DNA of 64,000 nucleotides, taken from positions 186,001-250,000 of the forward strand of contig NZ_LGKP01000008.1 in assembly GCF_001306135.1 (NCBI RefSeq), read 5' to 3'. The position numbers and the translations under genes were made by a program. This DNA is from Herpetosiphon geysericola. Lineage in GTDB: Bacteria > Chloroflexota > Chloroflexia > Chloroflexales > Herpetosiphonaceae. Shown here in pieces: positions 1 through 64,000 of the stretch (positions are counted from its first letter, which is position 1; every line of letters starts with the position of its first letter). The notes beneath the pieces were generated by a model that saw nothing but the letters and a program-made list of their open reading frames with translations, did not search any database and had not been told where the DNA came from.

Positions 1-282
1 GTGCCACATCATATAGGCGACCATCAGCTGTTGGCGACCCTCGAAGACCTCGATAAGTGGAACTACTCCGTTTGGCCCAACCACCGACGTTAATGCATCC
101 ACCTCGACCATTGGCAGTTGGCGTCGTTCTGCGGCAATCGCATCAGCTTCGCGGGTAAGTGCCTTCTCGCGAACGCGCAACCTATCGACGTTGGCTTGGA
201 AGTGCTGGCGATCAACAATTGTAGGCGTGGTTGCTGAATCGTTGCTGACAAACGCGATCGGCTGTGGCGTAACCTTGGTCAT
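1..282 (-). CDS. DUF899-like thioredoxin-fold protein, C-terminus cut by window edge
   Basis: Ninety-four codons are open from an ATG at 282 to the window edge, so only the N-terminal part is present. A good Shine-Dalgarno (GGAG) lies 6 bases before the start. The visible protein has an Arg/Glu-rich helix, then LPMVEVD and, further on, LIEVFEGRQQLMVAYMMW. That layout (ARR-LP-V-VD, then L-FEGRRQLIVYHFMF) is typical of the DUF899 family of thioredoxin-like proteins, whose function is unknown. The family call rests on recalled pattern, not a search. The gene is transcribed away from the esterase at 513, so 283-512 is a divergent promoter region. Confidence 0.7.
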   Translation of the reverse strand, partial: MTKVTPQPIAFVSNDSATTPTIVDRQHFQANVDRLRVREKALTREADAIAAERRQLPMVEVDALTSVVGPNGVVPLIEVFEGRQQLMVAYMMWH

Positions 283-454
283 GCTAGGCTCCTTGAATCA
301 CGAAAATACAAGCGCTCAATGCTCTCGAAATGCTAAGGTTGTACTGCAATGAAACATTTGTGCGTTGATTTTAGCAGCTTAACTATAAAAATACAAGTTT
401 TAACTTCAAAAAAGCAAGTATGAAATTGCGACAGCAATTGGGCATGCTGCTAGC

Positions 455-460
455 TATAAT
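455..460 (+). promoter_or_regulatory. -10 box TATAAT in the divergent 283-512 gap
   Basis: A consensus TATAAT lies 53 bases before the GTG start at 513, in an AT-rich stretch shared with the divergent DUF899-like gene. No convincing -35 hexamer sits at 16-18 bases. A second weaker hexamer, TACAAT, is at 478-483. Confidence 0.4.
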
Positions 461-512
461 TCTGGCTCAAAAGGCTGTACAATAACGCCGAATCCGTTGT
501 GAAGGAGCCTGT

Positions 513-1688
513 GTGCGTATCGCCTTAACTGCAATTATGTTGCCAATTGTGTTGCTGGCCTTGGTCAGTGCGACGATGCTGGTTTTGCCAGCGCCCAATT
601 TTATCTTTTTTCAGTTTGGCATTGCGGCCCAAGAATGGGCACCGTGGTTTTTACTGGTGCTTTTGGTTGGGGTTGGCGTGTTATTTGGATTTGCACCGCC
701 TAACGGTCTTTGGCGCTTGATCAATCGTTTGACCGGCTTGGTGGCGATGATCAGCTTTTTTGTGATTGCAGGCATGCTGGTGCGCGGCTTATTGACCGAT
801 TTGCGGGTGCGCTCGAATCAGCCAGCAGTGGTTGATGCTGGGCCTGGCAGCTTTCGCCTAAGCCAATTTGCTCTCGGCGATACTTCGCCACAAGGCCTAT
901 TGCGCGAGCAAAATACGGTGTATGCAGAGGTAGCGGGCGAATCGTTGCTGGTTGATATTTATGTGCCGCCAACCGCGCCAGTTAATGCTCCAGCCTTGGT
1001 GGTAGTCCATGGCGGCTCGTGGCGGGGTGGCGGCAAAGGCGATATTCCTGCTTGGAATCGTTGGGCAGCTGGCCAAGGCTATGTTGTGTTTGATATTAGC
1101 TATCGCTTAGCACCGCAATCTCAGTTTCCGGCGGCGGTGAGCGATGTTAAATGTGCAATTGGCTATGTGCGGCGCAATGCAGCGCGTTTCGGGGTTGATC
1201 CGCAGCGTTTGGGCTTGGTTGGGCGTTCTGCTGGGGCACAATTAGCCTTGATCGCGGCCTATTCCGATGCCACGATTGCTCCCAGTTGCGATGCACCAGA
1301 TACCAGCGTGAAAGCCGTGGTCAGCTATTATGCGCCGACGCGACTTGATTATTACAACGTGATCAAGCCTGAGTTAGCACCAAGAGCGTTAGATGATTAT
1401 CTTGGTGGGCCGCCCGAAGCGCATGCTGAAGCCTACCGCCAAGCACGTCCGGCCACATGGGTCAATCAAAATACGCCAGCGACCTTGCTGCTGCATGGTG
1501 GGCGCGATCAATTTATTCGTCCGCTTGATGCAGATGTCGTCGCCGATGCCTTGGCGCAAGCCAATCGGCCTTATACCATGATTGAATTGCCCTTGGCCAA
1601 CCATGGCTTTGATTTTAATCTCTATGGAGTGAGTAATCAGCAAGTGCAGCCCTATGTCATGCGCTTTTTAGCTCAAACTTTGCAATAG
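513..1688 (+). CDS. Membrane-anchored alpha/beta hydrolase (esterase/lipase)
   Basis: This 391-residue protein has about three hydrophobic segments in its first 95 residues (near 3-25, 42-61 and 73-95), then an alpha/beta-hydrolase domain of the BD-FAE/esterase type. The oxyanion motif HGGSW is at 166-170, the nucleophile elbow GRSAG at 237-241 (Ser239), and likely acid and base are Asp332 (HGGRD) and His364 (NHGFD), so the triad is complete. It probably hydrolyses esters at the outer face of the membrane; the substrate cannot be told. The start is GTG with AAGGAG 6 bases upstream. The next gene begins 14 bases after its stop, so the two are probably cotranscribed. Confidence 0.85.
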   Translation: MRIALTAIMLPIVLLALVSATMLVLPAPNFIFFQFGIAAQEWAPWFLLVLLVGVGVLFGFAPPNGLWRLINRLTGLVAMISFFVIAGMLVRGLLTDLRVRSNQPAVVDAGPGSFRLSQFALGDTSPQGLLREQNTVYAEVAGESLLVDIYVPPTAPVNAPALVVVHGGSWRGGGKGDIPAWNRWAAGQGYVVFDISYRLAPQSQFPAAVSDVKCAIGYVRRNAARFGVDPQRLGLVGRSAGAQLALIAAYSDATIAPSCDAPDTSVKAVVSYYAPTRLDYYNVIKPELAPRALDDYLGGPPEAHAEAYRQARPATWVNQNTPATLLLHGGRDQFIRPLDADVVADALAQANRPYTMIELPLANHGFDFNLYGVSNQQVQPYVMRFLAQTLQ

Positions 1689-1702
1689 TTAGGAGAATGC
1701 CT

Positions 1703-2338
1703 ATGAGTGGAAGCTTTGAATTGCCAAAACCGCTGGATTTTAGCCAACCAGTCGATTTCGAAATGCTGCTAGCGCATGCATGGAGCTTGATTGAACATGG
1801 CGTGCATGATCGCCATGATCCGTTGCATACGCCAGTGCTTGGCACCAGCGACGAGCATGGCAGCGATCAACGGGTGGTCGTGTTGCGTGGGTTTGATCCA
1901 ACAACGCGGCGTCTGTGGTTCCATAGCGATCTACGTTCGCCCAAAATTGGCTTGCTTGAACGTGATCCACGGGTGAGTTGGTTGTTGTATCATCCTGCTG
2001 CGCGTTTGCAATTGCGCATTCGGGCATTGGCCGAAATTCATACCAACGATGGGTTGGTAGAGGCAGCGTGGCAAAAAAGCGCAGTTTTGGGGCGCCGCTG
2101 CTACTGTGGGATTGCACCGGGCCAAATCAGCAATGAGCCAAACAATGGACTGAATCAAGATCTGCTTGACCGCGAACCAACCCTCGCTGAAAGCGAAGCT
2201 GGGCGGCCAAATTTTTGCCTGATTGCAACCACAATTCGCAGTTTAGATTGGCTGCAATTGCAATTTAATGGCAACTATCGGGCGCAATTTAGCTGGGCAG
2301 ATGATGGTTCGTATACTGCCCAATGGGTAACGCCTTAG
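1703..2338 (+). CDS. Pyridoxamine 5'-phosphate oxidase-like FMN-binding protein
   Basis: A 211-residue protein with the split-barrel flavin fold of the PNPOx/Alr4036 group. Visible marks are RVVVLRGFDP followed by LWFHSDLRSPKIGLLERDPRVS, the usual strand-turn-strand around the FMN phosphate, and a C-terminal DWLQLQFNGNYRAQF similar to the substrate/FMN-side motif of this family. The protein probably binds FMN and oxidises or reduces a small substrate; it is not a canonical PdxH. An in-frame ATG at 1697 has its AGGAG only 1 base away, whereas the ATG at 1703 is 7 bases from it, so 1703 is chosen. It follows the esterase closely. Confidence 0.8.
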   Translation: MSGSFELPKPLDFSQPVDFEMLLAHAWSLIEHGVHDRHDPLHTPVLGTSDEHGSDQRVVVLRGFDPTTRRLWFHSDLRSPKIGLLERDPRVSWLLYHPAARLQLRIRALAEIHTNDGLVEAAWQKSAVLGRRCYCGIAPGQISNEPNNGLNQDLLDREPTLAESEAGRPNFCLIATTIRSLDWLQLQFNGNYRAQFSWADDGSYTAQWVTP

Positions 2339-2346
2339 AACGATTA

Positions 2347-2355
2347 TGCTATAAT
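2347..2355 (+). promoter_or_regulatory. Extended -10 promoter (TGC-TATAAT) for dnaN
   Basis: TGCTATAAT fits TGnTATAAT, the extended -10 form that needs little -35. It lies 71 bases before the dnaN start and just after the stop of the upstream gene, so dnaN has its own promoter. The -35 position shows no match. Confidence 0.5.
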
Positions 2356-2426
2356 AACGAGCTAGATCATTTAGTGATGTAGCAATCTTATCGTTGCCGC
2401 ATCGCGGCAAGGAGATCGAGTTTTCT

Positions 2427-3572
2427 ATGCGCCTAGCGTGTCTTCAAGAGAATCTAAAGCGTGGTTTAGCCTTGGCAGGCCATGCTGTTGCAGGCCGCTC
2501 AAGCTTGCCTGTACTTGCAAATATTCTGTTGGCAACCGAAAGTGGTCGGCTTAAATTGGCTGGCAATAATCTCGAAATTGGAATTACCGCTCTCGTCGGC
2601 GCAAAAGTCGAGGAAGATGGCGCAATTACAATTCCAGCCAAATTATTATCGGATTTGGTGGGCAATTTGCCCAATGATACCGTTGAATTAGAAGTTGATC
2701 CGCGTACCCAGACTTTAACTGTGACCTGTCGTGGCACCAAAGCCAATATTAAAGGCATTGATGCTGATGAATTTCCGGCGATGCCTGCGCTTGGCGACGA
2801 ACCAGTGTTGGCCTATATTCCAGCTGAGCTATTGCGCAAAGTTGTGGGCCAGGTTGTGGTTGCGGCTGCTGCTGAAAATACCAATCCCAACCCGATTTTG
2901 CAAGGGGTGCTGATTCGTTTGAGCGGCACGCAAGCAACCTTCGCTGCGATTGACGGCTATCGCTTGGCCGTGCGCACAATCGAATTGCCCGAACCAGTTG
3001 CTCACGATGCAGAGTTGGTGATTCCTTCCAAAGCTATGGCTGAATTGGGCCGCACCCTTGGCGATAGCGAAAACCCAATTGCCATGAGTATTACGCCCAA
3101 TGGTGGGCAAGTTATTTTTCATAGCGATACTGTTGATTTTGTTTCACGGGTGATTGATGGCAAGTTTCCCGATTACGAGCGTTTTGTGCCACCAGCGAGC
3201 AATAACGCCACCCGCAGCGTCATTTCAACCGCCGAGTTTAGTCGCGCCGTCAAGCGGATTGCGCTGTTCTCGCAGGCTGCTGGCAACATCGTTACCTTAA
3301 CCATGGAGCGCGGCGATGGCAGCGAGCCAGGTCGTTTGCTGCTCAACGCCAATGCTGCCGAAATCGGCGAATCGGTTGAGGCAATTAGTGCATTAATCAA
3401 TGGCGACGATGGTAAATTGGCCTTGAATGTGCGCTATTTGCAAGAAGCACTTGGCGCCATTGATACCGATCAAGTGGCCTTGGAAACCCAAACTCCCAAT
3501 TCGCCGGGCGTGTTTCGGCCCATTGGTGGCGATGAATATCTGCACTTAGTTATGCCCATGCGCATTCCCTAA
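2427..3572 (+). CDS. dnaN: DNA polymerase III beta subunit (sliding clamp)
   Basis: The ring-shaped processivity clamp of the replicative polymerase. At 381 residues it has the usual length and the three-fold repeat of clamp domains. Recognisable segments are GRSSLPVLANILL near the N-terminus, VTCRGTKANIKGIDADEFPAMP in domain 1, PILQGVLI and AIDGYRLAVR in domain 2, VIDGKFPDYERFVP leading to domain 3, and the C-terminal PGVFRPIGGDEYLHLVMPMRI, the standard clamp ending. Start ATG 2427 is 11 residues inside the longest open frame and follows AAGGAGA; the upstream residues do not resemble clamp sequence. It is not next to dnaA in this window. A terminator follows directly. Confidence 0.97.
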   Translation: MRLACLQENLKRGLALAGHAVAGRSSLPVLANILLATESGRLKLAGNNLEIGITALVGAKVEEDGAITIPAKLLSDLVGNLPNDTVELEVDPRTQTLTVTCRGTKANIKGIDADEFPAMPALGDEPVLAYIPAELLRKVVGQVVVAAAAENTNPNPILQGVLIRLSGTQATFAAIDGYRLAVRTIELPEPVAHDAELVIPSKAMAELGRTLGDSENPIAMSITPNGGQVIFHSDTVDFVSRVIDGKFPDYERFVPPASNNATRSVISTAEFSRAVKRIALFSQAAGNIVTLTMERGDGSEPGRLLLNANAAEIGESVEAISALINGDDGKLALNVRYLQEALGAIDTDQVALETQTPNSPGVFRPIGGDEYLHLVMPMRIP

Positions 3573-3597
3573 GCTAGCAATTTGCTTCATCAAAGAC

Positions 3598-3636
3598 AGG
3601 CGAGCCAAGAATATATTGGCTTGCCTGTTTCGTTTT
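3598..3636 (+). terminator. Intrinsic terminator after dnaN
   Basis: An 11-bp stem with one G-T pair (3598-3608 with 3616-3626) is followed by GTTTCGTTTT. It can also serve the convergent lipoprotein gene that ends at 3641. Confidence 0.75.
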
Positions 3637-3640
3637 AGGG

Positions 3641-4660
3641 TTAGCGAGCTTTGGGCGGCACCGCAAGCGTGATAATATAATCATTGCCGCGTTGGCCGGT
3701 ATTCTTGGGATCATAGGCAATCACGGCAATTTGGCTACCATCTGGCGACCATGCGGGCCATTGATAGCGGCCTGGTGGGGTGAGTGGCAAGCGTTCGCCA
3801 GTGGTTGGGTTGAGCAACCAAACGACAGTGCGGCCACCGTCTAAGCGCGCAACCAAGACCAGCCAGTGACCATCAGGTGACCATTGCAAGCCTGCAATGT
3901 TATAGGCCGTTTCAAGAATGATCCGCCGATTGTCTGCATTGGCATCCATCAGATAGAGATTGGCAGGACTTGATAAGGCACTGGTTGGGCCAGCCGAGCC
4001 AATTTGCGGTTTGCCAAAAAAGGCGATCGTCGTGCCATCAGGCGACCAAGCAAAATACTGAGCGACGGCCACATCGAGATCGAGTGGTTCAAAGCCCGCT
4101 GTTGCCGTCCACCAATAAAAACGCGAGCCAAGTTCTTGGCCATCGGTCACCAAGGCCCGATCCAAGCTTGGATTCCAGCTGACGCGACCATGGCCCAAAA
4201 TTTCGCGTGGGGCAGGGCGAGGAATGAGTTCGGTTAAGCTATTGTTAGTTGGATCAAACGCAACATACCCCTGTTGATCGGTTGGTGCCCCAATGACTTT
4301 CATATCCGTCTCATAGATCAACCCTAATCGACCATCAGGCAACCGATCTGGGCGATGATGGAATGTAAGATCAGCATCAGGGGCATCAGGAATTGGAATC
4401 AGATCGCTGAGATCCATTGATTGCTGGACCCAAAAGAGCCGAAAGCCTGATGGTGCACCAGCTACGTTAGCCTGAACGACTAAGCCTTGATCAAGCCATG
4501 CCAAGCCACTATATTGACCAGGCGTGCCTTCTAGGGCGGGCAATGGTTGGGGCGTATACGGTAGAATGGTTGTTTCACTCGTCTTGATCGTTGTGCATCC
4601 TGCCAAGAGGCTCAGGATCATGCTTGCAAACCAAAGCCGACGAAGAAATTGGCGGCTCAT
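3641..4660 (-). CDS. TolB-like beta-propeller lipoprotein
   Basis: A 339-residue exported lipoprotein. The N-terminus has Arg residues, a hydrophobic core and the lipobox LLAG-C at about 22. The body shows repeated propeller blades with the PD40 signature: QYFAWSPDGTTIAFFG, LQWSPDGHWLVLVARL and PAWSPDGSQIAVIAYD. Such proteins fold as WD40/TolB-like propellers and usually bind other proteins or glycans at the cell surface; no catalytic residues are evident. The gene stands alone and converges with dnaN. A second protein of this type lies at 28344-29474. The Shine-Dalgarno is weak. Confidence 0.8.
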   Translation of the reverse strand: MSRQFLRRLWFASMILSLLAGCTTIKTSETTILPYTPQPLPALEGTPGQYSGLAWLDQGLVVQANVAGAPSGFRLFWVQQSMDLSDLIPIPDAPDADLTFHHRPDRLPDGRLGLIYETDMKVIGAPTDQQGYVAFDPTNNSLTELIPRPAPREILGHGRVSWNPSLDRALVTDGQELGSRFYWWTATAGFEPLDLDVAVAQYFAWSPDGTTIAFFGKPQIGSAGPTSALSSPANLYLMDANADNRRIILETAYNIAGLQWSPDGHWLVLVARLDGGRTVVWLLNPTTGERLPLTPPGRYQWPAWSPDGSQIAVIAYDPKNTGQRGNDYIITLAVPPKAR

Positions 4661-4786
4661 GGCTGGCTACTCTGCTTGAACATAATCGTTGTTCGAAGCC
4701 GACTTCTTTCAAGTATTCGTTTCTTAGGTTGTAAGTATGTGATAGGGTTTTGCATGTGGTTGCTCCTTAGCAAAAGTTGTCGCTGC

Positions 4787-4826
4787 ATGATTCGCTCAAA
4801 TTTGGATAGAAACCATAGCGAATCAT
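4787..4826. repeat. 10-bp perfect inverted repeat with 20-base spacer
   Basis: ATGATTCGCT at 4787-4796 is repeated inverted at 4817-4826. It lies in the 264-base gap between the divergent propeller lipoprotein and the tiny lipoprotein gene, so it may be an operator or an RNA hairpin. No other structure is visible in this gap except an AT-rich stretch before 4900. Confidence 0.4.
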
Positions 4827-4924
4827 ATGTCCTCACTAATAATTATAGCTGAGAATGTCGGGTGCTCGATGATTGGTTTATATAACGATTAAGATTTGTT
4901 ATTAATAATCGAGAGGAGCAAGCC

Positions 4925-5014
4925 ATGTGGCGCAAATGTGTGATAATCCTGCTAATCCTAGGATTGGTTGCCTGTAGCCAAACTGAGCAATCAAACCCAA
5001 CCGCTAAATTGTGA
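4925..5014 (+). CDS. 29-residue lipoprotein
   Basis: A very short frame encodes a complete bacterial lipoprotein precursor: a basic start (MWRK), a hydrophobic stretch (IILLILGL) and a lipobox LVAC at 15-18, followed by only about 11 residues of mature peptide (CSQTEQSNPTAKL from the Cys). It has a strong Shine-Dalgarno (GAGGAG) 7 bases before the ATG. The structure is like colicin lysis proteins or entericidin-type peptides, but no homology is claimed. It ends 78 bases before the VanY-like lipoprotein gene. A chance frame is possible, although ribosome site, signal and lipobox all fit. Confidence 0.55.
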   Translation: MWRKCVIILLILGLVACSQTEQSNPTAKL

Positions 5015-5049
5015 TCACGACGCGTGCTAGTTGCACAATTGCGCTGTTT

Positions 5050-5058
5050 TGGTACAAT
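5050..5058 (+). promoter_or_regulatory. Extended -10 promoter (TGG-TACAAT)
   Basis: TGGTACAAT lies 35 bases before the GTG start at 5093. The same TGG-TA(T/C)AAT form occurs upstream of nrdR and of the HAD gene. No clear -35 is present. Confidence 0.45.
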
Positions 5059-5092
5059 CGCAAGCGTTGGCTAACGAATTGGGGTTTTTCGC

Positions 5093-6004
5093 GTGAAGTC
5101 ATTGCTGGCTGGGTTATGTGGTCTGATTTTGTTGGGTGGCTGTGGGGCGGTTTCACAGGCAGCGATTGCTGATCGGCAAGTGCATTTGCAACAAGCGCAT
5201 GTTGCGCCAAGTGCGACTTCAACGCCCAAGCCAACGCGCACGCCGCTGCCAACTCCAACGCGCACGCCGCGCCCAACTCAAACCCCAACTCCCACTGCTG
5301 TGCCGCTACTTCCGGTGCTCGCTGCCGATGCAGAATTGCTCGATTTGCGTTTAGCTGGGGTGCGTGGCTCGCGTTCGGGCCAATTGTTGCGGAGCGAAGC
5401 GGTTGCCGATCTCAAAGCGTTAATCGATGCTGCCCGCCATGATGGCTTTGAACTCGAAATTCGCTCGGCCTATCGTTCGTATGCAGAGCAAGCCAATACC
5501 TTCGAGGGCTGGGTGCAATATGAGCTGAGTAGCGCCGCCCAAGCTGGCAAACCGCTTAGCCGCAAACAGGCGATTGCCAATGCAGCAACCTATAGCGCCA
5601 AACCTGGCACCAGCGAGCATCAAACTGGCTTAACGGTCGATCTTTTACCTCAAGGTGCGCCCGAAATTGGCTTCCGCATTCCCGATCCGTTGAAGGATTG
5701 GCTGAATGCCAATGCTTATAAATACGGCTGGGTGCAATCGTATCCAATCAAATATCGCGATGGCGAGTTGATCACCTATGAATTAATGGGCTATACCAGC
5801 GAGCCATGGCATTGGCGTTGGCAAGGCCGCGCTTCGGCCAAAGCCTTGTATGATCAAGGCTACTTGGATACCGATTCATTGCTGGTTCCGCCTGAATTGC
5901 CACGAATTTGCGATGGAGACCACGATCCATGTACGATTCTGAGTGCTGCCCCAACCGAGCTTGTACCGCTGCCAACCCGCACGCCGATTGCGGTGGCGGA
6001 ATAG
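5093..6004 (+). CDS. VanY-type D-alanyl-D-alanine carboxypeptidase lipoprotein
   Basis: A 303-residue cell-wall peptidase of family M15B. It starts with a lipoprotein signal (lipobox LGGC), followed by a Thr-Pro-rich linker of about 30 residues that spaces the enzyme from the membrane. The catalytic domain shows RSAYRSYAEQ, then the zinc motif SEHQTGLTVDL (His and Asp ligands) and EPWHWRW (catalytic Glu and third zinc His). These are the M15 landmarks, so the enzyme should trim D-Ala-D-Ala ends of peptidoglycan stem peptides. The start is GTG with a poor Shine-Dalgarno; the TACAAT promoter box is 35 bases upstream. Confidence 0.88.
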   Translation: MKSLLAGLCGLILLGGCGAVSQAAIADRQVHLQQAHVAPSATSTPKPTRTPLPTPTRTPRPTQTPTPTAVPLLPVLAADAELLDLRLAGVRGSRSGQLLRSEAVADLKALIDAARHDGFELEIRSAYRSYAEQANTFEGWVQYELSSAAQAGKPLSRKQAIANAATYSAKPGTSEHQTGLTVDLLPQGAPEIGFRIPDPLKDWLNANAYKYGWVQSYPIKYRDGELITYELMGYTSEPWHWRWQGRASAKALYDQGYLDTDSLLVPPELPRICDGDHDPCTILSAAPTELVPLPTRTPIAVAE

Positions 6005-6025
6005 GGATCGGGGGCGATTGGCTTT

Positions 6026-6280
6026 TGATCCACGAAGGACACGAAGAGCACGAAGCATTATTTTCGCCACGAAAGCTAGCAACCGCGAAGGACGCGAAGA
6101 GCGCGAAAGGTGTTTTTTCGCCACGAATTGCACGAAAAATCTTCCCAAAGCCAATAGCCCATAGCCTACAGCCTCATTTCCTTTTCGCCACAGATTGTTG
6201 AGATTCTTGATCTCATAGCCAAAAGCCTATAGCCTATAGCCCATATTTCTTCGTGTCCTTCGTATTCTTCCTGGTTAAGA
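6026..6280. repeat. CGAAG-word intergenic repeat with inverted ends
   Basis: This gap opens with GATCCACGAAGGACACGAAG and further CGAAG words on the plus strand and closes with the same words inverted (CTTCGTGTCCTTCGT near 6247, then CTGGTTAAG). Between them are short repeats of ATAGCC(T/C)ATAGCC. The same arrangement recurs at 63459-63652. Open frames here are built from the repeat and are not believed. Confidence 0.7.
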
Positions 6281-6368
6281 CAGCTTTTTGCCTTCTGACT
6301 TTTGCCTTCAGAAGGCATGGCCCGTTTCGTGGTATGCTGATGGCAGAAACCACACACGGGAGGTAGCT

Positions 6369-7640
6369 GTGCGCCGCGTTGCAATGTTGAGTGTCCATTC
6401 AAGCCCTCTGGCTGCTTTGGGTGGCAAAGAAGCCGGCGGAATGAATGTCTATGTTCGCGAATTAAGCCGTGAGTTGGGTCGTCAAGGGGTTGCAGTCGAT
6501 ATCTACACCCGTTCGCAAGACCCAAACACGCCGTTGATTACCAATCTCGCGCCCAATGTGCGCGTTTTTGCGGTGCGGGTTGGTCCCGCCGCACCCTACG
6601 ATAAAAATTGGGTTTTAGATTATCTGCCAGAGTTTGTGCATCGGATTCGTTGCGTGGCTGATGGCGAAGATATTCATTATGATGTGGTGCATAGCCACTA
6701 TTGGCTCTCTGGCGTTGCCGCGCTGGAGTTGCGCCATGCTTGGGGCACGCCAGTCATCCATATGTTTCATACCTTGGGCGCGATGAAAAATACGATTGCC
6801 CGCGGCGATGAGGCTGAAACCGAGCAACGGATCGCGATTGAACGCATGTTGTTGCAGGAGGTTGATCGGGTGGTGGCGGCCACGCCGCTTGATCGTGCCC
6901 AAATGCTCGAACATTATGCTGCCGACATGGAACGCATTGTGGTTGTGCCATGTGGCGTTGATGTTGAGCATTTTCACCCCATTGATCATCATGTTGCGCG
7001 CAAAGAATTAGGCGTGCCACCCCATCCGCATCGTATGCTCTTGTTTGTTGGCCGCATCGAACCACTCAAGGGAATTGATACATTATTGCGTTCAATAGCC
7101 TTGTTGGCCGAGCAACAACCAAGCTTGCGCGGCGATATTTGTTTGGCGATCATTGGCGGCGATCGGCGCGAAACGCCCGATCAATGGGGCAGCGAGATGC
7201 GCCGTTTGCGGCGTTTGCAAGGCGAATTAGGCATTGGTAATTTGGTCACCTTCCAAGGCTCGCAAGATCAGCGTAAATTGCCCTTGTTTTATAGCGCTGC
7301 CGATATGGTCGTGGTGCCATCGCACTACGAATCGTTTGGTATGGTTGCGCTCGAAGCCATGGCCTGTGGCACGCCTGTGATCGCTTCGAATGTTGGCGGT
7401 TTGCGCTACACCGTGCGCGATGGCGAGACTGGCTTGCTAGTGCCGCGCGAAGATCCTGAAGCTTTGGCCGAAAAAATCAGTTTGCTCTTGAATGATGAGC
7501 CATTGCGTTTACAATTAGGGCGCAACGGCGTACAAGCAGCCCAAGGCTATAGCTGGGCCGCCGTCGCGCACGATATTCGTGAATTGTATGATCATGTTGT
7601 GTGTGGCGAACCATATGCCGATGTGGTTGGAGCCATGTAG
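6369..7640 (+). CDS. GT4 glycosyltransferase (MshA/sucrose-synthase-like)
   Basis: A 423-residue retaining glycosyltransferase of family 4. The N-domain carries GGKEAGGMNVYVREL (donor-side Gly loop) and DVVHSHYWLSG; the C-domain carries LFVGRIEPLKGIDTLL, the E-X7-E segment HYESFGMVALEAMACGTPVI, and ASNVGGLRYTVRDGETGLLVP. This set is typical of enzymes that move a sugar from UDP- or GDP-sugar to an inositol phosphate, sugar or lipid; the acceptor is not known. The start is GTG 6369, which follows GGGAGGT, not the ATG 27 codons upstream that falls in repeat DNA. A pterin dehydratase gene follows 26 bases later. Confidence 0.88.
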   Translation: MRRVAMLSVHSSPLAALGGKEAGGMNVYVRELSRELGRQGVAVDIYTRSQDPNTPLITNLAPNVRVFAVRVGPAAPYDKNWVLDYLPEFVHRIRCVADGEDIHYDVVHSHYWLSGVAALELRHAWGTPVIHMFHTLGAMKNTIARGDEAETEQRIAIERMLLQEVDRVVAATPLDRAQMLEHYAADMERIVVVPCGVDVEHFHPIDHHVARKELGVPPHPHRMLLFVGRIEPLKGIDTLLRSIALLAEQQPSLRGDICLAIIGGDRRETPDQWGSEMRRLRRLQGELGIGNLVTFQGSQDQRKLPLFYSAADMVVVPSHYESFGMVALEAMACGTPVIASNVGGLRYTVRDGETGLLVPREDPEALAEKISLLLNDEPLRLQLGRNGVQAAQGYSWAAVAHDIRELYDHVVCGEPYADVVGAM

Positions 7641-7666
7641 CGCCCATTGTCGACAAAGGAGTGACT

Positions 7667-7957
7667 ATGCCAGTTTTGGCGAAGGCAGCATTGCAACAAG
7701 CCTTAGAGCAACGCAGCGATTGGACGATCGTCGATGGTCAAATTAGCAAAACCTACAGCCTCGCAACCTTCCCATTTGCGATTGAGTTTGTGCGCCAGAT
7801 TGCCGATGCTGCTGAGGACGTTAATCATCATCCCGATATTGATATTCGCTATAATAAAGTAACCATTGCGCTCTCGACCCACGATGAGAAGGGCATTACC
7901 GAGAAAGATTTTGCTTTGGCCGATACGATCGATCAGCTGTTTGCCGCAGCCCAATAA
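7667..7957 (+). CDS. 4a-hydroxytetrahydrobiopterin dehydratase
   Basis: A 96-residue pterin-4a-carbinolamine dehydratase, which removes water from 4a-hydroxytetrahydropterin to help regenerate the cofactor of aromatic hydroxylases. The active-site block is complete: EDVNHHPDIDIRYNKV with the His54-His55-Pro core and THDEKGIT (His72, Asp73). Full family length. The ATG follows AAAGGAG. No aromatic amino-acid hydroxylase is seen in the window, so the pathway role is inferred. Followed by a strong terminator. Confidence 0.92.
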   Translation: MPVLAKAALQQALEQRSDWTIVDGQISKTYSLATFPFAIEFVRQIADAAEDVNHHPDIDIRYNKVTIALSTHDEKGITEKDFALADTIDQLFAAAQ

Positions 7958-7977
7958 GCCATTTACTGTTGACCTAG

Positions 7978-8010
7978 AATGGCACGAAGGGCGTTCTTCG
8001 TGCCATTTGT
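7978..8010 (+). terminator. Intrinsic terminator
   Basis: A perfect 12-bp stem (7978-7989 with 7996-8007) with a 6-base loop, ending in ATTTGT. The T run is short. Confidence 0.7.
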
Positions 8011-8016
8011 GTGTAC

Positions 8017-8022
8017 TATAAT
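8017..8022 (+). promoter_or_regulatory. -10 box TATAAT for the peptide-binding protein gene
   Basis: A consensus TATAAT sits just after the terminator and 45 bases before the ATG at 8067. No good -35 is visible. Confidence 0.45.
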
Positions 8023-8066
8023 AGTTCAACCGTCGCTTGTGGACGGGATCTGAGCGAGGAAGTGCT

Positions 8067-9677
8067 ATGTTTAAACGTCTCTCACTTGTGGGATTATTGC
8101 TGACCAGTTTGGTTGGCTGTGCAGTTGGCAATAGCCCAACTTCTGTGCCTGCACCTGCGCCAACTCCAGCAGCCCAAAGCCAAGCTAGCGGTGGTGGCAA
8201 CTTTATTCTGACCTTAGGCGATGATCCGGCCACGATCGACCCCGCCTTAGTTGGCGATACGACCAGCGGCTTTATTGCCCGTTTGATGTTTAGCGGTTTG
8301 GTAACGCTCAACAACGACCTTGAAGCTGTGCCCGATTTGGCTGAAACGATCGATGTTTCTGCTGATGGCACGGTCTATACCTTCAAGTTGCGCAGCAATA
8401 CGCGCTTTGCAGATGGCACGCCGCTGACCGCCGAAGATGTGCGCTGGAGCCTCGAACGGGCGACCGATCCCAGCATTGGCTCGATTGTTTCGCCAACCTA
8501 CCTTGATGATATTGCTGGCGTGCTGGAAAAAGTAACTGGCCAAGCTAGCTCGCTCAGCGGGGTTAAGGTTGTTGATGATCAGACGATCGAAATTACGCTG
8601 CGCCAGCCAAGCTCGCTGTTTTTGCTCAAATTGACCCACCCACCAGCCTTTGTGCTCGATCGGCGCACGGTCGAGGGCAATAGCGCTTGGCTCGAAAAGC
8701 CCAATGGCTCTGGCCCGTTTACCCTCGATTTGTGGAATCATCGCCGCCGCATGGAGCTGGTGCCCAACCCATACTATTATGGCACTGCCCCCAAATTGGA
8801 TCGCATTACCTATCTGATCGGCGCTGAAGGCAGCAATCCGTTGGGTTTATACGAGCAAGGCGAAATCGACGTAACCGCCATTGGCACCTATGATCTTGAT
8901 CGCATTAACGACGAAGCTGATCCATTACATGCCGAATTGCGCGTCACACCTCAGCTCCAATTGAGCTACATTGGCTTGAACGTCAACCAACCGCCATTCG
9001 ACGATCCTAAGGTGCGCGAAGCCTTTTATTTGTTGATCGATCGGGTCAAATTGGCCGATGTTTCCTACAATGGCTCGGTTGTGGCTGCGCGTGGGATTTT
9101 GCCACCTGGTATGCCTGGGGCTGAGCCAGAACGCTTGCCTGAGCCACGCGCCGATATTGCTCGCGCCAAACAATTGATCAGCGAATCGAGCTATGGCAGC
9201 GTCGATAAATTCCCGCCGATCATTGGCTATAGCAGTGGCAGCGGCGTTGGTTTGCTGGCCCAAATTGCCAAAGATGAGCTTGGGGTGACGATTGAAATTC
9301 GTAGCCAAGATCAATTTGGCGATTATTTAGCAGCGCTCGAACGTGATAACTACCATTTGTACGATCTCAGTTGGATCGCCGATTATCCTGATCCACAGAA
9401 CTTTTTAGAGGTATTGTTTGGCAGCAACGGCCAATACAACCGCAGCAATTACAGCAGCAGCGAGTTTGATCAATTGATTGAGCAAGCCAAGGCTGAAGCC
9501 GATGCCGACAAGCGTGGCGCACTCTATCGCCAAGCAGAGGAACAATTGCTCAGCGATTTTGTGGTTATTCCGCTGATGCATACTGTCGATTATTCCTTGG
9601 TAAAATCGTATGTTGATGGCTATACCATTACCGCCTTGGGCGAGCTTGATTTAACGGGTGTTTCGCTCAAGCGCTAG
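8067..9677 (+). CDS. Peptide/nickel-type ABC transporter substrate-binding lipoprotein (SBP family 5)
   Basis: A 536-residue solute-binding protein of the OppA/DppA family. It has a lipoprotein signal with lipobox LVGC and a Pro/Ala-rich linker. Family landmarks follow: TLGDDPATIDPAL, FKLRSNTRFADGTPLTAEDVRWSLER, a KPNGSGPFTL segment, and a C-terminal WIADYPDPQNFLEVLF. It should capture oligopeptides or similar solutes outside the cell. No permease or ATPase genes are adjacent, so its transporter must be encoded elsewhere. ATG 8067 follows GAGGAAG and begins the signal peptide directly. Confidence 0.9.
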   Translation: MFKRLSLVGLLLTSLVGCAVGNSPTSVPAPAPTPAAQSQASGGGNFILTLGDDPATIDPALVGDTTSGFIARLMFSGLVTLNNDLEAVPDLAETIDVSADGTVYTFKLRSNTRFADGTPLTAEDVRWSLERATDPSIGSIVSPTYLDDIAGVLEKVTGQASSLSGVKVVDDQTIEITLRQPSSLFLLKLTHPPAFVLDRRTVEGNSAWLEKPNGSGPFTLDLWNHRRRMELVPNPYYYGTAPKLDRITYLIGAEGSNPLGLYEQGEIDVTAIGTYDLDRINDEADPLHAELRVTPQLQLSYIGLNVNQPPFDDPKVREAFYLLIDRVKLADVSYNGSVVAARGILPPGMPGAEPERLPEPRADIARAKQLISESSYGSVDKFPPIIGYSSGSGVGLLAQIAKDELGVTIEIRSQDQFGDYLAALERDNYHLYDLSWIADYPDPQNFLEVLFGSNGQYNRSNYSSSEFDQLIEQAKAEADADKRGALYRQAEEQLLSDFVVIPLMHTVDYSLVKSYVDGYTITALGELDLTGVSLKR

Positions 9678-9718
9678 CGCTGTTGGGCGTTCTGCCCTTG
9701 AAATAAGGAACTGAATTT

Positions 9719-11023
9719 ATGCCAATTACTCCTCGCGCCTACAAAGGCATGCGCGATCACCTGCCAGAAGCCATGCGCTTGCGGCGTTTTATCACCGACA
9801 CCTTGATTGGTGTTTTAGAGCGCTATGGGTTTGAACCACTTTCTACGCCAATCGTCGAATACTCGGACACGCTTGAGGGCAAAATTGGCGACGAAGAAAA
9901 ATTGCTCTATCGTTTGAAATATGGTGATGATGCACTAACCCTGCGCTACGACCAAACCGTGCCTTTAGCACGGGTGGTAGCCCAAAACGAAGGCAAATTG
10001 ACCATGCCGTTCAAACGCTATGCCTTGGGCCAATCGTTCCGTGGCGAACGCCAAGCCCGAGGCCGCTACCGTGAATTTTGGCAGCTCGACGCTGATATTG
10101 TTGGCGTGGATAGCCCAATTGCTGATGCTGAAATCGTCGCGGTGGTGGTTGAAGGCTTGCGGGCGATTGGCTTTACTGGCGCAAAAGTGTTGCTCAATCA
10201 TCGCGAGATTTTAAGTGGCTTGGCGCGAGTGGCAGGCGTGGCTGAAAACGAGGCCGGTGGCGTATATCGCGCAATCGATAAGCTCGATAAAATTGGCAAC
10301 GACGGCGTGCGCAACGAATTGCTCAAAAGCGGCGTGAGCGCCGAAGCTGCCGAGCGAGTTTTGCATTTTGTTGGCATTAGCGGCTCGGTTGACGAAGTGC
10401 TCGCCGAGATGGAAAGCGTACTTGCCAACGACGCACCTGCGTTGGCCGCCGTAGCAGCTTTGCGTACGATCTGCGCTGTATTGACCAGCTTTGGCGTACC
10501 AGCAGATAGCTTTACAATTGCGCCCAGCTTGGCTCGTGGCTTATCGTACTATACTGGCTGCGTCTTTGAAGCAGTGCTCGATTCGCCGCCGATGGGTTCG
10601 TTGTTGGGTGGCGGGCGCTACGACAATTTGGTTGGTATGTTCAGCAAACGTTCGTTGCCGACCGTTGGCTGTGCCTTTGGGCTTGAGCGCTTGTTTGATT
10701 TGATGCTTGAGCTTAATATGGGGCCACGCCCAGAACGTACCATCGATGCCTATGTAACCTTGTTTGCAAGCGATTTTCAGAACGAAAGCTTGCGCTTGGC
10801 TGGCGAATTGCGCGCCGCAGGCCTGAGCGTGCTCACCGCCTATAGCCCAGTTAAAATTGCCAATCAATTCAAAGAAGCTGATCGCAAGGGTGCCAATTTT
10901 GCCCTCGTGCTTGGCCCCGACGATTTGGCTGCAGGCGTGGTGCAATTGAAAGATTTGCGCACTGGCGAGCAGCAAGCAGTGACCCGTGATGCGATCGTGG
11001 CAGCGATCAAAACCGCTCTCTAA
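9719..11023 (+). CDS. hisS: Histidyl-tRNA synthetase
   Basis: A 434-residue class II aminoacyl-tRNA synthetase that charges tRNA-His. Motif 1 region is YGFEPLSTPIVEYSD, motif 2 is FKRYALGQSFRGERQARGRYREFWQ, and the His-specific block is ARGLSYYTGCVFEA, followed by LGGGRYDNLV and motif 3 VGCAFGLERL. The C-terminal anticodon-binding domain (about 335-430) includes GLSVLTAYSP and ADRKGANFALVLGPDDLAAG. Complete by length. The ATG has AAGGAA upstream. The acyltransferase gene follows. Confidence 0.97.
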   Translation: MPITPRAYKGMRDHLPEAMRLRRFITDTLIGVLERYGFEPLSTPIVEYSDTLEGKIGDEEKLLYRLKYGDDALTLRYDQTVPLARVVAQNEGKLTMPFKRYALGQSFRGERQARGRYREFWQLDADIVGVDSPIADAEIVAVVVEGLRAIGFTGAKVLLNHREILSGLARVAGVAENEAGGVYRAIDKLDKIGNDGVRNELLKSGVSAEAAERVLHFVGISGSVDEVLAEMESVLANDAPALAAVAALRTICAVLTSFGVPADSFTIAPSLARGLSYYTGCVFEAVLDSPPMGSLLGGGRYDNLVGMFSKRSLPTVGCAFGLERLFDLMLELNMGPRPERTIDAYVTLFASDFQNESLRLAGELRAAGLSVLTAYSPVKIANQFKEADRKGANFALVLGPDDLAAGVVQLKDLRTGEQQAVTRDAIVAAIKTAL

Positions 11024-11073
11024 TTCAGCCTTTGGCGGCAGGTTTAGGCTTGCCGCCCCAACAGGAACCATCA

Positions 11074-11700
11074 ATGAAGCGATTTCGTGGCTTTCGTCCA
11101 TCGCGGATGTCGTTACAACCAGGCCGTCCGTTACGTTGGCTAGCGCAGTTTTTACTCAAATTTTTTGGTTGGCAAGTCGAAGGAACTGTACCAACTGCGC
11201 CAAAATGGATCGCAATTGGCGCCTATCATACGTCCAATTGGGATTTTGCGGTGATGTTGCTGGCAACATTTTCGCGCCAACTGCCAATTTATTGGATTGG
11301 CAAGCATTCGCTGTTTCGCTTTCCCTTCAAAACCTTGATGCGCTGGTTGGGCGGTATTCCGATTCGCCGCGATAAAACTTATAACGCAGTGCAGCAAGTG
11401 GTTGATGAGATAGAACGCCACGAAAAATTGGTCTTGGTGGTTGCCCCTGAAGGCACACGCAAAGCAACCGATCACTGGAAAACAGGCTTTTACTATATCG
11501 CCTTGAACGCCAAAATTCCAATTGGCATGAGCTATATCAACTACAAGCGCAAAGTCTTGGGTTTTGGGCCATTACTGCACCCCACCGGTGATATTGAGGC
11601 CGATTTTGCGGTCTTGCGCGAATTCTACGAACGCATGTCTGCTGGCCGCTTTCCTGCCCAAGAAGGCACCGTTCAAATTAAAGCTCCCAAAGCAGAATAA
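11074..11700 (+). CDS. Lysophospholipid acyltransferase (PlsC-like)
   Basis: A 208-residue acyltransferase. Motif I is HTSNWD (the H-X4-D catalytic pair), motif III is PEGTRK, and a GGIPIRRD segment matches motif II. It should transfer an acyl chain to a lysolipid or glycerol-phosphate acceptor at the membrane. The chosen ATG follows CAGGAA; the longer frame begins with TTG 14 codons upstream, 8 bases after hisS, with no ribosome site. Probably cotranscribed with hisS. Confidence 0.85.
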   Translation: MKRFRGFRPSRMSLQPGRPLRWLAQFLLKFFGWQVEGTVPTAPKWIAIGAYHTSNWDFAVMLLATFSRQLPIYWIGKHSLFRFPFKTLMRWLGGIPIRRDKTYNAVQQVVDEIERHEKLVLVVAPEGTRKATDHWKTGFYYIALNAKIPIGMSYINYKRKVLGFGPLLHPTGDIEADFAVLREFYERMSAGRFPAQEGTVQIKAPKAE

Positions 11701-11713
11701 TCCAGTTTAGGAT

Positions 11714-11853
11714 TAACGAAACCGCGAAGGCCCGCGAAGCGCACGAAGGTTTGGGTCGTAAAAGCCCAGCAATATTCCAACCCGTAAATATTTGGGTGTG
11801 CAGGGGACTGAAACCCCCTGCATCTCCTGCTGGCGGAACAGAAGGGTGGCGAT
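11714..11853. repeat. Copy of the composite intergenic repeat
   Basis: Modules appear in the same order as at 14348-14744: GAAACCGCGAAG words, then TGTGCAGGGG, CTGAAACCCCCTGC, and a GGCGGAACAGAAGGGTGG end. It fills the gap between the acyltransferase and cydB, and no gene is seen in it. Confidence 0.65.
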
Positions 11854-11882
11854 CCTACAAATTTGAACATAACGATCGCAGC

Positions 11883-12893
11883 TTATACATCCTCAAGTGG
11901 CGCACTTTTAAACACTTTGAACAAAAACCACAACGACGGCAACAAAATTAACAAACCTAGTGGCAAGGCAATCAAAATAAACATTAAGCTTGCTCGTGGA
12001 GCCGCTGCCGCTGCCAAAGTCACATCGGGGTAAATAATAAAGGGATATTGGGCAATGCCCCAGCCTGCCAACAAACAGCTAATTTGCACAATTGCTGCAC
12101 CTCGCGCCAGCTGAAAGCGCCAACGCAACAAAGCCCAGCCTGAACCTAAAGCTGCAACTACCCCAACCGCGAGCACTGGCGCAGCCCGCAAGCTAATCAA
12201 GCCATCCCACAAATGTTGGGCTTTGAAATACAGCAAGGGCAAGCTCAACAGCGAGAGGCCAACCACTGCCGTGCCTGCAAGCAGCGCCCGCTGGCGAAAA
12301 TCGGCTTGCAGCTCGTCACGGGTTTCAAGCGTCATATACACAGCGGCGAGGTAGGCGCATAAGGCCAAGGCTAATAAGCCCATAGCAATTGCCAACGGCG
12401 TGAGCCAAACAATGCCTTCACTTTGCACAACGCCATCAATTACCCGTAATTGGCCTGCAGAAACTGCGCTTAACGCCATGCCCAAAATTACTGGCGTGAT
12501 TACGCTGGCCGCGCCAAAAATTGTGCCCCAGCGTTGGCTGCTTTGGCTTGGCTCTTGCTCCTTTTGTGGGCTATAGGCCCGAAACACAAAGGCCGCCCCG
12601 CGCAAAATAATTCCCAAGAGCGCAATATGAAAGGGTGCAAATAAGCCAACGCTTAAGGCGGCGAATGCCGTGGGAAAGCCTGTAAACAGCAACACAATAA
12701 TAAAAATTAGCCACACATGATTTGCTTCCCAAACTGGGCCAACCGCATGGGCAATAGCATCACGTTGCTGTGCTCGCCGCGGCCCCCACGCCAACAAATC
12801 CCAAATGCCGCCGCCAAAATCGGCTCCAGCCAAAATCGCATAGGTGATGACCCCCAGCAAGCCAATTGCGGCCACAATTACTTCAAGCTGCAT
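11883..12893 (-). CDS. cydB: Cytochrome bd ubiquinol oxidase subunit II
   Basis: A 336-residue membrane protein with about eight or nine hydrophobic helices. The start segment VIVAAIGLLGVITYAILAG followed by ADFGGGIWDLL and GPVWEANHVWLIFIIVLLFTGFP is the standard CydB N-terminus. With CydA it reduces oxygen to water using quinol, giving high-affinity, cyanide-resistant respiration. ATG 12893 overlaps the last 11 bases of cydA, so the genes are translationally coupled. Residues predicted upstream of it belong to the cydA frame. Confidence 0.95.
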   Translation of the reverse strand: MQLEVIVAAIGLLGVITYAILAGADFGGGIWDLLAWGPRRAQQRDAIAHAVGPVWEANHVWLIFIIVLLFTGFPTAFAALSVGLFAPFHIALLGIILRGAAFVFRAYSPQKEQEPSQSSQRWGTIFGAASVITPVILGMALSAVSAGQLRVIDGVVQSEGIVWLTPLAIAMGLLALALCAYLAAVYMTLETRDELQADFRQRALLAGTAVVGLSLLSLPLLYFKAQHLWDGLISLRAAPVLAVGVVAALGSGWALLRWRFQLARGAAIVQISCLLAGWGIAQYPFIIYPDVTLAAAAAPRASLMFILIALPLGLLILLPSLWFLFKVFKSAPLEDV

Positions 12894-14208
12894 TGGTCGC
12901 CTCGCTTTCGTCTGCATCAGTTGGATAGCCAGTTGCAAGTTTTCGTAATAAATACACCAGCACACTTGCCAACCCAATATACAGCAAACTAAATAGATAA
13001 AACACCTGTGGCACGCCATCAACCGTGGTTACTGCATCACGGGTGCGCATTACCTCGTAGATAATCCACGGCTGGCGGCCAACCTCAGTCACGATCCAGC
13101 CAGCTTGCAAGGCCAAAAAGCCTAATGGCGAACCTAGTACTAATGCCCATAATAGTTTGCGACTCAAAACAAGATTACCAAGCCAGCGCCGCCACCAAAA
13201 CCACAAGCCCAAGCCAATCAAGGCAAATCCTGCTCCAACCATCACTTGAAAAGCAATGTGGGCGATCACCACATTCGGTCGTTCATCTGGCGGAAAGCTA
13301 TTCAAACCACGTAACTCTGCATTAAAATCGTTGGTTGCCATAAAACTCAACGCTTTAGGAATTTCGATTCCAAAGTGAATTTCGCCTGTCTCTGGGTCGG
13401 GAATCCCGCCGATCAACAAGGGTGCGCCAGCTTGGGTTTCAAACAAAGCTTCCATGGCAGCCAACTTAGCTGGCTGATCTTTGGCCACCCGCTGAGCACT
13501 GATATGGCCGCTAATCGGTTGTAGCAAGGCAGTTACGGTCGCCAAACCAAGGCTAATCGTTAATGCTGAGCGATGATAACGATCGTTGCGGCCTTTGAGC
13601 ATACCCATCGCATACACGCCAGCTACCGCAAAACCAGTCGCGATATAGCATGATAAGGTTGAGTGTAACGCCATATCAAGCCACGCAGGCGAGAGAAACG
13701 GCGCAAGCGGATTGACGTTAACTGCTTTGCCATCAACTAAGTCAAAGCCAACTGGGGTTTGCATCCAAGCATTGGCCGCAACAACCAACGCTCCTGAAAG
13801 CATGCCACTAATCGCCACCGGAATGCCAGTGAGCCAGTGAGCCAGCGGCGAGAGCCGCTTCCAGCCATACAAATACAGGCCTAGGAAAATTGCCTCGATA
13901 AAAAAGGCAAAGCCTTCAAGCGTAAAGGCCGAGCCAATAATACTGCCAGCAAAGCCCATAAAGGTTGGCCAAAGCAAGCCCAGTTCAAATGCGAGCGCCG
14001 TGCCAGAAACAGCGCCAATCGCAAAGGTCAGTGCCGTTGCTTTAGCCCATTTTTTGGCTAGCGCAAGATAATGAGCTTGTCCCGTTTTCAAGCCCAAGCC
14101 TTCGCTAATAACCATCAACAAGGGAAAGCCAATGCCCAACGCTGCAAAGACCATGTGAAACGCGAGCGAGACTTCCATCTGCGCCCGTGCTGCGGTCAAC
14201 GTATCCAT
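12883..14208 (-). CDS. cydA: Cytochrome bd ubiquinol oxidase subunit I
   Basis: A 441-residue haem-carrying subunit. His18 in LAFHMVFAALGIGFPLLM and His182 in MALHSTLSCYIATGFAVAG match the haem ligands of CydA. The protein has about nine helices and a short Q-loop (periplasmic quinol site), as in non-proteobacterial enzymes. ATG 14208 follows GGAGG 8 bases upstream; the longer frame would add 26 unrelated residues. It is first in the cydAB operon. A possible -10 (TATAAT on this strand, 14316-14321) lies about 110 bases upstream. Confidence 0.95.
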   Translation of the reverse strand: MDTLTAARAQMEVSLAFHMVFAALGIGFPLLMVISEGLGLKTGQAHYLALAKKWAKATALTFAIGAVSGTALAFELGLLWPTFMGFAGSIIGSAFTLEGFAFFIEAIFLGLYLYGWKRLSPLAHWLTGIPVAISGMLSGALVVAANAWMQTPVGFDLVDGKAVNVNPLAPFLSPAWLDMALHSTLSCYIATGFAVAGVYAMGMLKGRNDRYHRSALTISLGLATVTALLQPISGHISAQRVAKDQPAKLAAMEALFETQAGAPLLIGGIPDPETGEIHFGIEIPKALSFMATNDFNAELRGLNSFPPDERPNVVIAHIAFQVMVGAGFALIGLGLWFWWRRWLGNLVLSRKLLWALVLGSPLGFLALQAGWIVTEVGRQPWIIYEVMRTRDAVTTVDGVPQVFYLFSLLYIGLASVLVYLLRKLATGYPTDADESEATNAA

Positions 14209-14347
14209 GTGTATTCCTCCGCAAAATGGTGGAGAACCCCCTAGCCATAAGCGTACCCAGAATTGTTCAGCCAGCAATCGGATCACGATTGGAATGGTTC
14301 TCAGGTCTTAACCGTATTATAGAAGTGTAAGGATATGGTTATCAGGT

Positions 14348-14744
14348 GTCAGGAGCCAGGGCCAAGAAACCACGAAGATTGCAAAGTTTTGATCCACGAA
14401 GGGCACGAAGGAGAAGAAACCGCGAAGATCGCGAAGAATGCAAAGCACACAAATCGAAAATAGGGGAAACAGAAACATAATAACAATCCATAAAACAAAT
14501 ATTAGGGGTGCAGGGGATGAAAACCCCTGCGTTTCCCTCCAGCGGAGGGACGGAAGGGAGGAGAAATAAATACTGTTGAGGGATCAGATTTCAGGGATCA
14601 GGGCCAAGAAACCGCGAAGCACACGAAGCGCGCCAAGTGTGGGGATATAGAAACATAATAACAATCCATAAAACAAATATTAGGGGTGCAGGGGATGAAA
14701 ACCCCTGCGTTTCCCTCCAGCGGAGGGACGGAAGGGAGGAGAAA
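14348..14744. repeat. Composite intergenic repeat, two copies in tandem
   Basis: Two tandem copies of a composite element. Each reads CAGG(A)-GGGCCAAGAAACC, then CGAAG words, then a 96-base block that is nearly identical in both copies (14471-14566 and 14649-14744, 178 bases apart). The block holds ACAATCCATAA, AGGGGTGCAGGGGATGAAAA and a hairpin-forming CCCTCCAGCGGAGGG. This occupies the 625-base gap between cydA and the glycosyltransferase; no gene is seen in it. Confidence 0.85.
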
Positions 14745-14833
14745 AAACCATGAAATGCTTAGAATAGCCCCAAAAGCGAGGTATGGTATACTCGCTGAAG
14801 AATCGCTCGTTTGCAGTTTTAGAAATTGAGCCT

Positions 14834-15961
14834 ATGCATTTTACAATTAATGGCCATTTACTCTCATTTGATAGCTCTTTTCGCCAAGCTGGGGTTTCAA
14901 ATCACACCCGTTTTTTGATTGAAAACCTCGCGAAGCTCGATCTCGCTAACCAATACACGCTGTTTGTTGGGCCAAACGTGCGCCAATACCTCAATTTGCC
15001 CACCAATTGGGAAATTGTCGAATCGCGCTTGCCCACAATTCAGCCCAAATATCGCATTCCATGGGAGCAGTTTATTGCGCCTTGGCTGCTGGCCAAACGC
15101 CGCGTCAATCTCTTTCATGGCTTGTTGAACATCACGCCATTGCTTTCACCAGTGCCAACCATCGTTACCATTCACGATTTAGCTTTTATGGATGTGACTG
15201 GCTCGCATCGCAAGGCCAATCGGCGTTATTTGGCGGCGGCAACGCGTCAAGGTGTGCGCCAAGCGGCTCATCTCTTCGCGGTTTCCGAGTATACCAAAGC
15301 AGCGATGGTCGATCGGCTTGGGCTTGATCCCGCCAAAATTAGCATTGCCTATAATGCTGCTGGTGCGCAATATCACCCTCGCTCACGCGTCGAAATTAAT
15401 GCTTGGAAACAGCAAAAACAACTGCCTGAGCAATTTTTGCTCTATCTTGGCACCTTAGAGCCACGCAAAAATATTCCTAATTTGCTGCGGGCCTATGCCA
15501 AAGTTAAGCACGAAGTTGGCATGCCATTGTTAATTGGTGGTGGCAAGGGCTGGAATTTCGACGAAATTTTTAGTACCTATGAGCAGTTACAATTGCACGA
15601 TAGCGTGAGCTTTTTGGGTTATGTGCCTGGTGAAGATTTGCCCTTGTGGTATAACGCCGCGACTGCCTTTGTTTATCCATCGCGCTATGAAGGTTTTGGC
15701 ATCCCGCCACTTGAGGCCATGGCTTCAGGCACGCCTGTGCTCACCACGAACGCCACCAGCATTCCCGAGGTGGTCGGCGATGCGGCGATCCAAGTCGATC
15801 CTGATAATATCGAGCAGCTGGCGCAAGAGTTGGTACGCATCGCCAATGATGCTGGCCTGCGTGACGAACTGCGCGAACGTGGTTTGCTCCGCGCTCAAGC
15901 CTTCTCGTGGGAAAATTTGGCCAAAGCGACGCTCGATGTGTATCGTAAGGTTGGGAGCTAA
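14834..15961 (+). CDS. GT4 glycosyltransferase
   Basis: A 375-residue family 4 glycosyltransferase. It shows HDLAFMDVTGSHRKANRR and FAVSEYTKAAMVDRLG in the N-domain, then YLGTLEPRKNIPNLLRAY and the E-X7-E region YEGFGIPPLEAMASGTPVLT in the C-domain, with donor-site TNATSIPEVVGDAAI. This subtype is common in exopolysaccharide and mannosyl/rhamnosyl transfer. ATG 14834 is preferred: the longer frame starts inside TATACT (about 14788-14793), a likely -10 for this gene. The Shine-Dalgarno is only GAG. An HD hydrolase gene follows 8 bases later. Confidence 0.85.
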   Translation: MHFTINGHLLSFDSSFRQAGVSNHTRFLIENLAKLDLANQYTLFVGPNVRQYLNLPTNWEIVESRLPTIQPKYRIPWEQFIAPWLLAKRRVNLFHGLLNITPLLSPVPTIVTIHDLAFMDVTGSHRKANRRYLAAATRQGVRQAAHLFAVSEYTKAAMVDRLGLDPAKISIAYNAAGAQYHPRSRVEINAWKQQKQLPEQFLLYLGTLEPRKNIPNLLRAYAKVKHEVGMPLLIGGGKGWNFDEIFSTYEQLQLHDSVSFLGYVPGEDLPLWYNAATAFVYPSRYEGFGIPPLEAMASGTPVLTTNATSIPEVVGDAAIQVDPDNIEQLAQELVRIANDAGLRDELRERGLLRAQAFSWENLAKATLDVYRKVGS

Positions 15962-15969
15962 ATAGAACG

Positions 15970-16614
15970 ATGATTGATCTGAATCAGTGGCAACCACGCT
16001 TTGCAAGCTGGATTGAGCAAGAGCTTGGCCAAGCAGATGTTTCGCACGATCCTGAGCATATTCGACGGGTCGTGCGCAATGCCCAATTAATTCAAGCAGC
16101 AGAAGGCGGCGATTTGGCGGTCATTATTCCGGCTGCTTGGTTGCACGATTGTGTGGTTGTTTCTAAGGCCTCGCCGTTACGCAGCCAAGCCTCGCGCATG
16201 GCCGCCGAACACGCCACCCAATGGCTGAGCAGCCAAGGCTATCCAGCAGCCTATTTGCCAGCAATTGGTCATGCGATTGCTGCTCATAGTTTCTCGGCCA
16301 ACATTCAACCAGAAACTATTGAGGCCAAAATCGTGCAAGATGCCGATCGGCTTGATTCGCTGGGTGCGATTGGCTTGGCCCGTTGTTTGATGCTCAGCGT
16401 TGAGCTTGGCCGTCGACTCTACGATCCGCAGCAGCCGATTCCGCGCACTCGCCCAGCTGATGATCTGACGAACAGCATCGATCATTTTTATACCAAACTT
16501 TTAAAGCTGCCACAAACAATGCAAACAGCCACAGGCCGTGCATTAGCAGAACAACGAACCGGCATTTTAAACCAATTCTTGGAACAATTAGCGCATGAAG
16601 TTGGGGAATCGTAG
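15970..16614 (+). CDS. HD-domain phosphohydrolase
   Basis: A 214-residue metal-dependent hydrolase of the HD superfamily, YedJ-like. The ligands can be followed: SHDPEHIRRV (first His), AAWLHDCV (HD pair), AAHSF and QDADRLDSLGAIGLAR (final Asp). Such enzymes cleave phosphate esters of nucleotides or other small molecules; the substrate is not known. It is probably translated together with the preceding glycosyltransferase (8-base gap, GGGAG inside the end of that gene). Confidence 0.85.
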   Translation: MIDLNQWQPRFASWIEQELGQADVSHDPEHIRRVVRNAQLIQAAEGGDLAVIIPAAWLHDCVVVSKASPLRSQASRMAAEHATQWLSSQGYPAAYLPAIGHAIAAHSFSANIQPETIEAKIVQDADRLDSLGAIGLARCLMLSVELGRRLYDPQQPIPRTRPADDLTNSIDHFYTKLLKLPQTMQTATGRALAEQRTGILNQFLEQLAHEVGES

Positions 16615-16697
16615 CAATGATTCTCTCGTTGATTCGATTGTCGTTTCGCAACTCAACTGTGGGTAGAACACAACACAACCCGTACTACCCACAATTG

Positions 16698-17330
16698 TTA
16701 ATTGAGAATTTTGATTTTCAAGCGCGCCAATTCTTCAATTGGAATACGATCGAATAAGACAAAACCATCGGCATCGGTCGTGCCGTTGTTCTCGTAGCTT
16801 GGCGACACGACCTTGACTTCGGTTCCAGCCTGATCAAAGGGATCGCGCTCTGGCACTTGAATGTAGCAGTGCAAGACAGCATGTTTTGGTTGCATGCTCT
16901 CGTACATCTCAATCGTCACATCGGGAATGCTCACCGACGATTGACGATAGGTGCCGATCAGCCGTTGGCCGCGCATTTGCCCAGTGTATTGCAATTGAAT
17001 TTGCATTTGCTGTAGCATTTGGTCAGAAAACTCGATCATAAAGCGATAGCCAACCGTTTCTGGGGCGGCGGTGATCAACGAGTGCTGGCGCAAAAATTTT
17101 AACGAAGGCGCTGGAATATTCTCGGCCATTGCTAGCGAATTGCTATACAAGGCATAACTGGCATCTAAGGCATCAAACAACTCGGCGCGGCAGCCTGAAC
17201 ATGTTTCAACATGGTCGGCGACGACTTGCAGCGCAGCATCTAATGGCGCGCCGAGGGCAACAGCATGGGCATACTCAACAAGACGTTGACGCATAATCTC
17301 GTGAGATGCGGTCGGAAGTGACGTGTTCAT
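16698..17330 (-). CDS. Zinc-finger anti-sigma-like protein with C-terminal Ig-like domain
   Basis: A 210-residue protein. Near residue 40-48 it has HVETCSGC, the H-X3-C-X2-C signature of zinc-binding anti-sigma (ZAS) domains. There is no transmembrane segment. The C-terminal third has TDADGFVLFDRIPIEEL, the repeat-like turn seen in carboxypeptidase-regulatory/Ig-like domains. It starts 20 bases after the stop of the sigma factor gene with AGGAAC as ribosome site, so the two are one operon. Inference: it binds and restrains that sigma factor. It could instead be a secondary sensor. The middle region (60-150) is not recognised. Confidence 0.65.
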   Translation of the reverse strand: MNTSLPTASHEIMRQRLVEYAHAVALGAPLDAALQVVADHVETCSGCRAELFDALDASYALYSNSLAMAENIPAPSLKFLRQHSLITAAPETVGYRFMIEFSDQMLQQMQIQLQYTGQMRGQRLIGTYRQSSVSIPDVTIEMYESMQPKHAVLHCYIQVPERDPFDQAGTEVKVVSPSYENNGTTDADGFVLFDRIPIEELARLKIKILN

Positions 17331-17350
17331 GGTAGTTCCTCACCAAATAG

Positions 17351-18130
17351 TTATTCGTAAGCAATCCCTAGATCAGTGGCAACAGCTTGCCAGCGGGGAT
17401 CATCACGCAGCCGCTTGATTGCTCGGCTCCGCAGGGTATGCACATGGCTTACGGTAGTTTCCAACGTCCGGCTAATCGCATTGTCATCTAGGCCGGTAAT
17501 ATATTTCAGCCACAATGCGGCTAATTGGTTATGTGAACGGGGATGTTCCCGTAAATAGGCGTTTAAACAGGCCGAGATGCGCTCCTTGGTTTCATGTTGA
17601 ATAACAACTGTGGCAGGAGCAATGCTTTGGGTATCTTCCAGCACATCGTAACGATTTTGACCCTCGTCATTCATGCTTGGTTGATCGAGTGAATCAGCGG
17701 GGTATTTCGTCCAACGGCGCAAACTGCGCAAGGCATTGTTCATTTGCAAACGCACAAATTCCCAAAACGCCCCAGGTTTGCGGCAATCGTCAAAATGTTT
17801 GAGCACCCGCTCAATCGTTGCCTGGGCAATTTCCTCAGCTGGTTCAAAACGTTTAAGCATGGCATAGCTATAGACCATGCGGAAAAGCTCCGTATAGCCA
17901 TCCTCACGTCGACCGAACCCTTCGCGGCCAGAACATGCATCGTATAACGAAATCATGTAGGCGCAAATCAGCGTTTGATCAAGCGTGCCTTGAAAATCGG
18001 TCTGGCGACGGCGCATAGTTCGTTGTACCAGCTCGTCGATTGAGAGCAGTGTCCATCCATATTTCTTGATCAGAAGAGTTGCACGTTCGGTATAGAGCTG
18101 CTCGCTATCAGATAATTGGGTCTCGAACAT
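17351..18130 (-). CDS. RNA polymerase sigma-70-like factor (ECF-type)
   Basis: A 259-residue sigma factor with region 2 (FEPAEEIAQATIERVLKHF, then AFWEFVRLQMNNALRSLRRW) and region 4 (LNAYLREHPRSHNQLAALWLKYITGLDDNAISRTL, then a helix-turn-helix VSHVHTLRSRAIKRLRD). The N-terminal 100 residues are longer than in a minimal ECF factor. ATG 18130 follows AAAGGTG; the longer frame adds 14 unlikely residues. It lies between the CHAT protease gene (88 bases upstream) and the anti-sigma-like gene (20 bases downstream). A 6-bp hairpin (18156-18173) lies just before the start and may influence its translation. Confidence 0.85.
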   Translation of the reverse strand: MFETQLSDSEQLYTERATLLIKKYGWTLLSIDELVQRTMRRRQTDFQGTLDQTLICAYMISLYDACSGREGFGRREDGYTELFRMVYSYAMLKRFEPAEEIAQATIERVLKHFDDCRKPGAFWEFVRLQMNNALRSLRRWTKYPADSLDQPSMNDEGQNRYDVLEDTQSIAPATVVIQHETKERISACLNAYLREHPRSHNQLAALWLKYITGLDDNAISRTLETTVSHVHTLRSRAIKRLRDDPRWQAVATDLGIAYE

Positions 18131-18218
18131 GGTGCGCACCTTTGCTTTCAGGCGTGATGCTCCGAGAAGCATCGTAAACAGTTATACAATGGTCGAACGA
18201 ACAGTGGTTACTTACACT

Positions 18219-20825
18219 TTAGGCTTTGCCGATCACCATAAAGCCAGCCCAAAAGCGTGGATCAGCCAAGGGGCTGTCGTTGGACTGACCATCAAGTTCA
18301 AACGGAATCGCGCTCGTCGGTAGCTGCCAAATTTGGAACTGTTTAATAATATCAGCCCGCGTCAAGTCTCGTACAGCAATGACTGCGTGTTTAAGTGCAA
18401 CTGCAATTCGTACTCCGGCCTGTAATTCATGATAAAAACGATCCATCACGAACAACGCCGCCACGTCTGAGGCATTCCACAACGAGCAGAGCAAGCTCCG
18501 CGTGCCAGCATATAAAAACGCTCGTTGCAGGCCATATTGGTCGTCGCTGACTGCCACAAAACTCCGCCCGCTAACACAGGCGCTGAGCACAACCAAATCA
18601 GTGTCGATCTGCACATGATCCATAATCGTTTGGGCGCTCAAGCTTTCGTTGCCAAGAATGAGGTGCGAATTGAGTGGTTGCTGGGCATCATACACACAGT
18701 GCGAGGCAATGTGAATAATCCGCGCGTCGTGGGCATAGCGCAAAAATTGATCGGTGGCTAATGCGCCTGTCCAAGCTTGGCCGCCAACAAGTTTGGCAAT
18801 TTCTTGAGCTTCATGTTCTGCATAAATCAAGGCATCGTCGCCAACGCTGTTGTAGCCAAAGCAATACTGTTGCTGTTGGCTGCTGGCTGGGCGGCCCAAG
18901 GCATAGCGCACCAAAATTGTGGCACTTGGAGCCAAGGCGATGGCTGGGTTTTCCGCGCGCACCAGCCAATTGCTATCGCTGGTTTGCAAGGCCATAAACG
19001 GCACATCGTGCAACGGCCCATGCGGCACAACATACACCAAATCAAGCGTGCTTAGCAAACGTTCGTATGGCTCGATTAAGGCTTGCGAAATGGCCTTCAA
19101 AATTCGCGGTTGCAGCAAGCGATGATGGCCGCCATGGCCACGGGTGAGGTTCAAAGGATTAAAGCTATGTTGCTGAATGGTCGCATTGGTTGCCGTAATC
19201 GCGACGCTATATAAGGCTGGCTCAAGGCTAAAGTGGTGCAAAATTGGCGATTTGCGTTCGGCCAAGGCTGCTAAGAAGCGCAATGATCGGCCTAAAACAC
19301 CAACCGTAAAGTATTCAACAATCGCTGTGCGTTGATCAAGCTTGGCTTGGATTTCGGCCAAATTGGCACATTGTTGCGAAAGCTCAGCGGCTGGGCTTGC
19401 ATCGCCTGCTTGCAGCGCATCAAGGAACGCTCGCGAACGAGCGCGTTCAATATAATCGACAGCTTGGGCAGCATCGCCGCGCTCAATACACAGCACAACC
19501 ATATGCTCATAGACCTGTTGGGCGGTGCTAATCAGGCCCAATTTGGTATCTTCATCGCGGAACGAAGTGCGCAAATCTTCGATAATCGCAATCGATTCGG
19601 CAAAGGCTGCAAATGCTGCGTCGATCGCGCCGCTGCGCCGTTCTGCATCGCCCCGATGGTTGAGAATTAAGGCTAATTCATGGCGATTGTTTTGTTGGCG
19701 CGCCAATGCCTCTGCTTGGGCATAAATTGCCAAGGCTGCTTGATAATCGTGCATGCTACAGTAGAGCAAGCCCAAAAATGCCAACGAATCGCGCAAACTA
19801 TCGTCATTTGGCACAACGCTGGCCCGCGCTGCTTCAATACTAATCTGATAAGCCTGTTCGCTGGCCGCCAAATCGCCTGCTAAATGCTTCAAAAAGCCAA
19901 TGTGCCAATACAAATTAGCCAAATCGCCAACCGTATCAAGGCTTTCATAGAGTGCCGCCGAACGGCTGAAATAGCTGTCGGCCTCATCCCAACGGCATAA
20001 ATAGAGCAAATTTGAGCCAACTTCGTAGAGCGCGTGGGCTTCGCGATAGCGATTGCCAGCCCGTTGCAAAGCCTCCAAGGCTTGTAAACTTAGCTCCAGC
20101 GCCTGTTCTGGGCGTTGCAAATGATTCGCCAAAATGCTCTGATTGAGCAAACTATGGCCTTGATAGAGCCAATTTTGCACCTGCTGAGCATGCTGCTGCT
20201 GCTCAATATAATGTTGAATTGCTTGGTCGTAGGCTCCACGAAACCAAGCCAAGGTGCCCAAACTATTAATCACCATCGGCAATAAATCGGCTTCGAGGTG
20301 GATGTCGTCGCGCAATTGTTGCAATACACTTTGGGCAAGTGCATACTGGCGTTCAAGCCGCATTTGAATAATGGCCTGGTAGAGCTGCAAAAGTTGCTGC
20401 TGACGCGGATTAACTTGCGGAATGCTGGTTGCTTGCTCTAAGACCTTGGCGATGGTTGGCCATTCGCGCCGCGCCGAAAGCAATTCTAAGTAAGATTCAA
20501 GGTAGTAGAGCCAGCGTTGCAGTTCAAAATTCCATGCCTCTGCGACTAGACGATTGAGTTGTTGCTGGCTATACTCAAAGGCAGCAGCAAAAACTTCATG
20601 TTCGCGGTGGGGAAGGTTAGTCAAGGCTGGAGCTTCACGCAATTCATACCAACCGTGATCATGGTGCTTGAGCATAAATGTGCTTTGGCAAAAACGCTCA
20701 ATTTGTTCGGGTGAGTACGGTGTGAGGCTAGCCAACTGAGCAGAATCACACCAACGCAAGAGCCAGATGTAAGATGTAAGTGCCGGTGCAACCGTTGATT
20801 CAAAGGCATCATCAAGTAAAACCAT
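18219..20825 (-). CDS. TPR-CHAT protein (caspase-like cysteine protease)
   Basis: About 868 residues. The N-terminal two-thirds is helical with many tetratricopeptide repeats (for example ALYEVGSNLLYLCRWDEADSYF and LALILNHRGDAERRSGAIDAAFAAF). The C-terminal 300 residues form a CHAT domain: IIHIASHC holds the catalytic His (about 709) and LVVLSACVSG the catalytic Cys (about 750), followed by GLQRAFLYAGTRSLLCSLW. Both dyad residues are present, so it should be an active protease triggered through its TPRs. A second ATG 12 codons upstream (20861) is possible, but 20825 has AAGGGTGAT. The sigma and anti-sigma genes lie directly downstream on the same strand. Confidence 0.88.
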   Translation of the reverse strand: MVLLDDAFESTVAPALTSYIWLLRWCDSAQLASLTPYSPEQIERFCQSTFMLKHHDHGWYELREAPALTNLPHREHEVFAAAFEYSQQQLNRLVAEAWNFELQRWLYYLESYLELLSARREWPTIAKVLEQATSIPQVNPRQQQLLQLYQAIIQMRLERQYALAQSVLQQLRDDIHLEADLLPMVINSLGTLAWFRGAYDQAIQHYIEQQQHAQQVQNWLYQGHSLLNQSILANHLQRPEQALELSLQALEALQRAGNRYREAHALYEVGSNLLYLCRWDEADSYFSRSAALYESLDTVGDLANLYWHIGFLKHLAGDLAASEQAYQISIEAARASVVPNDDSLRDSLAFLGLLYCSMHDYQAALAIYAQAEALARQQNNRHELALILNHRGDAERRSGAIDAAFAAFAESIAIIEDLRTSFRDEDTKLGLISTAQQVYEHMVVLCIERGDAAQAVDYIERARSRAFLDALQAGDASPAAELSQQCANLAEIQAKLDQRTAIVEYFTVGVLGRSLRFLAALAERKSPILHHFSLEPALYSVAITATNATIQQHSFNPLNLTRGHGGHHRLLQPRILKAISQALIEPYERLLSTLDLVYVVPHGPLHDVPFMALQTSDSNWLVRAENPAIALAPSATILVRYALGRPASSQQQQYCFGYNSVGDDALIYAEHEAQEIAKLVGGQAWTGALATDQFLRYAHDARIIHIASHCVYDAQQPLNSHLILGNESLSAQTIMDHVQIDTDLVVLSACVSGRSFVAVSDDQYGLQRAFLYAGTRSLLCSLWNASDVAALFVMDRFYHELQAGVRIAVALKHAVIAVRDLTRADIIKQFQIWQLPTSAIPFELDGQSNDSPLADPRFWAGFMVIGKA

Positions 20826-20900
20826 ACCATCACCCTTGGTGTATGCAACGCCATCCAGCATGCCTAGGTTTGTGAGAGGCCAGGCAGACTATCCGCGTAA

Positions 20901-20929
20901 TTGAAGCAAAGTACTAGCGCTACTATACT
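20901..20929 (+). promoter_or_regulatory. Sigma-70-type promoter for the zincin gene
   Basis: TTGAAG (20901-20906), a 17-base spacer and TATACT (20924-20929) lie 62 bases before the ATG at 20992. It sits in the divergent gap shared with the CHAT gene, so regulation of the two may be linked. Confidence 0.6.
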
Positions 20930-20991
20930 CGATTTTGATCGGCTTTGCTACCGAAGTAGCCCTTGTTTTGTGACATTGGGGGAATGCGATC

Positions 20992-23022
20992 ATGTCCACA
21001 CCACACGCCCAAGTTTATTTCAACCGCTACAATCTTTTTAATACAACACCGAACCCAGCCCCAAGCGGCAATACCGATTGGTACACCAATCAGCCAAGTC
21101 TGCAATTAAGCAATCCACACTTGGTGCAACGTGTGCCCAGCCAGCTTGCCTTGCTCAGCAATTGGGCCTTGCCAGCTGCCAATCTGCTGGGCCTCCAAGA
21201 CCTCAATTGGGCCTTTTGTGTTTATGATCTGCAACAACAGCTCGTCGCCAACGCCAACAGCGACGATTTACCGAATTATCCAACTGCCTATGCCCAGGTT
21301 CAAGCGAGCTATACCACAACCCAAACCACGAACGCAACCAAAGTGTGTTTATTTAATGTTTTGGTAGCGATCGAATGGGTGCCGAGCGCTGGCGAGCTTA
21401 ATCAATTGCAATGGGCTTTTCGGCGGGCCTCAGATTTCTTGTTTGATGTGAGCAATGGCACGATGGCTTTTGGCCAAGTGGTGTTTGGTGGCGTTGATAA
21501 GATGCGCGCCGCTGATATTCAAATTTTGGCTTCCAATCGCTATCATCCACGCAGTTGGCGTGAAGGGTTGTACACCGATTCCAAGCATATGCCAATTCGC
21601 TTAGGCCGTGGCATGTGGGAACGTCAAGGTAGTTTTAGCATTCCTTGGCACGAGCCAGAGGGCTATCGGGTGATTGTGCACGAATGGATGCACTATGCAA
21701 TTGGTTTGCGCGATCAATATATTAATTCAAATAATGCTGAGCATCCAGATTTGGCCTTGCCCTCGTTCAACCCAACCGCTGAGTCGATTATGGCCCACTT
21801 GGTTGGGTCGAGCGAAGTAATGCGAATTGAAGGTGGCGACGATGTTTGGCAGCCTTTCCGCGCTCAAACTGGGGCTGGCTTGCCCTACAGCGCGATGGCA
21901 ACTGCGCCATTTGATCAGCCGCGCATTGGGCCAGAACGCTTGCCCTTGCCCTTGCCTGTGTTTCAGCATGGCTTTGGCAGTAATCCAGTGGCTGAAGTTG
22001 CCACCATCACGATTAACGATACGCCAATTGCCAACCTCAATCGTGGCTGGGTCTATTTGTTGCGCGGCAGCCTAAATGCGCCAACCACAATTATTCCCCA
22101 AGGTAGCCTCGATTCGCGGGTGCATTCGCAGGGCTTTAAGTTGCTTGGCGCGAATGCAGATGATTATGTGCTGGTGATTGGCGACCGTGCCAATGGCACA
22201 ACGGCGGTCTATGTTGCGCAACTTGAGGGCAATCCACCTGAACTTAACTGGATTGAATGCACGCCAAGCCAATTTCCTTTGGTGGCGGTAATGCCCTATG
22301 GCTCAGTGGTGCAAGGTTCGTACAGCGTCAAAGTTGTGACCCAAGCGGGCCTAATTCCGACCGCGATCTACGTTGCTGCTGCTGGCGAGCAAAATGCCTA
22401 TGCTGTTGATAGTAATGGCGTGGTTAATAATTTGCCGTCGCTTGATGGCACAGCCTTCTTGGTGTTTGAAGGCCAAACTGGGATTCAATTGGCGGTTGTG
22501 GCCTATTCCGAGGGCGGAAATCCACCCAGCCACAATCCAACTGCACCCATTCCCTTAACTGCTGGCTCCTCGGAAGGCAATTTGATGGTCTTTTTCAATC
22601 AAGCTGCCGAAAGTCGGGCCAGCGAACTTAACCATTTGCGGGTGATTACTACAACGATGTATGGCTCGTGCAGCAGCTTTCCGAACACAACTGGAAGTGC
22701 CCAAAGCCGGGGTTATATTTTTGCCTTGGCCAGCAATGCAGCTTTGCCCAGCGATGTTGGGGCGAGTGTGCCACTCAAGCCAACCTTGGTGCTCAACTAC
22801 GATAATGCCGCCTTGCTGAGCCTTGGCACAACTAACGGGATTGCCGGGGTCTTGAAGGTATATAGCGCCAACGGAACCACCCCACAGGCTGAAGCTTCTA
22901 AGCATTTTGTTGATCGTGGCTATGTGGCTTTGGCCCTAAATGCTACGAGTGCCAGCGGTTTATTTGCCAGCACACCAGCGCCTGAGTTCTTTCGACTCTA
23001 TGGCCAACAATTCTCGATTTAA
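20992..23022 (+). CDS. Zincin-like metalloprotease with CLCA-type HEXXHXXXGXXD motif
   Basis: A 676-residue protein with no signal peptide or membrane segment that I can see. Residues 230-241 read HEWMHYAIGLRD followed by QY. This is HEXXHXXXGXXD, the spacing known for the CLCA family zincin domain (HEXXHXXXGXXDE), not the metzincin spacing; the Glu after Asp is Gln here. The region before it (WVPSAGELNQLQWAFRRASDFLFD) fits a zincin helix. The C-terminal 350 residues are beta-rich, with Ig-like or propeller-like repeats, and unassigned. It is divergent from the TPR-CHAT gene. Peptidase function is inferred from the motif. Confidence 0.65.
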   Translation: MSTPHAQVYFNRYNLFNTTPNPAPSGNTDWYTNQPSLQLSNPHLVQRVPSQLALLSNWALPAANLLGLQDLNWAFCVYDLQQQLVANANSDDLPNYPTAYAQVQASYTTTQTTNATKVCLFNVLVAIEWVPSAGELNQLQWAFRRASDFLFDVSNGTMAFGQVVFGGVDKMRAADIQILASNRYHPRSWREGLYTDSKHMPIRLGRGMWERQGSFSIPWHEPEGYRVIVHEWMHYAIGLRDQYINSNNAEHPDLALPSFNPTAESIMAHLVGSSEVMRIEGGDDVWQPFRAQTGAGLPYSAMATAPFDQPRIGPERLPLPLPVFQHGFGSNPVAEVATITINDTPIANLNRGWVYLLRGSLNAPTTIIPQGSLDSRVHSQGFKLLGANADDYVLVIGDRANGTTAVYVAQLEGNPPELNWIECTPSQFPLVAVMPYGSVVQGSYSVKVVTQAGLIPTAIYVAAAGEQNAYAVDSNGVVNNLPSLDGTAFLVFEGQTGIQLAVVAYSEGGNPPSHNPTAPIPLTAGSSEGNLMVFFNQAAESRASELNHLRVITTTMYGSCSSFPNTTGSAQSRGYIFALASNAALPSDVGASVPLKPTLVLNYDNAALLSLGTTNGIAGVLKVYSANGTTPQAEASKHFVDRGYVALALNATSASGLFASTPAPEFFRLYGQQFSI

Positions 23023-23030
23023 GCAGCAGC

Positions 23031-23060
23031 AAGCGCCCATGGTTTTGGCCATGGGCGCTT
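23031..23060. terminator. Bidirectional hairpin between convergent genes
   Basis: A perfect 12-bp stem (23031-23042 with 23049-23060) and 6-base loop right after the zincin stop. It can end transcription from both sides. T runs are weak. Confidence 0.6.
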
Positions 23061-23089
23061 GGTTGTTGGATGCAGATTGCGCTAAATAG

Positions 23090-23794
23090 TTAAAGTGTAC
23101 GGACGCTGCGCACTGGCTCATTGGGGCCAAGCAAGCTCATTGGTTGCTGCTGATTACTCGGATTATTGGGCTTGCTGGCGCTGGCTACAGTCCGGCGTAA
23201 GCGCCATTGCAAGGCAGCAATTTCCTCGGAGATCGCGCGCAAACTCTCAACTTCATCACGCAAATCTTCGACGACTGCCGACGAACCAAACTCAACCCGC
23301 TGCGGTTCGCGCAATGGGCGCCGAGGCCGCTGGGTCGAAACATCGCCAAGTTGCTCTTGCATCGTGCCCAACAAACTCATTAAATAGGCCCATGATTCGT
23401 TTTCTTGCTGGCTGACTTGCTTGGAATGCTGGCGTCGTTCGTTCATCCAGCCTTCGAGTTGGCAGTGCAAGCTATTCAAGCGCGTATCAAGATGCTCGAT
23501 CAGCGGGCGGCTAAAATCGGCGGGTTGGGCTGCCAATTTGGCCACCGTCGCTGGAAACGAAGTGTGTAGCGTTTCGAGCTGGTCTTGTAAATGACCAAGT
23601 GACGAGCCAAGTTGGGCTTGGCGGCGGGCTACAACCTCTTGCTCACCCAGCACATCGCTCAACAAGGCTTTAAGTTGCTGATTTTCTTGTTTGGCCCGCT
23701 GCTCCTGCTGGCCCAACAAATGCGGCACAAACCACAAGAGTAGCACGGCCAAAAGCAATAATGCGCCGCTCATCAATAAAAAGACAATCTGCAT
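23090..23794 (-). CDS. Membrane-anchored coiled-coil protein
   Basis: A 234-residue protein with one N-terminal transmembrane helix (about 3-25, IVFLLMSGALLLLAVLLLWF), then long Gln/Glu/Arg-rich coiled-coil stretches (about 30-75 and 165-200) and a Pro/Asn/Gln-rich tail. The layout resembles RmuC-like or septum-associated single-span proteins, but no family is recognised. ATG 23794 is chosen since GGAGG lies 7 bases before it; a further ATG six codons upstream lies before that site. It stands alone and converges with the zincin gene. Confidence 0.6.
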   Translation of the reverse strand: MQIVFLLMSGALLLLAVLLLWFVPHLLGQQEQRAKQENQQLKALLSDVLGEQEVVARRQAQLGSSLGHLQDQLETLHTSFPATVAKLAAQPADFSRPLIEHLDTRLNSLHCQLEGWMNERRQHSKQVSQQENESWAYLMSLLGTMQEQLGDVSTQRPRRPLREPQRVEFGSSAVVEDLRDEVESLRAISEEIAALQWRLRRTVASASKPNNPSNQQQPMSLLGPNEPVRSVRTL

Positions 23795-23966
23795 AACCAA
23801 CCTCCATTGCAAGTGCGATCAAGCTCCATTATAGAAAAAAGCCCGCTCGCTGAGAGGATGCAGGGGTTACAGCTTGATGACAGCTCACCGAAGGATGAAA
23901 AACGAGGGATGAAGGATGAAGCTGAATCTATGCTAAGCAATATTCGATTGGCACAACCTGTTTGAA

Positions 23967-24605
23967 TTAATCGAAATTCCCCAGCAAGCGGGCGAATGGG
24001 GCTAGCGATGGAATAATTGCCTGTTTGAGATAGGCTATAAGTCGCGTTTCGAACATGTGTAGGGCTGCTACAATTGGCTCAACTGGTCCAGCAGCAGCAT
24101 TCGTTTCAGCATAATCCCAAGCAAGCGGGTTGAGGTAGCGTTGAAGGGTTTCGATTGGCAGGCTGCCCTGCAAATCGCGTTTGGTATAGTGCAACACCAA
24201 CGGTAGCTTGCTGAAATTGCGCTTGTTGGCAGTTTGGATTCGGGCAATATGCTGGAGTTGCCGAATATTTTCTTGCAATTTATGGCGTTGCGAATCAGCC
24301 ACAAAAATTATAGCGTCAGCAATGCTGATCCAATGCTTGATATAACGCACATCCATTGCCGCGCCTGCTTGCCCAAGACAATGCAAGTGCAAGCGCCAAG
24401 CCCCAAGCTGTTGTTGCCCAAGCACACTACAGCTAACCAAACGAACTTCTTCGTGGGCATAGCGTTGTAGCGGGTAAATCAGTTGTTGGTGCTGCGCATA
24501 ATTGCTTGCAATATGCCGGATTGAGGAGCTTTTGCCGCTCGTGGCGGGGCCGCAATATATCACATTGCAATGAATGAGCTGATTAATTGCATCGAAAAAA
24601 GCCAT
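23967..24605 (-). CDS. MglA-like small GTPase
   Basis: A 212-residue Ras-like protein closest in pattern to MglA. The P-loop is GPATSGKS (19-26). The switch II region shows CLGQ where MglA has PGQ, followed by ADAIIFVADSQ, a strand typical of MglA. The base-recognition motif is TKRD (for N/TKXD). MglA sets polarity of gliding or pilus-driven motility with its GAP MglB. No mglB is adjacent; an orphan roadblock protein at 35055 might serve. The canonical DXXG Asp is absent, as in MglA. It is divergent from the AAA ATPase at 24721. AAGGGC precedes the start. Confidence 0.75.
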   Translation of the reverse strand: MAFFDAINQLIHCNVIYCGPATSGKSSSIRHIASNYAQHQQLIYPLQRYAHEEVRLVSCSVLGQQQLGAWRLHLHCLGQAGAAMDVRYIKHWISIADAIIFVADSQRHKLQENIRQLQHIARIQTANKRNFSKLPLVLHYTKRDLQGSLPIETLQRYLNPLAWDYAETNAAAGPVEPIVAALHMFETRLIAYLKQAIIPSLAPFARLLGNFD

Positions 24606-24720
24606 TTGCCCTTGATCATTTCAAAACTGATCCATTTAAGCGTTGTGACAACCATTGTCAACCAGTTGATTATACTTGAGCTAGCAACCGCGAGTTTTTA
24701 GCCTACAGGAGAATGCTCCC

Positions 24721-25950
24721 TTGAATAAAGAAACCTATATTAATGATGCGTTGCAGTTGTCGAGCCAATCGCTGACCTATATGGTGAGTCAGCAATTAGC
24801 CGCGCATTACCCGGATCAAGGCATTCTCCAAACTGGAGACTGCGATTTTGATGTGCGCAGCTATGCTGGGGCGGGCTTGTGTGAGGTTCAAACCCATCAA
24901 CACCCTTACCCACAAATTAACTATACCTGGTTACGGGGTGAGGAAGGTGGTGAGATTGCTCGTTCGTTGGAAAACGCTTGGCAAACCATTAGTTGGCAAG
25001 ACCAGAGCTTTGATTTGCTGCTGCTTTCGTGGACAGCTTATGGCACAACCTATAGTCTGCAATGGTTGATTGGCGCTTCACAAGCAGCTGTCGAAACGTT
25101 TTTCAGTGCAGTCTGCGATTGGAACACCGAAATTCGCGATGAAATTATGGTGTTCGATGAAGGCAGTTGGGAAAAAAGCCAAGAATTATACTATGCGATT
25201 AAAAATGCCTCGCTCGATAATTTGATTTTGCCTGGGACGCTCAAACACGATATTTTTCGCGATTTGCAGCGCTTTTTTGAAAGTAAAACCACCTACGAAC
25301 ACTATAATATTGCTTGGAAACGCGGGATCATTTTGGTTGGCCCGCCTGGCAACGGCAAAACCCATATGATCAAAGGGTTGTTGAATGCCTTGGAGTACCC
25401 ATGTTTGTACGTTAAAAGCTTCGATGCCCAATATTCGACCAATAACGCCAATATTCGGGCGGTGTTTGATCGGGCGCGGCGTAGTGCTCCCTGTATTGTG
25501 GTGCTCGAAGATTTAGATTCGTTGATCAACGATACCAACCGAGCCTTCTTTTTGAACGAAGTTGATGGTTTTAACGCAAATCAAGGGGTTGTGTTACTGG
25601 CGACGACCAACCATCCTGAGGCGATTGACCCAGCGATTATGAACCGCCCCAGCCGCTTTGATCGTAAATATTACTTTAGTTTGCCTGAATTGGCTGAGCG
25701 GATGGCCTACATTCAACAATGGAATACCGCGCTGCATAGCTCAACCCAACTCACTGAGCTAGGAATTCAACAAGCAGCTGAGGCTACCGACGGTTTTTCG
25801 TTTGCTTATTTGAAGGAATTATTTGTTTCGGCCTTGATGCGTTGGATCGATATTAAAGACCAAACCGATATGGATACCGTAATTTTGGAGCAAGCGACCT
25901 TCTTGCGTGAGCAAATGGTGACCGAGCAGCCTGAAGAAGACGAAGCCTAA
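24721..25950 (+). CDS. AAA family ATPase
   Basis: A 409-residue protein. The N-terminal 170 residues are not recognised. The AAA core follows: Walker A GPPGNGKT at 207-214, Walker B CIVVLEDLDSL, sensor 1 VVLLATTNHPEAID, and the second region of homology with arginine fingers NRPSRFDRKYYF. This resembles Cdc48/BCS1-type remodelling ATPases that act as hexamers on protein substrates. The start is TTG with AGGAGA 8 bases upstream; no in-frame ATG fits better. A TATACT box lies at 24671-24676. It is divergent from the MglA-like GTPase, which suggests a shared process, but this is inference. Confidence 0.82.
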   Translation: MNKETYINDALQLSSQSLTYMVSQQLAAHYPDQGILQTGDCDFDVRSYAGAGLCEVQTHQHPYPQINYTWLRGEEGGEIARSLENAWQTISWQDQSFDLLLLSWTAYGTTYSLQWLIGASQAAVETFFSAVCDWNTEIRDEIMVFDEGSWEKSQELYYAIKNASLDNLILPGTLKHDIFRDLQRFFESKTTYEHYNIAWKRGIILVGPPGNGKTHMIKGLLNALEYPCLYVKSFDAQYSTNNANIRAVFDRARRSAPCIVVLEDLDSLINDTNRAFFLNEVDGFNANQGVVLLATTNHPEAIDPAIMNRPSRFDRKYYFSLPELAERMAYIQQWNTALHSSTQLTELGIQQAAEATDGFSFAYLKELFVSALMRWIDIKDQTDMDTVILEQATFLREQMVTEQPEEDEA

Positions 25951-25982
25951 TTGTTGCGCGTTATGCTGGATTTGGCTCAAGC

Positions 25983-26024
25983 AAGGAGGGCATGATCAGG
26001 ATTGATCATGCCCTCCTTACCCGG
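25983..26024. terminator. Strong bidirectional terminator
   Basis: A perfect 16-bp stem (25983-25998 with 26003-26018) with a 4-base loop between the convergent AAA ATPase and phosphotransferase genes. Confidence 0.8.
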
Positions 26025-26035
26025 TTAGATAACGC

Positions 26036-27070
26036 TTATTTGGTGAGGTCGGCGGCAGCTTGAGCCATAATTGGAATAACTGCGCCAAATTGGGCAAAGC
26101 GCGTATCCTTGGTTTGGCCGCGTTGGTAGCGGGCGTAAATTTGGGCCAAAATCACAACCAAGCGATATAAACCGAGCACATGATAATAGCGAATATTGCT
26201 CACATCGCGGCCAGAACGCGCTGCATAGCGTGCAATAAGCTCATCGCGGCTGGCAAAACGCTGATCGGTTGGCATCATTGCGACTGCTTGCAAGGCTGGC
26301 GGGTCATCGGGCTGACTCCAGTAGCAAAGCAAGGTGCCCAAATCGGCCAATGGCTCGCCCAAGGTACACATATCCCAATCGAAGACAGCGATTAATTGGC
26401 TGGGATCGTTTTGGCGAAACATGACATTATCAAGTTTATAATCGTTGTGAACGAGGGTTGGGCTTGAGGCTGGCGGTTGCTGCTCGCAAAGCCAAGCATA
26501 GACATTTTCCATCGCTGGCAGATCATCAGGTTTGGCTTTATTCCAGCGTTCATACCAGCCAACGACTTGACGTAAGATAAAGCCGTCTGGCTTGCCGATG
26601 TGGCCTAAGCCAATGGCCGTATAATCGACGGCGTGCAAATCGGCCAAGGTATCGACAAGGGCCAAACTGAGTGCCCGTGGCGCTTCGGGCGTATTGAATT
26701 GGAGCGGCAATTCGCGGCGTACAACCGTGCCATGGCGCCGCTCCATAATAAAAAATGGTGCGCCAATAATTTCGGGTTCGTTGCAGAATAAAAAAGTTTG
26801 GGGAGCCTGGGCAAAGGCCGGGTGCAATTGCGATAAAACCCGATATTCACGCCCCATATCGTGCGCCGAGGGGGCAACTGGGCCAAGTGGCGGGCGCCGC
26901 AGCACATATTCATAATGACCATAATCAAGCAGATAGGTCAAATTGGCAGCGCCGCCACCAAACTGGCGCACGGTTAACGCTTGGCTGGCACCAGGCAACT
27001 TATCGTATAAATAATCGGCCAAGGCTGATTCATTTAACTGTTCATCAGGCCGAACTTGAATCGTATCCAT
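26036..27070 (-). CDS. APH-family phosphotransferase (ACAD10/11 kinase-like)
   Basis: A 344-residue kinase-like protein of the aminoglycoside phosphotransferase family. The Gly-rich loop region is QFGGGAANLTYLL, the catalytic loop LVHNDYKLDNVMF and the metal site VFDWDMCTLGEPLADLG. The group with YEYVLRRPPLG and this catalytic loop is the one fused to acyl-CoA dehydrogenase in animal ACAD10 and ACAD11, which act on 4-hydroxy acids by phosphorylating the hydroxyl. Here the dehydrogenase is the separate gene just upstream, with 26 bases between. It is therefore probably a hydroxyacyl-CoA kinase, not a resistance enzyme. Confidence 0.8.
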   Translation of the reverse strand: MDTIQVRPDEQLNESALADYLYDKLPGASQALTVRQFGGGAANLTYLLDYGHYEYVLRRPPLGPVAPSAHDMGREYRVLSQLHPAFAQAPQTFLFCNEPEIIGAPFFIMERRHGTVVRRELPLQFNTPEAPRALSLALVDTLADLHAVDYTAIGLGHIGKPDGFILRQVVGWYERWNKAKPDDLPAMENVYAWLCEQQPPASSPTLVHNDYKLDNVMFRQNDPSQLIAVFDWDMCTLGEPLADLGTLLCYWSQPDDPPALQAVAMMPTDQRFASRDELIARYAARSGRDVSNIRYYHVLGLYRLVVILAQIYARYQRGQTKDTRFAQFGAVIPIMAQAAADLTK

Positions 27071-27096
27071 GGGTTGTACCTCGGAAGACTACAGAC

Positions 27097-28314
27097 TTAG
27101 ACGTTGCGCGCAGGATAGCCATAGCGTTTTAAAATTTCACGGGCGACAACCATTTTGTGCACTTCATCTGGGCCATCATAAATGCGCGATGCGCGGCCTT
27201 GGCGCCACATAAAGGCCAGCGGCGTATCGTCGGAAACCCCTAAACCACCATGGACTTGAATCGCGCGATCGAGCACGTTCATCAGCATTGCAGCAACGCT
27301 AAATTTAATCAGTGAAATGTCAATTCTGGCTGATTTCGCTCCCGCTTGATCAATTTGCCATGCGGCGTGGAGCACGCTCAAGCGCGCTGCTTGAATTTCG
27401 GCAGCACTTTCGGCAATCCAATGTTGCACCATTTGCTTGTCGGCCAATGGCCCGCCAAATGCCACCCGCTTGGTGCTATACTCGCACATCAAATCGAAGG
27501 CGCGTTGAGCTTGGCCAAGCCAGCGCATACAATGATGAATCCGGCCTGGGCCGAGGCGAGTTTGGGCAATTGCAAAGCCAGACCCGCGCTTGCCAAGCAG
27601 ATTTTCGGCGGGCACGCGCACGTTGGTATATTCAATTTCCCAATGGCCGCCGCCAGTTGTATGGCCCATTACCGAGATTGGCCGGACCAAGGTTAAGCCT
27701 GGCGTATCGGCAGGCACGATAATTTGGCTATAGCGCAAATGGGTTGGCGCATCGGGATCAGTTTTGGCCATGACGATGCCAAAGCCAGCGCCATTCGCAT
27801 TGGTGCTATACCATTTGCGTCCGTTGATCACCCAGTGATCAGCGATCAATTCGGCGCTGGTTTCGAGCAAGGTTGGGTCGGCTCCGCTGACCTCTGGCTC
27901 GGTCATGCTGAAAAACGAGCGCACTGCTGCTTGCTGCAAAGGCCAGAAAAATTGTTCGTGCTGGGCTGGCGTGCCATAGTGCCAAAGAATTTCGGCGTTG
28001 CCACTATCGGGAGCGTTTGAGCCAAAAATGCGCGGCGCAAAATACGAGCGCCCAATAATTTCGTTGAGCAGCCCATATTCCATAATCGATAAGCCCATGC
28101 CACCAGCCTCACGAGGCAAATGGCCCGCCCACAAGCCTAATTCTTTGACCTCTGCTTGCAATTGCTGAATCTCAGGGTGGTCTTCGGAGCAAGCGGGATA
28201 GGCTTTTTCGTCGTAATCGAACCATGCTTGCTCGTTGGGATACACTTTTTCGACCAAAAATTGGCTAATTTGCTCACGCATTGCAGCAATATGACTGGGA
28301 ATCGCAAAATCCAT
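27097..28314 (-). CDS. Acyl-CoA dehydrogenase (ACAD11-like)
   Basis: A 405-residue FAD flavoenzyme that oxidises acyl-CoA. Signatures are FFSMTEPEVSGADPTLLET (first ACAD signature), the Trp-containing NGRKWYSTNANG, QTRLGPGRIHHCMRWLGQAQRAFDLM, and the C-terminal IQVHGGLGVSDDTPLAFMWRQGRASRIYDGPDEVHKMVVAREIL. The GPDEVH segment is at the catalytic-base end. AAGGAG precedes the ATG. It is the first gene of a pair with the APH-like kinase, matching the two domains of ACAD10/11, which points to catabolism of hydroxylated or branched fatty acids. Confidence 0.92.
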   Translation of the reverse strand: MDFAIPSHIAAMREQISQFLVEKVYPNEQAWFDYDEKAYPACSEDHPEIQQLQAEVKELGLWAGHLPREAGGMGLSIMEYGLLNEIIGRSYFAPRIFGSNAPDSGNAEILWHYGTPAQHEQFFWPLQQAAVRSFFSMTEPEVSGADPTLLETSAELIADHWVINGRKWYSTNANGAGFGIVMAKTDPDAPTHLRYSQIIVPADTPGLTLVRPISVMGHTTGGGHWEIEYTNVRVPAENLLGKRGSGFAIAQTRLGPGRIHHCMRWLGQAQRAFDLMCEYSTKRVAFGGPLADKQMVQHWIAESAAEIQAARLSVLHAAWQIDQAGAKSARIDISLIKFSVAAMLMNVLDRAIQVHGGLGVSDDTPLAFMWRQGRASRIYDGPDEVHKMVVAREILKRYGYPARNV

Positions 28315-28343
28315 GGGCTTCGTTGCTCCTTGGTGGGTGGGCC

Positions 28344-29474
28344 TTATTTAGCCCACGCCATCCCTGAATCGACATCAAACAGGTCGCGCCGGATATCGAC
28401 TGGTTGGCCGAGGCTGGGCGTATTGCCTTGAACTGAGAGATCGGCAATCGAGAGAGTTACCTGATCATTGATTGTGAAAAAGGCCAATTTGCTGCTATCA
28501 GGCGACCATGTTGCTTGGCGCGAACGGCCAGTGCTGGTGAGTTTAATCGGCGCACTGCTGACTTTGCCAGTCGCATCGGGGGCAGGCACGATAAAAATAT
28601 CGCTATAGCCATTTTCGCTTTTGGTGAAGGTCAACCATTTGCCATCAGGCGAGAAGGCTGGGTCAAGCGCACCTTTGAAGCTATCGGCGCTTGGCCCTTG
28701 AAGCACGCCATACTCATCGTTACCGCCTGGCAGATCAAGCACTGCATAGCCAAGTTGAATGTCGGCCACTTCGCAGCCAAAACAGCGCTCGGCCTGACTG
28801 TAGACAATCAGCGAGCCATCTGCAGACCAGGTTGGGTGGCTCAAATCGGTATCTGCTTGGACAAAGCGTTGAAAGCTGGCAGTTGGAAATTGACCTGTGC
28901 CGATGCGGCGAGTGCCATAAATATAAAGCGAAAGCGGATACTCTTGGAACGAATCGCCACCGACGCTGCGGGGAGTTTGGGCCTGCGAAACATAACTGAG
29001 AAACTGGCCATCTGGCGACCAACGTGGGTAGAAGGCCCAGCGAATGCTTTGGACATGATCTTCAGAACGGGCTGGAATGCCCGCTGGTTCGTTATTGGTT
29101 ACCTGCTGTTTGTTGGAGCCGTTCGCATCCATCACCCAAATATCGGCGAAGCTTTCTTCGCGTTGAATGTAGGCAATTTGGCTGCCATCGGGCGACCAAC
29201 TTGGCTGGTATTTTTTGTGTGATGTGGTGATGCGGCGGGCCTCGGTGCCTTCATGGACCCAAATATCGCCTGAGCCATTTTCGACCCGCACGAAGAGCAA
29301 TTTGCCTGGAACATTGCTTTGATTTTCGACCACAATTTGGGTAGCTTGGGTTTCATCGACTGCTGGTTGAGCTTCAGTGGTGGGGAGGGCCTCCATGGTT
29401 GGCAGGGCTGAGCCTGCTTCACTACAGGCGGCTAATAAACAAAGCACGATCAGCAAATAGAACGAACGTCTCAC
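28344..29474 (-). CDS. TolB-like beta-propeller lipoprotein
   Basis: A 376-residue lipoprotein with lipobox LLAAC near residue 17 and six or so PD40 blades, such as YQPSWSPDGSQIAYIQRE, YPRWSPDGQFLSYVSQ, DPAFSPDGKWLTFTKSE and QATWSPDSSKLAFFTI. It is probably a surface protein-binding propeller, like the one at 3641. GTG 29474 is chosen because GAGG lies 6 bases before it; the ATG four codons upstream (29486) has no ribosome site. It lies in a minus-strand run between the lipid kinase and the dehydrogenase genes; whether it is part of their operon is unclear. Confidence 0.8.
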   Translation of the reverse strand: MRRSFYLLIVLCLLAACSEAGSALPTMEALPTTEAQPAVDETQATQIVVENQSNVPGKLLFVRVENGSGDIWVHEGTEARRITTSHKKYQPSWSPDGSQIAYIQREESFADIWVMDANGSNKQQVTNNEPAGIPARSEDHVQSIRWAFYPRWSPDGQFLSYVSQAQTPRSVGGDSFQEYPLSLYIYGTRRIGTGQFPTASFQRFVQADTDLSHPTWSADGSLIVYSQAERCFGCEVADIQLGYAVLDLPGGNDEYGVLQGPSADSFKGALDPAFSPDGKWLTFTKSENGYSDIFIVPAPDATGKVSSAPIKLTSTGRSRQATWSPDSSKLAFFTINDQVTLSIADLSVQGNTPSLGQPVDIRRDLFDVDSGMAWAK

Positions 29475-29494
29475 ACAGAACCTCATCTACAGGG

Positions 29495-30388
29495 TTAGTT
29501 AATTTCAGTGGTACGCGGTAAAAGCACGCGTAGCGCTTGCGGAACGACCCGAAAGGTCATGGGGGTTGTGCCAATTGCATCACCATCGACTTGAATTGGC
29601 AAGGGCTTGGAACATGCAATCTCGATCTCACGAGCTTGGCGATATTCTAAGCCTTCAATCATCCCATAGCCTCGGAACAAAATTCCCGCAAGCAATTTGG
29701 GGGCATCAAGGGCGCTATCACCCATCATCGTACATACATCGAGCATGCCATCGCGCATGGCTGCCCGATAGGCAATGTTGAGTACGCCGCCATACAGCCG
29801 TGAATTGCTAATCAGCACAAACAACGCATTGCCTTTGAGCGGCTCACCATCAAGGCTAATGCGGGTGCGCGTACCACGTAAGCGCCAAAGTACTGGCAAA
29901 CTTTTAATCACGTAGGCCAAGCGGCCTAAGCGTTTTTTATCAGCAGAACGTACTTCGCGGGTAATCGCCGCATCGAGGCCAATGCCTGCCATGAGCAAAA
30001 AATAGCGTTCGTTAGCCTGGCCGACATCAACAAGCTCGACATGACCATCAGCTAATTGGCGGGCTGCATGCAACGGATTGAGTGATTGATGCAATTCGCG
30101 CACCCAGACGTTGCCTGTGCCAACTGGTAAGGCGCCCAAAGCGGTATCAGTGCCAACGAGGCCATTCATGACCTCGTTGATCGTCCCATCACCACCAGCA
30201 GCAACAATCAGATCGTTGCGTTTGGCTTCTTCGCGGGCAAACGTCGTTGCATCGCCTGCACGTCTGGTTTCGCGCAGCCGAACTTGCCAACCTTGGTTAC
30301 TACGCCATTCGGTGATACCTTTGGCAATTGCACGACGTTGATGGGCATTGCCTGCCATTGGGTTAAGAATGACTGTTACTCGTTTCAT
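29495..30388 (-). CDS. Diacylglycerol kinase-family lipid kinase
   Basis: A 297-residue member of the DagK/YegS family, which phosphorylates diacylglycerol or related lipids. The N-terminus VTVILNPMAGNAHQRRA, the nucleotide motif VAAGGDGTINEVMNGL and LGALPVGTGNVWVREL are typical, with the later AGIGLDAAITREV. Its ATG overlaps the stop of the response regulator gene by 4 bases (ATGA), so translation is coupled. A link between the regulator and lipid phosphorylation is therefore possible. Confidence 0.9.
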   Translation of the reverse strand: MKRVTVILNPMAGNAHQRRAIAKGITEWRSNQGWQVRLRETRRAGDATTFAREEAKRNDLIVAAGGDGTINEVMNGLVGTDTALGALPVGTGNVWVRELHQSLNPLHAARQLADGHVELVDVGQANERYFLLMAGIGLDAAITREVRSADKKRLGRLAYVIKSLPVLWRLRGTRTRISLDGEPLKGNALFVLISNSRLYGGVLNIAYRAAMRDGMLDVCTMMGDSALDAPKLLAGILFRGYGMIEGLEYRQAREIEIACSKPLPIQVDGDAIGTTPMTFRVVPQALRVLLPRTTEIN

Positions 30389-31152
30389 TCGTCGTTGTCA
30401 TCGTCGTTATTAAAATTCAGCGCCTGTGAGCCACGGCGTTCGATGCTTTCTAGCAAGGTTGCTGGGGTTTCGATCCAGCCCCGGCGCAGGGCATACAACA
30501 CCGCTTGGGTGCGATCGTTCAACGAAAGCTTGCGCAAAATCGATGAAATATGGTTTTTGACGGTTTGGGTGCTAATTTTGAGCGCATCGGCAATATCTTT
30601 GTTGGTTGCGCCGCTGGCAATATGCTCCAAAACCTCAATTTCACGGTCGCTCAAGGGCGAGAACAAGCTAATATCAAGGTCTGGCTCGGCGACGATGCCA
30701 GTTTGCAAACCACGAAACTGAGTCAAAATTCGGTCAGCGACCCGTGGATCTTCAAACATCACATCGTTAATTACATATTCGCCACGCGCCACTCGTCGCA
30801 AGACCGTTGCCAAGGTTTTGGGGCTAATTTCCTTGGAATAATAGGCGGCGGCTCCTGCGCGCAAGGCATTAAAGGCATGCTCGTCGCTTTCGTAGACGCT
30901 CAACATTACCACCCCAATATTAGGGTATTGGCGGCGAATAGTGCGGGTAAATTCCAAGCCATCCATGTTGGGTAAGTTCAAATCGGTTAGCACTACATCT
31001 GGCTCATGCTCAGAAATTAAGACCAAGCCTTCTTCGGCACTAGAACCCTCGCCAATGATCTTGATATCGCGTTCGCTTGACAGCGCCCAGCGCACCCCTT
31101 GGCGGAACAACGGGTGATCATCGACCATCAGCACTTTGACTGTTGCATACAT
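30385..31152 (-). CDS. NarL/FixJ-type response regulator
   Basis: A 255-residue two-component regulator. The receiver domain (1-120) has the acidic pair Asp11-Asp12, phospho-acceptor Asp57 (VVLTDLNLPNMDG) and the conserved Lys (YYSKEISPK). The C-terminal LuxR helix-turn-helix (about 190-250) reads LSDREIEVLEHIASGATNKDIADALKIS then VKNHISSILRKL. An acidic tail (NNDDDNDE) ends the protein. ATG 31152 follows AAAGGAACC. No histidine kinase is nearby, so its sensor is elsewhere. It overlaps maf by 25 bases and the lipid kinase by 4. Confidence 0.92.
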   Translation of the reverse strand: MYATVKVLMVDDHPLFRQGVRWALSSERDIKIIGEGSSAEEGLVLISEHEPDVVLTDLNLPNMDGLEFTRTIRRQYPNIGVVMLSVYESDEHAFNALRAGAAAYYSKEISPKTLATVLRRVARGEYVINDVMFEDPRVADRILTQFRGLQTGIVAEPDLDISLFSPLSDREIEVLEHIASGATNKDIADALKISTQTVKNHISSILRKLSLNDRTQAVLYALRRGWIETPATLLESIERRGSQALNFNNDDDNDE

Positions 31153-31817
31153 AGTGGTTCCTTTGCTAATGTAGCACGCCAACGCTGCCATGCTTGCTCA
31201 ACGCTATAGGGAATTGCGATTCCCGCTTGGCTCAACAAACTGGCGGTCGTTGGAAGCGGTAGCCCAACAACGGTTGTAAAACTGCCTTGAACCTCTTCAA
31301 CCAGCCGTCCGCCAATGCCTTGAACTCCATAGGCACCAGCTTTATCCATTGGCTCGCCAGTTGCGATGTAGTCCCAAATCTCAGCATCGCTGAGCGGCGC
31401 TAAATGCACGTGGGCGGCGACCAATTCACATAGCGGCTGTTCGGAGGCGGCGGGTAGCACCACAACTCCGGTATAAACAGTATGCCAACGTCCGGCAAGG
31501 CGGCGCAGCAATTCATAAGCATGAGCCGGATCACGTGGCTTGCCCAAGATCATCCGATCAATCACCACAATTGTATCAGCTGCAAGAATTACTGCCTGCT
31601 GATTCGTGTCGCGGGCGGCTTGGGCTTTGCGCCACGCTAACAAGGTTGGGTGACTGGCGAGGCCTAAATCGAAGGCTGGAAGTTGCTCCACAATCGCCGG
31701 AGGAACCTGATCTTGGCGCTCTTCCCCATCATTTGCCTCAATTATAAACGACAGGCCCAAACTACTTAACAAATCATGCCGTCGTGGTGAGGCCGAGGCC
31801 AGAATTAAGCTATCCAC
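31128..31817 (-). CDS. maf: Maf-like nucleoside triphosphate pyrophosphatase
   Basis: A Maf-family enzyme of about 229 residues, which hydrolyses non-standard or modified nucleoside triphosphates (dTTP/UTP/m7GTP types). The start motif LILASASPRRHDLL, the catalytic block AVILAADTIVVIDRMILGKP, and the later AGAYGVQGIGG are all present. An insertion of about 25 residues with Gln and Ala lies before the AADT block, making it longer than usual. The start is uncertain: the longest frame opens with TTG at 31868, but GTG 31817 places the conserved motif where the family has it. The 3' end overlaps the response regulator start. Confidence 0.88.
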   Translation of the reverse strand: MDSLILASASPRRHDLLSSLGLSFIIEANDGEERQDQVPPAIVEQLPAFDLGLASHPTLLAWRKAQAARDTNQQAVILAADTIVVIDRMILGKPRDPAHAYELLRRLAGRWHTVYTGVVVLPAASEQPLCELVAAHVHLAPLSDAEIWDYIATGEPMDKAGAYGVQGIGGRLVEEVQGSFTTVVGLPLPTTASLLSQAGIAIPYSVEQAWQRWRATLAKEPLCMQQSKC

Positions 31818-31897
31818 GCTGAATGGTACTCCACAAGCCAAACTCAATTGCTGTTCATCATAACCCAAACAGGTAAAGCTGCAAGTGGCAATTAGGC

Positions 31898-33022
31898 TTA
31901 ATCATCGTCATCAAGCGCGCCATCGTCGCTCAACAAGCTCACGCCGTCATTGGCAATCGCCTGTTGGGCAATATAGCGGTTGGGTGTGTTGAGGTTAGTC
32001 CAGCCGCCTGCATCGCGTAGGGCTTGCACCGGAATGTTGGTTTGGGCCACACGGGTCGCCCACGAATGGCGCAAATCATGCGGGGCAAGGTTGTTGATGC
32101 CAATTAATTTGCCGAGCTGTACGATGCGTTTATGAATCGCCCGCTCGGAAATGCCAAAGCCAATCTGATTGCCTTTGTGATCAAATGCTGCCAAGAGCGG
32201 GGTTTGGGGATTGGCTGGTTGAGTAATGACTTTTTGATATTCGCGCAAAGCTTTGGCGGTATCCCCAATCAGGCGATGTTTTTGCACTTTATCAACTTTT
32301 GGTCGATCCACCAGCAAAACTTTGCCTTGGATGTGTGCCCACTTGAGCACCACAACCTCGCCGCAGCGCATGCCCAAATCGACCAGCAAGCAGACGATTA
32401 GATAATCGCGCCAGCCAACCTCAGGTGTGCGATTTTGCGGATTGGTGCGGGCTGACCGTTTGAGTTGGCGAATTTGGCTTTGATCCAAAATATGTGGAGC
32501 GGCTTTTTTGGTTGAAAGCCTGGTTGGGGTTTCAGTGGCTTCACGTTGGGCATCGATGCCATCGCCTTCGCGGCGACGATAACCCTCGACCGTGTGGATT
32601 CGGCTCCACGCCTCAAGGCTCAAAACGCCAGCCTGATGGGCTAAGCGACAATACAAGCGCACGGTGCTGAGCCGAACATTGACTGAACCAAGTGCATAAC
32701 CTTCATTCAGCATCCAGGTGCGAAAAGTTGTGACGATGCCGACGCTCATTTCGGCCCAAGCTGCTGGCTCGGTGGCCAGAATTGGCACTTCGTGTTCATC
32801 AACTGGAATCACAATCCCAATGCTGGCCAGAAAATCGGCAAAAATTTTCAAATCGGTGTTATGGCGGCGAATCGTTTGCGGTCGTTGGCGCAAGCGATAT
32901 TCGATGAAACTATGCTGGGCCGAAATCTGATCGGCGACAACACTGCGTTGCTTCATGACGTTGGTGAAATTGGGCGCAAGAGGGTTGTTGCCCTGCTGTG
33001 GAATTAACTCAAATTCATCCAT
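31898..33022 (-). CDS. Tyrosine recombinase (site-specific integrase, XerC/D-like)
   Basis: A 374-residue recombinase. An N-terminal SAM-like core-binding domain (about 35-160) is followed by the catalytic domain with Arg in LGMRCGEVVVLKW, HDLRHSWATR (His-X2-Arg), GGWTNL (Trp in place of the second His) and nucleophile Tyr350 in NRYIAQQ. A linker rich in Arg/Glu/Thr separates the two. All catalytic residues are there. The C-terminus is acidic (DDGALDDDD). It lies beside a patch of orphan genes, which could be the cargo of an integrated element, but no att repeats were found by eye. A chromosomal resolution role is also possible. Confidence 0.88.
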   Translation of the reverse strand: MDEFELIPQQGNNPLAPNFTNVMKQRSVVADQISAQHSFIEYRLRQRPQTIRRHNTDLKIFADFLASIGIVIPVDEHEVPILATEPAAWAEMSVGIVTTFRTWMLNEGYALGSVNVRLSTVRLYCRLAHQAGVLSLEAWSRIHTVEGYRRREGDGIDAQREATETPTRLSTKKAAPHILDQSQIRQLKRSARTNPQNRTPEVGWRDYLIVCLLVDLGMRCGEVVVLKWAHIQGKVLLVDRPKVDKVQKHRLIGDTAKALREYQKVITQPANPQTPLLAAFDHKGNQIGFGISERAIHKRIVQLGKLIGINNLAPHDLRHSWATRVAQTNIPVQALRDAGGWTNLNTPNRYIAQQAIANDGVSLLSDDGALDDDD

Positions 33023-33114
33023 GATCAGCCTCGTTGTAGCGGATGGATGCAGTGTAGCTGATCTCATGACTGCTTGTCAAAGCACGCTTGTTCGAGTGTA
33101 AACCCTTGCTTTGG

Positions 33115-33786
33115 CTAGAAAAAGCCAAAATCTTCAATGCTACTGACTTCGCCATCGATAATTTGTAAGAGTTTATCGGTGCGCCAAAACAAATCGCTGG
33201 CGGCAACCACAAACAAATAGACATCAAGGATGCTGCTTGGATAGCGGGCTTGATAATCGGGATCAGCGCGCAAAAAAGGCAGTGCATAGCTTAAACTTGC
33301 CGCTAGCAAACTGCGCGTAATTGCGCATTCAAGCGAATTGATGTAGTTCCAAGCGTCGCGTTGACCAATAAACATGCGGCTTGAACGCAGCTCGTCAAGC
33401 TGTTTGCGCTCGGCTGGGCTAATGCTTGCGCCATACAGATAGCTGCGCAAGCGTTCGGGTTGCTGTAAAAAGGCATATAACCCACGGGCGTACACCAGCC
33501 AATCCATGGGGCATTTATACCAGCGAGTGGTGTAGGCAAAATGGCCTAACATCAAACTTGGGAAAACCATGCCCACGCCAAGCTCCATCAGCATGTGTTC
33601 GCGCGGTTTGGGCAAATTGGCGATCCATTGCATAGTTTCGGGCCAACGAAAGCGCTCGACATTTGGCAAAATACCATTGCAGTTTGCTGGCCATTTGGCA
33701 AAGCCCGCTGCTCTCGGCGGCAGCGGAATGGGAATTGGCTTGGGTAGCATTCGCTGTTTTGCTGCTTTGTTTAATTCGTTATCCAT
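33115..33786 (-). CDS. Protein of unknown function
   Basis: A 223-residue protein that I do not recognise. It is rich in Trp, Tyr and Leu and has a Pro-rich N-terminus (PKPIPIPLPPRAAG). Mid-region helices with ELGVGMVFPSLMLGHFAYTTRWYK and a C-terminal AASDLFWRTDKLLQIIDGEV suggest a mainly helical soluble or membrane-associated fold. GAGG precedes its ATG. It sits between the integrase and a plus-strand patch of orphan genes. Confidence 0.6.
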   Translation of the reverse strand: MDNELNKAAKQRMLPKPIPIPLPPRAAGFAKWPANCNGILPNVERFRWPETMQWIANLPKPREHMLMELGVGMVFPSLMLGHFAYTTRWYKCPMDWLVYARGLYAFLQQPERLRSYLYGASISPAERKQLDELRSSRMFIGQRDAWNYINSLECAITRSLLAASLSYALPFLRADPDYQARYPSSILDVYLFVVAASDLFWRTDKLLQIIDGEVSSIEDFGFF

Positions 33787-33967
33787 CCGACCTCGCTCAA
33801 ACTAGGCTTATTTTTTGCCAACGACAAGTACAAACAAAAGCGTTTCATTGGATTGAGCTTATTGTAGCCTACGTGCTCGGTTTTTCAACGCGGTTCAACC
33901 TCAATTTACAACTGGTTTGCTGGCCTCGATATGGAATCTCTATACTATTTTGGGCAAGGATGGGAAA

Positions 33968-34258
33968 ATGGATGTTTTCTTTGGATATGGTCTAATTATT
34001 ATCGGCTTAATCATATTTATCCTCGCTCTATGGGCATTTATTGAAGTTACTCTTGATAATTGTGATTATATCTACCGATCATTAATTTTTAACAAACTTT
34101 ATATCATAGCAATACTTTGTTTGTTGCTTGGTTATATGCTTATCAGCAAAAAGCCAGTATTATTTGTTCTATGGGTGTTACCGATTTATTTCTTTGGGAG
34201 TATGACGATTGTTATGCTACTAGATTACCTGCTGGATCTATTTGAATTGAAGAAATAG
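33968..34258 (+). CDS. Small three-helix membrane protein
   Basis: A 96-residue protein with three hydrophobic segments (about 4-26, 43-60 and 65-88) and a short charged tail (FELKK). No family is recognised. The DNA is clearly more AT-rich than its neighbours, with many ATT and TTA codons, which suggests recent arrival or relaxed selection. ATG 33968 follows AAGGATGGG; the longer frame starts 17 codons upstream without support. The stop is 30 bases before the next gene's start, so the pair may be one transcript. Confidence 0.6.
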   Translation: MDVFFGYGLIIIGLIIFILALWAFIEVTLDNCDYIYRSLIFNKLYIIAILCLLLGYMLISKKPVLFVLWVLPIYFFGSMTIVMLLDYLLDLFELKK

Positions 34259-34288
34259 TTGAAATTAGCAAAGAAAGAGGTTTTGTAC

Positions 34289-34921
34289 ATGGATTTAACC
34301 ACGTTACTTGCTGAAGCACAACCTTTAATTCGTCCCTGGATGATGTTAACAATCGAGCCAAGCACCCCCGATCAGCCGATTGCTGGCTATTGGGGCGAAT
34401 TAAATAGTGAATCAGGCCCAGTTTTGATTGTTGATTGTGCCTATTTGCCAATGTTGACTGAAGCAACGTCCTTAATCATTGAATATGCTGCTGAATTGAA
34501 TTATTCAGTCAAACTTAGCTCGTTGTCACTTACTAAAGAACAATTAGCAACAATGCAGGCCTTATATGCGCAGCCAGCAACTAGTTTGCCGCCATTGGAT
34601 GCAGTTTTGCACTTTGGCTCAGCAACGATTCAACAATGGATTGATTCATTTCGTGATCATCAAGGTTGGATTGGGGCTGATGATGTTGCCGATCGCGAAT
34701 TAGTTGATGGCTATGAAACACTGTATCAAGCGCAACACCCGCTGTATCGTGATGATGCAGTTGCTTCGCTTGGTGGTTGGCATATGGTTTGGCCCGATGG
34801 CGATTGGAATGAATTGTTGCAACAACAACTGGTTCTCTGCACCTATGCTGAAGCCGAGCCATGGCTCGAAGTCTGGCGCACCCAAACTGGGCAATTGCAT
34901 GTTCGCGAACGCTTCAGCTAA
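34289..34921 (+). CDS. Protein of unknown function
   Basis: A 210-residue soluble acidic protein, not recognised. It contains PLDAVLHFGSATIQQWIDSFRDHQGW and a C-terminal SLGGWHMVWPDGDWNELLQQQLVLCTYAEAEPWLEVW. The last part recalls immunity or SUKH/DUF1963-type proteins, but I cannot assign it. ATG 34289 follows AAAGAGG; the longer frame begins with TTG at 34259. It lies directly downstream of the small membrane protein gene. Confidence 0.6.
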   Translation: MDLTTLLAEAQPLIRPWMMLTIEPSTPDQPIAGYWGELNSESGPVLIVDCAYLPMLTEATSLIIEYAAELNYSVKLSSLSLTKEQLATMQALYAQPATSLPPLDAVLHFGSATIQQWIDSFRDHQGWIGADDVADRELVDGYETLYQAQHPLYRDDAVASLGGWHMVWPDGDWNELLQQQLVLCTYAEAEPWLEVWRTQTGQLHVRERFS

Positions 34922-35054
34922 ACCAAGCAACTAGCTATGCTGGTGGATAGCAGGCTAAATGGATAGCCATGGAATTTGCTGCTAGCTCTTGACGGGCTAG
35001 TTTAATCCTTCTATGATAGCTGTGTGTCTGGAGCGTAGAACAAAAGGACGTTGT

Positions 35055-35420
35055 ATGAATAACATTAAACAGTCGCTCGAAGAGGCCATGAACATCGACG
35101 GTGCGTTAGGCGTTGCTTTGGTTGATTATACCAGTGGCATGACGCTTGGCACTGCTGGCGGGAATAGCGCTCTAAACTTAGAGTTGGCTGCAGCAGGCAA
35201 CACTGAAGTAGTACGTTCTAAAATGAAAGTGATGAGTCGGCTTGGGCTAAAGGATCAGATTGAAGATATTTTGATTACCTTGGGTTCTCAATATCATCTG
35301 ATTCGAATTTTGCAAAAGAAACCAAGTATCTTCCTGTACCTCGCGCTCAACAAACCAACCGCCAATTTGGCGCTTGCGCGGATTATGCTGAGCGAGATTG
35401 AAGAAAAAATCGAATTCTAA
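35055..35420 (+). CDS. Roadblock/LC7-like protein
   Basis: A 121-residue protein. The pattern IDGALGVALVDYTSGMTLGTAG, then SKMKVMSRLGLKDQIEDILITLGSQYHLIRILQKKPSIFLYLALNK, is that of the roadblock/LC7 fold (MglB, FrzB-like and others), which forms dimers and binds small GTPases or acts as a GAP. No GTPase is adjacent; the nearest candidate partner in the window is the MglA-like GTPase at 23967. ATG 35055 follows AAGGAC. A terminator follows. Confidence 0.75.
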   Translation: MNNIKQSLEEAMNIDGALGVALVDYTSGMTLGTAGGNSALNLELAAAGNTEVVRSKMKVMSRLGLKDQIEDILITLGSQYHLIRILQKKPSIFLYLALNKPTANLALARIMLSEIEEKIEF

Positions 35421-35447
35421 CCCCGCTGGTTTTCTAAGCTAGCTTAC

Positions 35448-35481
35448 AAGCAATTGCCAAATGTGGCAGTTGCTTTTTTTA
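35448..35481 (+). terminator. Intrinsic terminator after the roadblock gene
   Basis: A 12-bp stem with one wobble (35448-35459 with 35464-35475), ending in a run of eight T. Confidence 0.85.
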
Positions 35482-35499
35482 TATGCGAAGTATTTGAAA

Positions 35500-35690
35500 T
35501 ATTTAGCCACGAATTGCACAAATTGCACGAACAATGAATATTTTAGCCACAGATTGCACAGATTTGCTTGATTATGCTTCTATCTCGATGGTACACAGGT
35601 TATTTCCTCGGTCTCTGCTCCACAAGGTCATTACTCCCCTCGCCCGAGTCCAGTGGGAGAGAGGTTGGGGGTGAGGGTATCCTCATAAAC
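35500..35690. repeat. Intergenic repeat remnants
   Basis: Contains GCCACGAATTGCACAAATTGCAC and GCCACAGATTGCACAG words similar to those at 6100-6195. Then a GC-rich segment (about 35630-35680) reads CTCCCCTCGCCCGA, GTCCAGTGGGAGAG and GGTTGGGGGTGAGGG; the arms CTCCCCTCGCCC and GGGGGTGAGGG can pair. No gene is seen here. Confidence 0.5.
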
Positions 35691-35735
35691 CCTAGCTTCT
35701 AATCCCTTATTTCGTCTAATCGGACTGTTAGTGTA

Positions 35736-35764
35736 TTGACAGTTACAAAACTCAGTGCTATGGT
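35736..35764 (+). promoter_or_regulatory. Sigma-70-type promoter for the riboflavin-uptake operon
   Basis: A consensus TTGACA (35736-35741), a 17-base spacer and TATGGT (35759-35764) lie about 20 bases upstream of the riboswitch, so the RNA would begin near 35771 and include the whole aptamer. Confidence 0.7.
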
Positions 35765-35783
35765 ACAGGTAACTAAATACTAT

Positions 35784-35912
35784 GGTCTTCAGGGTTAGGT
35801 GAAATTCCTTATCGGCGGTGATGGTGGCTCAGCCACATAAGCCCGCGAGCCGCAAGGTAGGATGCTGGTGCGAATCCAGAGCCGACGGTTAAAGTCCGGA
35901 TGGAAGAAGATC
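35784..35912 (+). ncRNA. FMN riboswitch (RFN element)
   Basis: All conserved RFN blocks are present in order: AGGGTTAGGTGAAATTCC, then ATCGGCGGT, a variable stem (GTGGCTCAGCCAC), AGCCCGCGAGC, a second stem ending in GTGCGAATCC, AGAGCCGACGGTTAAAGTC and CGGATGGAAGAAGAT. The closing P1 helix pairs GGTCTTC (35784-35790) with GAAGATC (35906-35912). It senses flavin mononucleotide and should shut off the downstream ribXY genes when FMN is plentiful. The 150 bases between aptamer and gene end in a T-rich run (36043-36056) with a weak ACCC/GGGT stem, so transcription termination is the likelier mode; sequestering of the start is an alternative. Confidence 0.95.
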
Positions 35913-36065
35913 GATCAACGTATGTGTACCTACAATGCTGTGGGCTATTTGCGTCATTCAAGCGTGCTGTCTCGTTGCAGCAACGTTTGGCTTGCATGCA
36001 ACTACGTGTTGATTGACCCTGAGATGATTGATTCTTTTGGGGTTTTTTGTTTTTAGGTACCAGCT

Positions 36066-36890
36066 ATGTTACACGATTATGGCCGGATGAAGTATGTCGT
36101 AGAAGCTCCCGCTGCTCCGTTGCGCCGCAAACAACGCCGCACCTGGATTGGTTCGAGCCGCTTGTGGATTGGGCTTTCGCTGCTTGGGGTGCTGTTGGCA
36201 TGGCGAGGGTTAGTTGCTTGGCAACAATACCCAGCTTTTGTGCTGCCAACACCTGAGGCAGTTGCTAGCCGCTGGTGGCAAGAGTTGACCCAAGGCGCGT
36301 TGTTGCAACACACGCTGCGCACCTTGACCGAGGCCTTGGGCGGTTTTGGTTTGGCCTTCGCTGCAAGCTTGGTTTTGGGCTATATTTTGGCCAATTGGCA
36401 TTGGCTTGATCGGATTGTCTCGCCACAATTGGCGATTGTGCAGGCGATTCCGATTGTGGCGGTTGCACCCTTGATTTTGATTTGGGTTGGCGCTGATCTG
36501 CGGGCTAAATTGTTGGTCGCTGCCTTGGTAACCTTCTTTCCAATGCTAAGCAGTGTGGTTGTGGCCTTGCGCAGCGTGCCACGCGATATTCGCGAGATGG
36601 CGGCAATCAGTGGGGCGAATCGCTGGCAAAGCTTGTGGCAAATTGAATTGCCCTTGGCCTTACCAGGGATTTTTGGTGGCATCAAAACTGGTTTGGCTTT
36701 GGCAACAACCGGCGCGGTGGTAGCGGAGTTTATTGGTGGCCGCGAAGGGCTGGGTGCGTTAATCAACATCGCCCGCGGTTTATTCGATACGCCGCTCATT
36801 TTTGCCGCCTTGTTCACGCTGGGCTTGCTGACCTTTGGGTTCTATCAGCTAGCAATGTGGCTAGAACGACGTTTGGTTACTTGGGAATAG
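36066..36890 (+). CDS. ribX: Riboflavin ABC transporter permease, RibX-type
   Basis: A 274-residue permease of the SsuC/TauC/ThiX type with about six helices. The cytoplasmic EAA loop that docks the ATPase is visible at EMAAISGANRWQSLWQIELPLALPGIFGGIK. Placement behind an FMN riboswitch and before a THI5-like binding protein is the arrangement described for RibXY riboflavin uptake in Chloroflexi, so riboflavin is the inferred substrate. No ATPase gene is in the operon; an ATPase from another system may be shared. The start has only a weak AGG; an ATG seven codons on is possible. Confidence 0.85.
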   Translation: MLHDYGRMKYVVEAPAAPLRRKQRRTWIGSSRLWIGLSLLGVLLAWRGLVAWQQYPAFVLPTPEAVASRWWQELTQGALLQHTLRTLTEALGGFGLAFAASLVLGYILANWHWLDRIVSPQLAIVQAIPIVAVAPLILIWVGADLRAKLLVAALVTFFPMLSSVVVALRSVPRDIREMAAISGANRWQSLWQIELPLALPGIFGGIKTGLALATTGAVVAEFIGGREGLGALINIARGLFDTPLIFAALFTLGLLTFGFYQLAMWLERRLVTWE

Positions 36891-36910
36891 ATGTTTGTGT
36901 GGAGCTTTCA

Positions 36911-37945
36911 ATGTATTATCGTCGTCTCTTAGCGATTGTTGGACTCCTTTTTTTGACGGCTTGTGGCGGGCAAACTGTAGCGAATACTCCGGTTAGCACT
37001 GGGGAAAATAATCAAGCCAAGCAGCTAACCAACGTTACAATTGCCATGCCCTATGTGCCAAATATTCAATTTGCTCCGTTCTATTTGGCTAAAACCAAAG
37101 GCTACTATGAAGCTGAAGGCTTGAATGTGACGTTTGATTATCAATATGAAACCGATTCGGTGCAGCGCGTGGCCAATGGCTCGGTGCAGTTTGGTATGGC
37201 TGGTGGCGATTCAGTCTTGCTGGCGCGGGCGCAAGGCTTGCCAATTGTCAATGTTGCGACGATTAGCCAACGCACGCCAACGGTTTTTTATAGCAAAGCC
37301 GAGCTAAATATCAAAACTCCAGCTGATCTCAAAGGCAAAACTGTGGGGATTCCAGGCCGTTTTGGCGCCTCGTACATTGGTTTGTTGGCCTTGATGTATG
37401 CAAATTCGCTACAAGAAAGCGATTTGCAAATTCAAGAAATTGGTTTTGCCCAAATTCAAGCCTTGAGCGAAGATAAAGTGCAAGTTGCCAGTGGCTACGG
37501 CAATAACGAACCAATTCAGCTAGCCGAGTCTGGAGTTAAATTAAATGTTATTCGAGTTTCGGATTCATTTGCCTTGACTTCTGATGGCATTATTGTGAGC
37601 GAAAGCTTGATTAAAGACCAACCTGCCTTGGTGCAAGGTTTCGTCAAAGCAACAGCCTTGGGCATGCGCGATGTTGCTGCTGATCCAGATGCAGCATTTA
37701 GTGCCAGCTTGACCGAAATTCCTGAATTGCAAGCTGCTGACGACGCAACCAAAGCTTTGCAACAAAAAGTTCTAGCTGAAACGATTGGCTATTGGCAAAG
37801 CGATTTGACTGCCAAATATGGGCTTGGTTACACCGATTTGGCCAGCTGGGAAGCAACCCATAGCTTTTTACGTAGCCAAGGTGTGTTGACCAAAGATGTT
37901 GAATTAAGTAGCGCCTTCAGTAATCAGTTTATTGCCCAACCCTAA
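36911..37945 (+). CDS. ribY: Riboflavin-binding lipoprotein, RibY-type (NMT1/THI5-like)
   Basis: A 344-residue solute-binding protein. The lipobox is LTAC. The NMT1/THI5-like body shows VTIAMPYVPNIQFAPFYLAKTKGYYEAEGLNVTFDYQYETDSVQRVANGSVQFGMAGGDSVL in pieces: the FAPFYLAKTKGYY segment and GSVQFGMAGGDS are characteristic. Similar proteins bind thiamin pyrimidine; here the FMN riboswitch indicates riboflavin. ATG 36911 has GGAG 7 bases upstream and starts the signal peptide. It follows ribX after 20 bases. A long perfect hairpin follows the stop. Confidence 0.85.
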   Translation: MYYRRLLAIVGLLFLTACGGQTVANTPVSTGENNQAKQLTNVTIAMPYVPNIQFAPFYLAKTKGYYEAEGLNVTFDYQYETDSVQRVANGSVQFGMAGGDSVLLARAQGLPIVNVATISQRTPTVFYSKAELNIKTPADLKGKTVGIPGRFGASYIGLLALMYANSLQESDLQIQEIGFAQIQALSEDKVQVASGYGNNEPIQLAESGVKLNVIRVSDSFALTSDGIIVSESLIKDQPALVQGFVKATALGMRDVAADPDAAFSASLTEIPELQAADDATKALQQKVLAETIGYWQSDLTAKYGLGYTDLASWEATHSFLRSQGVLTKDVELSSAFSNQFIAQP

Positions 37946-37961
37946 ACCATTCATGCGCTGT

Positions 37962-38008
37962 TGACGTGCTCATGGATTGTATGCTTCCATGAGCACGTCA
38001 TTGTATTT
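37962..38008 (+). terminator. Terminator after ribXY
   Basis: A perfect 15-bp stem (37962-37976 with 37986-38000) with a 9-base loop, followed by TTGTATTT. Confidence 0.75.
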
Positions 38009-38020
38009 AAGGAGTGTGTG

Positions 38021-38602
38021 ATGAGCGCTAAACCAAAAGCCGAATTACCAACCCTGAGTTTTGCCAATCAAGCGGAATGGCGGGCTTGGCTTGAGTCTGA
38101 ACATGCTACCAGCAATGGGGTTTGGCTTAAAATGGCCAAAAAAGCTACTGGCATTGCCTCAATTAATTATGCCCAAGCACTTGATGAAGCCTTGTGTTAC
38201 GGCTGGATTGATGGCCAAAAAAAGAGCTTTGATGAGCAACATTGGTTGCAAAAGTTCACGCCACGGGGCAAAAAAAGCATTTGGTCGAAAGTGAATCGTG
38301 ATCATATTGAGCGTTTGACCGATGCTGGCCAGATGCATGCCGCTGGCGAGGCCGAAGTTGAACGGGCCAAAGCTGATGGCCGTTGGGAAGCGGCCTACGA
38401 TTCGCCCAAAAACGCCACAATTCCCGAGGATTTTCAGGCGGCGCTTGATGCTAGCCCAACGGCTGCCAGCTTTTTTGCCACCCTCAAACAAGCAAACCGC
38501 TATTCATTTTTATTTCGCATCCAAACTGCCAAAAAGCCCGAAACTCGCACCAAACGGATTCGCGACTTCATTGCTATGCTTGAACGTGGCGAAACCCTTT
38601 AA
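38021..38602 (+). CDS. YdeI/OmpD-associated family protein
   Basis: A 193-residue protein of the YdeI family (bacteriocin-protection/OmpD-associated). The pattern SEHATSNGVWLKMAKKATG, YAQALDEALCYGWIDGQKKSFDEQHWLQKFTPRGKKSIWSKVN in pieces (ALCYGWIDGQ and FTPRGKKSIWSK), then LERGETL at the end, matches the family closely. Biochemical function is unknown; the family has been tied to resistance to peptide agents. ATG 38021 follows AAGGAG and lies just after the ribXY terminator hairpin. Confidence 0.85.
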   Translation: MSAKPKAELPTLSFANQAEWRAWLESEHATSNGVWLKMAKKATGIASINYAQALDEALCYGWIDGQKKSFDEQHWLQKFTPRGKKSIWSKVNRDHIERLTDAGQMHAAGEAEVERAKADGRWEAAYDSPKNATIPEDFQAALDASPTAASFFATLKQANRYSFLFRIQTAKKPETRTKRIRDFIAMLERGETL

Positions 38603-38667
38603 TGCCAAACGAGGCTAGATTTGCTGCTATACTGCCCGCAGAAATCATTCTTGAATGAGGCAGACCA

Positions 38668-39075
38668 ATGGCAGAGCAACCAGCCCCGATTGATGTTGGC
38701 GCGATTTTGGCCGAAATTCGTGATGGAATTCGCCAACGTCGCGCATCTGGCATAACCGACCAAGCCAATGAGCCACGCCTAAGCGATGTCGATCTCAAGC
38801 GCTTGTTGGCCGAGGTCGAGGCGACGCGCGTGGTTAGTGTGCATTGGCCATTGCACGGCGAAACCTTGCCGCAAAAAGTTATTGCCACGCTGAATAAAGT
38901 GGTTCGACGCTATTTGCGTTGGTATATCAACCCGATTGCCGAGCAACAAAATGCTGCCAACGATGCAATTGTGCGCACCTTGCATGGATTGGTCACGACG
39001 ATCGACGAGCAACGCGCCGAAATTGCTTTGTTACGGGCGCGGGTGGTTGAGCTTGAGCGTGAGCGGCAAGCATGA
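38668..39075 (+). CDS. Small coiled-coil protein paired with a glycosyltransferase
   Basis: A 135-residue protein without known family. It has an N-terminal helix with IDVGAILAEIRDGIRQRRAS, a central conserved-looking KVIATLNKVVRRYLRWYINPIAEQQN, and a C-terminal coiled coil (about 105-134, Glu/Arg/Leu-rich). The LRWYINPIAEQQN segment recalls short partners found beside methyl- and glycosyltransferases of polysaccharide clusters. It overlaps the glycosyltransferase start by 4 bases (ATGA), so both are made together. GAGG precedes the ATG. Confidence 0.65.
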   Translation: MAEQPAPIDVGAILAEIRDGIRQRRASGITDQANEPRLSDVDLKRLLAEVEATRVVSVHWPLHGETLPQKVIATLNKVVRRYLRWYINPIAEQQNAANDAIVRTLHGLVTTIDEQRAEIALLRARVVELERERQA

Positions 39076-40256
39076 GAGCGCAACGCCCAGTAGCCCTTGT
39101 AACTCCATGGTTTGGCCCTGAAACCAGGGGCGGCGCAGAAGATCAAGCCCGCGATCTGGCCCATGCCATCCATGCCCAAGGTGCCGATATTGAAGTTTGG
39201 ACGACGACGGGCCGCGATTCGTTTGGCGAACGAACGGCTGAGCACTATCCTGCTGGTTTGAGCCATTGGAATGGCTTACCAATTCGGCGTTGGCCTATGG
39301 CTGCGCCAGCAATGGGGATTCCGCCAGTGGTGCGGCGCTTGGCTGCCCGTTCTGGGCGACGCTTGCCCGACCATCCAGCCCACGAAATTAACCTCTTGGG
39401 AAGTTTGCCCAATAGTGATGGCTTGTATGAACATTTGTTAGCGCATAGCCAGCGGCGCTGCATCTTTATGCCCTATCCAATGGGCTTATCGTATTGGGGC
39501 AGTTTTTTGGCCCAAGGCCGCGCCTACCATATTCCATGCTTGCACGACGAGCCATATGCCTACTATTCGACCTATCGCGTGATGTTGCGGCGGGCGCAAG
39601 GGATTATTTTCAACAGCCGACCTGAGCGTGATTTGGGCTTGCGGCTGTATGAGCTTGATCCAGCCAAAACCAGCGTTGCTGGCGAAGGCATTGACTTGGC
39701 GCGGGTTGGCGATGCGGCGCTCTTTCGCCAACAATATGGGCTTGGCGATGAGCCAATTTTGCTCTATGTTGGGCGCGCCGATTGGGGCAAACATGTGCCG
39801 CAATTGTTGGCCTATTTTCGTGAGTGGAAGGCAGAAACAGGCCGTCCGCTGCGCTTTGTGCGGATTGGCGCTGGCGAACTGAATGCGCCGAGTATTTTAG
39901 ACCCGTGGGTATTGGATTTGGGCTTTGTTGAGCCGCAAACCAAGTATGATGCTTATGCCGCGGCGAATGTTTTTTGCCAACTTTCGACAATTGAAAGCTT
40001 TTCGATTGTGCTAATGGAGAGTTGGCTGCAAGGCCGCCCAGCCTTGGTTAACGCCGATTGTCCGGTGACGACCGATTTTGTGTTGCGCAGCGGCGGCGGC
40101 ATTCCCTGCCAAGGCTATCGTGAATGGGCGAGCGCGCTGAGCTATTTGCTTGATCGGCCTGAACTCAGCGCTGCGATGGGTGCAGCAGGTCGTGAATTTG
40201 TGCTGCGTGAATGTCGTTGGGATGCAGTGGCCCAACGCACCTTGGCTGCACTCTAG
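39072..40256 (+). CDS. GT4 glycosyltransferase
   Basis: A 394-residue family 4 glycosyltransferase. N-domain: VALVTPWFGPETRGGAEDQARDLAHAI, with the donor loop GGAE. C-domain: ILLYVGRADWGKHVPQLLAYF, FVEPQTKYDAYAAANVFCQLSTIESFSIVLMESWLQGRPALV in pieces (the ESFSIVLMESW part is the E-X7-E site), and NADCPVTTDFVLRSGGGIPC. It probably builds a surface glycan. Its start overlaps the coiled-coil gene by 4 bases, and an NTF2-like gene follows 12 bases after its stop. Confidence 0.85.
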   Translation: MRAQRPVALVTPWFGPETRGGAEDQARDLAHAIHAQGADIEVWTTTGRDSFGERTAEHYPAGLSHWNGLPIRRWPMAAPAMGIPPVVRRLAARSGRRLPDHPAHEINLLGSLPNSDGLYEHLLAHSQRRCIFMPYPMGLSYWGSFLAQGRAYHIPCLHDEPYAYYSTYRVMLRRAQGIIFNSRPERDLGLRLYELDPAKTSVAGEGIDLARVGDAALFRQQYGLGDEPILLYVGRADWGKHVPQLLAYFREWKAETGRPLRFVRIGAGELNAPSILDPWVLDLGFVEPQTKYDAYAAANVFCQLSTIESFSIVLMESWLQGRPALVNADCPVTTDFVLRSGGGIPCQGYREWASALSYLLDRPELSAAMGAAGREFVLRECRWDAVAQRTLAAL

Positions 40257-40268
40257 GAGAAGCATACG

Positions 40269-40649
40269 ATGCCCAATGCCTATGAAATTGTCTGCAAATT
40301 TTGGCAATTGATGCAAAGCAATGATTTTACAGCGGTTGGGGTAGTATTGCACGACGACTATACGCTCGATTGGCCGCAATCTAATGAACGGATTCGCGGC
40401 AGGGCGGCGTTTGCCCAAATCAATGCTGAATATCCAGCTGCTGGCGTTTGGCACTTTACGATCAATCGCTTGGTTGCCAGCGAAACCGAAGCCTGTAGCG
40501 ACGTTTCGGTAACTGATGGCCATGTGCAGGCGCGGGCAATCAGCTTTTTTACCATTCAGGATGGGCTAATTATCAAACAGGTTGAATATTGGCCAGAGCC
40601 ATACCCTGCGCCCACGAATCGCCAACATTTGGTTGAACCGATCGGCTAA
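40269..40649 (+). CDS. SnoaL/NTF2-like protein
   Basis: A 126-residue protein with the NTF2-like cone fold: YEIVCKFWQLMQSNDFTAVGVVLHDDYTLDWPQSNERIRGRAAF is the typical helical start with the DDYTLDWP strand, then KQVEYWPEPYPAP at the end. SnoaL-like proteins bind or isomerise small hydrophobic molecules; function here is open. AGGAGA precedes the ATG. Confidence 0.82.
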   Translation: MPNAYEIVCKFWQLMQSNDFTAVGVVLHDDYTLDWPQSNERIRGRAAFAQINAEYPAAGVWHFTINRLVASETEACSDVSVTDGHVQARAISFFTIQDGLIIKQVEYWPEPYPAPTNRQHLVEPIG

Positions 40650-40676
40650 GCATCATTCGTGGTGCGCATGGGGCCG

Positions 40677-40685
40677 TGGTATAAT
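40677..40685 (+). promoter_or_regulatory. Extended -10 promoter (TGG-TATAAT) for nrdR
   Basis: TGGTATAAT, a full extended -10, lies 31 bases before the nrdR ATG. There is no clear -35. No NrdR-box pair was seen. Confidence 0.55.
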
Positions 40686-40715
40686 GAATCTACTAAGCTA
40701 GGCTGAAGAGGAACT

Positions 40716-41168
40716 ATGCGCTGCCCGTACTGCCCTGGCGAAAGCGCAGTGATCGATACTCGCGAACTTGATAATGGTGAAACAATCCGCCGTCGTCGTC
40801 GCTGCAAACACTGTGATCGCCGTTTTACAACCTATGAACGGGTTGAATCTGTTAATGTCATGGTCGTTAAAAAAACTGGCGACCGTGAGCCATACGACCG
40901 CGAGAAATTATTGCGTGGTTTACGGGTTGCGGCCTATAAACGGCCTATCTCAGCCGATGTAATTGAAACGTTGGTAACGGAAGTCGAGGCCGCCCTGATT
41001 GCTTACGATGCGCTAGAAGTTCCTAGCTCGGTCATCGGCGAACAGGTGATGGAGCGCTTACGCTCACTCGATGAGGTAGCCTACATCCGTTTTGCCTCGG
41101 TGTATCGTTCATTTAGCGATCTTGGCAAGCTGCGCGAAGCTGTCGAAGAACTTATGGAAAAGGAATAG
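40716..41168 (+). CDS. nrdR: Transcriptional repressor NrdR
   Basis: A 150-residue repressor of ribonucleotide reductase genes. The N-terminal zinc ribbon has Cys3, Cys6, Cys30 and Cys33 around RRRRRC, and RFTTYERV follows as in all NrdR. The ATP-cone domain starts at [22 protein letters not shown] and ends with [13 protein letters not shown]. It senses ATP/dATP through this cone. Complete length. GAGGAA precedes the start. The membrane protein gene follows after 8 bases. Confidence 0.97.
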
Positions 41169-41176
41169 TAGCTGCA

Positions 41177-42043
41177 ATGGCAACTCCTGTATCTCAAGAA
41201 ACCAAAACTGATCTGAAAGATGCCAAGCCTCAAGCGGCCAAAGTACCGTTGCTTTGGCGCCAACTCTGGATCGCTGGCTTGCTAACTGGGGTGGTTTGGT
41301 GTTTGGTCATTTTCGCACCATTCTCCTGGGTTATTTATTTGGCTGGGGTGATTCCGATTGGCGGCGGGATTTATCTTGGCCGTAAGATTCAAGGCCGCGC
41401 TTTGGTGCATGGGGTAATTTTCTCGCTGATTGCTAGCGTTACCGCTTTGCTGATTGGCTCGGTGCTTGTTTTTGGCGTTAATGCGAAGCCAGGCTTGAAC
41501 GACCCCAACCAACCAGTTCCATCACAGCAAGGGAATTTCTTGACCGTGGCGATGATGATTGCAATGACGTTGCTGCCCTTCCCTGCTTATGGCACGGTAA
41601 TGGCACGGCGTGGCCAAGAACGCACCCAAGCAATGCGCGATGAAATGGCTTCACGCGGCGGTCAACTCGAACGTCCAGGTCGCGTTGTTAGCATCGAAGA
41701 TTTGGAATCGTTGACCTTGCCAAAATTTGGCTCGTGGGTTGCCCAGCTCTTCCGATCGAATAACTTCAAGCTCAAAAACTACAAATTTGATAAAGATGTG
41801 ATTGATCTGTATCTTGAGCGCAACGAAAGCACCGAGCTTTGGTTGGTGCGCTGTACGATCAGCGAATCCCTCAAGCCGGGCCAAGTCCAAGAGCTGTATC
41901 AAGATTTGCGCGATAACCCAGAATGGCACAAAGGCGTGATTGTTACGCCGCTGAAAGTGCAAGAAGGTGCCCGCAAATCGGCAAAAGCCCGCCCGAACGT
42001 CGAAGTGCTCGACGGCGAAACCTTGCTCGAAATGAATGGCTAA
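41177..42043 (+). CDS. Membrane protein with Mrr-like restriction-endonuclease-fold tail
   Basis: A 288-residue protein. Four hydrophobic segments lie in the first 140 residues (about 28-48, 50-68, 76-97 and 115-135). A soluble C-terminal domain (about 175-287) has FGSWVAQLFRSNNF, then ELWLVRCTISESLKPGQVQELYQDLRDNPEWHKGVIVTP and VEVLDGETLLEM. This follows the Mrr/REase-fold order (VQCK strand, helix, GVVVT, then V-L-DG-L), but the catalytic Lys of QCK is replaced (VRCTI). It may therefore be a non-catalytic nucleic-acid or nucleotide binder at the membrane. Between nrdR and ribH. Confidence 0.6.
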   Translation: MATPVSQETKTDLKDAKPQAAKVPLLWRQLWIAGLLTGVVWCLVIFAPFSWVIYLAGVIPIGGGIYLGRKIQGRALVHGVIFSLIASVTALLIGSVLVFGVNAKPGLNDPNQPVPSQQGNFLTVAMMIAMTLLPFPAYGTVMARRGQERTQAMRDEMASRGGQLERPGRVVSIEDLESLTLPKFGSWVAQLFRSNNFKLKNYKFDKDVIDLYLERNESTELWLVRCTISESLKPGQVQELYQDLRDNPEWHKGVIVTPLKVQEGARKSAKARPNVEVLDGETLLEMNG

Positions 42044-42063
42044 ATTGGCCTTGAGGATTATGC

Positions 42064-42525
42064 ATGAACGTGATTGAAGGCAACTTGATCGGCACCGGCT
42101 TGCGGGTTGCGATTGTGATTGCACGCTGGAATGATTTTATTGGCGGCAATTTGCTTGAAGGCGCGGTCAATACACTCAAGCGTCATGGCGTTGCCGACGA
42201 TGATATTAGCGTGGCGTGGTGTCCTGGCTCGTATGAGATTCCGCTGGTGGTGAAGAAAATCGCCGAGCGTGGCCAACACGATGCAATTATCACCCTTGGA
42301 GCCGTGATTCGCGGCGCAACCTCGCATTATGAGGTTGTGGTCAATGCGGTTTCTAGCGGCGTTACTAAGGTGATGCACGATACGGGCATTCCGGTGTTGC
42401 TGGGCGTGCTGACCACCGACACAATTGAGCAAGCGATCGAACGGGCTGGCACCAAGGCTGGTAACAAAGGCGCTGAGTGTGCAGTTGCGGCGATCGAAAT
42501 GGCCAATTTGCTCAAACAACTCTAG
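42064..42525 (+). CDS. ribH: 6,7-Dimethyl-8-ribityllumazine synthase
   Basis: A 153-residue enzyme for the penultimate step of riboflavin synthesis, joining ribityl-aminouracil and dihydroxybutanone phosphate. The signatures [41 protein letters not shown] (with the catalytic His) and [19 protein letters not shown] are all in place. GAGGA precedes the ATG. There is no FMN riboswitch here, in contrast to ribXY, and no other rib biosynthesis genes lie nearby. Confidence 0.97.
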
Positions 42526-42551
42526 CCCAAGTTTGTTGTGTTTTACTGCTG

Positions 42552-42595
42552 CGAGAGGTCAGCCAAGGATGCTTGGTTGGCCTCTCGGTCGTTTA
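42552..42595 (+). terminator. Hairpin after ribH
   Basis: A 16-bp stem with two mismatches or wobbles (42552-42567 with 42572-42587), loop GATG, followed by GTCGTTTAG. The T run is weak. Confidence 0.6.
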
Positions 42596-42607
42596 GGGAG
42601 TTGCTGC

Positions 42608-42613
42608 TATAAT
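42608..42613 (+). promoter_or_regulatory. -10 box TATAAT for fabF
   Basis: A consensus TATAAT 36 bases before the fabF ATG, directly after the ribH hairpin. The -35 position (TCGGTC) is poor. Confidence 0.5.
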
Positions 42614-42649
42614 GATGCGGCACTTTGCTATGCACTAGGAGGTTTTGCT

Positions 42650-43891
42650 ATGAATCGACGTGTCGTCGTCACAGGATTGGGCGCGATTAGCCCATTGGGC
42701 CTCGACGTGCCATCTTTGTGGGAGGGCATTGTCCAAGCACGTTCGGCAGTTCGGCGAATTACCCAATTCGACCCAACGAATTTTAGTGCTCAGATTGCCG
42801 CAGAAGTCCATGGCTTTGATGCCGCCAACTATATGGATAAAAAAGAGGCACGGCGCAACTCGCGCTTTGTCCATTTTGCAGTGGCAGCAGCCAAAGAAGC
42901 CTTGCGCAGCGCCGATCTGACAATTACCGACGAAAATGCCGATGATGTAGGGGTCATTATTGGCTGTGGCGTTGGTGGTCTCGATAATTTTACAACCTAT
43001 TTGCGCGTGATGGATACCAAAGGTCCCGACCGTATTACGCCATTCTTGATTCCGATGATGATTGTTGATATGGCGGGCGGGGTTGTGGCGATTGAAATTG
43101 GGGCGCGTGGCCCGAATTTCTGCCCTGTTTCTGCGTGTGCCACCTCTGGCAACGCGATTGGCGAGGCATGGCACGTGATTCGGCGTGGCGAGGCCAAAGT
43201 TATTTTGGCTGGCGGCACCGAAGCAGCAATTACCGAAATTGGGATCGGTGCCTTTGCCAGCGCCCGCGCGCTTTCAACCCGCAACGACGATCCTGCAACC
43301 GCTTCACGGCCATTCGATAAAGATCGCGATGGCTTTGTGATGGGCGAAGGATCTGGCGTGTTGGTCTTGGAAGATTACGAGCATGCGGTCAGCCGTGGCG
43401 CAACCATCTTGGCCGAATTGGTTGGCTATGGCGTGAGCACCGATGCCTATCACATCACGATGCCCGCAGAAGATGGCTCTGGCGCGGTCAAAGCCATGCG
43501 CATGGCCTTGCGTCATGCAGGCTTGGAGCCACACGAATTGGGCTATTTGAACGCTCATGGTACTTCTACTCCCGTCAACGACCGTACCGAGACCTTGGCC
43601 ATTAAAAAAGTGTTTGGCGATTACACCGCCAAATTGCCAATTAGCTCAAATAAATCGCAAATTGGCCATACCTTGGGCGCTGGCGGCGCAATTGAAGCAG
43701 TCATCGGCATTCGCGCCATGCAAGAAGGCCTGATCCCCGCCACGATCAATTATCACACCCCCGACCCAGAGTGTGAGATTGATTGTGTGCCGAACACACC
43801 TCGGCAAGCTCAATTCTCCAGCTTTATGAGCAATTCATTTGGCTTTGGCGGCCATAACGTTAGCCTGTTGTTCAAGGCTTTTGAAGCCTAA
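42650..43891 (+). CDS. fabF: 3-Oxoacyl-[acyl-carrier-protein] synthase II
   Basis: A 413-residue condensing enzyme that elongates fatty acids with malonyl-ACP. The nucleophile is Cys163 in VSACATSGN, with His303 in NAHGTSTPVND and the second His in SNKSQIGHTLGAGGAIEA, the full Cys-His-His set. The start RRVVVTGLGAISPLG is the usual one. ATG 42650 follows a perfect AGGAGG 7 bases upstream; an open frame of 75 further codons runs back into ribH and is ignored. The rnc gene follows after a hairpin. Confidence 0.97.
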   Translation: MNRRVVVTGLGAISPLGLDVPSLWEGIVQARSAVRRITQFDPTNFSAQIAAEVHGFDAANYMDKKEARRNSRFVHFAVAAAKEALRSADLTITDENADDVGVIIGCGVGGLDNFTTYLRVMDTKGPDRITPFLIPMMIVDMAGGVVAIEIGARGPNFCPVSACATSGNAIGEAWHVIRRGEAKVILAGGTEAAITEIGIGAFASARALSTRNDDPATASRPFDKDRDGFVMGEGSGVLVLEDYEHAVSRGATILAELVGYGVSTDAYHITMPAEDGSGAVKAMRMALRHAGLEPHELGYLNAHGTSTPVNDRTETLAIKKVFGDYTAKLPISSNKSQIGHTLGAGGAIEAVIGIRAMQEGLIPATINYHTPDPECEIDCVPNTPRQAQFSSFMSNSFGFGGHNVSLLFKAFEA

Positions 43892-43898
43892 AAACCCT

Positions 43899-43935
43899 GC
43901 GCGCTAGGCGGATGATTGCAATCTGCCTAGCGCGC
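43899..43935. terminator. Stable hairpin between fabF and rnc
   Basis: A 15-bp GC-rich stem with one wobble (43899-43913 with 43921-43935) and a 7-base loop. No T run follows, so it may be an RNase III processing or stability element in a fabF-rnc transcript and not a terminator. Confidence 0.5.
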
Positions 43936-43954
43936 CTAGCTTAACATTGCTGCT

Positions 43955-44665
43955 ATGGATTTAAACAAACTACAAACTGAACTTGGCTATACCTTCAACG
44001 ATGTCGCGTTTTTACGGGCTGCCTTACTGCATCGCTCGTATGTGCATGAACACCCAGAAGCTGGCTCAGAATCGAACGAACGGCTTGAGTTTCTTGGCGA
44101 TGCGCTTTTAAATTTTATTTGCGGTTCTTTTTTGTTCCACGAGTTTCCTGAGCTTGGCGAGGGCGATCTGACCAAAATGCGCGCGATGTTGGTGCAAACC
44201 CGCACCTTAGCCAGCCTCGCTCGGCGGTTTGATCTTGGGAGTTATGTGCAAATTAGCCGTGGCGAGGAACGGGCCAAAGCCCGCGAACGCGATAATTTGT
44301 TGGCCGATGCTTTTGAGGCTTTGTTGGCGGCGATTGCGCTTGATGGCGGCTGGCCTGCTGCCCGCGATTTTGTGCTGCCCTTGCTCAAATCGGTTAAGGC
44401 CAGCGGCGTCCAAAACCAAGATTACAAGACCGACCTACAACAATTTGTCCAAGGCCGCATCAACCTAACGCCCAATTACCGTGAAGTGAATGTGACTGGC
44501 CCCGACCACGAACGCACCTGGACAATTGAGGTTTGGGCTGGCGAGACGTTGTTGGGCGTTGGCATTGGTACTTCGAAAACGATGGCTTCGCAGGCGGCAG
44601 CCAAAGTAGCGCTCGAAGCGCTTACCGCCGAAACCATTGGATTAACTGCGCCTGAGCAACGCTAA
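43955..44665 (+). CDS. rnc: Ribonuclease III
   Basis: A 236-residue double-strand-specific endoribonuclease that matures rRNA and other RNAs. The signature NERLEFLGDA is at 41-50 with catalytic acidic residues; LADAFEALLAAIALDGG holds the second metal site (Asp and Glu). The C-terminal double-stranded RNA-binding domain runs from about 160 (YKTDLQQFVQG) to 230, ending SKTMASQAAAKVALEAL. No Shine-Dalgarno is visible before the ATG, and a stable hairpin lies 19 bases upstream, which fits autoregulation by RNase III cleavage. Confidence 0.97.
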   Translation: MDLNKLQTELGYTFNDVAFLRAALLHRSYVHEHPEAGSESNERLEFLGDALLNFICGSFLFHEFPELGEGDLTKMRAMLVQTRTLASLARRFDLGSYVQISRGEERAKARERDNLLADAFEALLAAIALDGGWPAARDFVLPLLKSVKASGVQNQDYKTDLQQFVQGRINLTPNYREVNVTGPDHERTWTIEVWAGETLLGVGIGTSKTMASQAAAKVALEALTAETIGLTAPEQR

Positions 44666-44700
44666 ATGGAGGCTGGTGTTTGCCAGCCTCCATTTATTTT
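44664..44700. terminator. Bidirectional terminator after rnc
   Basis: A perfect 13-bp stem (44664-44676 with 44683-44695) flanked by ATTTATTTT on the plus side. It also serves the minus-strand gene ending at 44704. Confidence 0.85.
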
Positions 44701-44703
44701 AGC

Positions 44704-45195
44704 TTAGTGGCCGATGCGTTTGATCAACCAGCCCATACCCACCGCCAAACCCAGACCACCTGCGGCAATCCCCAGATACCACACGTTGGCTATTTGTGGA
44801 GCCGCTGCTTCTTGGACGGTAATTCGATAGATTTCACCCTCGATGGTGCCAAACGGCAGTGGCTTAATTGAAATTTCCCATTCTCCGGCGCTTGGTAATT
44901 GTAATGTAGCTTGAAAATTACCAAGAGCACCAACTTGGGTAGCCCACACTTGCTGAAAGGCTTCACTCGTTGCATGCTCTGCGGTTAGCAATGGCTTTAC
45001 CGGATCGGTGTCTATACTACTAATTGGTTTTGTGCCATGTTGCAGCACGCTAAATTCAAGTTGAAAGGCTTGGCCTGCAACAATCGTGTCGGGCAATTTG
45101 GTGATTGGCGTTGTTGCCCAACCCCCAGCCTCGCTGCTGCTCAGCAGGCCAAATTGTAATCCGACAAGACAAACGAAGATCAATAAACGGCGCAT
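44704..45195 (-). CDS. Secreted, C-terminally anchored small protein (duplicate copy)
   Basis: A 163-residue protein with a signal peptide (LLIFVCLVGLQFGLLSSSEA), a beta-rich domain similar to YtkA/FixH-like modules (DTIVAGQAFQLEFSVLQHG, then PSAGEWEISIKPLPFG), and a C-terminal helix (NVWYLGIAAGGLGLAVGMGW) followed by LIKRIGH. It is a tandem duplicate of the gene at 45274-45762: the signal, ends and many core residues are the same, while the centre has diverged. The function is unknown; the domain resembles copper-resistance or Ig-like modules. It shares the same ribosome site sequence, carried in the duplicated segment. Confidence 0.75.
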   Translation of the reverse strand: MRRLLIFVCLVGLQFGLLSSSEAGGWATTPITKLPDTIVAGQAFQLEFSVLQHGTKPISSIDTDPVKPLLTAEHATSEAFQQVWATQVGALGNFQATLQLPSAGEWEISIKPLPFGTIEGEIYRITVQEAAAPQIANVWYLGIAAGGLGLAVGMGWLIKRIGH

Positions 45196-45197
45196 AG

Positions 45198-45263
45198 TTA
45201 TTCTCCTTGGCTTAACGATTCGGCAATTTGGCGCATTGTGGCCAGATCGCTGCTGGTTTCAAG
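45198..45263 (-). pseudogene. 21-codon C-terminal remnant of the anti-sigma-like gene
   Basis: This 66-base stretch is the last 21 codons and stop of the gene at 45765-46442, with one base changed (silent, Leu codon). It was copied when the adjacent small gene was duplicated (offset 567 bases) and now has no start of its own. It keeps the ribosome site CAAGGAGAATAACT that sits inside the stop region, which supplies initiation for the downstream copy. Homology stops sharply at 45263. Confidence 0.85.
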
Positions 45264-45273
45264 CCTATGGCGC

Positions 45274-45762
45274 TTAGTAGCTAATGCGTTTGATCAACCA
45301 GCCCATACCCACAGCTAAAGCTAAGCCACCAGCCGCCAGCCCCATATACCACCAGTTATCAGTTGCTGGCGGAGCTTCTTGGACGGTAATCCGATAAACT
45401 TCGCCTTCGCTGTTGCCAAACGGCAGTGGCAGAATTGAAATTTCCCATTCTCCGGCAATTGGGAGTTGTAAACTGCTCTGAAAATGGCCAACATCACCAA
45501 CCTGTTGGGCATAGAATGTTTTGACTTGCTGACTCGCTACGTGGCGCAGAGTCAGTTCGGGCCTGATTGGATTTGCTGGTAAGCCGTTGGTTGGTTTTGT
45601 GCCATGTTGCAGCACGCTAAATTTAAGTTGAAAAATTTGGCCAGCAACAATCGTATCGGGCAGGTTGCTGATTGGTGTAGTTGCCCAGCCCCCAGCCTTG
45701 CTGATGCTAATTAGGCCAAATTGTAATCCTACAAGACAAACGAAGATCAATAAACGGCGCAT
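45274..45762 (-). CDS. Secreted, C-terminally anchored small protein
   Basis: A 162-residue protein, the likely original of the pair. It has a signal peptide (LLIFVCLVGLQFGLISISKA), a beta-rich domain (DTIVAGQIFQLKFSVLQHG and LPIAGEWEISILPLPFG) and a C-terminal membrane helix followed by LIKRISY. The ATG is 2 bases after the stop of the anti-sigma-like gene, and its Shine-Dalgarno lies within that gene's final codons, so it belongs to the ECF sigma operon. It may be a target or sensor of the sigma system. Confidence 0.75.
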   Translation of the reverse strand: MRRLLIFVCLVGLQFGLISISKAGGWATTPISNLPDTIVAGQIFQLKFSVLQHGTKPTNGLPANPIRPELTLRHVASQQVKTFYAQQVGDVGHFQSSLQLPIAGEWEISILPLPFGNSEGEVYRITVQEAPPATDNWWYMGLAAGGLALAVGMGWLIKRISY

Positions 45763-45764
45763 AG

Positions 45765-46442
45765 TTATTCTCCTTGGCTCAACGATTCGGCAATTTGGCG
45801 CATTGTGGCCAGATCGCTGCTGGTTTCAAGTCGATAGGTCCGCTGATCATCAGTCCAAATTAAGGTCGCGGTGGTGCTCAAGCTTGTGGTTTGGTAGATT
45901 TGGGTTGTGCCAGGATCAAAAAAGGTCAATTCGCGCTGGCCTTGTAGCCAAACCGCTGGTTGTTTGTGAACATGCGTCCGCGTCACGTTATCAAGCGCGA
46001 GCACGGTTTTGCCAGCCCATGCCTGCGAATCAAGCAAATCAAGCGTGATGGTTTGGGCTTGACTGAACCACATCAAGCGCTGCACATGGGGATATGGCTC
46101 TAAATCCAACACTTGATCGGGCGGGCCAAGCAACGAACTTGTGGGTAGCCAATTGACCTCGCTTACTTGGCCGGGCTGAATTTGGGTTGGCTTTGGCAGC
46201 ATAGTTGCTGGCTGATTGCCAATAAAAATAGTGCCAACTTGCAGCCAGCGCCCAACGTGTGCCCGCACTATCGGCAGCGTGAAACTCAAAAGCAGCACGA
46301 CTGCGACCGCCACACCAAGCCGTAATGGCCAGACCGAGCGACGTGGGCGCGTGATGTGTAACTGCGGCGTTGGCGGGTAGGGAAACGCTTGGGCTTGTTT
46401 GCGCAAAGTTTCTTCTGGGTAGGATTCTGGTGGTTGGTTCAT
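45765..46442 (-). CDS. Membrane-bound anti-sigma-like protein
   Basis: A 225-residue protein with a cytoplasmic N-terminus (about 40 residues, Pro and Gln-rich), one transmembrane helix (about 45-66, LRLGVAVAVVLLLSFTLPIV) and an extracytoplasmic beta-rich domain with TITLDLLDSQAWAGKT and RTHVHKQPAVWLQG. This is a DUF4367/RsgI-like layout. Its ATG overlaps the sigma gene stop by 4 bases, which is typical for an anti-sigma partner. A zinc finger is not present, so the anti-sigma role rests on context. The frame upstream of 46442 lies in the sigma gene and is not used. Confidence 0.75.
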   Translation of the reverse strand: MNQPPESYPEETLRKQAQAFPYPPTPQLHITRPRRSVWPLRLGVAVAVVLLLSFTLPIVRAHVGRWLQVGTIFIGNQPATMLPKPTQIQPGQVSEVNWLPTSSLLGPPDQVLDLEPYPHVQRLMWFSQAQTITLDLLDSQAWAGKTVLALDNVTRTHVHKQPAVWLQGQRELTFFDPGTTQIYQTTSLSTTATLIWTDDQRTYRLETSSDLATMRQIAESLSQGE

Positions 46443-47056
46443 GCGCAACGCTCCGTTCGCAACTCGGGAAATTCGCCATCGACCACGCCGCGCAAGCGCA
46501 CCAACGCGCGATGTAAGCGCGATTTGACCGTGCCTTGGGCAATTCCAAGTGCTTGGGCAGTTTCCTGCTCGCTTAATTCCAAAAAATAGCGCAAATAAAT
46601 GACCTCTTGTTCGCGTTGCGCCAGCCGACCAATTGCTTGCCAAAGTTGGGTTGCCTCCCAGGCTGGGCCGCTGGTTTCGTTAAATTCGCTGTGTACTGGC
46701 TGTTGCAAGGCAAAGCGTTGCAAGGCACGCAGATAACGGCGCAACGAACGGCGATAATTTCGCGCCAGATTGGCGGTAATTTGCAAAAGCCATGGCTTCA
46801 ACGGGCGCTCACTATCAAACTGATGCTGCATCCGCAAGGCGCGCATAACCGTTTCTTGGGCCAAATCTTCGGCAATCAGCGTATCGCCCACCATCAAATA
46901 GGCCAAGCGAAAGATCGCTGTTTGATGGGCGAGAATTTGGGTTGCCCAGGTTTGGGCGAGATCAGCGGGCTGCTGGGCTTGATCCACGGCAGATGCTCCT
47001 GATTTGGCTGCTTTGTTAAGTTCTACACCGCTCGGGCTGGTTTGGTTCCATGTCAT
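46439..47056 (-). CDS. ECF RNA polymerase sigma factor
   Basis: A 205-residue ECF sigma factor. Region 2 reads QTAIFRLAYLMVGDTLIAEDLAQETVMRAL, with KPWLLQITANLARNYRRSLRRY at 2.3-2.4; region 4 reads LAQREQEVIYLRYFLELSEQETAQALGIAQGTVKSRLHRALVRLR. It is first in an operon with the membrane anti-sigma-like gene (4-base overlap) and the secreted small genes, so this is a cell-envelope signalling unit. Divergent from the HAD gene. The Shine-Dalgarno (AAGG) is weak. Confidence 0.93.
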   Translation of the reverse strand: MTWNQTSPSGVELNKAAKSGASAVDQAQQPADLAQTWATQILAHQTAIFRLAYLMVGDTLIAEDLAQETVMRALRMQHQFDSERPLKPWLLQITANLARNYRRSLRRYLRALQRFALQQPVHSEFNETSGPAWEATQLWQAIGRLAQREQEVIYLRYFLELSEQETAQALGIAQGTVKSRLHRALVRLRGVVDGEFPELRTERCA

Positions 47057-47106
47057 ATTTCATAACCTTTAGATCGCAGTATGAACGTGTTGGCAACTCG
47101 TGGCGG

Positions 47107-47115
47107 TGGTACAAT
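47107..47115 (+). promoter_or_regulatory. Extended -10 promoter (TGG-TACAAT)
   Basis: TGGTACAAT lies 34 bases before the ATG at 47150, in the gap shared with the divergent sigma gene. It matches the form seen at 5050 and 40677. Confidence 0.45.
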
Positions 47116-47149
47116 CGGGAGAAGTTGTTTTTTATGGGGATTTTTCGGC

Positions 47150-47950
47150 ATGCTCAATCTCAAGCAGTTAAAGCTCATCTTGCTCGATATGGATGGCGTT
47201 TTGCATCGCGGCGGGGAGATTTTGCCAGGTGCGGCGGAATTAACTAGTGTGCTTGATCGCTTAGGCTTAGGGTATGCCTGTTTAACCAATAATTCATCGC
47301 AATTGCCTGCGACCTTTGCCAGCCATCTTCAGCAGTTGGGGATTGCGATTTCTGTTGAGCATGTGATTACCTCATCGACGGCGACGGCAACCTTATTGCG
47401 CACCCGCTACCAGCAGGGCACGCGCTTGCTAGCGATTGGCATGGACGGCATTCAAGCGTCGTTGTTTGCTGATGGCTATTTTGTGCCCGCCGAGAGCGAT
47501 GTGGCGGCGGTGGTGGTTGGGGTGGATTTCAACCTGACCTATGCCCGCTTGAAAACCGCAACCTTGGCCTTACGGGCTGGCGCAGCGTTTATCGCCACCA
47601 ATAGCGACCGCACCTTTCCTGCACCAGAGGGCTTGATTCCTGGGGCTGGCGCAATTGTGGCGGCCTTGGCAGCAGCTAGCGATTGCACGCCAGAAGTGAT
47701 TGGCAAGCCTGAACCTGCCATGTTTGAAGCAGCCTTGCACTTGTTTGGCGTAACACCTGAACAAACCTTGATGGTCGGCGATCGTTTGGATACCGATATT
47801 GCAGGCGCGCAGCAGGTTGGAATTGCCACCGCCTTTGTGGGCAGCGGCGTGCATAGCATGCAACAAGCCCAAGCATGGCAACCGGAGATTGATCTTGTGG
47901 CCGATGATTTGGCTGGCATTTTAGCGCAACTTGCCGCAGGTCGGGAGTAG
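47150..47950 (+). CDS. HAD-IIA hydrolase (NagD/phosphoglycolate phosphatase-like)
   Basis: A 266-residue phosphatase. Motif I is LLDMDGVLHRGG (nucleophile and acid Asp), motif II lies in CLTNNSSQLPATF, and motif IV is LMVGDRLDTDIAGAQQVGI. The large C2 cap (about 80-180) is the IIA type found in NagD and pyridoxal or glycolate phosphate phosphatases. The substrate is not settled. ATG 47150 follows GGGGA; the earlier ATG would add 23 residues upstream of the conserved start. A GT2 gene begins 4 bases after the stop. Confidence 0.88.
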   Translation: MLNLKQLKLILLDMDGVLHRGGEILPGAAELTSVLDRLGLGYACLTNNSSQLPATFASHLQQLGIAISVEHVITSSTATATLLRTRYQQGTRLLAIGMDGIQASLFADGYFVPAESDVAAVVVGVDFNLTYARLKTATLALRAGAAFIATNSDRTFPAPEGLIPGAGAIVAALAAASDCTPEVIGKPEPAMFEAALHLFGVTPEQTLMVGDRLDTDIAGAQQVGIATAFVGSGVHSMQQAQAWQPEIDLVADDLAGILAQLAAGRE

Positions 47951-47954
47951 CAGG

Positions 47955-48908
47955 ATGCAGCCAATTCCAGTGATTATTGTTTCGTATAATACCCGCGATT
48001 TGTTGCGCGAATGTTTGGCCAGCCTAGCCCTGAGCAGCCTGCCAACCACGGTAATTGTGGTCGATAATGCTTCGCACGATGGCAGCGTTGCCATGGTGCA
48101 AGCTGAGTTCCCGCAAGCGCAGGTCATCGAAGCGGGGGCAAATTTGGGCTTTGCCAAGGCCAATAATCTGGGTATTCGCCATGCCTTGCTTGCCCAACCA
48201 ACCTATCTGTTGTTGCTCAACCCTGATGCCCAGCTGACCAGCAGCTCCTTAGAAGAACTTGTGGCGTTTTTAGAACAGCATTCGCGGGTTGGCATGGTTG
48301 CGCCACGCTTACGCTATCCCGATGGCTCGTTTCAAGTTGCCGCTTTTCGCTTTCCAACCTTGTTGATGAGCGTGTTCGATCTCTATCCGCCGCGTGGGCG
48401 GGGTTTTGGGCGGCTGTATCACCACCCGCTGAATGGCCGCTACCCGCAAGATGGCGGCGATGCAGCCTTTGCGATCGACCATCCCTTGGGCGCGGCGATG
48501 CTGGTGCGGGCCGCAACCTTGGCCGAAGTCGGCATGTTTAACGAAGATTTTTGGCTCTATGCAGAAGAAGTCGAGCTTTGCTGGCGCATTCGTCAAGCTG
48601 GCTGGGCAATTTGGCAAGTGCCGCAGGCAACCGTGATTCATCATGGCGGCGCAAGCTCAAGCCAATTTCGGGTGCGCTCGTTTTTGGCATTGCAACAAGC
48701 GCGAGCGCAATTTTTTCGCTTGGCTTATGGCCAACGTTTCAATCGTTGGTATCGACGTTTGATGACGTTTGCTGGCCTGCAACGTAGCTTAGCAGCGGTT
48801 TGGCAATGGCAGCAGCAGACAATTGATCAAGCTGAATTGCGTCGCCGAACCTGGGCTTGGGCTAAAGTTCGCCAAGTCATCCAACCTTCCAATCAACCAA
48901 AGGATTAA
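47955..48908 (+). CDS. GT2 glycosyltransferase (rhamnosyltransferase-like)
   Basis: A 317-residue inverting glycosyltransferase. It has VIIVSYNTRDLLRECLASL at the start, VVDNASHDGSVAMVQAEFP, LGFAKANNLGIRHAL, and YLLLLNPDAQL with the DXD-equivalent NPDA; the acceptor-side MFNEDFWLYAEEVELCWRIRQAGW follows. These marks are those of the WbbL/rhamnosyl-type GT2 group. It probably acts at the inner membrane in surface glycan assembly. ATG 47955 follows GGGAG, 4 bases after the HAD gene, so the two share a transcript. Confidence 0.88.
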   Translation: MQPIPVIIVSYNTRDLLRECLASLALSSLPTTVIVVDNASHDGSVAMVQAEFPQAQVIEAGANLGFAKANNLGIRHALLAQPTYLLLLNPDAQLTSSSLEELVAFLEQHSRVGMVAPRLRYPDGSFQVAAFRFPTLLMSVFDLYPPRGRGFGRLYHHPLNGRYPQDGGDAAFAIDHPLGAAMLVRAATLAEVGMFNEDFWLYAEEVELCWRIRQAGWAIWQVPQATVIHHGGASSSQFRVRSFLALQQARAQFFRLAYGQRFNRWYRRLMTFAGLQRSLAAVWQWQQQTIDQAELRRRTWAWAKVRQVIQPSNQPKD

Positions 48909-48911
48909 TCT

Positions 48912-50144
48912 ATGCAGCGATTTATTGCTTTATTTCTCATATTAAGTGTGCTTTTGGCAAGTTGTGGTGGCGCGGCGGTCACGTATGATGCCAGCCAACC
49001 GATCACCAGCTTTAATCAATTGCGCGAGCAATTGGCCAAAACCGACGATCAAGCAGCGCAACTCAAATTAATTAACGATTTTAATGCAGTGTTTCCAACC
49101 AGCCCCTTGACCCAAGGTGATCAAGCCTTGTTTATGGTCGAAAAAGATGCTCCACGTATGGAATTATCAAGCGATCTGACCAATTGGTTTCAGACGATTC
49201 CGATGGAGCGACTTGGCACGACCAATTGGTGGGGCGTTGTCCAAACCATCAGCCCAACCGCGCGCATCGATTATCGTTTTGGGGTTGGTGGCGGCGGCGG
49301 CTTGATCAACGATCCACGGAACACAACCGTGGTTCCAAGCAGCATGGGCTTGAATTCCGAGTTGCGCATGCCCGAATACGTTACGCCAACCGAAATCATT
49401 TCGCGCAGCGACGTACCAAAAGGCACGCTTGAAGAATTGGGTAATTATTACACCGAAATTAGCAAAACAACCCATCAATTGCACGTCTATTTGCCGCCTA
49501 ATTACGATCCAGCCAAGCAATATCCCAGCGTCTATTTCCAAGATGGCGATGATTACCAAAACTATGCTTTTACGCCAACGATTTTGGATAATGCGATTGC
49601 TGACCAGATTTTGCCGCCTTTGATTGCTGTGTTTGTCAAGCCAAGCCGTGAGCAAGGTCGCCAACGCGATTATGACCTCAACGATGCCTATAGCGAATTT
49701 TTCGCGACCGAATTAGTGCCGATGATCGATAGCAAATACAGCACGATCAATGATCCTAAGCAACGAGTTGTGGTTGGCGATTCATATGGTGGCTTGATTT
49801 CGCTCTATTTGGCCTTACAATATCCTGAGGTATTTGGCGCTGTGGTCAATCAATCAGGTTTTGTTTCTCGCCAAAATGGCCGCCTGCTCACCCTGATGTC
49901 AATTCAACCGCCAGTAAATGCACGGATTGTGACTGTGGTGGGAACCTATGAGACATGTATTGGCGGGCCGGTCACTGGCGATGAATGCAATTTCCTAGAA
50001 GGCAATCGAACCTTGCGCGATATTCTGGTTGGCGCTGGAGTGCAGCTCAACTATGCAGAATATCCACAAGGCCATGCCTGGGCTTTTTGGCGCGACCACA
50101 TCGATCGAGAGGTTGCATGGGCGTTGGATTGGCAAAAACCCTAA
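48912..50144 (+). CDS. Esterase lipoprotein (enterochelin-esterase/Fes-like fold)
   Basis: A 410-residue lipoprotein with lipobox LLASC. The N-terminal half (about 90-150) resembles an early-set Ig-like carbohydrate-binding module (ERLGTTNWWGVVQTISPTARIDYRF). The C-terminal half is the esterase D/Fes-type alpha/beta hydrolase: HVYLPPNYDPAKQYPSVYFQDGDDY, nucleophile GDSYGG (Ser), and a final His in YPQGHAW. Such enzymes cleave acyl or feruloyl esters from polysaccharides or siderophores. It overlaps the polysaccharide deacetylase start by 28 bases, so the pair probably acts on a common surface glycan. Confidence 0.85.
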   Translation: MQRFIALFLILSVLLASCGGAAVTYDASQPITSFNQLREQLAKTDDQAAQLKLINDFNAVFPTSPLTQGDQALFMVEKDAPRMELSSDLTNWFQTIPMERLGTTNWWGVVQTISPTARIDYRFGVGGGGGLINDPRNTTVVPSSMGLNSELRMPEYVTPTEIISRSDVPKGTLEELGNYYTEISKTTHQLHVYLPPNYDPAKQYPSVYFQDGDDYQNYAFTPTILDNAIADQILPPLIAVFVKPSREQGRQRDYDLNDAYSEFFATELVPMIDSKYSTINDPKQRVVVGDSYGGLISLYLALQYPEVFGAVVNQSGFVSRQNGRLLTLMSIQPPVNARIVTVVGTYETCIGGPVTGDECNFLEGNRTLRDILVGAGVQLNYAEYPQGHAWAFWRDHIDREVAWALDWQKP

Positions 50145-51694
50145 GATTTTGGCTTGGGTTGTTGGTTCTTGTGCCGTTGTTGCTGCCTCAAAGCACAACG
50201 GCACGGATTATTTTAGGTGAGGATCGGGCCTTCGACCAGTTGTGGCAAAGCACCGATGGCCAACGTGGCGCGGAGCAAGCGTGGCTGTGGGGGCCGCAAC
50301 AATTATGGCAAACCCAAGAGCGCTATGCAGAAAGCCCACGCCAATTGCGTTGGGTGCGCTACTACCCCAAAGCGCGCATGGAAATTACCGATCCCAATCG
50401 TGCAAGCAAATCGCCATGGTACATTACCAATGGCCTTTTGGTGCTTGAATTAGTCACTGGACGCTTGCAAATTGGCAATGCAGATTGGCGCGATCAATGT
50501 GCAAGCGGCGGCTGTGGCTCGGAGCAACCAGTCGCTGGCGATGCAGTGGCCTCCAATCGCGCACCACGCTACCGCGATTGGGCTGAGTTTTTGACCTTGA
50601 ACGACCAAGCAGGTGCTGATTTGCGCGGCCAAGCAGTTACCAATTGGTTGAGCCACGAAGCAACGGGCGTGCAGGTTTGGGCTGACCCAAGGTTGGCCGA
50701 GCGCTACCCCGAAACCAGCGGCAGCCAGCGCGATGAAGTGACCGGCCAAACCGTGCCAGCGGTGCTGTGGAACTATGTGCAAGCGCAGGCTCGCGAAGTC
50801 TTGTATGTCTTTGGTCGGCCAATTAGCCCAGCGTTTTGGACGCAGACCTTGGTTGATGGAGTTGAGCGCGAGGTTTTGGTCCAATTGTTTGAGCGCCGCA
50901 CCTTAACCTATACCCCAAGCAATCCGGTTGGTTGGCAGGTTGAAATGGGCAATGTTGGCCAACATGCCTTGGAATGGCGCTATGGCTTGCGGCCATGGGA
51001 ATACCAAGCCTTGCATGTGACCATGTTGACCTATCATTATATTTCGCAAAACCCTAATCCTGCTGATCGTTTGCGCGATAGTTTATCGGTGGCTCCAGCT
51101 GAATTTAAACGCCAGCTCGAATATTTGCAAAGCCATAATTTTCATGTGGTGAGTTTGGATATGGTGTTGGCTGCGCAACGCGGCGAAATCAGCCTGCCCG
51201 AACATCCGGTGGTTATTACGCTTGATGATGGCTACCGCGATTTATATGAGCAGGCCTTTCCAATTGTTCAAAGCTTGAATGTGCCAATCACTGCCTATAT
51301 TCCTGTGGCCTTGGTTGGCGAGCCAGCCTATGTGAGTTGGCAGCAATTGCAAGAGCTGAGTCAATCGCCGCTAGTGACAATTGGCTCGCATACGCGGGTT
51401 CACCCCGATTTAACCACGCTTGATCGCGAAGCCCAATGGATTGAAATTGCGCATAGTAAACGTGAGCTAGAGCAACATTTGGGGCTAGAGATTCGCCATT
51501 TTTGCTACCCGTATGGCCGCTACAATGCCCTGACTATTGAGCTAGTCCGTGAGGCGGGCTATCTGAGTGCGACAACCACCCGCCAAACCAGCGATACCGC
51601 CAACGACGATCCGTTGATTTGGAATCGGATTACTATTTCGGGCAAGAATTCGTTTGAGGATTTTGTGGCTCAGCTTGAGCGCAGCCAAAACTAA
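50117..51694 (+). CDS. Secreted polysaccharide deacetylase
   Basis: A 525-residue exported enzyme. A signal peptide (LRFWLGLLVLVPLLLP) is followed by an unassigned region of about 300 residues and a NodB-type carbohydrate esterase 4 domain (about 330-520): VVITLDDGYRDLYEQAFPIV holds the catalytic and metal Asp pair, SHTRVHPDLTTL the H-X3-H metal site, and HFCYPYGRYN the third motif. It should remove acetyl groups from a glycan such as peptidoglycan or exopolysaccharide. ATG 50117 follows GAGAGG; the 44 codons upstream lie within the esterase gene in another frame and are not protein-like. Confidence 0.85.
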   Translation: MGVGLAKTLRFWLGLLVLVPLLLPQSTTARIILGEDRAFDQLWQSTDGQRGAEQAWLWGPQQLWQTQERYAESPRQLRWVRYYPKARMEITDPNRASKSPWYITNGLLVLELVTGRLQIGNADWRDQCASGGCGSEQPVAGDAVASNRAPRYRDWAEFLTLNDQAGADLRGQAVTNWLSHEATGVQVWADPRLAERYPETSGSQRDEVTGQTVPAVLWNYVQAQAREVLYVFGRPISPAFWTQTLVDGVEREVLVQLFERRTLTYTPSNPVGWQVEMGNVGQHALEWRYGLRPWEYQALHVTMLTYHYISQNPNPADRLRDSLSVAPAEFKRQLEYLQSHNFHVVSLDMVLAAQRGEISLPEHPVVITLDDGYRDLYEQAFPIVQSLNVPITAYIPVALVGEPAYVSWQQLQELSQSPLVTIGSHTRVHPDLTTLDREAQWIEIAHSKRELEQHLGLEIRHFCYPYGRYNALTIELVREAGYLSATTTRQTSDTANDDPLIWNRITISGKNSFEDFVAQLERSQN

Positions 51695-52107
51695 TTGACA
51701 TTTGCTTGACGTAACCATTGGCGAGCGGCCTGTTCATCGCTGAATACCTGCACCGCTTGGCTATTACCAGTTAAGCCAATAATCAAATTGGCAATCACCC
51801 GACTGAGCGTCGAATCGACCAACAGCGCGACAATCGTGGCGCTGTTGCGGGTGGCTGGCTGCATATAAAAGCGCCGAACTTCGCGTGAAATCGGCAAGGC
51901 CTCGCGCAAATCGAGCAAGCGTGGGCGGCGAATGCTACCAGCTAATAGATCGACTGCTGCAAGATTCTCTTCTGCGTCCTCAACCGTCTCTTGAATGCCT
52001 GGCCGAATTTTGATCACAATAATACCATCACCGTCGAGCGTGATAATCGAACTACGGGTTGTATAGGAATGTGGTATCAGCACCATGGCTTTTGCTATCA
52101 CTGGCAT
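51691..52107 (-). CDS. STAS/SpoIIAA-like protein (DUF7793-like)
   Basis: A 138-residue protein with the alternating strand-helix layout of STAS/SpoIIAA-like domains: SIITLDGDGIIVIKIRPG, then RRPRLLDLREALPISREVRRFY, NSATIVALLVDSTLSRVIANLIIG and VQVFSDEQAARQWL at the end. Such domains bind nucleotides or take part in protein switches. It converges with the deacetylase gene with a 4-base overlap of 3' ends. No kinase or phosphatase partner is near. Family name is from memory. Confidence 0.65.
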   Translation of the reverse strand: MPVIAKAMVLIPHSYTTRSSIITLDGDGIIVIKIRPGIQETVEDAEENLAAVDLLAGSIRRPRLLDLREALPISREVRRFYMQPATRNSATIVALLVDSTLSRVIANLIIGLTGNSQAVQVFSDEQAARQWLRQANVN

Positions 52108-52305
52108 AGGCTAACCTGTTTGGCCTCATCATATGCAAGCATAGCATAGTTCTATGCTCCGTTTGGGGGAATTTTACGGGTGATTTGTTGACTTAAGCCA
52201 GTTAAAAGATAGCCCGATTGAGGGACAAGAATCAACCTTGCCAAGCTGCAAATGAATCATTACAGTAAAACCTTACTGCATGTTTCGCGGTGATGAGGTT
52301 TTGTT

Positions 52306-54696
52306 ATGCCATTATTACCATCACAATTGCCCCAATATGCCACGCGCCTAATTGGTCGCACCCGTGCTCGCACTTTGGTGCTTGACCTTTTGTTGGAGGC
52401 TCAAGCACGTTTGGTAACCCTCTATGGCCAAAGTGGGGCTGGCAAAACCCGTCTCAGTTTAGAGGTTGCTGAGCAAGTTGGCGAGGTTTTTCGCGATGGG
52501 CGCTATTTTGTGGCCTTGGCCCCAGTTTCACAAGCTCAATTTGTGTTGCCAACGATTGCCGCTACGCTCGGCGTTGAAGAGTCGCACAATGAAGCAATTT
52601 TGGATTCGTTGGTTTTGGCCTTAGCCGATAAACAAATTCTGTTAATTCTTGATAATTTTGAGCAAGTTGCCGCAGCTGCCAGCGAAATCCAAGCCTTGGT
52701 GCGCCGCGCACCTGGCCTAACCTGTTTGATTACCAGTCGCCAAGCGCTGGAGGTTGCCGATGAAACCTCGATTATGGTGCCTGCTTTGCAATATCCAGAG
52801 GTTGGCGAAGACTATAGCCTTGAAGATTTAGAGCAATATAGTGCGGTTAACTTGTTTGTTGAACGCATGCGGACGCGCCAACCGCGTTTTCGTTTGAGCG
52901 CCGACAACGCCGCAGCTTTGGTCGATATTTGTCGGTTGGTGCAAGGGTTGCCCTTGGCGATTGAGTTAATTGCCGCCCATAGTGCCTCGCTTACCCCGCA
53001 AGATTTGCTTTTTTTCGTGCGCAACCATCTTTCGATGGCTGCCTTGAACCCCAAGCAATCAGCGCGCCAAGCGATTATTAAGCCTGTGCTGGCATGGAGC
53101 GTCAGCATGTTGCCCGCTGATGCCAAAGATATTTTTATTCAGCTGGGTGTGTTTGCTGGCGGGGCAACCAGCGACACGATTAAGCAGGTTGGGTTGGTTG
53201 AGGGTTTGCCGTTTGAAACTAGCCTGAATGCGCTGATCGATCGCCATTTGTTGCAAACTGAACAACTGCCTGGCCAACAACCGCGCTTTATTATGATTGA
53301 CGCAGTGCGGGAATATGCTTTAGAACAATTGCAAAAAACAGGCCGTTTTTATTATTTGCAAGAACGGCATGCGCTGCATTATCAAGCGCTAAGTGAGTCG
53401 GTGCAACAGCACATTCGCGGCGCTGATGGCGCGAAATGGATCGAACAAGCTCGGGGCGAGATTCATAATATTCGCCAAGCAATCAATTGGTCGCTGGAAA
53501 GCAGCGATGGTCTGATTGCCCAGCGCATTGCTGGCAACCTTTATTTTTATTGGTATCGGACAAGCGCGTATCGTGAAGCGGTCGCCTGGCTCGAACAAAC
53601 CTATCAGCACCCAAATCGCAGTGATTTAAGTGCAATTGCACGCATTGCCACCGGTTTAGGTGGTTTGTTAATTAGTTTGAACCGATTTGATGAAGCTGAG
53701 AATTATTTAATTGAAGCCAGACGTTTATGGCAGGAACTGAAATTACCGCACGATGAGATTAGCGCAATTGGTAATTTGGCAGTTTTATATGGCACGCTTG
53801 GGCGCTTGCACGATTCACAAATCGCGTTTGAAGCAGCATTGGCCTTGGCACGCACGGTTGGAAATCAACAACGCGAAATCTTAATGTTACATAATCTTGG
53901 CACTTTAGCCCAAGAACGCAATCAATTAGCTACAGCTCAAGCCTATTTTGAGCAAGCCCTTGCGCTTAAACAACAGCTGAATCAAACATGGGATATGTTT
54001 CTCAGCCAAATCAATTTAGGTTTAGTGGCGGTTGATTATGGGCGCTATGCTGAGGCGACGCAATGGTTTGATCAAGCGTTTGTTAATGCGTATGCCATTA
54101 ACGATCACGATAATTTGGCCTATATTCGCTATGCACGGGGAATAGCGGCAGCTGAACAAGCTGATCATGCCCAAGCCGAGTTGCATTTTGGCGAGGCTGA
54201 GCAAGCTTGGCGCGCAGTTGGTAATCAAGAAGCAATGCAACGAAGCTGGATTAAACAAGCAGAAATTGCAATCGCAACGAGCAATTATGCTCAAGCTAGC
54301 GACTATTTAGCAAAACTTGAACCAGTTGAGGCATTGATTCAGGAATTTCGCTTATATTATGCTATTTTAGCAACACGTTTGGCAATTGCAACCAATGATC
54401 AGGCTGGAATGCAGCAGTACGCCCAATCTATGCTGGCAATTGCTGCGACAACCGAGCTACGGCGTTATGATTTGATGATTGTTCAACACTGCGCTGCGCT
54501 GGTTGCAGGAACACATCCAGAATTGGCAGTGCAACTAATGGCAAGCGCCCAACAAATTCGCCAAGAACGTGGCTTGTATCAAAGTGTTGCCGAACAACAA
54601 TGGCTGGCCCAAACTGGCCTCGATCAGCTTGAGCCAAACGTGGCCTTGAGTTTCGCCGCTAGCTTACAAGCGACCAAAACAGCCTTAGCGCTATAA
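52306..54696 (+). CDS. STAND NTPase with TPR array
   Basis: A 796-residue signalling ATPase. It begins with LIGRTRARTLVLDLLLEA, the P-loop GQSGAGKT (41-48), Walker B LLILDNFEQV (near 110) and a sensor LITSRQAL, followed by LVQGLPLAIELIAAH, the GXP motif of the NB-ARC/SWACOS class. A winged-helix-like region precedes residues 400-790, a TPR array with many AX-L-HNLGTLAQERNQLATAQAYFEQALAL-type repeats. No DNA-binding or effector domain is attached at either end. GAGG precedes the ATG. The 198 bases upstream hold two small inverted repeats but no gene. Confidence 0.85.
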   Translation: MPLLPSQLPQYATRLIGRTRARTLVLDLLLEAQARLVTLYGQSGAGKTRLSLEVAEQVGEVFRDGRYFVALAPVSQAQFVLPTIAATLGVEESHNEAILDSLVLALADKQILLILDNFEQVAAAASEIQALVRRAPGLTCLITSRQALEVADETSIMVPALQYPEVGEDYSLEDLEQYSAVNLFVERMRTRQPRFRLSADNAAALVDICRLVQGLPLAIELIAAHSASLTPQDLLFFVRNHLSMAALNPKQSARQAIIKPVLAWSVSMLPADAKDIFIQLGVFAGGATSDTIKQVGLVEGLPFETSLNALIDRHLLQTEQLPGQQPRFIMIDAVREYALEQLQKTGRFYYLQERHALHYQALSESVQQHIRGADGAKWIEQARGEIHNIRQAINWSLESSDGLIAQRIAGNLYFYWYRTSAYREAVAWLEQTYQHPNRSDLSAIARIATGLGGLLISLNRFDEAENYLIEARRLWQELKLPHDEISAIGNLAVLYGTLGRLHDSQIAFEAALALARTVGNQQREILMLHNLGTLAQERNQLATAQAYFEQALALKQQLNQTWDMFLSQINLGLVAVDYGRYAEATQWFDQAFVNAYAINDHDNLAYIRYARGIAAAEQADHAQAELHFGEAEQAWRAVGNQEAMQRSWIKQAEIAIATSNYAQASDYLAKLEPVEALIQEFRLYYAILATRLAIATNDQAGMQQYAQSMLAIAATTELRRYDLMIVQHCAALVAGTHPELAVQLMASAQQIRQERGLYQSVAEQQWLAQTGLDQLEPNVALSFAASLQATKTALAL

Positions 54697-54720
54697 GATC
54701 TTCAGCAAGCTTAACGTTGC

Positions 54721-54747
54721 AGCCCGCCAATTGGCGGGCTTTGCTTT
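54721..54747 (+). terminator. Intrinsic terminator after the STAND gene
   Basis: A perfect 8-bp GC-rich stem (54721-54728 with 54733-54740), loop AATT, then TTGCTTT. Confidence 0.8.
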
Positions 54748-55001
54748 AGCTAACGTACAATAATCACTACTTTAATAACTATTTAGATTAGTACGGAATA
54801 TATATTCTAGAATTTTAATGAATTTATAGCTAAATGACTGAAAAGCGCATAGACTGAAAGTCCTAGTACCAGATGGGAAAAGATGTTGCGATATTCACAC
54901 ATAATAAAAACAAATCTCTACCTTGCTTTATAGGACGGCTAGATTATGATAGAAAGGTCTTTATTTGTGTAGTACTTTAGCTCTATTATTGAGGGTGCTT
55001 T
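54748..55001. other. AT-rich intergenic region
   Basis: This stretch is much richer in A and T than its surroundings and leads into the surface-protein gene. I see no open frame with a ribosome site, no tRNA and no clear riboswitch. It probably holds the promoter of the gene at 55002. Confidence 0.5.
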
Positions 55002-57014
55002 ATGAAGCAACGTGTCGTTTGGTTGGCCGTGTTGCTGGTGGCGGTCTTAGGCGTTCCTTTTAGCGTTTGGGCTGCAACTCCACGCCAAACTGTCAAAACA
55101 CCGCAGGCAGTGCAAGCTACGGTGCGAGTGGTGGAATCGGTCTCTTCACCAGTAGCAGTCGCCGCAGTGTTAACCACTCCAACTCCGGCTCTTTGTGATG
55201 CAACGAACACTCGTTCATTGACTGGCTGGTTTACCTCCAACACTGCTGGGGCTGTGTACAATAACTCGTACAATTGTGCCTATCAGGTTGGGATTGCCGC
55301 ATATCGCATGTTTGATGATCGGATTGGCAATCAACAGGTGTTTGATTACACCATGTATACTGTTGGGCCACGCCAAACCATTACCATGAATGTTGCGATT
55401 CCTGATTGCAAAGCCCAACTTGATATTTTCCGTGGGCCAGTATTGGAATCACTGGTTGGCCAACGCTATGGCGATCGTTTGCTTTCAACTCGCTTCCCTA
55501 ATACCAACTATTGTGCGCCTCCAGTGCAAGAAGTTTGTGCGCAAGGCCAAATTAGCCGCTTGAGCGGGGTAAGCAACAACCAATTGGTCAGCGGCGTTTT
55601 GAATATCCAGGCTGAAGTTACTGGTGCTTTGCCCCAAAAAGTTGAGTTTGCTTTGACTGGTGCACAAACCACCAATTACACCGATGTAAACTCGCCATAC
55701 TATTTCATGGGCAATAATGGTGCTCAGCCAAATGGCTGGGATTCGAGCACCAAGCCTGAAGGCGATTATCGCTTGAGCGCAACCTACGTTGGTTTGTTTG
55801 GCGAATCGTTGGCAATTCGCTGTGAGCCAATTGCTGTCAATTTCAGCATTCGCCGCAGCACGCCAACCAACACGCCGTTGCCAACCGCAACCAACACGCC
55901 GTTGCCAACTGCAACCAACACGCCAGTACCAACAGCGACAAGTACACCATTGCCAACTGCGACCAACACGCCGTTGCCAACCGCAACCAACACGCCGTTG
56001 CCAACCGCAACCAACACGCCGTTGCCAACCGCAACCAACACGCCGTTGCCAACCGCAACCAACACGCCGTTGCCAACTGCAACCAACACACCATTGCCAA
56101 CTGCGACCAACACGCCGTTGCCAACTGCAACCAACACGCCAGTACCAACAGCGACAAGTACACCATTGCCAACTGCAACTAGTACTCCAGTACCAACCAG
56201 TACGCCTGTACCTGGTAACCAATGTATCCCACAAGGGTTAGGCACTGCTGGCGATTTCAATGTCTTTACCTTTGGCAACATTACCCAAAGCAACACCGAT
56301 ATTGAAGGTCGGGTTGCAGCTGGTGGCAACATCAACTTCCAAAACTTTGGGGTTGGCGTGCGCTTGAGCAACTCGAATGGGACGCGCGACGATTTGATTG
56401 CTGGTGGTTCATTGACCTACACCAATGGCTCGGTTTACAACGGCAACGTGGTTTATGGCACGAGCAAATCATTGAATGGCGTTAGTGTCTTGAACGGTAC
56501 GATTCGCCAAGGCCAACCAATCAACTTTGCCAACGAGCAAACCTTCTTGCGCGAACGCTCGCAAGCATGGGGTGGGTTGAGTGCAAATGGCACGACAGTC
56601 TATGAATCGTGGGGCGAAATCAAGCTGAATGGTAGCAACACCAGCCTGAACATCTTCACGGTTGATGGTGCGAAATTGAATACCACCAATGGCTTGAAGA
56701 TCAATGTTCCAGCTAGTTCATCAGTTTTGGTCAATATCACTGGCACGAACAATCAAATGCAAAATTTTGAAACCTTCTTGACCAATGTTGATCAAACCAA
56801 GATTGTGTACAACTTCTACCAAGCTACCAGCTTCAAGTTGGCAGGGATTGGAATCAAGGGTACGATTTTGGCTCCATTTGCTGATGTCAGCTTCGATAAT
56901 GGCCAAATCAATGGTACCTTGATTGGCAACTCATTGATTGGCTATGGTGAATCACACCATTATCCATTCAACGGCTGTTTGCCAGCGATTGCCCAAAGCA
57001 GAACTGTTCGCTAA
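55002..57014 (+). CDS. Choice-of-anchor A surface protein with Thr-Pro repeat
   Basis: A 670-residue exported protein. A signal peptide (VVWLAVLLVAVLGVPFSVWA) is followed by a Cys-containing N-domain (about 60-280), a tandem 8-residue repeat N-T-P-L-P-T-A-T (about 290-400), and a C-terminal choice-of-anchor A domain (about 405-660). The latter shows LGTAGDFNVFTFGNITQSNTDIEGRVAAGGNI in pieces, GTILAPFADVSFDNGQINGTLIG and GYGESHHYPFNGCLP. The Thr-Pro part is an extended, possibly glycosylated stalk. No C-terminal sorting signal follows. GAGGGTG precedes the ATG. Confidence 0.85.
   Translation: MKQRVVWLAVLLVAVLGVPFSVWAATPRQTVKTPQAVQATVRVVESVSSPVAVAAVLTTPTPALCDATNTRSLTGWFTSNTAGAVYNNSYNCAYQVGIAAYRMFDDRIGNQQVFDYTMYTVGPRQTITMNVAIPDCKAQLDIFRGPVLESLVGQRYGDRLLSTRFPNTNYCAPPVQEVCAQGQISRLSGVSNNQLVSGVLNIQAEVTGALPQKVEFALTGAQTTNYTDVNSPYYFMGNNGAQPNGWDSSTKPEGDYRLSATYVGLFGESLAIRCEPIAVNFSIRRSTPTNTPLPTATNTPLPTATNTPVPTATSTPLPTATNTPLPTATNTPLPTATNTPLPTATNTPLPTATNTPLPTATNTPLPTATNTPLPTATNTPVPTATSTPLPTATSTPVPTSTPVPGNQCIPQGLGTAGDFNVFTFGNITQSNTDIEGRVAAGGNINFQNFGVGVRLSNSNGTRDDLIAGGSLTYTNGSVYNGNVVYGTSKSLNGVSVLNGTIRQGQPINFANEQTFLRERSQAWGGLSANGTTVYESWGEIKLNGSNTSLNIFTVDGAKLNTTNGLKINVPASSSVLVNITGTNNQMQNFETFLTNVDQTKIVYNFYQATSFKLAGIGIKGTILAPFADVSFDNGQINGTLIGNSLIGYGESHHYPFNGCLPAIAQSRTVR
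55869..56204 (+). repeat. 24-bp tandem repeat coding the Thr-Pro stalk
   Basis: Thirteen full 24-base units starting AACACGCCGTTGCC and a fourteenth degenerate one. A two-unit variant (NTPVPTAT-STPLPTAT) occurs at 55917-55964 and again at 56133-56180, so the array was shaped by duplication of larger blocks. It stays in frame. Confidence 0.95.
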
Positions 57015-57031
57015 GAAACGCAAAGGCAAGC

Positions 57032-57069
57032 AAAAGGCCTTGGGCAATTGCCCAAGGCCTTTTTTGTTT
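57032..57069. terminator. Strong bidirectional terminator
   Basis: A perfect palindromic stem centred on CAATTG (57032-57063) flanked by A and T runs, between the surface-protein gene and the convergent regulator gene. Confidence 0.9.
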
Positions 57070-57379
57070 ATTCATTGACATCGCTGACAATCGAACGCAT
57101 CAGGCGCCAATATTGCTTGATCGCGACCTTGCCATCGGAGGTGAGGCGATAGCTGGTGCGTGGGCGGCGGGCCACAAATTCTTTGGTAACTGAGATATAG
57201 CCTTCAGCCTCAAGCTTGCTCATGTGCGAGCCAAGGTTGCCTTGGGTTAGCTCAAGTTCATTCATCAGATACAGAAAATCTGCTTCATCAACGGTAGCAA
57301 GATAGCTCATCACTTGTAAGCGAACTGGTTCATGTACAAGCCGATTAAGTTGGGCGATGGTTTTGATGTGTTTATCCAT
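57068..57379 (-). CDS. Winged-helix transcriptional regulator
   Basis: A 103-residue single-domain winged-helix protein. It reads LNRLVHEPVRLQVMSYLATVDEADFLYLMNELELTQGNLGSHMSKLEAEGYISVTKEFVARRPRTSYRLT in order: helix pair, recognition helix TQGNLGSHMSKLE and a basic wing RRPRTSYRLT. This is the HTH_34/DUF-type MarR/ArsR-like family common in actinomycetes and Chloroflexi. It has no metal-binding Cys. The target is not known; it stands alone, with GAGGA before its ATG. Confidence 0.85.
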   Translation of the reverse strand: MDKHIKTIAQLNRLVHEPVRLQVMSYLATVDEADFLYLMNELELTQGNLGSHMSKLEAEGYISVTKEFVARRPRTSYRLTSDGKVAIKQYWRLMRSIVSDVNE

Positions 57380-57524
57380 CGAATCCTCACTGTTTGCTGT
57401 AATTATTAGTTTTACAAGGATATAATTCTGCTACACAGAATTTTGGGCTAGGATAGCACCGCCCTCAGGCTATGTCAAGTGAAGCTACGGCAGATTTGAT
57501 GCTGGCTCGTTGCACTCAGCTAGG

Positions 57525-58049
57525 CTAAAATCGTTTTTCCATACGAATATCTGCCCACATTCGCCCTTGCCAGTAGGTGAAAGCGTTGATGCGGCCAATT
57601 TCGTGGTAGCCACGTTTTGTATAGAGCGCAAAGGCTGGCTGGTTAAATTCAAATACTCCTAGTTCAATTCGGCTAAGACCTTGGGCGGCAATTTGTTGCT
57701 CTAAATAGGCGAGGGCTTGGTTGCCAATGCCTTGGCCGCGCGCTTGATGCTCGCCAATCGTGATCCCAATCCATGCACTGTTTGCTTCGGGCTGCAACAG
57801 CAGTGGCGGATCAATTTGATAACTCATTTCGCCAATTAAGCGCTCATCAAGATAGATTAAATAGATTGCTGTATGTTGAATCCGCTGGGTTAATTGCTCA
57901 ATCGTTATTTCGTTAGAGGCATCTAAATCTGCTTGATTGCGGTTGAACCTGGCTAAATACTTAATCTGCTGATCATTTTCCCAACGGGTAAAGGCTTCGG
58001 CGATGGCGGTCGTTGGTTCAGTTAAGCGGCTAAAGTGAATACTGGCCAT
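57525..58049 (-). CDS. GNAT family N-acetyltransferase
   Basis: A 174-residue acetyltransferase. The acetyl-CoA site is IGITIGEHQARGQGIGNQALAYLEQ (Q-R-G-X-G-I/N motif A), followed by IELGVFEFNQPAFALYTKRGYHEIGR, the motif B segment. The acceptor cannot be told. ATG 58049 follows AAGGAT; the longer frame adds 21 unlikely residues. It stands alone. Confidence 0.88.
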   Translation of the reverse strand: MASIHFSRLTEPTTAIAEAFTRWENDQQIKYLARFNRNQADLDASNEITIEQLTQRIQHTAIYLIYLDERLIGEMSYQIDPPLLLQPEANSAWIGITIGEHQARGQGIGNQALAYLEQQIAAQGLSRIELGVFEFNQPAFALYTKRGYHEIGRINAFTYWQGRMWADIRMEKRF

Positions 58050-58157
58050 GATCCTTCCTTGCGCAACAATCTGGTTCTTGTCTATCGTACTGCGGTGCTT
58101 GGCAGGTCGCAAGTAGCGTAGCGTGGACTGAGCTTTTGGGTTGGCAGTTTAAGCAGC

Positions 58158-58189
58158 GAGATGCAGGGGATAAAGATCCCCTGCATCTC
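58158..58189. repeat. Perfect hairpin, fragment of the intergenic repeat family
   Basis: A 14-bp perfect stem (58158-58171 with 58176-58189) built of GATGCAGGGGAT, the core of the repeat family at 11714 and 14348. It lies between the P450 and GNAT genes on the minus strand and could end P450 transcription. Confidence 0.6.
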
Positions 58190-58234
58190 CAAATGAACCG
58201 TTCCCCGATCCCCAACAACCAATCCCCAATCCCC

Positions 58235-59599
58235 CTAGCGTTGGGTGATGAACATTGGCAAGCCATTGCGTGAGCCGAGCGTGCCGTCCATCCAAATTTG
58301 CGGGCTATGGCCTGGGACGTTGCGCAACGCAAAATGGCGAGCCAGCATCGCCACAATCACATGCGATTCAAACAACGAGAAATTATTGCCGATGCAAATG
58401 CGTTGGCCTGCGGCGAATGGATGATAGGCAAAGGGATGGCGCTGAGCTTCGCGCTCTGGCAGCCAACGATCAGGGTCAAAGCGCAGCGGATCATCCCAAA
58501 AATCGGGGTGGCGATGGGTAAGATAGGGCATGACGGTCATGCGTGCGCCAATCGGCACCTTGATGCCAGCAAATTCATCGGTTGCAACTGCATCGCGGGC
58601 ATACATCGGCGCAGCCGGATAGAGCCGCAAAGTTTCTTTGATCACTTGCAAAGTGTAGGGCAATTGCTTGAGCATCTCCAGCGTTGGTGGATTATCGCCA
58701 AGCACGCGATCAATTTCGGCCTGCATACGCTCGGCAACCTCGGGATTATTGGCCAAGGCATACCACAGGAACGACAAGGTGCGGGCGGTAGTTTCGTGGC
58801 CTGCAAAAAACACCGTAATTGCTTCATCGCGCAACAAAATTGTTGACATTGGCTCGCCAGTTTCTTCATCGCGCGCTTGCATCATACGGGTGAGCAAATC
58901 GTTGGGCCATTGCTCTGGCGCTTGGCGTTGGCGCTCGGCGATGATGCCTTGAATATAGTCATTAACCCGTTTGCGTGCTGCCAAGTAGGCGCGATTTTTG
59001 GGTGTTGGCATCCAGAGTGGTGCATGCAATGGGTTCATTTGGCGACTTGAAGCAAAGCCAATCATGGTTTCGACCGCATGTTTGACCCAAGCAATCGTTT
59101 CGTCGGCTTCGAGGCTAAACATACTTTTGAGGATAATCGAGGCCGTCAGCACCGACATTTCGGTCAGAATATCAAGCGGCTGACCCTGTTTGGCGGCTGC
59201 TGTCCAGCGCTCGCGAAACCAAACCCCATCATCAAGCATAATTGGCAAATAGGTTTCGATCGAGCGGGGCGTGAAAAATGGTGCCATCAGTTTGCGTTGC
59301 CGCCGCCACAAGCTGCCAGTGCTTGCCACCAAGCCATCGCCCAATAAGAGTTTGCGCACACCTTCATAGCTCGCTTTTTTCGAATAGGTGTCGCGTTGCT
59401 CAACCAGCACCCGCTTAACATGCTCAGGATGCACAATCAGAAACATATCTTGCGTGCCAAGTTGCAGGTGGGCAAGATCGCCATAGCGGCGCCAAGTTGA
59501 TTCAAAAAATTGGAGCGTTCCTTGGCGTTTGACCTCAAGTGCTATATCAAGCGCCAAACGGCTGCGCCGATGGGGCATTGAACGAACGGCGGTTGGCAT
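58235..59599 (-). CDS. Cytochrome P450
   Basis: A 454-residue haem monooxygenase. The I-helix oxygen motif is FAGHETTARTL, the K-helix E-X2-R is KETLRLYP, and the haem-binding loop is FAAGQRICIGNNF with Cys402 as thiolate ligand. Overall pattern (RYGDLAHLQLG, LLLGDGLVASTGSLWRRQRKLMAPFF in pieces) is that of the CYP102/CYP4-like fatty-acid type group. No signal anchor and no fused reductase, so it needs separate redox partners. AAGGAG precedes the ATG. It follows a TetR gene by 29 bases in one operon. Confidence 0.95.
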   Translation of the reverse strand: MPTAVRSMPHRRSRLALDIALEVKRQGTLQFFESTWRRYGDLAHLQLGTQDMFLIVHPEHVKRVLVEQRDTYSKKASYEGVRKLLLGDGLVASTGSLWRRQRKLMAPFFTPRSIETYLPIMLDDGVWFRERWTAAAKQGQPLDILTEMSVLTASIILKSMFSLEADETIAWVKHAVETMIGFASSRQMNPLHAPLWMPTPKNRAYLAARKRVNDYIQGIIAERQRQAPEQWPNDLLTRMMQARDEETGEPMSTILLRDEAITVFFAGHETTARTLSFLWYALANNPEVAERMQAEIDRVLGDNPPTLEMLKQLPYTLQVIKETLRLYPAAPMYARDAVATDEFAGIKVPIGARMTVMPYLTHRHPDFWDDPLRFDPDRWLPEREAQRHPFAYHPFAAGQRICIGNNFSLFESHVIVAMLARHFALRNVPGHSPQIWMDGTLGSRNGLPMFITQR

Positions 59600-59628
59600 G
59601 TAAAAACTCCTTCGATTGCAGCAATGAT

Positions 59629-60273
59629 TTAGGCTTGCGCACCAGCAAGATTGGGGAAAAACGAGCGACTAAGATAGCCTGCTAACTCGGCGGGGCTAAT
59701 TTGGCCACTGGCAAGCAGGCGTTCGTAGCTACTTGGCGCAAGCATGCTGACAAGCGTCGCGACTAGCACTGCGGTTGGGATTGCTTGGTCGAATTCAGCG
59801 TTGGCTTGACCTTCGGCCAGCAAGGCTGTGATCAATTCCATGGCTTTGGCGCTATAGGCCGCCAGATCTGGGCGTTTATTGATGACGTTGGTGGTTAAGC
59901 CAAGCCGCGGATTGAGATCGAGCAGTACTTGGTTGCCTTGGGCTTGAATACGGCTGTAAACATCGAGCAGCAAATGTTCGAGCCGCACCCGCACTGGCAC
60001 AGCTTCGGCAAATATTTGTTCAATTTGGCGCAAAAATTGATTGAATTGTTGTTCAAAGAGCGCCACGACCAGCTCTTCTTTGCTGGCAAAGTGTAAATAC
60101 ACTGTGCCTTTGGCAATCCCAGCGCGGGCGGCAATCTCATCGATCGAGGCCTCGAGATAGCCTTTTTCGCTAAAAAGTTGTTGGGCAACCTCCAGAATTA
60201 AGGCTGCTCGTTCTTCCCGTTGGCGCTCGCGCAACGAACGCATTGGCAGTAGGGTTGCGTTTTTTTGCTCCAT
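59629..60273 (-). CDS. TetR/AcrR family regulator
   Basis: A 214-residue repressor. The N-terminal helix-turn-helix reads ILEVAQQLFSEKGYLEASIDEIAARAGIAKGTVYLHFASKEELV in order, typical of TetR. The C-terminal ligand domain is all helical. ATG 60273 has AAGGA 7 bases upstream; ATGs at 60279 and 60321 are possible, but the last lies inside the operator. It is the first gene of an operon with the P450, so it probably represses itself and the P450 until a ligand (perhaps the P450 substrate) is bound. Confidence 0.92.
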   Translation of the reverse strand: MEQKNATLLPMRSLRERQREERAALILEVAQQLFSEKGYLEASIDEIAARAGIAKGTVYLHFASKEELVVALFEQQFNQFLRQIEQIFAEAVPVRVRLEHLLLDVYSRIQAQGNQVLLDLNPRLGLTTNVINKRPDLAAYSAKAMELITALLAEGQANAEFDQAIPTAVLVATLVSMLAPSSYERLLASGQISPAELAGYLSRSFFPNLAGAQA

Positions 60274-60307
60274 CTGCATGTCCTTGAACTTAGGATTCAT
60301 ATTTATT

Positions 60308-60340
60308 GACTTGATAGTCATAATTTATGACCGATAAGTC
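60308..60340. promoter_or_regulatory. Nested palindromic operator upstream of the TetR-P450 operon
   Basis: A perfect 15-base odd palindrome GTCATAATTTATGAC (60317-60331) lies inside a second inverted pair GACTT/AAGTC (60308-60312 with 60336-60340) with the same centre at 60324. Size and symmetry fit binding of one or two TetR dimers. Confidence 0.75.
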
Positions 60341-60481
60341 ATGATGGAGCATTACTCCGGTTCTGTCAAGCAATCGCTGTGTTGCTCCAAGCGGTTGGGC
60401 TGATTGATCGTGCTTAAGAACGAGGCTAAGTTGGTGATTATTGAGCATACTTCAGGAGATTCTTACTTAAGGAGAACGCCT

Positions 60482-61018
60482 TTGCGCGAACAAAAAATTG
60501 TTGACCATGCTCACCCTGTTGCAGAAATCGGTGTCTGGATTTGGGCGCTGGAAGATGCGCGCCGCCGAACCAACGAAGAAATTGCCCAATTGAGCGAAGC
60601 CATGATCGATTGGCAGCCACCCCATGGCGATAGCACAATTGGCAGTGTGCTCTACCATATTGCCTTGATTGAAGCAGATTGGCTGTACGACGAAGTGCTT
60701 GGGCTGGATGCCTATCCCGAGCCAGCCGCTAGCCTCTTGCCTCACCCGCATCGCACGAAGCAAGGCCTCTTGACCCCAGTCTTTGGCGAACCTATTGCCC
60801 ACCACACCGCCCGCCTCGCAAAAATTCGTGAATTGTTGTTAGAAACCTTTAACGAGATGAGTTTGGCCGATTTTCGGCGCGCTCGTGAACTTGAGCGTTA
60901 TATCGTGACCCCAGAATGGGTGCTGCACCATTTATGCCAGCACGAAGCAGAACATCGTAGCCAAATTGGTGGCCTACGGATCGCCTTCGAGCGTGCGCAT
61001 GGCATCGAAACCAGCTAA
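60482..61018 (+). CDS. DinB family protein
   Basis: A 178-residue four-helix-bundle protein of the DinB/YfiT metal-binding family. Likely ligand His residues are in SVLYHIALIEADWLYDE and LHHLCQHEAEHRSQIGGLR. Members act as thiol transferases or have unknown hydrolase roles. The start is taken as TTG 60482, since AAGGAG lies 8 bases upstream; the longer frame adds 26 poorly conserved residues from an ATG without a ribosome site. Confidence 0.85.
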   Translation: MREQKIVDHAHPVAEIGVWIWALEDARRRTNEEIAQLSEAMIDWQPPHGDSTIGSVLYHIALIEADWLYDEVLGLDAYPEPAASLLPHPHRTKQGLLTPVFGEPIAHHTARLAKIRELLLETFNEMSLADFRRARELERYIVTPEWVLHHLCQHEAEHRSQIGGLRIAFERAHGIETS

Positions 61019-61049
61019 ATACGCTGCAAAATTGCGATCCAATGAAGCT

Positions 61050-61080
61050 AGCCGTCGATTATGCTTAATCGGCGGCTTTG
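61050..61080 (+). terminator. Intrinsic terminator after the DinB gene
   Basis: A 12-bp stem with one wobble (61050-61061 with 61066-61077), then TTTG. The T run is short. Confidence 0.6.
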
Positions 61081-61124
61081 GATTAGATGCTGGTTAATCG
61101 ATCAAGTGCAGGAGCCAATTGGGC

Positions 61125-61154
61125 TTGACGCAAGTGCAGCATGGCCTTTATAAT
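61125..61154 (+). promoter_or_regulatory. Sigma-70-type promoter
   Basis: TTGACG (61125-61130), an 18-base spacer and TATAAT (61149-61154). This is one of the best promoter matches in the window. It leaves a leader of about 65 bases before the ATG at 61229. Confidence 0.75.
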
Positions 61155-61228
61155 CGCCAAAAAGCGCGACGAAGCACTTTCCCCTCGTCACGTCTCCGAA
61201 CAGCCTGTATACGTGAGGAGCATCACCC

Positions 61229-61669
61229 ATGTCGGTATTCAAAGATTCAGAAGAACTGATCAAGTATCTTGGTGCGTTGTATGATGAAGCCAAGTGCGAT
61301 CCTGAAATTGCGCCCAAAATCAAGCAATCTGGCCTCTCAATTCAGTATCGCTACGACGATCCCGCAGGGATTGTGAGCATTTTGGCTGATCGTCAGCCAA
61401 CCCAAGAGGGTGCATTTTTCGATGTGGTTTGGGGTGAAGTTGCTGGCTTAAAGCCCGATGTTGTCATGTCGATGAAGGCCGATATTGCCCACCAATTTTG
61501 GCATGGCACAATCAATTTGATGGCTGCCTTGACCCGCCGCCAAATTGTTGCCAAAGGCCCAATTCCCAAAATTATCAAGCTCCTGCCAGCAGTTACCCCA
61601 ATGTATGAGATGTATCCCCGACTTTTGAAGGAAATGGGGCGGCCTGAGTTAGTTGTTAGCAAAAAGTAA
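61229..61669 (+). CDS. SCP2 sterol-transfer-like protein
   Basis: A 146-residue protein resembling the SCP2 lipid-binding fold: a helical start (FKDSEELIKYLGALYDEAKCDPEIAPKIKQSG), strands with LSIQYRYDDPAGIVSILAD, then VVMSMKADIAHQFWHGTINLMAALTRRQIVAKGP, which corresponds to the family pattern of a D-X-hydrophobic strand, W-X-G, L-G-X-I. It probably binds a lipid or acyl chain in the cytoplasm. GAGGAG precedes the ATG and the promoter above is strong, so it is likely well expressed. Confidence 0.75.
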   Translation: MSVFKDSEELIKYLGALYDEAKCDPEIAPKIKQSGLSIQYRYDDPAGIVSILADRQPTQEGAFFDVVWGEVAGLKPDVVMSMKADIAHQFWHGTINLMAALTRRQIVAKGPIPKIIKLLPAVTPMYEMYPRLLKEMGRPELVVSKK

Positions 61670-61690
61670 GTAGTTCCGTTTGTTAACTTC

Positions 61691-61734
61691 AACCCTGCGC
61701 CTGCATTAAGCGGGCGCGGGGGTTTTTGTTTTTT
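61691..61734 (+). terminator. Intrinsic terminator
   Basis: A GC-rich stem with a small bulge (61691-61701 with 61713-61724) followed by TTTTTGTTTTTT. Confidence 0.85.
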
Positions 61735-61794
61735 AAGGGGTATTGACGTTTTTTCACTGCTAGCCCCGCGCATTCCAAGGGTTGGTTTGGTAAT

Positions 61795-61981
61795 CATCAC
61801 TTGTGATCACCACCCTTCCGTCCCGCCTCAAGGCGGGAGACGCAGAGGTTTTCAGCGCCTGCACCCCTACTATGCATGTTATGGATTGTGATTATTGCTT
61901 CGCTTCGCCACGTTTTGTGATCTTCGCGTCCTTTGCGGTTTCAGGATTGCTGGCCCTTGAATCCTGATCCCCAGCCCCTCA
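61795..61981. repeat. Inverted copy of the composite intergenic repeat
   Basis: Read on the minus strand this has the modules of 14348-14744 in the same order: GATCAGG and GGGCCA, AAACCGCAAAGGACGCGAAG, ACAATCCATAA, AGGGGTGCAGG, and GGCGGGACGGAAGGG. It fills most of the 312-base gap 61670-61981 and holds no gene. Confidence 0.75.
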
Positions 61982-63427
61982 CTACTGCCAATGCGGCAGC
62001 AAATTCTCTAAAGTATTGGCGTTGATTTGGCCTAAACCAAGGTAGCGTTGCTGCTGATCTTCGACCACCACGATGCTGCCATCGGTATAGGCCCGCTGTT
62101 TAATTGGCAAATCGCGGCGCGCCAACCATTCGTCAATCTGGTGCTCGCTGATGGTGAGCCGCTGTCGGCTGAATTGGGCTGCATAGCGCGAGGCCAAATC
62201 GTGGGCTGGCTGAAAACCTTGGCGCGATAGTTTGCCAACATGGATGCCTGCACTCACAAACGGGAAATGCTCGAAATTGCTCAGCCAGCGCTCAGGAATC
62301 GCCTGAATGCTCTTGCCATTGCGCCATAAACTGAGGCCTTTGCTGGCTAGGAGCGCAGGCAAATCGAAGCCATATACATCCTGCAAGCTGCTAATAATTT
62401 GCTGTTGCTCGTCATTGGTCACAGCTTTGTAGCCAGCTTTGGCAAGCGTTTGTTGCGGGCGCTCTAGGCTTGGCGTGGCAATCTGATCGCGCTTGACAAT
62501 CAGCGCAGCGAAAAAGCCCGCCGTATTGTAGAGATGCGGCCATAAACGCAAGGCTTTGCTAACCTCTTCAGCGTAGGCTTGATTGCCTGCCGCCAATAAG
62601 CCTGGGGCGTGAATTGGCACCCGCTGCGGAATTGGCCGAATTTCGATTTGCTCAGGGTAGCGCTTGAGCAGCGCATCAAGCACAGCCTCATCTTCCTCGG
62701 GCGCAAGGCTACAGGTTGAGTAGACCACTTGGCCGTTGGGGCGGGTTGCTTGGAGCGCACTTTCGAGCAATTTAATTTGGCGTTGTTGCAGGGTGTTGCG
62801 TTCGTGGCTCGAAACTAAGCGGCTGGTGTGGCGTTCGCTGGTGCGCAAGGCTTCGCCACTACATGGCGCATCCAACAAGACATAATCAAATTGCTCTGGT
62901 AGCCAACGGCCCATGCGCTCGCCTGGTTGGTTGGTGATAACCGCCGAGGTGCTGCCCCAGCGTTGCAGATTGCCCTTGAGGCCGGAAATGCGTTGTAAAT
63001 TGCTATCGTTGGCCACGACCAGGCCGCGATCGCCAAGCTGCGAGATGAGATGGGTGGTTTTGCCACCAGGTGCAGCAGTCATGTCGAGCACGCTTGGCGC
63101 GGCCTCGGGATTAAATTCAAAGAGTTCGACGGGCAACATTGAGGCTGCATCTTGAATGTAGTAATGGCCCATTTGATGCTCGACCGTGCGGCTTAAGTTG
63201 CTGGCTTCGTTGCCAAGCTGCCAGCCAGTTGGGCAGAACGGCACTTGCTCAAGCTGCCAGCCATAGGCTTGTTGCCAGGCTTTGGGGCTAGCCGCAGCGG
63301 CCTTGAGCGGGTTGACCCGCAAACCGCTGGGCAAGGGCTGATTTATGCTCTCAAGCAGTTGGTTGAGTTCGGTTTCATTCAATAAATCGCGATAGGCTTC
63401 AAGCTGGCGCGGTATTTGACGGGTCAT
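61982..63427 (-). CDS. RsmB/RsmF-type rRNA cytosine-C5 methyltransferase
   Basis: A 481-residue SAM-dependent RNA m5C methyltransferase of the NOP2/Sun family, close to RsmF. The SAM site is VLDMTAAPGGKTTHLISQLG; motif IV is LLDAPCSGEA and motif VI YSTCSLAPEEDEAVLD, with the two catalytic Cys in PCS and TCS. The C-terminal 200 residues form an extra domain (PUA-like), as in RsmF/YebU. It probably modifies 16S rRNA. ATG 63427 follows AAGGAA; the 64 codons upstream come from repeat DNA. Confidence 0.93.
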   Translation of the reverse strand: MTRQIPRQLEAYRDLLNETELNQLLESINQPLPSGLRVNPLKAAAASPKAWQQAYGWQLEQVPFCPTGWQLGNEASNLSRTVEHQMGHYYIQDAASMLPVELFEFNPEAAPSVLDMTAAPGGKTTHLISQLGDRGLVVANDSNLQRISGLKGNLQRWGSTSAVITNQPGERMGRWLPEQFDYVLLDAPCSGEALRTSERHTSRLVSSHERNTLQQRQIKLLESALQATRPNGQVVYSTCSLAPEEDEAVLDALLKRYPEQIEIRPIPQRVPIHAPGLLAAGNQAYAEEVSKALRLWPHLYNTAGFFAALIVKRDQIATPSLERPQQTLAKAGYKAVTNDEQQQIISSLQDVYGFDLPALLASKGLSLWRNGKSIQAIPERWLSNFEHFPFVSAGIHVGKLSRQGFQPAHDLASRYAAQFSRQRLTISEHQIDEWLARRDLPIKQRAYTDGSIVVVEDQQQRYLGLGQINANTLENLLPHWQ

Positions 63428-63458
63428 AGATATTCCTTTATGCGGGATCAATGTAGCG

Positions 63459-63652
63459 ATCCACGAAGAGCACAAAGAGCACGAAGGCCAAAACTGCCAA
63501 GAACGCGAAGCACGGAAACCGCGAAGCACGCGAAGCACGCTAAGGAAGGAAGATAAGGAAGATGGGGTGAGCAATTGCCTACATTGCCAAGCAATCCTTT
63601 CGTACCATAAAATCAACATTCGTGCCCTTCGTGTCCTTCGTGGTTAAAAAAG
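63459..63652. repeat. CGAAG-word intergenic repeat with inverted ends
   Basis: Starts with GATCCACGAAGAGCACAAAG and several (G/C)ACGCGAAG words, and ends with the inverted words (TTCGTGTCCTTCGTGGTTAA, 63630-63649). The organisation matches 6026-6280. It separates the rRNA methyltransferase from the type ISP fragment. Confidence 0.7.
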
Positions 63653-63654
63653 CT

Positions 63655-64000
63655 CTATGTTCCTTGCTCTATGCTCTTGCTGCTCAGCTCGGCCACAATC
63701 TTCACGGTTTCTAGGCTGACGGTGATGATTTTGCCAATCAGGCGCACAATATACTCGGGATCGTCGTGGCGATTGGGATCGTTGCTAATGCCAGAGCGCG
63801 CATCGGTACTGACCCGATATTGATCAATCACCCAATCGAGGGCCGAGCGATTGCCCAACTTGTATTCGAAGGCTTGGGCCGGAATGCCAGCCAAGCTCAG
63901 AAAATTATTGTAGCGCAAACTCGTGCGATCTTTGCTGAGTTTCATGCTTTCAACCCGCCAATTCAGCGGCTCGTCGCGGTTTTCGAGCCATTGCAATGGG
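63655..64000 (-). CDS. C-terminal end of a type ISP restriction-modification protein
   Basis: The last 114 codons of a protein whose start is beyond the window edge; the TTG at 63996 is an internal Leu codon. The sequence VESMKLSKDRTSLRYNNFLSLAGIPAQAFEYKLGNRSALDWVIDQYRV, STDARSGISNDPN and PEYIVRLIGKIITVSLETVKIV (given here in pieces) is the well-known end of single-chain type ISP enzymes (LlaBIII-like) and related DEAD-helicase/methylase proteins, lying in the target-recognition part. The full protein would couple a nuclease, helicase, adenine methylase and specificity domain; whether it is intact cannot be seen. Confidence 0.8.
   Translation of the reverse strand, partial: PLQWLENRDEPLNWRVESMKLSKDRTSLRYNNFLSLAGIPAQAFEYKLGNRSALDWVIDQYRVSTDARSGISNDPNRHDDPEYIVRLIGKIITVSLETVKIVAELSSKSIEQGT

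Follow-up and report, generated by a model that had tools for sequence, protein, structure and literature searches.

Three genes on the minus strand of the window—the whole 64,000-nucleotide stretch of Herpetosiphon geysericola DNA analysed here—encode a TPR-CHAT protease-like protein, an ECF-like sigma factor and a zinc anti-sigma-like protein, a set conserved within Herpetosiphon and found elsewhere in Chloroflexota. Because the same genes recur in many related bacteria, the set probably forms a protease–sigma switch, in which the CHAT protein would cut the anti-sigma and so release the sigma factor; judging from sequence, we give this reading a probability of about 0.5. All three genes of the set proposed by an earlier, sequence-only reading are present on the minus strand, but the set is wider: a conserved fourth gene, encoding an HExxH metalloprotease-like protein, was absent from that list (Table 1).

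Table 1. Features of the proposed module, in window coordinates.
Feature	Coordinates	Strand	Remarks
Anti-sigma-like protein	16698..17330	(-)	210 aa; helices 10–66, Hx3Cx2C residues 40–47, linker about 66–95, beta domain 97–208
ECF-like sigma factor	17351..18130	(-)	frame opens at 18172 (17351–18172, 273 aa); TIGR02937 and PDB profile matches
TPR-CHAT protease-like protein	18219..20861	(-)	880 aa; CHAT residues 587–879; dyad His721/Cys762
Divergent intergenic region	20862..20991	(.)	common to the CHAT and HExxH genes; candidate promoter region
HExxH metalloprotease-like protein	20992..23022	(+)	676 aa; divergent from CHAT; fourth conserved gene

The 880-aa protein carries a C-terminal CHAT domain (PF12770, 156.9 bits) and TPR_12 matches in five stretches, with no SAVED among its Pfam matches. 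Its His/Cys dyad is intact, in the motifs HIASH (His721) and LSAC (Cys762), as the sequence-only reading had it, and a protease role is predicted on this basis. The protein is full length in three of four other Herpetosiphon genomes, the fourth copy being cut by a contig start. Across linked CHATs the dyad is kept in 47 of 48, the last showing a gap at the cysteine in the alignment.

The sigma frame (273 aa) matches TIGR02937 at 6e-11 over residues 93–257, its 42.2 bits falling 0.7 short of the cut-off of 42.9. Pfam sigma regions 2 and 4 give weak matches, below cut-off, and PDB profile matches are to SigH (8e-5), SigW (0.002) and RpoE (0.007). By this homology of regions 2 and 4 to ECF sigma factors, the protein is assigned to the ECF type. 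It is 97–100% identical across four other Herpetosiphon genomes, and an N-terminal extension of roughly 80–90 aa precedes region 2. The match does not start before residue 6 in two further Herpetosiphon genomes, whose frames open at MRTMFETQL, and this makes 18130 (MFETQL) the likelier start. The gap to CHAT is 88 bases from this start and 46 from the ATG at 18172; the earlier claim of an ECF-like sigma gene adjoining CHAT at 88 bases therefore holds with start 18130.

Twenty bases past the sigma gene, where the sequence-only reading had put it, lies the gene for the 210-aa protein with the motif HVETCSGC (Hx3Cx2C). Its His40, Cys44 and Cys47 do not vary among aligned relatives (8 of 8 and 13 of 13). 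The protein's own sequence has no Pfam or NCBIfam match, and none to CarboxypepD_reg, so that the label anti-sigma-like fails on this sequence alone and stands by family profile: a profile of 39 members finds the anti-sigma factors ChrR (3.6e-5), DdvA (4.9e-4) and RsiW (0.003). Individual members match zf-HC2 (20 of 39), an NCBIfam anti-sigma factor model (19 of 39) and CarboxypepD_reg (14 of 39). The family layout is a zinc domain, a linker and a CarboxypepD_reg-like beta domain, with no obvious membrane segment.

An AlphaFold2 model of the 210-aa protein (mean pLDDT 80) agrees with this layout, placing helices at 10–66 and a low-confidence linker at about 66–95. As modelled, Hx3Cx2C sits in the N-terminal helical domain, the motif arrangement of class I zinc anti-sigma (ZAS) factors; like these, the protein is encoded next to its sigma factor, in the window and at survey and non-survey loci. 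Such a helical domain is common to ChrR, RsiW, RslA and DdvA; unlike theirs, the zinc domain of the window family is joined to a CarboxypepD_reg-like beta domain, and its gene accompanies that of a CHAT protease. Within the otherwise low-confidence linker a short motif resembling P-x-P-D-L-x-F-L is conserved (IPAPSLKFL in the window), which could belong to the anti-sigma domain's contact with sigma rather than to a cut site. Foldseek and VIA-align searches with the model gave no match reaching E 0.001, with Z below 8; the sub-threshold matches were to Ig- or MATH-like beta folds only and hardly covered the anti-sigma part.

The sequence-only reading had staked itself beforehand on conserved co-occurrence in Chloroflexota, and this was found. 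The CHAT/sigma/anti-sigma set is present in five of five Herpetosiphon genomes searched, with the three proteins at least 90% identical, and also, rearranged, at a paralogous locus B of the same genomes. We then drew on a survey of 100 Chloroflexota regions containing 111 CHAT ORFs, a non-random sample (98 regions from CHAT matches listed and two from another search) that left out loci already examined and some other matches, many of them orthologues of those taken. For CHAT ORFs of 880–1,140 aa with at least 2 kb of upstream sequence each, a size class chosen after a first look at the data, a sigma factor lies within 2 kb in 33 of 55 cases, sigma and anti-sigma-like genes are both near in 31 of 55, and 22 of 55 have no sigma within that distance. 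Over all survey CHAT ORFs the sigma count is 39 of 111, and of the 38 CHATs that have an anti-sigma-like gene beside them, 31 have sigma as well. Forty control regions, placed at round coordinates in ten genomes, yielded no sigma and no anti-sigma-like ORFs. Survey sequences went into training the broad sigma model but not the narrow one; the anti-sigma model also includes survey sequences, and a non-survey model finds seven survey ORFs and no controls. Hx3Cx2C occurs in 24 of 31 survey anti-sigma-like ORFs, searched over the whole ORF, versus 2 of 608 control frames (150–350 aa, many non-coding), searched over the first 170 aa.

Gene order differs between lineages: sigma, anti-sigma, CHAT in 23 of 31 survey loci, a pair running divergently to CHAT in 3 of 31, CHAT, sigma, anti-sigma in the window, and anti-sigma convergent with CHAT at locus B. 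The gene link therefore outlives rearrangement. Sigma and anti-sigma share one open frame beside CHAT in three genomes; an internal Met is retained where the anti-sigma part of these fused frames starts, which would allow the two to be translated separately. The three proteins have correlated distances (r 0.87–0.92 over 39 loci; 0.64–0.76 for distant pairs only), a correlation confounded by common ancestry.

The pair also exists by itself. At 20 anti-sigma loci picked as lying outside the CHAT survey, several of them on short contigs, the stretches examined hold sigma in 19 and CHAT in none, with a TPR ORF near the contig end in three and a transglutaminase-like gene following in three; an anti-sigma of this kind thus need not have CHAT beside it. 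Regions at five weak sigma relatives gave no CHAT, anti-sigma-like or metalloprotease match. A profile search of genome contigs with the sigma alignment returned ten loci, all in Chloroflexota or its subgroups.

Often the gene next to the set encodes a second protease, the HExxH protein in the window. Relatives of this gene adjoin the same genes at Herpetosiphon locus A in four of five genomes (the fifth is cut by a contig start), at locus B in five of five, and in five genomes besides. The protein has no Pfam family above cut-off; His230, Glu231, His234, Asp241 and Tyr243 are invariant in six aligned sequences. Its structure model (pLDDT 37) was too poor and was set aside. Second protease genes lie by CHAT at 19 of 48 linked loci versus 5 of 63 others, as counted with protease models seeded with ten of these genes (downstream genes picked from 19 by motif or length). 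The intergenic region between the HExxH and CHAT genes is nearly identical in four aligned Herpetosiphon sequences, and no common promoter motif was established from the alignment.

ECF sigma factors are known to be released by proteolysis at membranes, as with RseA and RsiW, and in systems linked to CRISPR. Here the three minus-strand genes and the divergent metalloprotease-like gene would make up one signalling module, for which we infer sigma binding, cleavage, release, regulon and trigger as follows. The N-terminal helical domain of a soluble zinc anti-sigma would keep the ECF sigma inactive, its C-terminal beta domain being tethered through the flexible linker. The TPR-CHAT protease would stay off until its TPR/N-terminal part received a signal, and would then cut the anti-sigma, probably in or beside the linker. 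After the cut the anti-sigma domain would let go or be degraded, and the freed sigma would activate targets likely to include the divergent CHAT/metalloprotease region.

It is possible, if on balance rather doubtful, that the sigma/anti-sigma pair senses a signal of its own (zinc or thiol, or a beta-domain ligand) and sets the expression of CHAT and the second protease, with the CHAT substrate lying elsewhere, for example the second protease or a cell-death target. Pairs without CHAT, in part with a different gene behind them (the transglutaminase-like one, for example), fit such an arrangement, as do the second protease genes beside linked CHATs, and some Hx3Cx2C anti-sigma domains are redox-responsive; yet neither beta domain nor linker has an evident sensor role, CHAT stands beside this anti-sigma far above chance and with a matching divergence pattern, and the single-frame sigma–anti-sigma proteins beside CHAT are compatible with proteolytic release. 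Chance neighbourhood, or synteny from recent ancestry only, is very improbable: identity of at least 90% within Herpetosiphon would not by itself exclude it, but paralogous and distant loci have other gene orders, and the genome carries 30 sigma region-2 matches in 6.14 Mb, about one per 205 kb. With 33 and 31 of 55 in the survey set against none in the 40 control regions, we rejected chance.

Cutting or degradation of the sigma factor itself by CHAT, for instance at its N-terminal extension, would resemble the control by proteolysis proposed for ECF54 in the text excerpted from PMC8999054, where no anti-sigma is involved. The window sigma does have an extension before region 2; at locus B a short sigma of 201 aa lacks one, though CHAT is present there nonetheless, and an anti-sigma-like protein accompanies 31 of 33 sigma–CHAT loci, so we regard this route as improbable.

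For the switch acting through the anti-sigma, the ECF54 gene context, unnamed in the sequence-only reading, is the nearest published precedent found. CHAT, subtilase and carboxypeptidase-domain proteins are described nearby, and ECF54 is said, in that part of the review PMC8999054, to have no anti-sigma factor, whereas here the CarboxypepD_reg-like family bears a zinc anti-sigma domain. Several Chloroflexota relatives carry a comparable neighbourhood, likened by gene context, of sigma, CarboxypepD_reg-like protein, CHAT and subtilase. The window itself has CHAT, an HExxH protein where ECF54 has a subtilase, and an anti-sigma-like protein whose sequence alone has no CarboxypepD_reg match. The proposal resembles CalpL/CalpT/CalpS, where, in the portion of PMC11417357 available, CalpL cuts CalpT, the anti-sigma of an ECF sigma; CalpL, however, is a Lon-SAVED protease switched on by cA4, whereas the window protease is a CHAT protein. 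EACC2-caspase neighbourhoods likewise place a caspase-like protease near an ECF sigma gene, with DUF1822, but have another caspase architecture, and zinc anti-sigma is not among the proteins described in the excerpt of PMC8195603. Within the open-licence PMC literature we found no paper on the sigma/anti-sigma/CHAT trio; ECF54 and EACC2 were the precedents found.

The sequence-only reading had likened the genes to the Craspase–sigma circuit. In type III-E Craspase/CASP (Csx29, Csx30, CASP-sigma), Csx29 cuts Csx30 (excerpt of PMC10028731), and a TPR-CHAT protein, an ECF sigma and a two-domain inhibitor with linker are features shared with the window (excerpts of PMC10028731 and PMC9729208). By analogy the window module may work like Craspase, and it is in this working principle that the likeness survives. 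By the Csx29 model it does not: the 880-aa protein scores 34.4 bits against a cut-off of 300, none of 251 Chloroflexota genomes has a match above cut-off, and type III-E membership is ruled out. In contrast to Craspase, a PADLOC scan of six window proteins gave no gRAMP, and the predicted inhibitor combines Hx3Cx2C with a CarboxypepD_reg-like domain; a crude scan saw no CRISPR-like array in the window, in line with the earlier claim. Csx30 is absent among the profile and structure matches listed for the 210-aa protein, an absence that is no evidence. PADLOC's sole match among the six proteins was a weak one of the sigma factor to Cas8a (6e-4). RAMP-family matches lie on three other contigs of the genome.

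More speculatively, this chromosomal module of sigma, anti-sigma and TPR-CHAT, which is free of CRISPR, widespread in Chloroflexota and in overlap with the ECF54 context, might represent a kind of ancestor of the type III-E Csx29–Csx30–sigma arm. In it the protease would routinely free sigma from a soluble zinc anti-sigma, and certain lineages would make inhibitor and sigma as one chain needing a cut; we hold this to be unlikely but worth stating. If the switch is real, transcription in many Chloroflexota would be under the control of cytosolic caspase-like proteases with no part played by CRISPR, and a large class of CHAT proteins, so far uncharacterised, would gain both a function and a natural substrate. 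The switch would also provide an anti-sigma for a gene context published as having none, and a plausible origin for the Craspase signalling arm.

Among 13 plasmid CHAT regions there was no match to the anti-sigma model, nor did tblastn with one anti-sigma relative find a match on plasmids; the only sigma-model match there was weak (0.006), in Nonomuraea, to the frame just before CHAT. Two of the four cyanobacterial plasmid CHAT regions carry DUF1822 and CHASE2, one of these also DUF928.

The three genes lie where the sequence-only reading had placed them, all on the minus strand: a TPR-CHAT protein with an intact His721/Cys762 dyad, a sigma factor and a 210-residue Hx3Cx2C protein. The assembly containing them is 6.14 Mb long. 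Comparison of the TPR-CHAT protein with Pfam gave no SAVED match. Residues 119–224 of the sigma factor (window 17351–18172) weakly match Cas8a/Csx9 models (PADLOC 6e-4, NCBIfam 0.002), probably a chance likeness between helical proteins. Elsewhere in the window, a plus-strand AAA ATPase (24721–25950) matches PADLOC IetA models at 1.1e-21, and a minus-strand small GTPase-like protein (23967–24605) has weak, below-cut-off matches to Gtr1/RagA and Arf.

Coordinates of the window genes, the paralogous locus and the fused frames
Feature	Location	Strand	Remark
TPR-CHAT protein	window 18219-20861	minus	CHAT domain 156.9 bits
Sigma factor	window 17351-18130	minus	frame open from 18172
Hx3Cx2C protein	window 16698-17330	minus	
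HExxH metalloprotease-like protein	window 20992-23022	plus	divergent from CHAT
Locus B, own genome	C6:2320-8140 (L063)		
Sigma, zinc and beta domains in a single open frame	L087:2454-3974		before TPR-CHAT gene
Sigma, zinc and beta domains in a single open frame	L094:8930-10492		before TPR-CHAT gene
Sigma, zinc and beta domains in a single open frame	L132:8765-10234		before TPR-CHAT gene

Judged by its family, the 210-residue protein is an anti-sigma factor. A profile of 39 such proteins, compared with solved structures, matches ChrR (3.6e-5), DdvA (4.9e-4), RsiW (0.003) and RslA (0.013); its C-terminal part matches β-sandwich domains, the best match overall being a NOMO2 domain (3.6e-7). A profile from eight close relatives alone finds the same anti-sigma factors, weakly. 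Family members carry Pfam zf-HC2 (20 of 39) and CarboxypepD_reg (14), and 19 match an NCBIfam anti-sigma factor. The window protein is placed in this family by alignment, the invariant His40/Cys44/Cys47, its position after the sigma gene and a predicted fold in which a low-confidence linker (about 66–95) joins three helices to a β domain (97–208). Its earlier description as anti-sigma-like holds through the family profile; the protein's own sequence alone gave no family match. A hydropathy scan revealed no obvious membrane segment, and a peak above 2 occurs in one of the 39 members (L118). Within the window clade (13 sequences), the linker has a conserved P-x-P-D-L-x-F-L-like motif, which could serve for docking or cutting or could belong to the part of the anti-sigma domain that touches sigma. 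The fused frames, from three genomes, overlap CHAT or end 89 bases before it; a Met is conserved internally where the anti-sigma part starts, so two separate products may be made.

The window sigma gene recurs at 97–100% identity in H. giganteus DSM 589, H. aurantiacus DSM 785 and H. llansteffanensis CA052B. Of 251 Chloroflexota genomes searched with single-sequence queries, 25 yielded relatives of the sigma factor, mostly weak ones, and nine yielded relatives of the zinc protein; we fetched and examined the neighbourhoods of twenty matches. The window's gene set (locus A) is present in all five Herpetosiphon genomes drawn, a contig start falling inside CHAT in one. The same five hold a paralogous locus B with the same four gene kinds, differently arranged: the metalloprotease is divergent from CHAT, the anti-sigma gene is convergent and overlapping with CHAT, and sigma lies upstream of anti-sigma. 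Locus B genes also occur, without sigma, at a contig end in G070. In three genomes from a different family (G222, G190 and G094), metalloprotease, sigma and anti-sigma genes accompany a divergent CHAT. The distantly related G011 combines sigma and anti-sigma with a metalloprotease relative and a CHAT protein of different architecture. None of the other module genes was seen around five weak sigma relatives (L065–L069). A long, strongly conserved stretch (L063:8141-8400, with orthologues in L060, L061 and L062), possibly a regulatory site, lies upstream of sigma at locus B; by eye, it contains an inverted repeat, GCCTAGG...TAGGCTAG. Genome G043 has a locus of a third kind (L058:4481-11116), with a 970-residue CHAT flanked on one side by a sigma factor and a 211-residue protein, and on the other by a divergent second sigma/anti-sigma pair.

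Phylum-wide, we scanned 100 regions around CHAT matches (98 from one match list, two from another search) with profile models. Sigma lies within 2 kb of 39 of 111 CHAT ORFs, rising to 33 of 55 among those of 880–1140 residues with at least 2 kb of upstream sequence, versus 2 of 45 of other lengths. In the 880–1140 class, 38 CHAT ORFs have an anti-sigma-like neighbour no more than 2 kb away; sigma and anti-sigma accompany 31, either accompanies 40 and neither 15. A narrower sigma model, built without the survey regions, still links 28 of the 55. Forty 13-kb control regions from ten of the genomes gave zero sigma, CHAT, anti-sigma, S8 or C11 matches; sigma region-2 matches in the Herpetosiphon genome itself number 30 in 6.14 Mb. 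The conserved co-occurrence that the sequence-only reading had proposed to look for is therefore found, in Herpetosiphon and across the survey. Where both partners are present, the order is sigma, anti-sigma, CHAT in 23 loci, a pair divergent from CHAT in three, a fused frame in three and otherwise in two. Of the 48 linked CHATs, 47 keep an intact dyad. Over 39 loci, the pairwise distances for any one of the three proteins correlate with those for the others at r 0.87–0.92 (shuffles ≤0.27), and at 0.64–0.76 when distant pairs alone are compared; these values are not corrected for common ancestry. The three-gene set is a real, conserved module, with a putative cleavage step.

CHAT is a frequent, not an obligatory, neighbour of the anti-sigma gene, given 20 anti-sigma–β loci outside the survey (L234–L253), obtained by profile search with the anti-sigma family: sigma adjoins in 19, and CHAT occurs in none within the stretch fetched. 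In three (L234, L236 and L238) a TPR ORF comes next, at or near a contig end; in L235, L240 and L246 a transglutaminase-like gene, encoding a membrane-type protein, follows. Among the first 75 anti-sigma profile matches listed, 52 lie no more than 7 kb from a CHAT match listed in our searches, with a profile derived mostly from CHAT-linked proteins. Conversely, 22 of the 55 TPR-CHAT-size ORFs have no sigma within 2 kb.

Sequence shows the association and the gene identities; for the steps beyond, we reason by analogy with Csx29/Csx30/CASP-sigma (PMC10028731, PMC9729208) and CalpL/CalpT/CalpS (PMC11417357). Most likely, a signal perceived by the TPR part would activate the CHAT protease, which would cut the anti-sigma protein and so free sigma to switch on target genes. 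According to PMC9729208, the proteins that CHAT proteases cut commonly have their genes close to that of the protease. RAMP-family matches of the type III CRISPR kind lie far from the window, on three other contigs of the genome (C2, C23 and C44; the window is on C45), so a link in trans may exist, although the TPR-CHAT protein has no SAVED match in Pfam. Csx29 itself has no match above cut-off in the 251 genomes; many of its best sub-threshold matches are sigma-linked CHATs, a ranking that says little on descent because these also top the general CHAT list. For ECF54 sigma factors, a review (PMC8999054) says that protease control with no anti-sigma factor has been proposed, on the ground that carboxypeptidase, subtilase and CHAT proteins are encoded nearby. 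This context fits several of our Chloroflexota loci, and these suggest that its carboxypeptidase-like protein is the anti-sigma factor.

Second protease genes also adjoin CHAT. Ten CHAT-downstream genes were picked from 19, and every one matches a protease family: seven encode S8 subtilases, and three encode C11 clostripain-like proteins that carry β-propeller repeats. With models built from these ten, 19 of the 48 linked CHATs have such a protease within 3 kb, compared with 3 of 18 among unlinked CHATs in that size class and 2 of 45 among those of other lengths. At Herpetosiphon loci A and B the neighbour is the HExxH protein, which by eye has a hydrophobic, signal-like N-terminal stretch in locus B and not in locus A. 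Large proteins combining NHL or Kelch β-propeller repeats with a clostripain-like C11 protease lie directly 3′ of CHAT at L131:6874-10569, L132:2184-5903 and L126:1156-5946.
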